A DNA stretch of 25,821 nucleotides, from positions 1-25,821 of the IMG/VR virus record IMGVR_UViG_3300031269_000081, one strand, 5' to 3'. Shown in pieces: positions 1 to 25,821 of this stretch; position 1 is the stretch's first letter; every line of letters starts with the position of its first letter. A program made the position numbers and the translations under genes. The stretch comes from a virus. The notes beneath the pieces were generated by a model, which worked only from the letters and a program-made list of their open reading frames with translations, searched no databases and was not told the DNA's origin.

Positions 1-127
1 GGCGGGGTTTCATGAATGGAACAACGCGACTTTTTTCATTAGTCTTTACGTACTTATTTTCCATCATTTCAGGGGAACTAAAGTTTTTAGCTTCTCTGCG
101 AATTCTTTTTGCTTGTTTACCGTTCAT
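1..127 (-). CDS. Conserved small phage protein, 3' end outside window
   Basis: The gene starts at the ATG at 127-125 and is open to the left edge, giving 42 codons. The product begins MNGKQAKRIRREAKNF and is strongly basic, with many Lys and Arg in the first 16 residues. A purine-rich ribosome site (AGAGA) lies about 8 bases before the ATG. Basic N-termini like MNGKQAKR are common in small phage proteins of unknown role. I assign no function. Confidence 0.7.
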   Translation of the reverse strand, partial: MNGKQAKRIRREAKNFSSPEMMENKYVKTNEKSRVVPFMKPR

Positions 128-163
128 AATTTATCTCTTTTTATTTTTATTGTTATCAGAGTA

Positions 164-189
164 GACTACCAACTTTTACACTGGTAGTC
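164..189 (-). other. Intergenic hairpin, 8-bp perfect stem
   Basis: GACTACCA (164-171) and TGGTAGTC (182-189) form a perfect 8-bp stem around a 10-base loop, just after the stop of the gene ending at 197. On the minus strand no T-run follows directly, so it is not a classic intrinsic terminator. It may stabilise or process the transcript between two genes. Confidence 0.5.
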
Positions 190-196
190 AATCATA

Positions 197-496
197 CTAA
201 GCTACTTCGTTTTCAGATTTTCCTCGAACCCAAATGTTCTTTTCATTAAACTTCGGGATGAATCCAGACGACTTAGCAAAGTCTACACGTTTAGCGTATA
301 GGGCTTCTTTTGTTTTTTCTCGAGTGTTTGTAGTCATTGCTGAATTATGACTTCGTTCAGCATCAAAGCAAAAACGATATTCATCTTTAATGTATTTTTC
401 CTTTTCATTTACCGTAGCAAACAGTAGATATACTGCATTACCTTTTGGCCCGTTTGGAAAAATTCTCACACGTGGTACATTATCATACTGGTTCAT
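197..496 (-). CDS. Hypothetical protein, 99 aa
   Basis: Soluble protein of 99 residues with no recognised family. The first half is rich in aromatic residues and looks like a beta-strand fold (VRIFPNG, AVYLLFATV). The second half is basic and contains KEALYAKRVDFAKSSGF. The start ATG overlaps the stop of the upstream lipoprotein-like gene as ATGA, so the two are probably translationally coupled. Confidence 0.7.
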   Translation of the reverse strand: MNQYDNVPRVRIFPNGPKGNAVYLLFATVNEKEKYIKDEYRFCFDAERSHNSAMTTNTREKTKEALYAKRVDFAKSSGFIPKFNEKNIWVRGKSENEVA

Positions 497-684
497 TTCA
501 TAACCTTCTTCTGTTTTTTGTCGGAAAGGGGTTGGATGTTCTTCATATTGTATAGATTTGATTCACTGTATGCACCAGTGGCATGGGCATCAGGGATAGG
601 TTCACAACTTACTGACATAGCAAAGAAAACAGCCATTAAAAGTATAAAACCCACCCACCTGTTATTGAATAATTCTCTAAGCAT
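493..684 (-). CDS. Small putative lipoprotein, 63 aa
   Basis: Residues 10-26 (VGFILLMAVFFAMSVSC) form a hydrophobic segment ending in a lipobox-like Ser-Val-Ser-Cys, with an Arg just before it. This suggests signal peptidase II processing and anchoring of the remaining roughly 37 residues to a membrane. An AGGTGA ribosome site precedes the ATG. It could be an outer-membrane spanin or superinfection-exclusion lipoprotein, but a convincing spanin pair lies at 9004-9779, so the role stays open. It follows the tRNA-Arg and is coupled to the next gene by ATGA. Confidence 0.65.
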   Translation of the reverse strand: MLRELFNNRWVGFILLMAVFFAMSVSCEPIPDAHATGAYSESNLYNMKNIQPLSDKKQKKVMK

Positions 685-715
685 TTCATTTCACCTGTTC
701 ATAACTTAAATAATT

Positions 716-793
716 TGGCAACCCGTGAGGGATTCGAACCCCCAATCGTGGGAATAGAAATCCCATGCCTTAATCCAATTTGGCCAACGGGTC
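716..793 (-). tRNA. tRNA-Arg (anticodon UCU)
   Basis: Complete 78-base cloverleaf with encoded CCA. The acceptor stem GACCCGT/ACGGGTT is paired over 7 bp with one G-U at the end, and the discriminator base is G. The D-arm is GCC/GGC with GG in the loop. The anticodon stem TGGGA/TCCCA carries the loop TTTCTAT, so the anticodon is TCT and reads AGA. The T-arm is GGGGG-TTCGAAT-CCCTC. AGA is rare in many gammaproteobacterial hosts, and phages of this type often carry this tRNA. It sits between two small genes and is presumably cut from a polycistronic transcript. Confidence 0.97.
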
Positions 794-799
794 ATAATT

Positions 800-979
800 T
801 TAATAATCGAATTCATCGTCATCATATTCATCAACTGGGTCAACATCGTCACCTAGTTGATTATTAATAAGATGTTTCAGATTCTGTTTTTCGCTTTTTC
901 GTTTTGTTTTGTTTTCTTTTAAGTTGCGTTTTTTGTCATCAGCGTAACGTTCGTGATTGTACTCATTAAACGATTTCAT
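800..979 (-). CDS. Small charged protein with MKSF start, 59 aa
   Basis: The product begins MKSFNEYNHERYADDKKR, continues with a strongly basic middle (KENKTKRKSEKQ) and ends in an acidic tail rich in Asp and Glu. The MKSF beginning matches the targeting peptide of the putative internal head proteins elsewhere in the window, but the usual (L/I)xE cleavage motif is missing: the corresponding stretch reads YNHE. It may be a divergent family member or only resemble it. The gene ends 7 bases before the tRNA-Arg. Confidence 0.75.
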   Translation of the reverse strand: MKSFNEYNHERYADDKKRNLKENKTKRKSEKQNLKHLINNQLGDDVDPVDEYDDDEFDY

Positions 980-1018
980 CTTACTTTCCAGTTATTGTTC
1001 TAACAATGTAGATTGTAG

Positions 1019-1046
1019 GTTATCACTAGTGAATATTAATTGTCAA
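1019..1046 (-). promoter_or_regulatory. Possible sigma70 promoter upstream of 800-979 and tRNA-Arg
   Basis: On the minus strand a perfect TTGACA (1046-1041) is followed after 16 bases by GATAAC (1024-1019), which matches TATAAT at 4 of 6 positions. It lies in the leader before the gene starting at 979. The weak -10 makes this tentative. Confidence 0.3.
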
Positions 1047-1269
1047 TATTTTTTGAATTGAATTTAACGACTTCTGCTTTCAAACTCTCAATATCTTTAT
1101 TGATACTGTGTTGCATAGTAACTTTAACAATCAAGCCTGTACTTGCAATACCGAAACCTAGACCGATTAACCATCCAGTCAGTAATACCAATCCCACGGA
1201 AAATACCAGTAAACCAATCCCAAATAAGGTTAATGTTACCTCACTCACTTCATCAAGATACTTATTCAT
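1036..1269 (-). CDS. Small membrane protein with two transmembrane segments, 77 aa
   Basis: Residues 13-33 and 34-53 are almost entirely hydrophobic (LTLFGIGLLVFSVGLVLLT, then GWLIGLGFGIASTGLIVKV). They suggest a glycine-rich helical hairpin followed by a charged C-terminal tail of about 24 residues. The start overlaps the end of the upstream targeting-peptide gene by 8 bases, so it probably belongs to the same late transcript. Holin-like or exclusion roles are possible, but nothing in the sequence decides. Confidence 0.75.
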   Translation of the reverse strand: MNKYLDEVSEVTLTLFGIGLLVFSVGLVLLTGWLIGLGFGIASTGLIVKVTMQHSINKDIESLKAEVVKFNSKNIDN

Positions 1270-1897
1270 TCAACTCACTCTCACTCAGTTCAATTTCATC
1301 CCACGATTTGTTTGCAGTTACACTACAGCCAAATTTACCAAAATATCCCTTTGGTTCAGCAATATTACGTGCTTCCACATCCTCTTTAAAGATGAATGGT
1401 CTACCGTTTACACGGGTTTGGAATTCACCACCTTTACCGAAGATAGCATTCTTAAGTTTGATTTTCTTACCGTAACCGGGATAACCATCAGGGCATTTGT
1501 TAGTACCAATCAGGAATGCTTCAACACCACCCTTTGGTGAATAAAGAATTGAATCCTGTTCAAACGATTCACCAAGTGAACGTAAATCTTTTTCAAGTGA
1601 GCCTTTATCTTTCAAGTCCACAACCAAGAAAACTTGTTCACCAACTTCTTTTGCATTCGGGGTATTATAGTTTTCAATATACGAACCTTTAACTACAGTG
1701 ATACCATAACCCTTCGCTTGAAGTTTAGCCTTCAGAGATTTATTGCGCTGAAGGTTTTCACGCTTGGTATATTCCTGACCTTCGTTGCAATCCCGTGCAT
1801 CACGGAATGCAGTGATAATACCAATATCATGTGATTGTGAATGACGATACACACGTGATAGTGAAGATTCATTAAGTGTTTGTTTAAAACTTTTCAT
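1262..1897 (-). CDS. Putative internal head protein with capsid-targeting peptide, 211 aa
   Basis: The N-terminus MKSFKQTLNESS has the form of a T4 internal-protein targeting peptide. LNE ends at residue 10, exactly where the T4 prohead protease (gp21) would cut after (L/I)xE. The rest is a soluble domain with GITVVKGSYIENY, a YSPKGG stretch and LIGTNKCPDGYPGYGKK, which looks like a conserved myovirus domain of unknown function. A TATAAATA late promoter lies 26 bases before the start codon, and AGGAAAGG supplies the ribosome site. Late expression plus the peptide suggests packaging in the head. The biochemical role is unknown. Confidence 0.8.
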   Translation of the reverse strand: MKSFKQTLNESSLSRVYRHSQSHDIGIITAFRDARDCNEGQEYTKRENLQRNKSLKAKLQAKGYGITVVKGSYIENYNTPNAKEVGEQVFLVVDLKDKGSLEKDLRSLGESFEQDSILYSPKGGVEAFLIGTNKCPDGYPGYGKKIKLKNAIFGKGGEFQTRVNGRPFIFKEDVEARNIAEPKGYFGKFGCSVTANKSWDEIELSESELNE

Positions 1898-1923
1898 TAC
1901 TTTCCTTTCCTTTTAAATAAAAG

Positions 1924-1931
1924 TATTTATA
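1924..1931 (-). promoter_or_regulatory. T4-type late promoter TATAAATA
   Basis: The minus strand reads TATAAATA, the full T4 late -10 element (recognised by gp55-type sigma with gp33 and gp45 in T4). It is followed 26 bases later by the start of the gene at 1897, with a purine-rich ribosome site between. It overlaps the stop codon of the upstream small gene at 1927. Confidence 0.75.
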
Positions 1932-2151
1932 TAAGATAGTTACCAACTCTTGCGCTCAATCCACGCTGGTGTAACTCACTGGCAACTCTAGCCATATATG
2001 CTTCTGCTTTTTTACGGGCCGGTTTCTCTAACCGCCAATTTCCTTCAGCCGCATTGTAGTGACTCACCATTTCACGAGCATAATCATATGCATCTAAAAC
2101 TTGGGTATTTGATGCCGAATCAAGTTCACTTATTTCAAGTTTCAATGGCAT
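1927..2151 (-). CDS. Hypothetical protein, 74 aa
   Basis: Small helical protein beginning MPLKLEISELDSAS. Long amphipathic stretches follow (TQVLDAYDYAREMVSHYNAAEG, described here by its ends, and ARKKAEAYMARVASELHQRG). The N-terminus contains ISE at 7-9 but lacks the aromatic F/Y at position 4, so I do not place it with the targeting-peptide proteins. No family recognised. Confidence 0.7.
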   Translation of the reverse strand: MPLKLEISELDSASNTQVLDAYDYAREMVSHYNAAEGNWRLEKPARKKAEAYMARVASELHQRGLSARVGNYLI

Positions 2152-2203
2152 GTATCTTTCCTTTATTATTAATTAAATTGAGTAAGTCACATTGCATATG
2201 AGT

Positions 2204-2431
2204 TCATGACTGTTTTCCAATATCATTTGCTTCATTGAACCGCGCAATCACCTCTAAACCTATAAGTTGTGATACCAAGGTACGAATCAAATCTGCATTA
2301 TCCGCACCATCAACAACAATCTTAATTGCATCCAATATTTCATCACCAGTTGAGATACCAATAGAATTGGGTAATAGTCCATCGACCTTATCGGTCAATA
2401 CCTTAACGCCTTCATTAAAATCCAATGTCAT
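2204..2431 (-). CDS. Hypothetical acidic protein, 75 aa
   Basis: Acidic helical protein with no recognised domain (VKVLTDKVDGLLPNSIG near the start, LIRTLVSQLIGLEVIARF near the end). It is the first gene after the early-type promoter at 2462-2489, and an AGGTGA ribosome site precedes the ATG. An early transcript suggests a role in takeover or in regulating the host, but this is only positional inference. Confidence 0.7.
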   Translation of the reverse strand: MTLDFNEGVKVLTDKVDGLLPNSIGISTGDEILDAIKIVVDGADNADLIRTLVSQLIGLEVIARFNEANDIGKQS

Positions 2432-2461
2432 ACGTCACCTGTTTATTTATTCAATATAAGT

Positions 2462-2489
2462 ATTATACCAGAATGGTTCGTAAATGCAA
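2462..2489 (-). promoter_or_regulatory. Early-type sigma70 promoter, copy 1
   Basis: Minus strand: TTGCAT (2489-2484), a 16-base spacer, then TATAAT (2467-2462), followed by ACTTATATTGAAT. It shares about 15 bases around each element with the promoter at 3182-3209 and is close to a third at 20971-20998. The -35 element sits between the arms of the inverted repeat GTAAAT...ATTTAC. It drives the gene starting at 2431. Confidence 0.85.
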
Positions 2490-2498
2490 GTTATTTAC

Positions 2499-2741
2499 TT
2501 AAACATTTACAAATTCGTGGGTCATTTCACGGATTATGTTGTTTAATCTGCGCGAATCGGCCATTGCGTGAGCTTTCACCTCAACTTCATTCTCAATAAA
2601 AGCCCACATATTAAGAGCCTCTATTGCCTCTGAGAAGCTATTATAATCCTTAGCTATATCAGTGGCCTGTAGGTGCATTAATATGCCGTTACGGGCTATT
2701 GTGCGGTCTGTATCGGTTGCTATTATCTGGTCAGCAGCCAT
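2499..2741 (-). CDS. Hypothetical protein, 80 aa
   Basis: Helical protein starting MAADQIIATDTDRTIARNG, no family recognised. I chose the ATG at 2741. Upstream in-frame TTG (2765) and GTG (2750) codons would add up to 8 residues and overlap the metallopeptidase gene. An EALNMWAFIENEVEVKAHAM segment is probably helical. The gene ends just before the early-type promoter at 2462-2489. Confidence 0.6.
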   Translation of the reverse strand: MAADQIIATDTDRTIARNGILMHLQATDIAKDYNSFSEAIEALNMWAFIENEVEVKAHAMADSRRLNNIIREMTHEFVNV

Positions 2742-2742
2742 A

Positions 2743-3147
2743 TCATACACTCGCTCTAATTGCAACTGTTTTTAATGCATCATTCTGCATCTTTCGTGTT
2801 GTGTGTCGAACAACGCGGGCCATTAACATACACCCTTCGTTGTGTGGTGCAGCAAAGATAGCATGTGCAATCTCATGAAAAACAACATGACGAATATCTA
2901 AATCACGTTTTGCCTTCTCAATGGTTGCAGCAGGTATCCAAATGATACAGTCACCCATCTTAGCTTCACCTAACCTACCTTCACGGTCACAATCAGTGAT
3001 ACGAATATCAACACGTTTAAATGCTTCACCTAACACTTCACGGGCTTCATATACAAACCCCATCACTTTTCTGCGTAAAGCATACGTTTCATCGTTCATT
3101 TCACGGTTCGTGTGACGTGGTGCTTTAAAACTTTTACGTCTAGCCAT
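2743..3147 (-). CDS. SprT-like zinc metallopeptidase, 134 aa
   Basis: The motif HVVFHEIAHAIF contains the zinc-binding HExxH (His91, Glu92, His95 counting from MARRKSF). A downstream PHNEG could supply a further ligand or support the metal site. The N-terminal third is basic and may bind DNA or RNA. The start MARRKSF is preferred because AGGAG lies 9 bases upstream of it; a longer start at 3174 would cover that site. It is the first gene after the early-type promoter at 3182-3209. Small SprT/M48-like peptidases are common in large phages; the substrate is unknown. Confidence 0.8.
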   Translation of the reverse strand: MARRKSFKAPRHTNREMNDETYALRRKVMGFVYEAREVLGEAFKRVDIRITDCDREGRLGEAKMGDCIIWIPAATIEKAKRDLDIRHVVFHEIAHAIFAAPHNEGCMLMARVVRHTTRKMQNDALKTVAIRASV

Positions 3148-3181
3148 CGGTATAACTCCTATAAATTCATTCAATATAAGT

Positions 3182-3209
3182 ATTATACCCTATTCACCAG
3201 TAAATGCAA
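3182..3209 (-). promoter_or_regulatory. Early-type sigma70 promoter, copy 2
   Basis: Minus strand: TTGCAT (3209-3204), a 16-base spacer, TATAAT (3187-3182), then ACTTATATTGAAT as in copy 1. The GTAAAT/ATTTAC inverted repeat around the -35 is also kept. It sits directly upstream of the metallopeptidase gene. Confidence 0.85.
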
Positions 3210-3239
3210 GTTATTTACGAAAATAATTATGGATTCATG

Positions 3240-3298
3240 TTGAACCCCTATCTTACCAATTATGAGTTGGCAGCATTAACCAGTTATGCTACTGGCCC
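3240..3298 (-). pseudogene. Truncated tRNA-Met (anticodon CAU) lacking its 3' part
   Basis: Reading from 3298 leftwards: acceptor 5' strand GGGCCAG, TA, D-stem GCAT/ATGC with the loop AACTGGTTA, anticodon stem GCCAA/TTGGT with the loop CTCATAA (anticodon CAT), a 5-base variable region and the start of a T-arm, AGGGGTTCAA. After this the sequence no longer pairs: there is no T-stem partner and no CTGGCCC to close the acceptor stem. The 5' three quarters of a tRNA-Met are therefore well preserved and the 3' quarter is gone. It lies between an early promoter and the GIY-YIG gene. Confidence 0.8.
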
Positions 3299-3353
3299 GA
3301 AAACATAATATACCACACATATATACATATACAACAGATTGTGGGAATTAATT

Positions 3354-3827
3354 ATGTGGTTATATGAAGGTAAAGAATTTACAAGTGAAATGATTGGTGA
3401 TAATTATGCATTCGTTTATTTAATTACTAATAATATAAATGGTAAAAAATATATCGGTAAAAAAGTTTTCAAGTCAAAACGAACACTTAAACCGTTAAAA
3501 GGAATGAAGCGTAAACGCATTGTTATCAAGGAATCTGACTGGCAAAATTATTGGTCAAGTTCAAAAATTGTTGCAGAAGAAATTAAGAAACATGGCAAGG
3601 AAAACTTTACCCGTGAAATAATTTCATTACATCCTGATAAACGGGAGGCAAACTATGCCGAACTCTGTGAGCAAATCGTGCGTAATGTTTTAGAATCCCG
3701 TGATGAATATGGTGAACGTTTGTATTATAACGAAAACATTGACCGCGTATATTATCCATCAAAGAATTATGGTGAACAACGAATCATTGAACATGAACTT
3801 AGGATTCAAAATCATAAAGTTCTTTAA
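3354..3827 (+). CDS. GIY-YIG family endonuclease, 157 aa
   Basis: This is the only convincing plus-strand gene. The N-terminal region has FVYLITNNINGKKYIGKK: YLI stands for GIY and YIG is canonical. It is followed by SDWQNYWSSS, KHGKENFTREI and NYAELCEQIV, the Glu of which is the likely metal ligand. This arrangement matches stand-alone nuclease-like proteins common in T4-like phages. I start at the ATG at 3354, with GGGA 7 bases upstream; a TTG at 3339 is less likely. Orientation against all neighbours and the broken tRNA beside it suggest separate arrival. Whether it cuts DNA or acts as a homing enzyme is unproven. Confidence 0.85.
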   Translation: MWLYEGKEFTSEMIGDNYAFVYLITNNINGKKYIGKKVFKSKRTLKPLKGMKRKRIVIKESDWQNYWSSSKIVAEEIKKHGKENFTREIISLHPDKREANYAELCEQIVRNVLESRDEYGERLYYNENIDRVYYPSKNYGEQRIIEHELRIQNHKVL

Positions 3828-4230
3828 CTTCCCATCCAACAACTGATATAACCTGTACTGCCAATCCACGTTGCAGTGCTTGGTTTATCATATCACGTGT
3901 ACCAGTTGATTTAGTATCCCAAATTGCAAGTAGTGCATCACCATCGTTCGCCATTTGCGAATTGCGAATACTCCCCGCAATCTTACTATATGGTTTCCCA
4001 TCTTTACGAAATCCAATAAAGTGTTCATCCAGATTATCAACATCATCCCAATCAGCAGGGTATTCGTGTTGTGGAACTTTTAGCATCGTAGCATAGAGTT
4101 TAGCCATCAGGTCTACACCGTTAGCACCACCTTGAATGATACAATCAAAATCAAACTTACATAAATCCAACGCTTCAAGAAATCTATCAGGGTCAGTTAT
4201 AGAGCGTGACCCCGCAACAATTAATTTCAC
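3799..4230 (-). CDS. SLOG-fold (YspA/DUF2493-like) protein, 143 aa
   Basis: A Rossmann-like protein of the SLOG superfamily. It has GSRS at residues 7-10, the nucleotide-binding loop QGGANGVD (33-40), and IRNSQMANDGDALLAIWD (88-105) followed by STGTRDMI. In this superfamily such motifs bind nucleotides or nucleotide-derived ligands, and some members act in defence signalling or as nucleotide hydrolases. Its 3' end overlaps the convergent nuclease gene by 29 bases. The start overlaps nothing but the stop of the upstream gene (4227), consistent with coupling. Confidence 0.85.
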   Translation of the reverse strand: MKLIVAGSRSITDPDRFLEALDLCKFDFDCIIQGGANGVDLMAKLYATMLKVPQHEYPADWDDVDNLDEHFIGFRKDGKPYSKIAGSIRNSQMANDGDALLAIWDTKSTGTRDMINQALQRGLAVQVISVVGWEVKELYDFES

Positions 4231-4427
4231 TTAACAGGCCCAATGATAATTTCACGTTGACTATCTAATGTAATTTGTTTGTTTTTATCTTCGCCGCACA
4301 TTTCTATATACCCTTCAACCAACCCAACAAACAATCCGATAACAACGGGTAGAGCCTTTTCAATATCTTGATTTACATATTCTATAATATAATCTGAAAC
4401 TTGTTCACTCGTAATCACTTCACTCAT
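4227..4427 (-). CDS. Hypothetical protein, 66 aa
   Basis: Small acidic protein with a hydrophobic middle (ALPVVIGLFVGLVEGYIEM, residues 25-43) that might be a single membrane helix, though it is followed by acidic residues and could equally be a buried helix. It overlaps the SLOG gene by 4 bases. No family recognised. Confidence 0.65.
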   Translation of the reverse strand: MSEVITSEQVSDYIIEYVNQDIEKALPVVIGLFVGLVEGYIEMCGEDKNKQITLDSQREIIIGPVK

Positions 4428-4442
4428 AATATATTCAACCTT

Positions 4443-4604
4443 TTACCATTTCTGTATTGGACAATGTGATATTGGTACTAAAACTTTAGCCTCAAGAAAA
4501 CACCCACACTTTTCACATTGCTTGCGTAATGTATCTTTATTTTTAATAAAAGGGCATTCCATACAGATTGCCATACGTTCCTTACCTTTCTCACTTATAC
4601 TCAT
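4443..4604 (-). CDS. Small zinc-binding protein, 53 aa
   Basis: Begins MSISEKGKERMAICMECPF. Cysteines are spaced as two CxxC pairs (Cys14 and Cys17, Cys30 and Cys33), followed by GCFLEAK and a terminal HCPIQKW. This pattern of a zinc ribbon with HCP..W is shared by small phage proteins of unknown role. The start overlaps the stop of the upstream gene as ATGA. The gene is only 162 bases long, but the cysteine pattern makes it convincing. Confidence 0.8.
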   Translation of the reverse strand: MSISEKGKERMAICMECPFIKNKDTLRKQCEKCGCFLEAKVLVPISHCPIQKW

Positions 4605-4789
4605 TTTATCTCAACCGCCCAATTAACTACACACCAATCATATATACAATTCTGTTCTGTGATTAATGGTGACAATCCACCATGCTCAATCATACGACCA
4701 GCCCAATATTCCCAATACTCAAGAATTATCCCTTCTTCAGTGTATTCACACTCACCTTCAGTATCAATCATTAAATATCGTTTACTCAT
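4601..4789 (-). CDS. Hypothetical protein, 62 aa
   Basis: Acidic, aromatic-rich protein (GIILEYWEYWAGRMIEHGG, then CIYDWCVVNWAVEIK) with no recognised family. Its start overlaps the upstream gene by 8 bases and its stop overlaps the zinc-binding gene by 4, so it sits inside a coupled set of small genes. Confidence 0.7.
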   Translation of the reverse strand: MSKRYLMIDTEGECEYTEEGIILEYWEYWAGRMIEHGGLSPLITEQNCIYDWCVVNWAVEIK

Positions 4790-4943
4790 CTATAAACCTT
4801 AGATTTTCCCAACTACCGATAATACGTGATTGACGTATAGTAACCATTTCCAACCAACGATATTCATTTCTTACGTTAATTGGAAGTAGCGCAAATTTTC
4901 TAATTGTGCGCTCTGTACCATATAGTTCATTAACCCAACGCAT
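4782..4943 (-). CDS. Small basic protein, 53 aa
   Basis: Begins MRWVNELYGTERTIRKFALL and contains NEYRWLEMVTIRQSRIIGSW. The start ATG overlaps the preceding stop as TAATG, and the end overlaps the next gene by 8 bases. Such dense overlap on both sides, together with sensible protein composition, supports a real gene. It looks like a conserved small phage protein, function unknown. Confidence 0.75.
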   Translation of the reverse strand: MRWVNELYGTERTIRKFALLPINVRNEYRWLEMVTIRQSRIIGSWENLRFIDE

Positions 4944-5200
4944 TATACATCTTCGAATTTAATATTAAACACATCCAGTAAGGTGTGAATTCCATCTGAC
5001 CACCCAAGGTATCCATCAAATCGAATAACAACTTCACCGTCATCTTCTTCTTCATCGAAGTCATCAAAGGTTACAAACGTATCGTCATTATCAAGATTAA
5101 CTGTTATATTTAAATCTTGATTACCTTTTACCCATTCCCACTTCTCGGTATCGTCACGTTCAGTAACCTGATTAGCCAATTGTCTATAATTAATACTCAT
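4943..5200 (-). CDS. Hypothetical acidic protein, 85 aa
   Basis: Very acidic protein, notably FDDFDEEEDDGE at about residues 45-56, followed by the beta-rich segment VVIRFDGYLGW. Its charge could mimic nucleic acid, as in DNA-mimic anti-restriction proteins, but with no fold evidence that is speculation. It lies 29 bases downstream of the reductase gene and is coupled by TAATG to the next small gene. Confidence 0.7.
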   Translation of the reverse strand: MSINYRQLANQVTERDDTEKWEWVKGNQDLNITVNLDNDDTFVTFDDFDEEEDDGEVVIRFDGYLGWSDGIHTLLDVFNIKFEDV

Positions 5201-5229
5201 TTCTTCTTAATACCTTTTAATATTCTAGT

Positions 5230-7788
5230 TTATCCACATTTACTTGAACCACATTGGTTACACTTAAAACACCCTTCAGAGTATACAACTTGGTCACTTC
5301 CACATTCCTCACACTTTTCACCATCAACTTTTTCACCATCTTTGATGTAAGTTTGTAAGAACTTTTTAATCTGGAAAATAAATGAACCAACATATACATC
5401 TTCAATTCTATCTAACACACGAACAATGTTTTTAATTAAAACACCATGACGTAACAGGAATGAAATAATGCGAGTGATTTTACTTGCGTTATCGTCACCA
5501 TTAATCTTTTTCATTACTTCATCAATATGTTCCTGTTTAATACCTTTATCCTGAACCAAATCCATTAATAGTTCGATAGCATTATTTGTAACAATAGAAG
5601 TTTCACGTGAATTTGTTTTAACAAATAATGCGAATGGTCTATTATCAGTTTCATTGTATACGATTGTTAAGTACCACTTCTTACCTTCAGCACGAATTGT
5701 TTTCATAACAGCCGGTGCTGAATCTGGCATCTTAACATCATCAATAATAATTTCTTCTTCGGTATCAACATCCTCTTTAGCAGAAAGAACCGAAGTCATA
5801 GTGCCTGAACGGTATGTTGTAACACCTTTAATCCATCCAGATTTATATGAGTTAAGGTAAATATCCTTGAAATCCTCATAGGGATAATCATGTGGGATGT
5901 TGACTGTTTTACTGATAGCAGAATCAATCCAACGAGCAAAACCTTTCAGGTCATTCACGTGGTCATCAGCCGTTAAATCTTCAGTAGTAACCGCCCAATC
6001 AGCATCAGGATTCCATTCACCACGAGCCTTCAGCCATCGAACCGCATAATCTTCACATAGAACTTCTTTAGTCAGGCCACGGTTTTTATCAATCTTATAC
6101 ACGATTCCGGTAGTTTCGTCAACCCCTTTAAGGATTTCTTCATCACCTTCTCTATCAAACTTGAACATATCTGTTTCAAACCATTGACCTTCATACCATT
6201 TTGGTGTTAGGTCTACTAAATGGTCAGGCACAATACCTTGAATAACTGTACGAATATATTCAGGCATAAAGATTGGTTCATTACCACCTGATAAGATGTT
6301 AGCGAAGATTGAAGTATTGCCTGTTGGTTGAATACTTAAACATGAGCTATTTCGAATACCAGTTGTTGTCAGTTTTTCCATATATGATTTTGGTAAATCA
6401 AGTGACTGCACAAATGGGCCTTTAACGTGTTCTTCAGGCTTACAGTATTTGAACATACCCTTTTCAACTGCTAAATCAATACTTGCCTTGTATGTTTCTT
6501 GTGCCAGCGTTTTCATGATTTCATCACGTAATTCATTAGCCGCATCAGAACCAAATCGAATCTTCATCATAAATAACAGTGAACCCCAACCAAGAATACC
6601 AACACCAATTCTACGTTTGTTCCTCATTGAATCTTCGTATTCGGGTAATGGAGCGTTTGATACATCATTAATATTATCAAGGAAGCGTACAACAGTTGGA
6701 ATTATATCTTTAAACGCCTTGTAATCGAATGTAACAACACCATCTTTCTCTTTGATATATGCAGCTAGGTTAACTGAACCTAAATCACACACACCAGCAG
6801 GGGGAAGCGTTTGTTCTCCACATGGATTCGTACCCACAATTTTATCAACATAATTCGTAGGATAAAAATAATTTGCTCTATCTAAGAATAATACACCCGG
6901 TTCCGCACGATTATAAGTAGAATCCATAACCAGATTCCAAATCTTTAATGCAGAAACGGTTTCAAATACATCAACAGGGTATTCTTTTGAAACCCATAAA
7001 GCTAAATCACCATCCCATTCAGCTTTATATTTTTCGTGTGTAGTATCAGGGAAACGAAGTTGCCATTGGTCAACTAAATCAATTTCATCTTGTGTTGCAC
7101 CTTCATTCACCATCTGTTCAATCTTGATAATCTTTTCCATGAAGTCATCAGTCATGTTTACAGATACATTGAACTTAGAAAGTCTACCAGCGGATTGTTT
7201 AGCGGTAATAAATTCAACTATATCTGGGTGAGTTACATCAATTACACCCATCATTGCACCTTTACGAATCTTACCCTTTGCTTTCTTGTTGGTAGATTTT
7301 TTACCAGAACCAGATGTAATAATATCACTTGAACGGTCAAACAATTCCATATACTTAACAGCACCCGGTGATTCAACACCGATACCATGTATAAAAGAAC
7401 CACGTGGGCGAATGTATGAAAAGTTCTCACCCCAACCACCTTCAGATTTTAGTGTTTGTGATTGGTTTCGTAGATTGGTCATGATGTTCTCTAGTGAATC
7501 AATATCATGTGTAGCACGTGGTGCAAGGAAGCAATTCATTAGTGTAGTGCCACCCCAATCAGCACCAGCGTTAGAGTAGATACGTCCACCAGCAGTTACT
7601 TTAAAGCCGGTTAACATATCATAGAATTTTTGTTGCCATTCATCACGTAATGATTGATTTTTTTCTGCTTGAGCAACACCACGTGCTACACGCATCATTG
7701 TATCGTCAACATTATTATCAGTTGAATCTTTATAGGTACTTCTCCAAACTTCTTCGGAAAATTCATCTTCAAAAATGGTATCGGTCAT
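5230..7788 (-). CDS. nrdJ: Class II (adenosylcobalamin-dependent) ribonucleotide reductase, 852 aa
   Basis: Makes deoxyribonucleotides from ribonucleotides using a radical from adenosylcobalamin, so no small subunit is needed. The catalytic loop NPCGEQ places Asn321, Cys323 (thiyl radical) and Glu325. Cys334 in AGVCDLGS lies 11 residues after Cys323, and Cys86 in MNCF is its likely redox partner, the spacing known for this class. PTGNTS follows the catalytic core. The C-terminal third carries the TSCPT-type domain (APAVMKTIRAEG, IELLMDL) and a cysteine-rich tail with CEEC, CFKCNQC and a final CG. Size and features are full length. No NrdB-like or NrdD-like gene is seen in the window. Confidence 0.95.
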   Translation of the reverse strand: MTDTIFEDEFSEEVWRSTYKDSTDNNVDDTMMRVARGVAQAEKNQSLRDEWQQKFYDMLTGFKVTAGGRIYSNAGADWGGTTLMNCFLAPRATHDIDSLENIMTNLRNQSQTLKSEGGWGENFSYIRPRGSFIHGIGVESPGAVKYMELFDRSSDIITSGSGKKSTNKKAKGKIRKGAMMGVIDVTHPDIVEFITAKQSAGRLSKFNVSVNMTDDFMEKIIKIEQMVNEGATQDEIDLVDQWQLRFPDTTHEKYKAEWDGDLALWVSKEYPVDVFETVSALKIWNLVMDSTYNRAEPGVLFLDRANYFYPTNYVDKIVGTNPCGEQTLPPAGVCDLGSVNLAAYIKEKDGVVTFDYKAFKDIIPTVVRFLDNINDVSNAPLPEYEDSMRNKRRIGVGILGWGSLLFMMKIRFGSDAANELRDEIMKTLAQETYKASIDLAVEKGMFKYCKPEEHVKGPFVQSLDLPKSYMEKLTTTGIRNSSCLSIQPTGNTSIFANILSGGNEPIFMPEYIRTVIQGIVPDHLVDLTPKWYEGQWFETDMFKFDREGDEEILKGVDETTGIVYKIDKNRGLTKEVLCEDYAVRWLKARGEWNPDADWAVTTEDLTADDHVNDLKGFARWIDSAISKTVNIPHDYPYEDFKDIYLNSYKSGWIKGVTTYRSGTMTSVLSAKEDVDTEEEIIIDDVKMPDSAPAVMKTIRAEGKKWYLTIVYNETDNRPFALFVKTNSRETSIVTNNAIELLMDLVQDKGIKQEHIDEVMKKINGDDNASKITRIISFLLRHGVLIKNIVRVLDRIEDVYVGSFIFQIKKFLQTYIKDGEKVDGEKCEECGSDQVVYSEGCFKCNQCGSSKCG

Positions 7789-7951
7789 TTATAATCCTCA
7801 TCAATATTTTTATTTTTGGGTTTAACACCATTACAGTGCTATCCTCTTTTTTATTATTATCTACCTTCTCAGGCATTCGTTCTTTTAGTTTCCATGCATT
7901 CCATAGATTAATTGGTGGAAACGTCATATCAGGCCAATCTAGTTTACTCAT
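7769..7951 (-). CDS. Small conserved phage protein, 60 aa
   Basis: Begins MSKLDWPDMTFPPINLWNAW, a Trp- and Pro-rich start of a kind seen in small phage proteins near replication genes. The rest is basic. The ATG overlaps the primase stop as ATGA, and the 3' end overlaps the reductase start by 20 bases, so it is wedged between two replication genes and probably translated with them. Function unknown. Confidence 0.75.
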   Translation of the reverse strand: MSKLDWPDMTFPPINLWNAWKLKERMPEKVDNNKKEDSTVMVLNPKIKILMRIINDRYHF

Positions 7952-8985
7952 ATCTTTTTATATTTTGCCAATTCCATCTTAGCTTTCAACCCTCTAAATG
8001 TTCTGCTTTCTATATATGCATCAAGTTCATCAGGTGTAAACTCTTTTAAGATTAAATCATTTATATCATCGCCTGAGTTGATTTCGTTACCCCAAACACA
8101 AACACCAAACCCTTTATTAATCACGGTTTCCATGCGTCTAATTATTTCATGTGAACGTGGTTCATTGTCAAATATAAAAGCAGTTTTATCTTTATTGAAT
8201 AATGAAAAATCAATATCAGCACCAGCCATAGCAGCACAGTTCTTTAAAAACAGTGAATCAATTGGCCCTTCAACTACCTTGACTGTTTTACTCTCATCAA
8301 TAGTGTTCATACCAAATACTTTAGATATATCTGGTACAAGTTCGAGTGTTACATATCTCTGTGATTTTGGAACGTGTTGAGCATCACCAATAGCTCTACC
8401 CTGAATGTGTGTGACTATACCATCTTTATTAATAAACGGTAATATCAATCTAGGAATATCATCAAATTTAGTTTCCTCATAATCAGGAATTAATTTACTG
8501 AACACATTCATTGATGCAGCAAAGTACAAATTACTGAATTGATTTGTGGGGATACCACGACCTTCAGCATACATCCATGCAACATGACCCTCACCTAATT
8601 GTTTGAGTGACTTTAGATGTTTTAATACTTCAGGAACTTCTTTTGCTTCAGGCTTTGAGTAATTAAAGTTTAACTCATTAACCTTTTTCTCTTTAGTGTG
8701 ATGTACTGATTCCTTAAACACTTCCATTTTATATTCCTTATAAAAGTCTGCATCAAACCACTTAAGGAATTTATCAAATGTTCGGTGCTCAGGTGCGCCA
8801 CAATTCTTACAGTCGTAAAACATCTTACCTTTACGGGTATAAAAGTATCCACGTGCTTTTGTTTTACTTTTTTGGGAGTCACCACAGATAGGGCAACGGC
8901 AGTTATATACACCTCTTTTTTTAGGCTTAAATAACTGTAAGCGACCTGAAATCATTTTCAGGTACTTCTCGGAAATCCAATTCAT
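7948..8985 (-). CDS. DNA primase, T4 gp61 type, 345 aa
   Basis: Synthesises RNA primers for lagging strands together with the gp41-type helicase. The N-terminal zinc finger is CRCPICGDSQ (Cys31 and Cys34, with Cys29 nearby) and CKNCG (Cys59, Cys62). A Toprim-like core follows: VKVVEGPIDSLF with Glu239, then AFIFDNEPRSHE with Asp273. Length is like the T4 protein. The gene is followed by a small coupled gene and the reductase, while its helicase partner is about 9 kb away. AGGG precedes the ATG. Confidence 0.93.
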   Translation of the reverse strand: MNWISEKYLKMISGRLQLFKPKKRGVYNCRCPICGDSQKSKTKARGYFYTRKGKMFYDCKNCGAPEHRTFDKFLKWFDADFYKEYKMEVFKESVHHTKEKKVNELNFNYSKPEAKEVPEVLKHLKSLKQLGEGHVAWMYAEGRGIPTNQFSNLYFAASMNVFSKLIPDYEETKFDDIPRLILPFINKDGIVTHIQGRAIGDAQHVPKSQRYVTLELVPDISKVFGMNTIDESKTVKVVEGPIDSLFLKNCAAMAGADIDFSLFNKDKTAFIFDNEPRSHEIIRRMETVINKGFGVCVWGNEINSGDDINDLILKEFTPDELDAYIESRTFRGLKAKMELAKYKKI

Positions 8986-9003
8986 AATGTAACCCTGTTA
9001 TAA

Positions 9004-9336
9004 TTATTTTTCTACGGGTTTATAATATTCTTTATAATCCTGAATTATATCTCTATGTAGAATGATTGTGTTTTCACAACTCTTATTATTAAGAATCCAA
9101 TTGTCAAAGGATTCTTTATCCATCCAGATACCTACGTTTTCTTGTATCTGATATACTTTAACAGGCACATCTTTTAGTGTCAATGGTTTAGGATAGGGAA
9201 TATCAAGGTAAGGCTTTGTGTAACATACCTTTTCACGATTACAACGCTCACAGGCCCAATCAGTGATGTTTTCGCTGATTGTTGAACAACCTGACAACAT
9301 GAATACCACCATCATTGATAGAATTATTTTACGCAT
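9004..9336 (-). CDS. Outer-membrane spanin (o-spanin) lipoprotein, 110 aa
   Basis: Begins MRKIILSMMVVFMLSGC, a lipoprotein signal with lipobox LSGC (Cys17). A mostly extended, Pro-rich periplasmic part follows (PYLDIPYPKPLTLKDVP). Its first 13 bases overlap the end of the inner spanin gene just upstream. An inner-membrane coiled-coil protein followed by an overlapping lipoprotein is the standard two-gene spanin layout. Together they would fuse inner and outer membranes at lysis. At 110 residues it is longer than lambda Rz1. Confidence 0.85.
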   Translation of the reverse strand: MRKIILSMMVVFMLSGCSTISENITDWACERCNREKVCYTKPYLDIPYPKPLTLKDVPVKVYQIQENVGIWMDKESFDNWILNNKSCENTIILHRDIIQDYKEYYKPVEK

Positions 9337-9779
9337 GTTGCACCTGCATTACCTGTAGCTGATTCTATACATCCATATGAATTCTGAATGATTAAGTTTA
9401 TATCCTCATCATATTGCTCTTTAACTTCAGCGGGTGCATCTTTAAATTTCTCGAAATCTATACCACCTAAAATATCCTTAACTCGGTTATATTCCAGTTC
9501 AAGGTCAGCCCGTTTCTGTTCGTTGTTTTTAATAATAAGCAACTGTTTATTGTAATCGTTACGAACTTTCTTTTCCTTTTCGATTAATTCATTATGGGTA
9601 TCTGATAAAGTGTTGTACTTATTAATCAATTCGTAGTGGGTATCAACCGCCCACCAACCAGCAGCTACAATAGCGCCAGCTACAATAACACCAAGTACAT
9701 ACTTATTTGTGAATGCTTTCTTTAGGAATGGCCCAACACCAGTAACCATAGAAATTATTGTGGGGATAGAAAATACCAT
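9324..9779 (-). CDS. Inner-membrane spanin (i-spanin), 151 aa
   Basis: An N-terminal cytoplasmic stretch of about 27 residues is followed by one transmembrane segment (YVLGVIVAGAIVAAGWWAV, 28-46). A periplasmic coiled coil rich in Lys, Glu and Leu follows (roughly 50-105), and the C-terminus contains two Cys (137 and 149) that may allow covalent dimers. The 3' end overlaps the lipoprotein gene. Type II topology and coiled coil fit an Rz-like i-spanin. Confidence 0.85.
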   Translation of the reverse strand: MVFSIPTIISMVTGVGPFLKKAFTNKYVLGVIVAGAIVAAGWWAVDTHYELINKYNTLSDTHNELIEKEKKVRNDYNKQLLIIKNNEQKRADLELEYNRVKDILGGIDFEKFKDAPAEVKEQYDEDINLIIQNSYGCIESATGNAGATCVK

Positions 9780-9780
9780 G

Positions 9781-10137
9781 TTACACCTTAGTGTTAATTA
9801 TGATTTGTAGTTCGTCATCCACTTCTACGTCATGTGTTAAATCACTATCTACCCATGCGTTTAAAAACATTAAGAATGTTTTAATATATGAATGAAATTC
9901 ACTTTCCAATCTATAAAATAAAATAAAATTAGCGGTTTCGATTCCGAATACATTAATTAAAATAATAATGTTATTCAGAACTAACCGCTCATTAATATTG
10001 CCTGTAGATTTATATCTACGAAACATTTTCTTTAGGATAATAATTTTATTTAAATCATTATCGAATTCTTCACGATTAAAGTGTGGAGTACGATAATTAT
10101 TCAAACAAAACTTTATAAATTCATCATCTGCTTTCAA
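9781..10137 (-). CDS. Hypothetical protein, 118 aa
   Basis: Largely helical protein rich in Asn, Ile and Phe (NLNIIILKKMF-like stretches, NNIIILINVFGIETANFILF), with no membrane anchor that I trust and no recognised family. Its start overlaps the end of the upstream targeting-peptide gene by 14 bases. It has no targeting peptide of its own. Confidence 0.7.
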   Translation of the reverse strand: MKADDEFIKFCLNNYRTPHFNREEFDNDLNKIIILKKMFRRYKSTGNINERLVLNNIIILINVFGIETANFILFYRLESEFHSYIKTFLMFLNAWVDSDLTHDVEVDDELQIIINTKV

Positions 10138-10543
10138 CTGTAATAACCTTACCTGAAGTTTTGAAGCCTTTCTTACGCATAATAGTTTTCGTAATCAAAT
10201 CAACTTCTTTATTAGCTCTATCCCATTTCAATACTATAGGTATATTTATATCAGTTGAAATAGACTTAATTAGTTCTTCAATCTGTTTCTCACCAGATGT
10301 TTTAGACATTTTCTTACCATACTTCTTAAAAGCATCCTTGAAAATCTTGGCCAGTTCAGAAAGGGTTATTTGTGTTTTGTTACGTGCATCATTAAGCCTG
10401 TCAAAGAAATGTTTAGTAAAAACAACATCAATGTTGAATTTACCAAACAGCTTATCAAGTGCTTTCTCAAGAATGTTTAATTGTGTTTTACTGATAGGTT
10501 CAGCAATAGCAGCTTCAATAAGATATTCTTTAAATGATAACAT
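10124..10543 (-). CDS. Putative internal head protein with targeting peptide, 139 aa
   Basis: Begins MLSFKEYLIEAA: LIE at 8-10 is a prohead-protease-like site. The mature part has VVFTKHFFDRLNDARNKTQI, a motif seen in phage proteins that I connect only loosely with small RelE/BrnT-like folds. It then has a Lys-rich C-terminal half (TIMRKKGFKTSGKV). The basic mature protein would fit binding to packaged DNA or RNA. It abuts the acidic/basic protein gene upstream. Confidence 0.8.
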   Translation of the reverse strand: MLSFKEYLIEAAIAEPISKTQLNILEKALDKLFGKFNIDVVFTKHFFDRLNDARNKTQITLSELAKIFKDAFKKYGKKMSKTSGEKQIEELIKSISTDINIPIVLKWDRANKEVDLITKTIMRKKGFKTSGKVITVESR

Positions 10544-10917
10544 TAGTCAGTTTTCTTTGCAGCAGCTTTTTTCTTCTTAGATGCACGTTTCTTTGGTGCA
10601 GCCTTTTTAGGGGTTTCCTTAACTTCTTCAACAACTGGTTCTTCATTAGCCGACTCTACAGGGGTTTCAGTGTCAGCTTCTTCAGAAGGCTCTACATCAG
10701 GCTCTACAGAGATTTCAGTGTCAGGATTATCAGCTTCACCAGAATCACTTGTATCTTCATTCGCTTTTTGTGTTGTGCCTTTTACATCAACATCTTTAGC
10801 ATCAACTAAACCTTTCAGTGAAACCAGAAGTTCACCAGAATCAGGGTCAACCCAACCTCGTTTAGTTGGAATTGCATTTGGACACCAGTTGGGTGCAGTT
10901 TTTAAATCTCTAGGCAT
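10543..10917 (-). CDS. Bipartite acidic/basic protein with histone-like tail, 124 aa
   Basis: Three parts are visible. Residues 1-38 form a conserved-looking head (NWCPNAIPTKRGWVDP). Residues about 50-102 are strongly acidic (PDTEISVEPDVEPSEEADTE). The last 20 residues are Lys/Ala/Pro rich (KKAAPKKRASKKKK), like histone H1 tails. The linker and tail are probably disordered. The basic tail could bind DNA while the acidic part screens it. It overlaps the nucleotidase gene by 8 bases. Confidence 0.75.
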   Translation of the reverse strand: MPRDLKTAPNWCPNAIPTKRGWVDPDSGELLVSLKGLVDAKDVDVKGTTQKANEDTSDSGEADNPDTEISVEPDVEPSEEADTETPVESANEEPVVEEVKETPKKAAPKKRASKKKKAAAKKTD

Positions 10918-11431
10918 TTTTATTTCCTCTTAATAAATCATGTAATTTCTGTAATGTGGTATCTACATCGGTGTGGTGGATACCAATACCACCTTGTGAT
11001 TCCCATTCTTTAATATTTTTGATATAATCGTCAACTAAGATATTTGGAATATCGTTTTCATCACACCATGCGAAATCAACTTTCTGACTACGTGGTACAA
11101 TATGTATGTGTTCTTCAAGTAAATGAGTGTGATGTGTTGCCCATCTACGTTTCTGTTCTATACAAGAATCCCTGTTTAATCTAATTGGTGCGGATAGAAT
11201 AAATGTTTTTTCTACTGGATAATTTTCTTGCATATATTCAAGCAATACATCAGCGCCAGAATCCTTAGATAAGTTAAACCAGAAATCATCAACTTCTAGT
11301 GTTGGACTCCATACTTCATGAGATAGAGAACCATATTTCTTATCCGCTTCAATTAGTGATATACCAGTTAGTTCTTCATAGCCACCCCAAAGGTCAACCA
11401 GTACACCATCCATATCCAAATAAACTTTCAT
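10910..11431 (-). CDS. 5'(3')-deoxyribonucleotidase-like HAD phosphatase, 173 aa
   Basis: HAD-fold phosphatase: YLDMDGVLVD (nucleophile Asp6, acid Asp8), TFILSAPI as motif II, KRRWATHH with the motif III Lys, and ILVDDYIKNIKEW as motif IV. This is the pattern of NT5C-type nucleotidases, which remove phosphate from deoxynucleoside monophosphates. It may balance nucleotide pools with the reductase, although it sits among the head-protein genes and has no targeting peptide. Confidence 0.85.
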   Translation of the reverse strand: MKVYLDMDGVLVDLWGGYEELTGISLIEADKKYGSLSHEVWSPTLEVDDFWFNLSKDSGADVLLEYMQENYPVEKTFILSAPIRLNRDSCIEQKRRWATHHTHLLEEHIHIVPRSQKVDFAWCDENDIPNILVDDYIKNIKEWESQGGIGIHHTDVDTTLQKLHDLLRGNKNA

Positions 11432-11454
11432 AATATAAACCTTCTTTTTAAATT

Positions 11455-12111
11455 TTAGTATGCAGAGTGAAACGAATCATAATCCGTTGAGGATAGTTTT
11501 CGTTTAGCATATTTCATTAATTCTTTATAATACATATCACGTAGCTTTCCAAGTTCACTATTCAGAGAACCTTCAGCTTTCTGAATATCAGCGATAGCAT
11601 TAAATATTGTTTCCAACTTCTTATGTTTGAGAACTTTTGCACCAGAAATCAACGCACCAATGTGGTCATTTCTATCTGTCATCTTTGCAATGCGGTCTAC
11701 TTCTCGACTGATATTAACCGCTTCATTTAGTTCTGGTTTTTCATCATCCGCTTTCCAGTTCTTATCAATGTAGTTGTAAAATTCCTTTTCTTTATCACCT
11801 GATAACTCATCTGGTTCTTCAACACCAAACTTCTTCAATGCTTTCTTAAAGAATGCCTGATATGCAGTTTCTTCATTAATTGCTTCGTCTATTTTTGCAA
11901 CATTACCATCAAGCATCCAGAGAACCATTTCTTTAATGGTAATCTTTTCTTTCTTACCTGAGAATAATGCAGCTAGAAAACGGTTAACCAGTTTAGGGTC
12001 ATTGAAGTATTTGCTGATAATCTGTTTAGCAACTTTTTCATCTTTATTTTTAACTGCTTTATTAAGCATTGTAATCATGCTTTCGGATATTTGTAATTTG
12101 TAGTTATCCAT
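11455..12111 (-). CDS. Putative head or core protein with targeting-like N-terminus, 218 aa
   Basis: Begins MDNYKLQISESM, with ISE at 8-10, the same position as in neighbouring targeting peptides, though the usual MKSF is replaced by MDNY. The protein is helical and strongly charged. A segment, AYQAFFKKALKKFGVEEPDE (84-103), followed by FYNYIDKNWKADDEKPE, resembles a module found in marine and T4-like phage structural proteins. A second LNE occurs at about 129-131, so more than one cleavage is possible. Function unknown. Confidence 0.75.
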   Translation of the reverse strand: MDNYKLQISESMITMLNKAVKNKDEKVAKQIISKYFNDPKLVNRFLAALFSGKKEKITIKEMVLWMLDGNVAKIDEAINEETAYQAFFKKALKKFGVEEPDELSGDKEKEFYNYIDKNWKADDEKPELNEAVNISREVDRIAKMTDRNDHIGALISGAKVLKHKKLETIFNAIADIQKAEGSLNSELGKLRDMYYKELMKYAKRKLSSTDYDSFHSAY

Positions 12112-12129
12112 CTGGTTTCCTATAGAATG

Positions 12130-13188
12130 TTATTTGTTTCTTTTATTTCCAACCGCATCACCATAAGCTAATGTCATTGGTAGTAATGTTTTAATTGGTA
12201 AATCAATCATTACCGTTTGTACTTTCATTTTCGGGTCGATTAACATAGCACCCAAGTATCTATGATGACCGTCAATAATATAGTTATCCGAACTAACGAT
12301 AAAGAAGGTTTTATTCTGGAAGAATGATGCAGAACCTTTTGCGCCATTTTCAGCAATCGGGTTAATCGACTTATCGTAATAAATCTGTTTTTGAATTGGC
12401 TTTAATTTACCAACTTCAACTTTCGGATTAGTAATCTTAATCACGTCATCTTTAGCGTCACCGTCATGTACCTTTAATCCATTCTCTAAGAACTTCTTAG
12501 CAGAATCACCACTCAACCCTTCAGGGAATGGGTTTCTTTTAGAGTTATCATTTGCGAAAGGTGGGCTTAAATCAATATAACCTTTCTCTAAACGCTTCTG
12601 AAACTGCTTAACATCCTTAGCATCAATTACAGGCATATCCTTACGTTGAGTTTTACCAGAACCAGCTTGACGTTGAGCAAATACATAATTCTTATCGAAG
12701 TTAGGAATTTCTGAATCCAGTGAGGATTTAGTAAAAATTGATTCAGCATATGAACGTGCTTTTTCAACAGGGGTTTTGATTAATTCTAATTTACCCGCTT
12801 GTTGACCCGCTTCAACGATAAACAGTTCACTAAAGGTTCTACGTTGACGTATCTGACGTTTCTTACCACCTGAGAAACAACTATTACACATCCACTCAGG
12901 TTGGCCTTTATGTTCGATTTTCTTATAGTGCATTCCACCACATTCAGGGCATGGGGATGTGCGCTTAACAACCTGACCTAATGAAGCATCACCAAGTTCA
13001 GCCGCTTCCATTACCTTGCGTTTGACCATAGATGTTTTGGAGCATTCTTCACACTCACAGTCATCCTCTTTACATTTCTTCTTACCTAAGATTTGTTTCT
13101 TAGTATCGCCGCTATCAACACCACCCGCTACATTGGTGGGGGTTTCTTCCAGTAGATTAGCATAAAGTTTTTTAAAGGTTAATGGCAT
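12130..13188 (-). CDS. ParB/sulfiredoxin-fold protein with zinc fingers and two targeting-like peptides, 352 aa
   Basis: Begins MPLTFKKLYANLLEET, with LLE at 12-14. A Cys-rich region follows (Cys39, 44, 46, 49), then a zinc ribbon with CPEC (80-83) and CNSC (101-104). After RRTFSELFIVEAG (117-128), which looks like a second targeting peptide with cut site IVE, comes a C-terminal ParB/Srx-like domain: KPIQKQIYYDKS (263-274) and IIDGHHRYLGA (304-314). The DGHHR motif binds nucleotide or phosphate in this superfamily. Processing at both sites would release the ParB-like domain. Precise activity unknown. Confidence 0.85.
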   Translation of the reverse strand: MPLTFKKLYANLLEETPTNVAGGVDSGDTKKQILGKKKCKEDDCECEECSKTSMVKRKVMEAAELGDASLGQVVKRTSPCPECGGMHYKKIEHKGQPEWMCNSCFSGGKKRQIRQRRTFSELFIVEAGQQAGKLELIKTPVEKARSYAESIFTKSSLDSEIPNFDKNYVFAQRQAGSGKTQRKDMPVIDAKDVKQFQKRLEKGYIDLSPPFANDNSKRNPFPEGLSGDSAKKFLENGLKVHDGDAKDDVIKITNPKVEVGKLKPIQKQIYYDKSINPIAENGAKGSASFFQNKTFFIVSSDNYIIDGHHRYLGAMLIDPKMKVQTVMIDLPIKTLLPMTLAYGDAVGNKRNK

Positions 13189-13189
13189 A

Positions 13190-13357
13190 TTATTTTCCTA
13201 ATTTCTTATCAAATTTTTCTAAATCTTTGGCTTGTATATATCCACTTGATTCCATTGGAATCTCTTTACTAACTCGCTTCATGTTTGTTTCATCGACTAA
13301 TCCCTTATCGTATAAAATACGTAAAGCCGTCGATAAATTGTATCCTGTTTGTGCCAT
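13190..13357 (-). CDS. Small hypothetical protein, 55 aa
   Basis: Begins MAQTGYNLSTALRILYDKGL, helical and moderately basic, ending IQAKDLEKFDKKLGK. Its stop is 1 base before the start of the ParB-like gene. It has no targeting peptide. The composition and tight spacing support a real gene of 168 bases; function unknown. Confidence 0.7.
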   Translation of the reverse strand: MAQTGYNLSTALRILYDKGLVDETNMKRVSKEIPMESSGYIQAKDLEKFDKKLGK

Positions 13358-13385
13358 GTTTGTTATCCTATCTGTTTTAAAAATA

Positions 13386-13661
13386 TTATGCGTAGCGAGT
13401 TTCTTTATCCATTACTTTTAGCATTTCTCTAGGGTCAATACCGTAGGTTTCAGCCGCTTTAACCAATGCAGTGTGTACACTAATCTTTCGTGTTGCATCT
13501 TTGAGAATTTTGTGTTGTAATTTCAATACAGCGATATACTTATCTTTATGTAAACTACGCTTGAGGAAATGCAATACCTTTTTAGGCAACATTTCCTTAG
13601 TCATATCGCGTATGATATTTTCTTCTAGTTGTTGTACGCTGTATTGTTTAAAGGTTATCAT
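13386..13661 (-). CDS. Putative internal head protein with targeting peptide, 91 aa
   Basis: Begins MITFKQYSVQQLEENIIRD: a targeting peptide with LEE at 12-14 as the likely cut site. The mature part is basic and helical (KKVLHFLKRSLHKDKYIAVL, then ISVHTALVKAAETYGID). Small, basic and helical is what T4 internal proteins look like after processing. It sits between two other putative internal proteins. Confidence 0.8.
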   Translation of the reverse strand: MITFKQYSVQQLEENIIRDMTKEMLPKKVLHFLKRSLHKDKYIAVLKLQHKILKDATRKISVHTALVKAAETYGIDPREMLKVMDKETRYA

Positions 13662-13666
13662 AGTGA

Positions 13667-14011
13667 CTACTCGTAGTTACCTGTATTCATTTCTTCTTCC
13701 CATTCAGTTTTCATCTGAAGGGCTACTTGTTCAATATCGCCTTTTGAGAAGATTTTGCCACCATCGCCGTATTCTTTCTCATATGCCTTCGCGCCTTCTT
13801 TAGCAAGTGGCAACCAAATCTTTACTGCAAGATTGGTATCATATTTACCGGCTTTATGTTTACGTGAAAGGTTTTTACGAATCGGGGAAATTCGTCTACG
13901 ATATATATCACTATCATTATCAATGTATAGTTGTAATTCATCTACTTGAGTTTGGTTATATCCCTCATGCATCTGAGCGTTTTCTTCTTGTAATTCTTTG
14001 AATGATTTCAT
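13667..14011 (-). CDS. Putative internal head protein with conserved domain, 114 aa
   Basis: Begins MKSFKELQEENAQ, cut site LQE at 7-9. I prefer the second of two adjacent ATGs because AGGA lies 6 bases before it; the first would be only 3 bases away. The mature part contains ELQLYIDNDSDIYRRRISPI and YDTNLAVKIWLPLAKEGAKA, a domain I recognise as shared by many phage proteins, without known function, and here preceded by a targeting peptide. It ends with a run of acidic residues and GNYE. Confidence 0.8.
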   Translation of the reverse strand: MKSFKELQEENAQMHEGYNQTQVDELQLYIDNDSDIYRRRISPIRKNLSRKHKAGKYDTNLAVKIWLPLAKEGAKAYEKEYGDGGKIFSKGDIEQVALQMKTEWEEEMNTGNYE

Positions 14012-14022
14012 CATTATTCCTA

Positions 14023-14073
14023 TTAGCTAATATACATGTTTAGTTCAGTTTGGAGTGTTTTAAAGCTTTTCAT
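14023..14073 (-). CDS. Isolated targeting-peptide stub, 16 codons
   Basis: An intact mini-ORF encoding MKSFKTLQTELNMYIS then TAA. Its ATG overlaps the stop of the upstream gene as TAATG. The first seven residues copy those of neighbouring internal-protein genes, then the frame ends. It may be a decayed internal-protein gene whose body was lost, or a translated peptide carried in the head. The exact TAATG coupling is still intact. No (L/I)xE motif is present. Confidence 0.5.
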   Translation of the reverse strand: MKSFKTLQTELNMYIS

Positions 14074-14579
14074 TACTTGTTGCTCCCACGGGGTGTTACA
14101 ATTTTCAATCCTTGAGAATCATAACCGATTTTGTTTAATCGCATTTCACCGCGTACATTACTGACCCAATATCCCAATCCTTTGAGTTGAGTAGATAGTT
14201 TAAATGCCGCCGAACTCAATGGTGCCGATACGCCCCCAGAATCTTTATACATAGCCTTAAAGATTTTAATCGCTTCACGGGATGTATCCTTTGGAGGTTC
14301 AATCATCTTCATTGGTATTTTTACAGTAGATTCGTTCAGTTCTTTATTTAATTCGTTGAATGATTTCATTTCGCGCACACCTTTCTTGAGTGTTTTTTGC
14401 TTTAATTTTGGGTGAGTTGATTCAGATGCAGGTCGAACCACAATTTCATATGCATTACCATCCTTGCCGCGCACCAGTGTTGCAGTACCATCAACCTGAG
14501 TCCACGTGTCAATACTTTGTGTAACATAGGGTAGTTTAATTATCTGTTTAATTATATCGTATGTATGTGTGGGCCTCAT
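14073..14579 (-). CDS. Protein with internal targeting peptide, 168 aa (possible second start at 14369)
   Basis: Read from 14579 (ATGA overlap with the upstream gene), the first 70 residues form one module (TYDIIKQIIKLPYVTQSIDT, TATLVRGKDGNAYEIVVR). MKSFNELNKELNES then occurs at 71-84, a full targeting peptide with LNE at 81-83. The remaining part contains SGGVSAPLSSAAFKLSTQLK and LGYWVSNVRGEMRLN. An AAGG lies 12 bases before the internal ATG at 14369, so a 98-residue protein beginning MKSF may also be made. Either a fused pair of genes or two starts in one frame. Confidence 0.7.
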   Translation of the reverse strand: MRPTHTYDIIKQIIKLPYVTQSIDTWTQVDGTATLVRGKDGNAYEIVVRPASESTHPKLKQKTLKKGVREMKSFNELNKELNESTVKIPMKMIEPPKDTSREAIKIFKAMYKDSGGVSAPLSSAAFKLSTQLKGLGYWVSNVRGEMRLNKIGYDSQGLKIVTPRGSNK

Positions 14580-14986
14580 TTGATACCAAACTCCTTCTCT
14601 TTACCCCAATCAACAAATAGCTTGCTATAGGGTGTTGCCTTCTCAAGTTTAAACTCATCTGTATCTTCAAGATGTTTATTATCAGCGAATGCAACTGTAC
14701 CTTTCCCAAGATTCAATTTAACGATAGTTGTGTTTTTGTCAGTAACGATTCGGTATAAATCAGATACATCAACCTTCATTGACTTCAACCATTTAACATC
14801 TTCACGTTCCAGTGAATGAATATTAAAACCAAATGCTGGATTCTGCTTTGTTGAAAACCATCCAATTGGACTACCTTTAACCATTTGATTTGAGATTGGT
14901 GAAGTTCTTGCACCGCCGCCTCTAAACTGCACTCGTTTTAATCTTGCACTGTTTATCTCAGTGATAAGTTCATCAAACTTTTTCAT
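14576..14986 (-). CDS. Putative internal head protein with targeting peptide, 136 aa
   Basis: Begins MKKFDELITEINSARLKRV, cut site ITE at 8-10, leaving a basic new N-terminus. The body has RGGGARTSPISNQMVKGSPIG and a beta-rich segment IVTDKNTTIVKLNLGKGTVA. The layout of GWFSTKQNPAF recalls ADP-ribosyltransferase-like or related substrate pockets, but the evidence is too thin to name it. Coupled by TAATG to the upstream gene and ATGA to the downstream one. Confidence 0.8.
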   Translation of the reverse strand: MKKFDELITEINSARLKRVQFRGGGARTSPISNQMVKGSPIGWFSTKQNPAFGFNIHSLEREDVKWLKSMKVDVSDLYRIVTDKNTTIVKLNLGKGTVAFADNKHLEDTDEFKLEKATPYSKLFVDWGKEKEFGIK

Positions 14987-16095
14987 TAATATTCCACTCC
15001 TGCTACTTTTACGTTTAATTTGTTTACGTCGAATCCTAGATATGCTAGTAAATATTCATAACCTTTCTTGGCTGCTTTGCTTATAGCAACAGTTACTTTC
15101 TTCCAGAGATTCTTGAAGAAATCTTTAATATTATTTATAACATTCTCGTTTAGGGTATTTAGTTCTGTGTCAATCATTTCCCATAGATTACTTTCAATGC
15201 CATGAGATTCTAATATATCTGCGCGAAGGGCTAAATATGTGCTTGGGCCTGTGCCGTGTGGTGTTTTCCATGATACACGAAACCGCACCTTAGATGCAAG
15301 TGAATCAATCATTTTAGTTGGTTTTCCACCCTTTGATAGCGGTTCAACCAAGGCAACATCCCCATTATCACTATTAAACTTAACCACCCAATTTGCAATT
15401 GAAGGCCCATTTCGGCCTTCTGGTGAAAATTTAACCGCACCTGTGGCAGCTTCATATACAAACCATTTTCTAAATTCAGCATTTTTCTCAAAATACTTAT
15501 TGGTCATCTTAGTAACTTCCTTACGCATCTTATCCGCTTCAAGAAATTCCTTAGCCATATCATTCAGTTCTTTATTGCCTTGTTTCTTACCTGCTTTTAC
15601 TTTAGTGGTAAATTGGTTAATTGTAACCTTACCACGCTTCGCAGCAGGGATTAAAAAGGTTTTCATAGACCCTAACACCATCTTAGCCAGTTTTTCAGCT
15701 TCAGCGTCATGTGAATGCTTCAGAGCCGCTTTAAAGATGCTACGGGCCTCACCAGAGCCACCAGAAGTAAGTTGTGAACCTGTATTTGTTGTTTTCAGGG
15801 AAATATGTACACCATTATCAGTTAATACATCGGTTTTTGGTGTGGGTGAACCTTCCCACCAATTCACAGTTTTACCTTGTGCAGAACCTATATGGGTAAG
15901 TTTCTTACCCTTGGTTTTTGCTTTAATGGCTTTGGCTATTTTTTCAGCATTATCTTTATTCTTATCATACTGGTCAGCAGTAAGATTTGATGCAGCTAGT
16001 GCTTTATCGTCACTACCATTGAACGCCACCGTGATATATGTTTCATAATCAAGTGCCGCTTTTTTCTCAGTTAAAAACGAACTAAACTTTTTCAT
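14986..16095 (-). CDS. Putative internal head protein, possible PD-(D/E)xK-type nuclease domain, 369 aa
   Basis: Begins MKKFSSFLTEKKAA, cut site LTE at 8-10. At 83-101 SPTPKTDVLTDNGVHISLK has an Asp (89) in a strand, then a second strand ending in SLK (Lys101). This resembles the D...(E/D/H)xK core of restriction-endonuclease folds, with His97 or Ser99 in the usual acidic position. Then follow a Ser/Gly-rich loop (SQLTSGGSGEARS), a long Lys-rich helical middle and a C-terminal region with FFKNLWKKVTVAISKAAKKG. The C-terminal part looks amphipathic. If the fold is right, this is an injected nuclease. Largest of the set. Confidence 0.75.
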   Translation of the reverse strand: MKKFSSFLTEKKAALDYETYITVAFNGSDDKALAASNLTADQYDKNKDNAEKIAKAIKAKTKGKKLTHIGSAQGKTVNWWEGSPTPKTDVLTDNGVHISLKTTNTGSQLTSGGSGEARSIFKAALKHSHDAEAEKLAKMVLGSMKTFLIPAAKRGKVTINQFTTKVKAGKKQGNKELNDMAKEFLEADKMRKEVTKMTNKYFEKNAEFRKWFVYEAATGAVKFSPEGRNGPSIANWVVKFNSDNGDVALVEPLSKGGKPTKMIDSLASKVRFRVSWKTPHGTGPSTYLALRADILESHGIESNLWEMIDTELNTLNENVINNIKDFFKNLWKKVTVAISKAAKKGYEYLLAYLGFDVNKLNVKVAGVEY

Positions 16096-16481
16096 ATCTT
16101 ATATTTAATATCAACTAGATTCTGGTCAACTTTAGTATCACCAAAAGATACCAATGCAGTTGTTAATCCCTGCTCTTTAGCAACACGCATTGATTGTTCA
16201 ATATCTTTATCATTAGCACCATGTGCTAAATGGATAACGGTATTCCCTGTACGAAAAGATGCCCCTAAATCTACGTGTTCTTCTGTGAGTCCATTCAGAA
16301 CCATTTTAGAATCACCCCCTTGTTCGGTTGTTGAAAAATACAGCATACCGGAAAGGTTCTTTTCGTACCATTCTGTAATACAATGTTTATCTTCACCAAC
16401 TACCATCACGAACATGGGTTCTTTAGATGTTTTAATTCGTATCGGTAATGATTCTTTAATAAACTTGCTAAATTTTTTCAT
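16092..16481 (-). CDS. Putative internal head protein with targeting peptide, 129 aa
   Basis: Begins MKKFSKFIKESLPIRIKT, cut site IKE at 8-10. The mature part looks like a small alpha/beta fold: PMFVMVVGEDKHCITEWYEK, TVIHLAHGANDKDIE, then TTALVSFGDTKV. Strands VMVVG, TVIHLA and TALVSFG alternate with helices. I recognise no family. Coupled by ATGA to the next gene and TAATG to the previous one. Confidence 0.8.
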   Translation of the reverse strand: MKKFSKFIKESLPIRIKTSKEPMFVMVVGEDKHCITEWYEKNLSGMLYFSTTEQGGDSKMVLNGLTEEHVDLGASFRTGNTVIHLAHGANDKDIEQSMRVAKEQGLTTALVSFGDTKVDQNLVDIKYKI

Positions 16482-17038
16482 TATGCAATCGAACCTATGT
16501 CACGTTCAATTTTAGATAATGATTTCAAGTGATTTCTTGATTTACGTGTATCAAGAACTTTTTGAACCCCATCTTTAACAGCAGCAATTGCAGATTTGAT
16601 TTTTGCGACCACATCCTCTGCTTTACTGTTAGCTTTATTAAGTGCAGCCCATAAATGCCAACCTGTTACCGCTTCAATGAAGTGTATTGGGCCAGTGATT
16701 AAATGTAGGTTGGCTTGGTCTAATTTGAGTAAAAAGTCGAGTACATCTTCTTTCTTGATTGTTCGGATAACAGCTTTTAATTCATCCTTGTCACCTTTAA
16801 CAGCAGCAACAAACATTTTAAATAATCCCTTTCCAGCAGCTTTCAAGTGGTCAAGTAACCCTTTCGACTTACCTAGGTGTAAACCAGCTTTCTTCAGCAC
16901 ATCGTGTAGTTTACTTTCGGTTATAACATTAGCATCTAGTGCATACGCTTCTTCTAATGGCATATCCATAATAGAAACCATTTCAAGAATCGTGCGTTCT
17001 AATGAGATTTGATTATTATATGACTTAAAACTTTGCAT
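16481..17038 (-). CDS. Putative internal head protein, helical and basic, 185 aa
   Basis: Begins MQSFKSYNNQISLERTILEM: the aromatic and basic pattern of the targeting peptide, with ILE at 17-19 as the likely cut. A second site, ITE (39-41), could also be used. The mature protein is almost all helix, with Lys-rich amphipathic stretches (HLKAAGKGLFKMFVAAVKGD) and GWHLWAALNKANSKAEDVV. It may bind membranes or DNA. No family recognised. Confidence 0.75.
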   Translation of the reverse strand: MQSFKSYNNQISLERTILEMVSIMDMPLEEAYALDANVITESKLHDVLKKAGLHLGKSKGLLDHLKAAGKGLFKMFVAAVKGDKDELKAVIRTIKKEDVLDFLLKLDQANLHLITGPIHFIEAVTGWHLWAALNKANSKAEDVVAKIKSAIAAVKDGVQKVLDTRKSRNHLKSLSKIERDIGSIA

Positions 17039-17304
17039 TACGCTAAATCCATACTAGGGGCAGTTTTCTTAATGAATCGCTGTACTGTTTGTTTTGAGCG
17101 GGAATCCAATTGCCCCATTTCAATTTTACCACTTACCCAATAAGCAATATCTTTACCACCCATCCATAAACCTTCGAGGGTATCACCATCAGTGAAGAAT
17201 TTATTATTACTTCCAGATTTCTTATCAAGGAACTTCATGATAATCTGCTTATCGGATTTACTCAGGGTTAAATCCTCATTAAGAAACGTTTTAAAACTTT
17301 GCAT
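17038..17304 (-). CDS. Putative internal head protein with targeting peptide, 88 aa
   Basis: The start MQSFKTFLNEDL at 17304 is preferred: GAGG lies 8 bases before it, and it gives the targeting peptide at the N-terminus with LNE at 8-10. A longer reading from 17424 would add 40 residues and bury the peptide. The mature part is small and basic (SKSDKQIIMKFLDKKSGSNN, DSRSKQTVQRFIKKTAPS). It is the first gene after the two late promoters at 17462 and 17489, so it heads the internal-protein operon. Confidence 0.8.
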   Translation of the reverse strand: MQSFKTFLNEDLTLSKSDKQIIMKFLDKKSGSNNKFFTDGDTLEGLWMGGKDIAYWVSGKIEMGQLDSRSKQTVQRFIKKTAPSMDLA

Positions 17305-17461
17305 GTGTCGAGCCTCATTAATTTTCTTACGACCAATCTTTTCTTTCAATTTACTAACTAATTTGTTGTCAATTGTAGATTTGTTCTTTATAGTTATATA
17401 TGTTAGTGCCGCAGTATTGTTCAAATGTGTAATCCACGAATATTAAACCTTGATTATTTTA

Positions 17462-17469
17462 TATTTATA
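17462..17469 (-). promoter_or_regulatory. T4-type late promoter TATAAATA, proximal
   Basis: The minus strand reads GTATAAATATAAA: a full TATAAATA in a non-coding region 150-odd bases before the start at 17304. It is one of two copies 19 bases apart, consistent with strong late transcription of the internal-protein genes. Confidence 0.8.
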
Positions 17470-17488
17470 CTTTTTGAAAACTTCCTTA

Positions 17489-17496
17489 TATTTATA
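17489..17496 (-). promoter_or_regulatory. T4-type late promoter TATAAATA, distal
   Basis: The minus strand reads TGTATAAATATAAGG, the same octamer and flanks as the proximal copy. It lies just after the T-run of the terminator at 17502-17529, so transcription from upstream ends where late transcription begins. Confidence 0.8.
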
Positions 17497-17501
17497 CAGG
17501 C

Positions 17502-17529
17502 AAAAAAAAGCCCTGAATTAACAGGGCTT
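17502..17529 (-). terminator. Intrinsic terminator downstream of helicase/kinase genes
   Basis: On the minus strand AAGCCCTG, loop TTAATT, CAGGGCTT, then a further six T (TTTTTTTT in total with the stem end). An 8-bp perfect stem with a U-tract is a textbook rho-independent terminator. It separates the kinase gene (stop at 17611) from the late operon. Confidence 0.92.
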
Positions 17530-17571
17530 AAATCCATACTTAAAGGCTGGGAGCCAATAAGGTCAGGAAAT

Positions 17572-17603
17572 GTGTTTATTGGTTAAGGGGAACCAATAAA
17601 CAC
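17572..17603 (-). other. 13-bp perfect hairpin after the kinase gene
   Basis: GTGTTTATTGGTT (17572-17584) and AACCAATAAACAC (17591-17603) pair perfectly over 13 bp around a 6-base loop. It lies 8 bases after the stop codon at 17611 and has no U-tract, so it is not itself a terminator. It may protect the 3' end of the mRNA or bind a regulator as a DNA palindrome. Confidence 0.75.
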
Positions 17604-17610
17604 TAGCAAA

Positions 17611-17994
17611 TCATAATATAACTTCGAACCTATCAACCATCCGTTTGATAGTTTCTTCTGGCACATCGTGGATATTCTTACTACCATGCCGATTCTCAAC
17701 AATGACTGTAGTTACAGTATAATCATATTTTTCAGCTAATGCAAGGTATTTTTGCATTTCCCACTTCTGAGTGAATGTATTTGCCACAGCCACATCAACA
17801 GTCTGTGATTCCATAGCACGTTCACACTCAAATAGACACCATTCATGTGCGGCCTTGATTTGTTTAGCATCAAAGATGTATTCACCCTCTCGCTCAAAAT
17901 ACATATCAGCAGATAGTACCACATCAGCGATTTTCTCAGCAAACGTCGATTTGCCGCAGCCGGGTATACCTCGCACTATATATAACTCACTCAT
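17611..17994 (-). CDS. P-loop kinase (N4BP2/polynucleotide-kinase-like), 127 aa
   Basis: Walker A GIPGCGKST (9-17) is followed by VVLSADMYFEREGEYIFDAK and AHEWCLFECERAM, then VAVANTFTQKWEMQKYLALA (a Walker B-like strand ending with NTF). VIVENRHGSKNIHDVPEET is the likely lid region. This order matches N4BP2-like and T4 Pnkp-like P-loop kinases, although there is no phosphatase domain. It could phosphorylate 5' ends of nucleic acid for the RNA ligase at 24291, or a small molecule. Its start overlaps the helicase C-half stop as ATGA. Confidence 0.8.
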   Translation of the reverse strand: MSELYIVRGIPGCGKSTFAEKIADVVLSADMYFEREGEYIFDAKQIKAAHEWCLFECERAMESQTVDVAVANTFTQKWEMQKYLALAEKYDYTVTTVIVENRHGSKNIHDVPEETIKRMVDRFEVIL

Positions 17995-19178
17995 ACTATC
18001 AATCCATCTATTTTTTTAGGTTCGTTTGGTTTTCTATATCCAAAACTTTCATCATCTTTATTCAGCGTTCCGTCACTCTGTAACAGGTTTTCTTGTGCGG
18101 AATACTCAACATCATACAGTTGCATTTTTGGTGCGTCAACCCCTATTACAAACTTTTCAAAGTAATTTTTATTACCATATCTAGACTTCAATTGTTTCAC
18201 AAGTAGTTGATTTAACGCATCTAATTCATCGGTACGGATGAACGCAAACATGAAATCAGCCGTGGCGGGTAAACCAAATGATTCAGCCGTATTGGTAAGG
18301 TCAACATCGGTGTTACTGTAACCGCTTCTATTAGCCTGTACAGCACTCCAAACAGGAACCTCATACTCAACACCTAATGCCCGCAATTCTTCAGCAATAG
18401 CCTTAACGTAACCATATGAGCCTGTAGTGTTCATTGATACTCGACTACTGGCCATGATTCCAATATAATCCACTAAAATCACATCTGGCTTGAAGTTTTT
18501 CTTCATTGCCAATTCTTGTAGAAGTATCTTAAAATGACCAACATGGGCAGAACTTGTCGGATATTCCTTAACGACTAATTCACCAGTGGTTGTATTGCGC
18601 AATGCATTGATTTTTTTATTGAAACTATCTCGCTCAATATTTTCAACATCATTCACTTCCATATCCATCAAATTAGCATCAATACGATTACTGATAGCTT
18701 CTTCTGACATTTCCAATGTGATGTACAACACATTCTTACCTTGCATCAAATAACTGGATGCAAAGTGAATCATGCCTAAAGTTTTTCCCACGTTAGTATT
18801 GTGACTCGAAAACCCATTAGCATAATATCTGTGATTTTCATGATTAATAACCACATCAACAATTGGTATTTTTTTACCAGTCTTTATTACCTTTATTGGA
18901 TGATATTGATTATCTTCTTTCAGTAATAAATCACCAGTCCTTAAATTTTTACTGAGAACCCATCCAGTTATGGTTTCAAATAAGTGATTTTCATTAACAG
19001 ATACCCTATTACCCGTAATATCCTCAATGATATATTCATCCCATTGACCCTTATTTACATATTCAGATACAGGTACAAATCCATCAGGTGACTTGATTTC
19101 AATATCATATTGATTAATAAGTTCAGCAATTTCTGATATTTTTATTGATAATTCAACATTTTCTTCAATTTCATTCAT
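17991..19178 (-). CDS. C-intein fused to C-terminal half of gp41-type replicative helicase, 395 aa
   Basis: Residues 1-127 are a C-intein ending GFSSHN; residues 128-395 are the C-terminal part of a DnaB-like T4 gp41-type helicase. It begins TNVGKTLGMIHFAS, the second half of the P-loop. The helicase part then has VLYITLEMSEEA, IDANLMD, DVILVDYIGIMASSR (Walker B) and LPATADFMFAFIRTDEL, as in T4 gp41, ending in a basic tail. A stop codon and 41 bases separate it from the N-terminal half, so the full helicase needs trans-splicing. An AAAGG site lies 9 bases before the ATG. Coupled to the kinase by ATGA. Confidence 0.95.
   Translation of the reverse strand: MNEIEENVELSIKISEIAELINQYDIEIKSPDGFVPVSEYVNKGQWDEYIIEDITGNRVSVNENHLFETITGWVLSKNLRTGDLLLKEDNQYHPIKVIKTGKKIPIVDVVINHENHRYYANGFSSHNTNVGKTLGMIHFASSYLMQGKNVLYITLEMSEEAISNRIDANLMDMEVNDVENIERDSFNKKINALRNTTTGELVVKEYPTSSAHVGHFKILLQELAMKKNFKPDVILVDYIGIMASSRVSMNTTGSYGYVKAIAEELRALGVEYEVPVWSAVQANRSGYSNTDVDLTNTAESFGLPATADFMFAFIRTDELDALNQLLVKQLKSRYGNKNYFEKFVIGVDAPKMQLYDVEYSAQENLLQSDGTLNKDDESFGYRKPNEPKKIDGLIV
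18798..19178 (-). other. C-intein of split intein (127 aa), no endonuclease domain
   Basis: The segment begins with an acidic patch (EIEENVELSIKISEIAELI) and carries a block B-like stretch with VNENHLFETITGW, whose His65 stands where the TxxH His is expected. RTGDLLLKEDNQYHPIKVIK follows, then block F (IVDVVINHENHRYYANG) and block G ending SHN127. The next residue is Thr128, a valid +1 nucleophile. At 127 residues there is no room for a homing endonuclease. Confidence 0.93.
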
Positions 19179-19219
19179 CTAATAAACCTTTATTTTATAA
19201 ATAATTAAATCATACTAAC

Positions 19220-19849
19220 TTAGGTTTTCCTTTTCACCCGCACCGTGACTAATGTATCAGGATGTACACATCCCGCTAATATAATGTTCAGCGTTTTATT
19301 AGGAACACCACCATTTGTAATCTTATTAAAGATTTCCAAATCAAATGGAATACGAGCATGTTCCATGTTATAGAATTCAAATCGTTCTTCAGCATCTTCG
19401 AAATAATCATGACCAATATGTGTATCGAAAGAAACCATTAATGCTTCTTTCAATATTTCTGGCATAGCATGTTTAGTTCGTTTTGTATCAGTACCATCAA
19501 TGATACCAATACATTCCATGATACTATTATATAACGATTTCTCCTGACAAAACATTTCTGTTTTATCAACTAACCATTGTTCATCTGGTTCCTCATCTTG
19601 CCTGTAGTCATCAATGCGATTGTAGGCAAGTTCAAATGTTTCTTCATCTAGCCCGTCAAGTTCTGCAATCTCATGTTTCAGTGCATCACGGGTAGGAATT
19701 GAGTTGTATTCTTGAAAATATTTTACATAACTATTAAAAATTACTTTGTCGGCTTCATCTGAGAAATAGGATGTTCGGATGAAGGGTAAAACTTTTCGAG
19801 CGTACTTATCGTTTGTTATTAGATTTGTTATGATAAGTTCTTCTGACAT
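19220..19849 (-). CDS. N-terminal half of gp41-type replicative helicase ending in a 16-residue N-intein, 209 aa
   Basis: Residues 1-193 are the N-terminal helicase region, ending in IPFDLEIFNKITNGGVPNKT and then LNIILAG. Residues 194-209 are a very short N-intein. Joined to TNVGKTLG the junction reads LAGTNVGKT, a complete P-loop like that of T4 gp41, and the product has 461 residues (193 + 268), close to the T4 protein length (about 475). Without splicing the P-loop is cut after its first Gly. The upstream half is translated first and the C-half follows 41 bases later. Confidence 0.95.
   Translation of the reverse strand: MSEELIITNLITNDKYARKVLPFIRTSYFSDEADKVIFNSYVKYFQEYNSIPTRDALKHEIAELDGLDEETFELAYNRIDDYRQDEEPDEQWLVDKTEMFCQEKSLYNSIMECIGIIDGTDTKRTKHAMPEILKEALMVSFDTHIGHDYFEDAEERFEFYNMEHARIPFDLEIFNKITNGGVPNKTLNIILAGCVHPDTLVTVRVKRKT
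19223..19270 (-). other. N-intein of split intein, only 16 aa
   Basis: The segment CVHPDTLVTVRVKRKT starts with the catalytic Cys1 and is a good block A (C[V]xxDTxV). It then ends at TAA with no further intein sequence, so the break point lies far towards the N-terminus. The last six residues are mostly basic, in contrast to the acidic first 24 residues of the C-intein, suggesting charge-guided association. Confidence 0.95.
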
Positions 19850-19861
19850 TTATCCCTCTTA

Positions 19862-20056
19862 TTATCGTATTCGTTTTTTTATTTCATATAGTGCCGGATT
19901 TGTCATTACATCATTAATATTAAATTCTCGTATACCATCACCATACCAAGTGTGGTCAATATTATCAGTGTAAATAATACGAACCTTACCGTAGTATGGA
20001 ATATGGGAAAGAGTAACAGTTAATATACCGGGTGGTATCATTTGTGGTCTATGCAT
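19862..20056 (-). CDS. Hypothetical protein, 64 aa
   Basis: Begins MHRPQMIPPGILTVTLSHIP and continues with a beta-like IPYYGKVRIIYTDN, NIDHTWYGDG and a short helix DVMTNPALYEI. Ends basic. It precedes the helicase N-half by 12 bases and may share its message. No family recognised. Confidence 0.7.
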   Translation of the reverse strand: MHRPQMIPPGILTVTLSHIPYYGKVRIIYTDNIDHTWYGDGIREFNINDVMTNPALYEIKKRIR

Positions 20057-20100
20057 ATCACCCCTTTACACTCTAAATGTAACGAAACAGTTTACGATAA

Positions 20101-20301
20101 TTAAACACATTGTTCAAGGAATTTATTTCGGCAACTATCTATTGCCTCATCAATCTCAGTAAAGATTTCTTCAACTTGTTCTTCTGTATATTTGTAATTA
20201 GATTTATCTGATAAGTTACCAATGAGTTTAACATCATGCAGTAGTTTACTCATGCGACCTTCAGCTAATTTTTTAAATCTTTCTTCTCTATCACGTGCCA
20301 T
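20101..20301 (-). CDS. Conserved small helical protein, 66 aa
   Basis: Begins MARDREERFKKLAEGRMSK, followed by DVKLIGNLSDKSNYKYTEEQ and VEEIFTEIDEAID. I recognise this pattern of a basic helix followed by LIGNLS.K.NY.Y from other phage proteins of unknown role. Two terminal helices suggest a small DNA- or protein-binding module. Confidence 0.75.
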   Translation of the reverse strand: MARDREERFKKLAEGRMSKLLHDVKLIGNLSDKSNYKYTEEQVEEIFTEIDEAIDSCRNKFLEQCV

Positions 20302-20310
20302 AATATTTTC

Positions 20311-20661
20311 TCACATACAATCTTGTACAGGCCAGTGCTCAACAATGGCAGGGTTAATCGAATCAACAATCGGGCGTATCTGGTTTAATAACGTGTTTGC
20401 GTGTGGACAATAATACAGCCCAATTGTTCCAGATGCCAATGCATAATATAACTCACAAAGTTCAGCTTCATTACGAACTTCGATTTGAGATTTCCAGCGT
20501 TCTATGAAATCACCAACAACACATTCATAATCACCAGCCTCAACGTCACCCGGTTCACCATGCGCTCTTGCCCAAATTGCATCTTCGTAGCGGCCATGTT
20601 CACACCTTCTAAATTCTTCGATAAACTTTGAGTTTGATTTAATTTTCAGGGGATAATCCAT
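20311..20661 (-). CDS. Hypothetical protein, 116 aa
   Basis: Begins MDYPLKIKSNSKFIEEFRRC. Contains CEHGRYEDAIWARAHGEPGD and several Cys and His (CPHANTLLNQI) without a clear zinc-site spacing. Soluble, mixed alpha/beta by composition. Two bases separate it from the upstream gene. No family recognised. Confidence 0.7.
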   Translation of the reverse strand: MDYPLKIKSNSKFIEEFRRCEHGRYEDAIWARAHGEPGDVEAGDYECVVGDFIERWKSQIEVRNEAELCELYYALASGTIGLYYCPHANTLLNQIRPIVDSINPAIVEHWPVQDCM

Positions 20662-20663
20662 AA

Positions 20664-20936
20664 TTAAGATTCCTTTGAAATGATAGTTACACGATTGTCA
20701 AACTCAGAGTATGCTAATTCCATCGGTACATGGATTACATAACCAACGCGCTCACTACCAGAAGTATCTTTAGTACAGCGCACTAGATATATCCTTGCTA
20801 CTGGAACGCCAGCAATATAATGATGCCCTGAAACAAACACGACACCTTCAATATAACTCTCTGAGCGACCTTCCATTGGTTCAAAGTCGTATGACCTGAT
20901 TAACGCACCAACTGGAATACCTTCATATTTCAACAT
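20664..20936 (-). CDS. Hypothetical beta-rich protein, 90 aa
   Basis: Begins MLKYEGIPVGALIRSYDFEP and has several strand-like stretches (YIEGVVFVSGHHYIAGVPVA, ARIYLVRCTKD, YVIHVPMELA). Small barrel-like fold likely, function unknown. It is the first gene after the third early-type promoter (20971-20998), with AGGAG before the ATG. Confidence 0.72.
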   Translation of the reverse strand: MLKYEGIPVGALIRSYDFEPMEGRSESYIEGVVFVSGHHYIAGVPVARIYLVRCTKDTSGSERVGYVIHVPMELAYSEFDNRVTIISKES

Positions 20937-20970
20937 AAAATCTCCTGTGATTTATTTGCCGTATATAAGT

Positions 20971-20998
20971 ATTATACACGACTCACAGAAAGATGCAA
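20971..20998 (-). promoter_or_regulatory. Early-type sigma70 promoter, copy 3
   Basis: Minus strand: TTGCAT (20998-20993), a 16-base spacer, then TATAAT (20976-20971) followed by ACTTATAT. The -35, spacer length, -10 and downstream bases match copies 1 and 2; the GTAAAT/ATTTAC repeat is less well kept here (AAAATAACAC upstream). Confidence 0.85.
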
Positions 20999-21028
20999 GT
21001 GTTATTTTTATTCAGTTAAATCAATGAC

Positions 21029-21148
21029 TTAGCAGCGAGTATTAAAGCAATCCTCATGTTCATCCTTACTCGACTTACCAAACCGCTTAATTAGACATGC
21101 TTTAGTTCGATAATACCAACTTTCTATTAAATCCACTAACATATACAT
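21029..21148 (-). CDS. Small protein, 39 aa
   Basis: Encodes MYMLVDLIESWYYRTKACLI followed by KRFGKSSKDE and a C-terminus with two Cys. Amphipathic start and charged end; possibly a peripheral membrane peptide. GAAGG precedes the ATG by about 9 bases. The gene is short, but spacing to neighbours (4 bases from the upstream stop) supports it. Function unknown. Confidence 0.55.
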   Translation of the reverse strand: MYMLVDLIESWYYRTKACLIKRFGKSSKDEHEDCFNTRC

Positions 21149-21152
21149 GAGA

Positions 21153-21317
21153 TTAACCTTCTTTACGTTTTTGTTCCAAATACGCCTGAACATCAGGGTC
21201 ACGGGAAAGAACTTCCATCAACTCAACATCTTGTTCTGAAATAGTAGAAACTTGTAGTCGTAGTAGTTCTCGATAGGTAGCCAATTTCTGCATTATAATT
21301 GCGCTATACTCACTCAT
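21153..21317 (-). CDS. Small helical protein, 54 aa
   Basis: Begins MSEYSAIIMQKLATYRELLR and ends DVQAYLEQKRKEG. Mostly two helices, EQDVELMEVLSRDPD in the middle. The ATG overlaps the stop of the metallophosphoesterase gene as ATGA. No family recognised. Confidence 0.65.
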   Translation of the reverse strand: MSEYSAIIMQKLATYRELLRLQVSTISEQDVELMEVLSRDPDVQAYLEQKRKEG

Positions 21318-22087
21318 ATTTCAACAACCAGTTCTGGATTAAACTGATGGTTAATTGCTTGTCCATGATACCCACGAGGATTACAGATAACATTTGTATC
21401 ATGTACCATGTGATTCAGTGAAACATGTGTGTGACCATGAAACCAGTATTCAGGTTTATGTTCTTTGATAATATCACCAAGTAGTGTACTAACATAAGCA
21501 TAATTCACCAAACCTTGACCAGCGTAACATTCAGCAACAGATTCAACCGTAGGGCCATGATGTGTAATAACAACTTTTTTATGATTTTTAAATTCATTCA
21601 GTGCTTTTTCAAGATAACCACGTGCATATTCATTTAACTTAAACCATTCATGAGGGTCAAATAAAGTGCCAGCCACATAAATTTGTCTAAAATCATTCAT
21701 TGCGTAGTTAATAACATTCATCACATCAGGATTTGCATTATCTAAATCAGTCCACATAGTTGTGCCGATAAATGCAACACCATCAATTACAACGGAATTG
21801 TTTTCAAGGAAATGAATGTTATCGTAACCATCAGCCCATGTTTTCATGTCATCACAATCGAATGAAATATCACCACGACCATAGAATTCATGATTACCTG
21901 CAATAAAAATCACATGACGGAAAAACTCAGCCGCTGATTTAAGGAAGGTTGTGTAGCGATATTTTTCTTTAACCCATAAATCAATATCACCAGCCAACAC
22001 TAGAATATCAACATCATTACCTATGATTTCATCTATATCAAATAGACCAAACTCATTGTGTAGGTCACTCAGTAGTTTTATTTTCAT
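21314..22087 (-). CDS. Calcineurin-like metallophosphoesterase, 257 aa
   Basis: Metal-binding motifs in order: LLSDLHNEF (Asp8, His10), LAGDIDLW (Asp34), IAGNHEFYG (Asn65, His66), VITHHGPT and YWFHGHTH. This is a complete metallophosphoesterase core. Substrate unknown: such phage enzymes can act on nucleic acid ends, cyclic nucleotides or other phosphoesters. A second, different family member lies at 23607. The 5' end overlaps the upstream gene by 23 bases. Confidence 0.9.
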   Translation of the reverse strand: MKIKLLSDLHNEFGLFDIDEIIGNDVDILVLAGDIDLWVKEKYRYTTFLKSAAEFFRHVIFIAGNHEFYGRGDISFDCDDMKTWADGYDNIHFLENNSVVIDGVAFIGTTMWTDLDNANPDVMNVINYAMNDFRQIYVAGTLFDPHEWFKLNEYARGYLEKALNEFKNHKKVVITHHGPTVESVAECYAGQGLVNYAYVSTLLGDIIKEHKPEYWFHGHTHVSLNHMVHDTNVICNPRGYHGQAINHQFNPELVVEI

Positions 22088-22277
22088 ATTCGTCCACAGT
22101 TTTCATTAAAAATTTATTTTCTTGTTCTAATTCACGTACTCTCTTTTCCAATGTGTCATTCAGATATAGAGCACCAAGATAAGTATTATGAATTCTCACA
22201 GTATCGGATACCAATTGATTAACGGTTTCATTACCTTCTCTAATCAATCGGGCCGATAGGTGGTATGGATATTCAAT
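22065..22277 (-). CDS. Coiled-coil protein with apparent AUU start, 70 aa
   Basis: The open frame reads well upstream of the first conventional start (TTG at 22247). Codons 2-10 give EYPYHLSAR, in keeping with the rest of the protein. No ATG, GTG or TTG lies in that part; the best start is the ATT at 22277-22275, which overlaps the upstream stop as ATTGA. The C-terminal half is a coiled coil (LEKRVRELEQENKFLMKTVD). If AUU is not used, the protein starts at TTG and has 60 residues. Function unknown. Confidence 0.65.
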   Translation of the reverse strand: MEYPYHLSARLIREGNETVNQLVSDTVRIHNTYLGALYLNDTLEKRVRELEQENKFLMKTVDEYENKTTE

Positions 22278-22464
22278 TCTTCACATCGTCATCAAACCAC
22301 ACTGTAACAATGGCAGTAGGTGGTAGGAATGTACCAACCCCGTGTGTAATTTCACATCTATAATCTGCTTCAAAATCACAGGCTGAAAACTTAACTAAGT
22401 TAACTATCCACGCACTAGCGAATAGTACCCACAATAATAATGTTACACTTAAAATTCTTCCCAT
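22273..22464 (-). CDS. Small membrane or exported protein, 63 aa
   Basis: The N-terminal segment LSVTLLLWVLFASAWIVNLV (5-24) is a signal anchor or signal peptide. Three motifs follow: ACDFEADYRCEITHGVGTF, then PTAIVTVWFDDD. The Cys pair at 29 and 37 could form a disulfide in the periplasm. The pattern resembles short phage membrane proteins of unknown role. It precedes the coiled-coil gene with overlapping stop and AUU. Confidence 0.75.
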   Translation of the reverse strand: MGRILSVTLLLWVLFASAWIVNLVKFSACDFEADYRCEITHGVGTFLPPTAIVTVWFDDDVKN

Positions 22465-22473
22465 AATATAATC

Positions 22474-22716
22474 CTATTTGTTTATTTTATCTTTCCACTT
22501 ACGACCTGAAGTTTGATATAACCCAATCACTGCTGGTATAACCGTAACAACAGTTGCAACCAGCGCCGCATGTTGTGTTGTTGGTTCTGGTAATGCCATA
22601 TACCATTCTGTCACATGCCATACTAACATACCAAAGATTATAAGCATAGTGCGCGGCACTACTCTTAACGCATCAATTATTTCAGCAATATCAAGTGATT
22701 TTACTTTCCAGTTCAT
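22474..22716 (-). CDS. Holin-like membrane protein, 80 aa
   Basis: Two hydrophobic segments, about 22-42 (TMLIIFGMLVWHVTEWYMAL) and 49-67 (AALVATVVTVIPAVIGLYQT), are joined by LPEPTTQ. The tail is basic (GRKWKDKINK). The sequence DALRVVPRTM...WYMALPEPTTQHAALV is typical of putative holins in myoviruses. Both ends inside and a lytic role fit, but an endolysin is not seen in the window and the spanins are 13 kb away. Function by resemblance only. Confidence 0.7.
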   Translation of the reverse strand: MNWKVKSLDIAEIIDALRVVPRTMLIIFGMLVWHVTEWYMALPEPTTQHAALVATVVTVIPAVIGLYQTSGRKWKDKINK

Positions 22717-22963
22717 TTCGTTTCACCCTTAGAAGTTCTTCGATAATTCGTTCTAAGTATTTATGAAACTCAATGTTCTCTGAATAATCAACCCCATTGG
22801 GATTATCAACCACAAAGTATTTGAATCTGAAATTTCCATCAGGTATCAAATCTATTGGGCCTAAAATGAGTACCATATCACAATATGGTTCTATTAACAA
22901 CTTGAGAAGGGCTTTATCTTTTGAAATCTCAGGTCGAAATACCCACTTATACATATCACTCAT
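22691..22963 (-). CDS. Hypothetical protein, 90 aa
   Basis: I start at the ATG at 22963 (MSDMYKWVFRPEISKDKALL) because it overlaps the upstream stop by 8 bases in ATGAGTGA; an upstream start at 22996 would add 11 residues. Hydrophobic patch CDMVLILGPIDLIP in the middle, then a basic helix LERIIEELLRVKRNELE. No family recognised. Confidence 0.65.
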   Translation of the reverse strand: MSDMYKWVFRPEISKDKALLKLLIEPYCDMVLILGPIDLIPDGNFRFKYFVVDNPNGVDYSENIEFHKYLERIIEELLRVKRNELESKIT

Positions 22964-23264
22964 TTTCTTTATTGGCCTTTTCTGTTGCAGCGTCAATCAC
23001 TCTAACCAGAATATCACCAATCACCTGAGTAAAATCTTGTTCATTTACTTTTACATTTTTGAAGTTTGATAAAATATCGTATGTAAATTTAACTTCCAGT
23101 TGGTCAGAACCGTCAACTGGTTCAATCTTCACATTCATATACGTGTAAGAAATACCCGCATACTTAGTAGAAATGAACATATAAGCATATGCCCCTTCAG
23201 GGCCAGCAATCATTTCAATTTCTGGTACAGCTTTATTTACTTCATGTGCTTCTAATTCAACCAT
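22956..23264 (-). CDS. Hypothetical protein, 102 aa
   Basis: Beta-rich protein: GPEGAYAYMFISTKYAGISY and TYMNVKIEPVDGS, with LEVKFTYDILSNFKNV, then a helix FTQVIGDILVRVID. A compact sandwich fold is plausible. The ATG follows an AAAGG-like site. No family recognised. Confidence 0.7.
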   Translation of the reverse strand: MVELEAHEVNKAVPEIEMIAGPEGAYAYMFISTKYAGISYTYMNVKIEPVDGSDQLEVKFTYDILSNFKNVKVNEQDFTQVIGDILVRVIDAATEKANKENE

Positions 23265-23309
23265 CTTTTTACCTTATTATAACTTGTTATTTAAGATTTC
23301 CACACCACA

Positions 23310-23549
23310 TCATCCATTTGCATCCCAACCTACATGTTTAGATGCGACAACCTGTTCTACTTCAGTGAGTTCCGCTTTCTTACGTTTAATCACATCCATG
23401 AAGTATCGCCCAGTGATACCACAGAAGATTGAATCACCAGCCGGTGCGGTTCGCCATCGTCGTAACATTGTAATGTAATCAGCATTATCAATCCATTCTC
23501 TATCTTCATCAGTTAGAATATCCGCAGGAAAATGTGTATCTGTATTCAT
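23310..23549 (-). CDS. Conserved small phage protein, 79 aa
   Basis: Begins MNTDTHFPADILTDEDREWI and contains ADYITMLRRWRTAPAGDSIF and TGRYFMDVIKRKKAE, ending EQVVASKHVGWDANG. I recognise this combination (DYIT.LRRWR.AP.GD, YF..V..RK) from other large phage genomes, where its role is unknown. The ATG overlaps the upstream short ORF stop as TAATG. Confidence 0.78.
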   Translation of the reverse strand: MNTDTHFPADILTDEDREWIDNADYITMLRRWRTAPAGDSIFCGITGRYFMDVIKRKKAELTEVEQVVASKHVGWDANG

Positions 23550-23614
23550 TAAAACCTCTCTATTTGATTCTTTAAAGTATGTGCCGCAGTTACATACCCG
23601 GGTTCATCATTCAT
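23549..23614 (-). CDS. Possible 21-aa peptide gene
   Basis: A 22-codon frame (MNDEPGYVTAAHTLKNQIE and two more residues) fills the gap between two genes exactly. Its ATG at 23614 overlaps the end of the phosphoesterase gene by 8 bases and its TAA overlaps the next ATG. The composition is protein-like. It may instead be a relic or coincidence; its small size limits confidence. Confidence 0.4.
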   Translation of the reverse strand: MNDEPGYVTAAHTLKNQIERF

Positions 23615-24185
23615 CCATTTGTGGCCGGTTACGTGCATCAACGATACCACACATATCACGAATCGTTTTCATTTCAGTTAACAGTGCATTCACATTGTAG
23701 GGTGTACACAGGTTAGTATCAGAACCAACATCACGTGACATACCTTTATGGTGTACATATGGAATAGAGCCATGTGTATGCCCATAAAAATGTGGAACAC
23801 CATAATGCATACGATTCCAACTGAACATTGGATAATGACACAGCGGAATACTACCTTTATGATTTGGCATTTTCAGTTCATGATAATCTTTCATCCACTG
23901 AAAAAATGGGAGCACTTTTTTATCACGCATTTGGCTATCATGATTCCCGAAAATAAAAAACTTTTTACCATTCAGTTGTTCAAGAATCTCAACCGTTTGG
24001 TTCACATTACAGAATCCAAAATCACCTAAGTGGTAAATTTCATCTTCCGGTTTTACAACCGCGTTCCAATTTTGAATTAGAACTGCATTCATTTGACGTA
24101 CATTATCATATGGACGTTCGTTTGGTTGATACTTCAGAATGTTCTTGTGCCAAAAATGAGTATCAGATGTAATCCAGCGTTCCAT
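23607..24185 (-). CDS. Metallophosphoesterase, 192 aa
   Basis: Motifs: ITSDTHFWHKNIL (Asp8, His10), YHLGDFGF, FFIFGNHDSQMRD, PLCHYPMFSW and PHFYGHTHG. All five metallophosphoesterase motifs are present. This shorter type, common in large phages, is not the same subfamily as the enzyme at 21314. Substrate unknown; nucleic-acid ends or a 2',3'-cyclic phosphate left after tRNA cleavage are possible. It is 98 bases downstream of the ligase gene. Confidence 0.88.
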   Translation of the reverse strand: MERWITSDTHFWHKNILKYQPNERPYDNVRQMNAVLIQNWNAVVKPEDEIYHLGDFGFCNVNQTVEILEQLNGKKFFIFGNHDSQMRDKKVLPFFQWMKDYHELKMPNHKGSIPLCHYPMFSWNRMHYGVPHFYGHTHGSIPYVHHKGMSRDVGSDTNLCTPYNVNALLTEMKTIRDMCGIVDARNRPQMDE

Positions 24186-24193
24186 TATTATTC

Positions 24194-24295
24194 CTATATT
24201 GCAAGTTTGCTTTCGTTAATTATTTCAATGACAATCATATCAAATTCAGTCAATCCAAATACAGAAATCACTGTTTCACCACAACGTATTCTAAT
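24194..24295 (-). CDS. Possible 33-aa protein with AUU start
   Basis: Between the RNA ligase stop and the metallophosphoesterase lies a 33-codon frame. It has a protein-like sequence containing RIRCGETVISVFGLTEFD and ends in IINESKLAI. No ATG, GTG or TTG lies near its beginning. An ATT at 24295-24293 overlaps the ligase stop as ATTAG and has AGGA 9 bases before it. It could also be a frameshifted extension of the ligase, or begin internally and be shorter. Confidence 0.45.
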   Translation of the reverse strand: MRIRCGETVISVFGLTEFDMIVIEIINESKLAI

Positions 24296-25199
24296 CGAAA
24301 TAATTCCTCACATATTCAATACGTTCTTCTTTAGTCAATGATAAAAACCCATCAAGGTTATCTTGTATGTGGTCGATTATATCATAAAATTCTTCATCAA
24401 TAATCTTTTTTATCTCATGTGGATTATCAAGCAACCGAATCAACCTGTCATCATTCAAACGACCAATAAACTTGATAGCCAGATAATAAGGTGATTTCAT
24501 CTTTAATTCAATACCAGATTCCAATCCCCACACCACAAAGCCTTCATGCTTGACGTTCTTGTTTTCCTGTACCAAGTCACTAAACCGTTCGTATTCGCGC
24601 CATGCGGGGCGTTTCACACCCGTTATATGGGCAAGTGTATCCAAGTCATGTTCTGTGTGGTGGTGATTAGGCACATTCCATGCTTTGAACCGAGTACCTA
24701 ACAGATACAACCCTGATTCTTCATCAATAATGTGTGGGTCAGAGGGGTCAACACATTCAAAAATATATGTTAAACGCTCATGTTTCTGTAACTGTTCAAC
24801 TAGCTTTGGATAATGCATTACCCACATGCGGCCTAAATCAGCAAAATCAGAAGTCAATGAACCTGTAGTTGAAACAAATAAACCATGCCCACTGACCCAT
24901 GATGCAGCCACCATAAATCCGTTGATTTTCTCAACACCAATACAAGGTTCGTCACGAGGAATATCGGTATTGCGCTCACCACGATTAAAAATCTTCGTGA
25001 ATGGTCGCTGTATAATATCCCACTGACCATCAACGACTGTGCCGCGCATATTCTGTAGTTCAGGTGTCCATAAATTTTTATAGAACACTTTATGAGCATA
25101 CTTTAGGATAAACATGCCGCGCAAATGTTCTTTACGTGTAAATAGGGATTTAGTTGATTCATCATTAGCGAATCGAACAATAGCTTCTTTTTTAATCAT
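24291..25199 (-). CDS. RNA ligase, T4 Rnl1-like, 302 aa
   Basis: Seals RNA 5'-phosphate to 3'-OH ends through a lysyl-AMP intermediate. Motif I is VEKINGFMV (Lys91, Gly94); RGTVV before it (52-56) is typical of Rnl1-type ligases. Motif III is TYIFECVDPSD, motif IV is HEGFVVW and motif V is ELKMKSPYYLAIK. A helical C-terminal domain follows. The likely role, from T4, is repair of tRNA cut by host anticodon nucleases, with a kinase such as the one at 17611 preparing the ends. Start at the ATG at 25199. Confidence 0.9.
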   Translation of the reverse strand: MIKKEAIVRFANDESTKSLFTRKEHLRGMFILKYAHKVFYKNLWTPELQNMRGTVVDGQWDIIQRPFTKIFNRGERNTDIPRDEPCIGVEKINGFMVAASWVSGHGLFVSTTGSLTSDFADLGRMWVMHYPKLVEQLQKHERLTYIFECVDPSDPHIIDEESGLYLLGTRFKAWNVPNHHHTEHDLDTLAHITGVKRPAWREYERFSDLVQENKNVKHEGFVVWGLESGIELKMKSPYYLAIKFIGRLNDDRLIRLLDNPHEIKKIIDEEFYDIIDHIQDNLDGFLSLTKEERIEYVRNYFD

Positions 25200-25244
25200 A
25201 TCACTTGACCATAATTTAATTTATCACAGACTAACATACAGGGA

Positions 25245-25442
25245 TTATAAAATCCACTTATAATAATACTTTTCCTGCTTAGAATCATTCAACAACTGAA
25301 TGCCATGTTTATCAACACGACCACGGAATGTTTTAGTAGGATTCACTTCATCAATAAACTCTTTAGCGATAACCGTGGATTGTTTTGTTATATTGCTCTC
25401 ATGAAGGGACACTAGGCTTAACGGAAAAGAGAATTGAACCAT
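25245..25442 (-). CDS. Possible small protein partly inside the structured RNA element, 65 aa
   Basis: The last two thirds (VIAKEFIDEVNPTKTFRGRV, then DKHGIQLLNDSKQEKYYYKW) look like a real basic protein. The first part (VQFSFPLSLVSLHES) lies within the inverted-repeat element at 25382-25529 and reads like translated RNA structure. Starts available are ATG 25442 or GTG 25454, neither with a clear ribosome site. It may be a truncated gene, or start further in with a non-standard codon. Confidence 0.4.
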   Translation of the reverse strand: MVQFSFPLSLVSLHESNITKQSTVIAKEFIDEVNPTKTFRGRVDKHGIQLLNDSKQEKYYYKWIL

Positions 25443-25529
25443 CGAATAGTTCACTTACGGCCAACCGATTCTCTCCTGTGCTCCGCAGCACTCACCTAAT
25501 GTGCCCACATCAAAACAATATAACAAAAC
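25382..25529 (-). ncRNA. Candidate structured RNA bounded by 14-bp inverted repeats
   Basis: Nested pairing: outer GTTTTGTTATATTG (25382-25395) with CAATATAACAAAAC (25516-25529), a perfect 14-bp stem. Inside lie GGGACACTAGG (25406-25416) with CCTAATGTGCCC (25495-25506), AGAGAAT (25428-25434) with ATTCTCT (25468-25474), and three hairpins. The hairpins are at 25435-25453 (8 bp with one G-U, loop CGA), 25458-25467 (CGG/CCG) and 25478-25491 (GTGCT/AGCAC). This is far more pairing than neighbouring DNA shows. The orientation is inferred. It does not fold as a tRNA. It could be a stable phage RNA, a leader, or a small mobile repeat. Confidence 0.6.
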
Positions 25530-25538
25530 GCTCAAGCT

Positions 25539-25562
25539 GGAAGCCGCACACAACGCGGCTCC
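25539..25562 (-). terminator. Probable terminator hairpin after the zinc-ribbon gene
   Basis: On the minus strand GGAGCCGC, loop GTTGTGT, GCGGCTTC: an 8-bp GC-rich stem with one G-U, 15 bases after the stop at 25578. The U-tract is weak and displaced (GCGTTTTGTTAT, about 10 bases on), so termination may be partial. Confidence 0.5.
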
Positions 25563-25577
25563 ACTTAGCTTAATTAG

Positions 25578-25821
25578 TTATGCAGCCTTAAGCTTCACGC
25601 CGCAGAAAGGGCAGAAAGAGTGAAACACTGGCACGATGTTTTTTTTCTTTTGACCTTCCAATGTCACTTCAAAATCCGTCCTTGTTTGTAAAGACACATC
25701 ACTACCGCCCAAGGTGAAGCATTTGCCTTTTAACTCAACTTTTTTAATAGGCTTTCTGTATGCCTTTTTCTCGGTTAAGTGGTTCGCAATCTTCTTTTCT
25801 AAATCTTTAATGCAGTTACAC
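25578..25821 (-). CDS. Zinc-ribbon protein, 5' end outside window
   Basis: The frame is open to the right edge; 80 residues are seen. Visible cysteines are two near the edge (CNC), one in KGKCFTLGG, and the C-terminal CPFCGVKL, a zinc-ribbon half. Beta-rich segment VSLQTRTDFEVTLEGQKKKN lies before it. Proteins ending in HSFCPFCG.KL are common small phage zinc-ribbon proteins of unknown role. Codons such as GCG, GGC and CAC look less AT-rich than neighbouring genes, a possible sign of different origin. Confidence 0.75.
   Translation of the reverse strand, partial: CNCIKDLEKKIANHLTEKKAYRKPIKKVELKGKCFTLGGSDVSLQTRTDFEVTLEGQKKKNIVPVFHSFCPFCGVKLKAA

What the first reader, a model, noticed from the sequence alone, without database searches (positions are those of the whole stretch)
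18798..19270. Naturally split intein in a gp41-type replicative helicase, with a 16-residue N-intein
Seen: the upstream gene ends in a P-loop fragment followed by CVHPDTLVTVRVKRKT and TAA; 41 bases later a new gene starts with a 127-residue segment ending in SHN, followed by Thr and the other half of the P-loop. Joined, the flanks give LAGTNVGKT, as in T4 gp41, and a 461-residue helicase. Known: most natural split inteins break near the lost endonuclease position (N-part about 100 residues); a small atypical class from environmental phages has very short N-parts. This one is of that class, in helicase context. A 16-residue N-part is near the shortest known, which matters for the mechanism and for protein ligation.
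Basis: partly seen in the sequence, partly recalled or inferred. Interest (0 to 1): 0.95.

Follow-up and report, generated by a model that had tools for sequence, protein, structure and literature searches.

The report
Split intein with tiny N-half
A phage makes its DNA-unwinding enzyme as two separate proteins that a self-removing segment, with a first half of only 16 amino acids, very probably stitches together; this is a new example of a known rare type, and its relatives show that such splits have arisen or healed many times.

Summary
On the minus strand, a gp41-type replicative helicase is encoded by two genes, 41 nt apart and in different frames. The break lies inside the Walker A loop (LAG|TNVGKT). 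Between the halves sits a class 1 HINT intein, split into a 16-residue N-part (19270-19223) and a 127-residue C-part (19178-18798). All expected catalytic residues are present.

The interpretation, an atypically split intein of the ultra-short-N class, is supported. VidaL, a natural split intein with a 16-residue N-part, is the closest solved structure by sequence and by fold, so the kind is known.

It is not an error: related phage contigs carry at least 49 distinct same-site inteins with the same split architecture. The N-part is 14-23 residues, and selection on the C-part is purifying.

New here is the family context. The same site also holds about 20 distinct contiguous mini-inteins. Most split copies carry a homing endonuclease gene, usually antisense HNH, exactly at the split. 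Others keep only a remnant or, like the window, nothing. The tree needs about 11 contiguous/split switches (at least 6 on well-supported branches), and three close allele pairs differ by insertion or deletion at that point. Splicing itself was not tested.

The parts
19271..19849 (-). N-extein: residues 1-193 of the gp41-type helicase, up to LAG of the Walker A loop
   Evidence: phrog_19 positions 163-361
19223..19270 (-). IntN, 16 residues CVHPDTLVTVRVKRKT (Cys1 at 19270-19268); stop codon 19222-19220
   Evidence: aligned with relatives
19179..19219 (-). 41-nt intergenic gap, no ORF; holds a homing endonuclease gene in most relatives
19187..19191 (-). AAAGG, Shine-Dalgarno-like, 8 nt before the ATG of the C gene
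   Evidence: sequence
18798..19178 (-). IntC, 127 residues, own ATG start; block B His65 (18986-18984), block F Asp108, penultimate His126, Asn127 (18800-18798)
   Evidence: AF2 pLDDT 86.7; Foldseek top hit VidaL
17991..18797 (-). C-extein: 268 residues starting Thr+1 (TNVGKT...), rest of the helicase ATPase domain, with stop
   Evidence: DnaB_C E 1.5e-14; phrog_19 positions 362-590

Best explanation
A T4-type phage helicase gene is broken inside its Walker A (P-loop) codons by a naturally split class 1 mini-intein. Each half is translated on its own. The 16-residue IntN, tethered to the helicase N-part, docks as the missing first strands onto the nearly complete HINT domain (IntC) at the head of the helicase C-part. 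Cys1 forms the thioester with Gly-1, Thr+1 takes over the acyl group, Asn127 cyclises with help from His126, and the two exteins are joined to LAG-TNVGKT, giving a 461-aa helicase. Because neither half alone has a P-loop, splicing should be needed for an active helicase. The window's copy is most simply an endonuclease-free form of a 'fractured gene': in relatives a free-standing homing endonuclease gene, usually antisense HNH, sits exactly at the split, and copies with remnants or nothing also exist. Shown: anatomy, homology, catalytic residues, fold, conservation, alleles. Inferred: that splicing occurs, its chemical steps, and loss rather than absence of the endonuclease gene.
For: Anatomy exact. 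Cys1, block B His65, block F Asp108, His126-Asn127 and Thr+1 are present and conserved in the family. VidaL is the top solved relative by sequence (E 1e-8; family profile 2e-20) and by fold of IntC (E 4e-7). A contiguous same-site relative, L116, models at pLDDT 97 and matches VidaL over its whole length (Z 21.9, 1.4 A, 135 residues). There the split position falls in the loop after strand 7-13. Intein-free alleles are continuous at exactly this point (L001-L080), and the joined product matches gp41-type helicases. Same-site split relatives: 50 distinct by full sequence, 49 when only the last 115 residues of IntC are compared, IntN 14-23 aa. dN/dS of IntC 0.04-0.28 in the nine related pairs with computable dS. 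Gap content: 36 full-length antisense HNH, 3 sense HNH-like, 1 Vsr-like, 2 HNH remnants (L094, L139), 1 uncharacterised 197-nt gap (L113), 6 under 100 nt. L092 and L093 are 97-99% identical in DNA without and with the HNH gene.
Against: No splicing was measured. Curated intein models score below their cut-offs (Pfam Intein_splicing 10.8 vs 35.8 bits; TIGR01445 15.6 vs 24.5), as expected for a diverged member. The window's nearest intein relative (L113) is only about 60% identical, so selection on this very copy could not be measured. The 41-nt gap carries no recognisable endonuclease remnant, so loss of the gene in this lineage is inferred from relatives only.
Confidence: 0.93

Rival explanations
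1. Assembly or sequencing error: a contiguous mini-intein whose frame was broken artificially.
For: Contiguous inteins of 134-154 residues do exist at this very site in relatives.
Against: The break is not one indel: there is a stop, a 41-nt AT-rich spacer, a Shine-Dalgarno-like site and a fresh ATG preceded by an in-frame TAG. About 50 distinct relatives have the same architecture.
Confidence: 0.02
2. Dead remnant: the intein no longer splices and the helicase is lost or replaced.
For: No activity data; only a fragment of the phage genome is held, so a second helicase could lie elsewhere.
Against: All catalytic residues and both full-length exteins are intact; relatives show strong purifying selection on IntC and extein.
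Confidence: 0.04
3. The halves act as a non-covalent two-subunit helicase without splicing.
For: They are co-encoded and adjacent.
Against: The break cuts the P-loop itself between Gly and Thr, and the 16- and 127-residue intein parts would remain in the nucleotide site; intein-free relatives are joined exactly there.
Confidence: 0.01

Closest known systems
VidaL split intein (PDB 6vgv/6vgw)
   Same: Class 1 HINT fold, Cys-dependent, 16-residue IntN, split after the second strand (S1 position), Gly at -1; best solved match by sequence and structure (PMC13014065)
   Different: About 28% identical by structure alignment; +1 residue in the solved construct is Ser, not Thr. I recall, but could not verify, that VidaL was also reported from a T4-like helicase.
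PolB16 OarG split intein
   Same: Natural S1-type split with a 15-residue IntN (PMC10189870)
   Different: In a PolB polymerase; Ser1/Ser+1; IntC 168 aa
gp41-1 and related split inteins of T4-like helicases
   Same: Same host protein, HINT fold similar
   Different: Canonical split with a long IntN and another insertion site, RSGY|S (both from knowledge). That site is empty in the window; the helicase C-extein is interrupted at the matching residue in L081, L100, L102, L075, L076.
Fractured genes (split inteins with a free-standing homing endonuclease between the halves; Dassa et al. 2009, cited from PMC6892783)
   Same: Relatives carry endonuclease genes exactly at the split; phage MIJ3 PolB has a split intein with HNH between (PMC6892783)
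   Different: The window has no endonuclease gene; in most relatives the HNH gene is antisense

Membership tests
Class 1 intein | Nucleophile at intein position 1 (Cys/Ser) | tested here: met
   Cys at 19270-19268; Cys1 in the split relatives of A2 and invariant in the contiguous ones
Class 1 intein | Block B histidine, block F Asp, penultimate His, C-terminal Asn, +1 Cys/Ser/Thr | tested here: met
   His65, Asp108, His126, Asn127 invariant in A1; +1 Thr
Class 1 intein | HINT fold | tested here: met
   IntC model and contiguous-relative model match inteins at the top of the list
Class 1 intein | Precise insertion: exteins continuous in intein-free homologues | tested here: met
   L001-L080 read through at the same codon; joined product matches 8dtp
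Class 1 intein | Score above curated cut-off of Pfam/NCBIfam intein models (not a defining feature, reported for completeness) | tested here: not met
   10.8 vs 35.8 and 15.6 vs 24.5 bits
Class 1 intein | Protein splicing activity | not testable with these tools
   needs expression
Atypically split, ultra-short-N inteins (VidaL type) | Halves encoded by separate genes; IntN about 15-37 aa | tested here: met
   16 + 127 residues, separate genes; range from PMC13014065
Atypically split, ultra-short-N inteins (VidaL type) | Split at S1, just after the second strand | tested here: met
   Contiguous relative L116: strand 7-13, loop 14-17, strand 18-23; the split maps to the loop
Fractured gene with free-standing endonuclease | Endonuclease ORF between the two halves | tested here: not met
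   41-nt gap without ORF in the window; present in most relatives
gp41-type replicative helicase | Full-length match to T4-type helicase after joining | tested here: met
   E 4e-102 to 8dtp over 4-427; phrog_19

The most novel reading that the evidence does not exclude
At one Walker A site of phage gp41-type helicases, a mini-intein has switched repeatedly between contiguous and ultra-short-N split forms. The switch happens by insertion and loss of homing endonuclease genes (mostly antisense HNH) at one loop after strand 2; the window is an endonuclease-free split end state. If so, S1-type split inteins arise by endonuclease gene insertion and can revert by clean deletion.
Probability: 0.6. 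Interest if true: 0.65.

Novelty: new member of a known kind. Interest (0 to 1): 0.5.

Why it matters
Short natural IntN parts are valuable because they can be made by peptide synthesis. Few are characterised; this family offers about 50 new natural ones, some with 14-15 residues, and matched contiguous versions. The allele series (contiguous, split with endonuclease, split with remnant, split and empty), some of it in closely related phages, makes the question of how split inteins arise, and whether they can rejoin, directly testable.

Tried and rejected
Genome contigs gave no relative; the element was seen only in viral contigs. No cultured phage record holds a close copy: all matches are below 60% identity, and those listed with an annotated function lie in UvsX/RecA-like or terminase genes. 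The search for 'T4Lh' papers and look-ups of the VidaL (PNAS 2020) and fractured-genes papers failed: not held. A literature search for repeated split/contiguous switching found nothing, which is weak evidence because most subscription papers are missing. The IntN+IntC fusion of the window itself could not be folded (not contiguous in any frame), so IntC and a contiguous relative were folded instead. The query carried filler residues before NIILAG that are not from the window; only its VidaL extein residues are used. A regular expression first called L105 contiguous in error; it was removed. Labels of endonuclease type for L221, L250, L251 are wrong, without effect on the contiguous/split count. 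The antisense-HNH tally (37) includes the truncated L094, so 36 are full-length.

Full report
What is there. The window is a 25.8-kb virus record, probably a fragment. On its minus strand two adjacent genes encode the halves of a gp41-type helicase. The first (19849-19220) ends in ...NIILAG followed by 16 residues CVHPDTLVTVRVKRKT and a stop. After 41 nt with an AAAGG motif, and with an in-frame TAG directly before the ATG, the second (19178-17991) starts with 127 residues ending HRYYANGFSSHN, then TNVGKT. Joined, the flanks give a 461-residue protein that aligns without a break to the solved helicase chain 8dtp (E 4e-102). The two halves match adjacent positions (…361 / 362…) of the same phage helicase family phrog_19.

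What it is. The inserted parts form a class 1 intein. Cys1, a block B His, a block F Asp, the C-terminal His-Asn and Thr+1 are present, and these intein residues are invariant or nearly so in relatives. The best solved relative is VidaL (6vgv), E 1e-8 with the window sequence and 2e-20 with the family profile. It also tops the fold search of the modelled IntC (pLDDT 86.7). A contiguous same-site relative (L116) folds at pLDDT 97 and superposes on VidaL over 135 residues at 1.4 A (Z 21.9). In that model the window's split falls in the loop after strand 7-13. The literature places VidaL's and PolB16's natural splits at the same 'S1' position, with 16- and 15-residue N-parts (PMC13014065, PMC10189870).

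Not an artefact. The intein-free helicase loci of the first scan join at this codon (L001-L080). Viral contigs hold about 50 distinct split inteins at the same site (50 by full sequence, 49 when only the last 115 residues of IntC are compared) with N-parts of 14-23 residues, most often 16. Where measurable, selection on IntC is purifying (dN/dS 0.04-0.28). The window's own nearest kin is L113 (100/98 support), about 60% identical.

What surrounds it in relatives. Twenty distinct loci carry a contiguous mini-intein of 134-154 residues at the same site (the L105 row was a false call). Split copies fall into a series. Most (36) have a full-length antisense HNH homing endonuclease ORF in the gap; a representative scores E 7e-18 to phrog_655, 'homing endonuclease'. 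Three have a sense HNH-like ORF (L117, L174, L239) and L104 a Vsr-like ORF; these last assignments rest on motifs read by eye, as Pfam gave no match. L094 keeps only one end of the HNH gene and L139 the other. L113 has 197 nt without an ORF of 90 or more residues. Six have under 100 nt, as has the window.

Switching. On a tree built without the junction residues, contiguous and split forms change places at least 11 times, at least 6 on well-supported branches (7 and 4 on a smaller set). Parsimony does not give the direction. Three close pairs show the switch. L132 (contiguous) and L130 (split with HNH) are 92% identical over 4.4 kb, with 20 bp against 834 bp at the junction. L203 (contiguous) and L177 (split with HNH) align on both sides to adjacent bases 3050/3051 of L203, with 689 bp of L177 lying between them. 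L127 (contiguous) and L117 (split with a sense HNH-like gene) are 75-81% identical in the flanks. L092 and L093, both split and 97-99% identical, differ at this point by the HNH gene.

How it works. Shown: architecture, catalytic residues, fold, homology, conservation, the allele series. Inferred: the two products meet, the IntN peptide completes the HINT domain, and splicing joins Gly193 to Thr194 of the helicase P-loop. Since the break cuts the P-loop, the phage presumably depends on splicing. The homing endonuclease gene, not the splicing chemistry, most simply explains why the gene is split: it supplies the stop and the new start, and later deletion leaves either a healed contiguous gene or, as in the window, an empty split. 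That last step is inference for the window itself, which keeps no recognisable remnant.

Novelty. A natural split intein with a 16-residue N-part is published (VidaL), and 15 residues too (PolB16). A split intein with an HNH gene between its halves is published for the PolB of phage MIJ3 (PMC6892783), and the fractured-gene arrangement is known (Dassa et al. 2009, cited there). The window is therefore a new, diverged member. What I did not find described is the repeated switching between split and contiguous alleles at one site around an antisense HNH gene; the paper library is incomplete, so this is not proof of novelty.

Noticed in passing
L174, L104, L239 (N-parts upstream of the IntC gene): Predicted natural IntN parts of 14 (CVHPDTKIRVRIRK, L174) and 15 residues (L104, L239); the first would be shorter than the published 15-residue record if functional.
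   Followed up: partly
L130 vs L132; L177 vs L203; L117 vs L127: Close phage pairs in which the same helicase intein is split with an endonuclease gene in one and contiguous in the other.
   Followed up: yes
L081, L100, L102, L075, L076: A second interruption of the helicase at the C-extein residue matching the RSGY|S (gp41-1) site; that site is empty in the window.
   Followed up: no
L106-L108 1500-5041: A distant relative at a G|SGSGKS helicase site with a Vsr-like endonuclease gene between the halves and what looks like a second split intein further along in the same helicase (SQLNR|C).
   Followed up: no
L111 2501-4436: Split intein in a terminase-like gene with an endonuclease-like ORF between the halves, resembling the AceL/GOS-TerL type.
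   Followed up: no
window 1897, 10543, 14014, 14073, 14369, 14986, 16095, 16481, 17304 (minus-strand starts): A run of small genes with similar N-termini (MKKFSSFLTE, MKKFSKFIKE, MQSFKTFLNE, MLSFKEYLIE, MKSFKELQEE), like the T4 capsid-targeting sequence of internal head proteins (from memory); a possible cluster of packaged proteins.
   Followed up: partly
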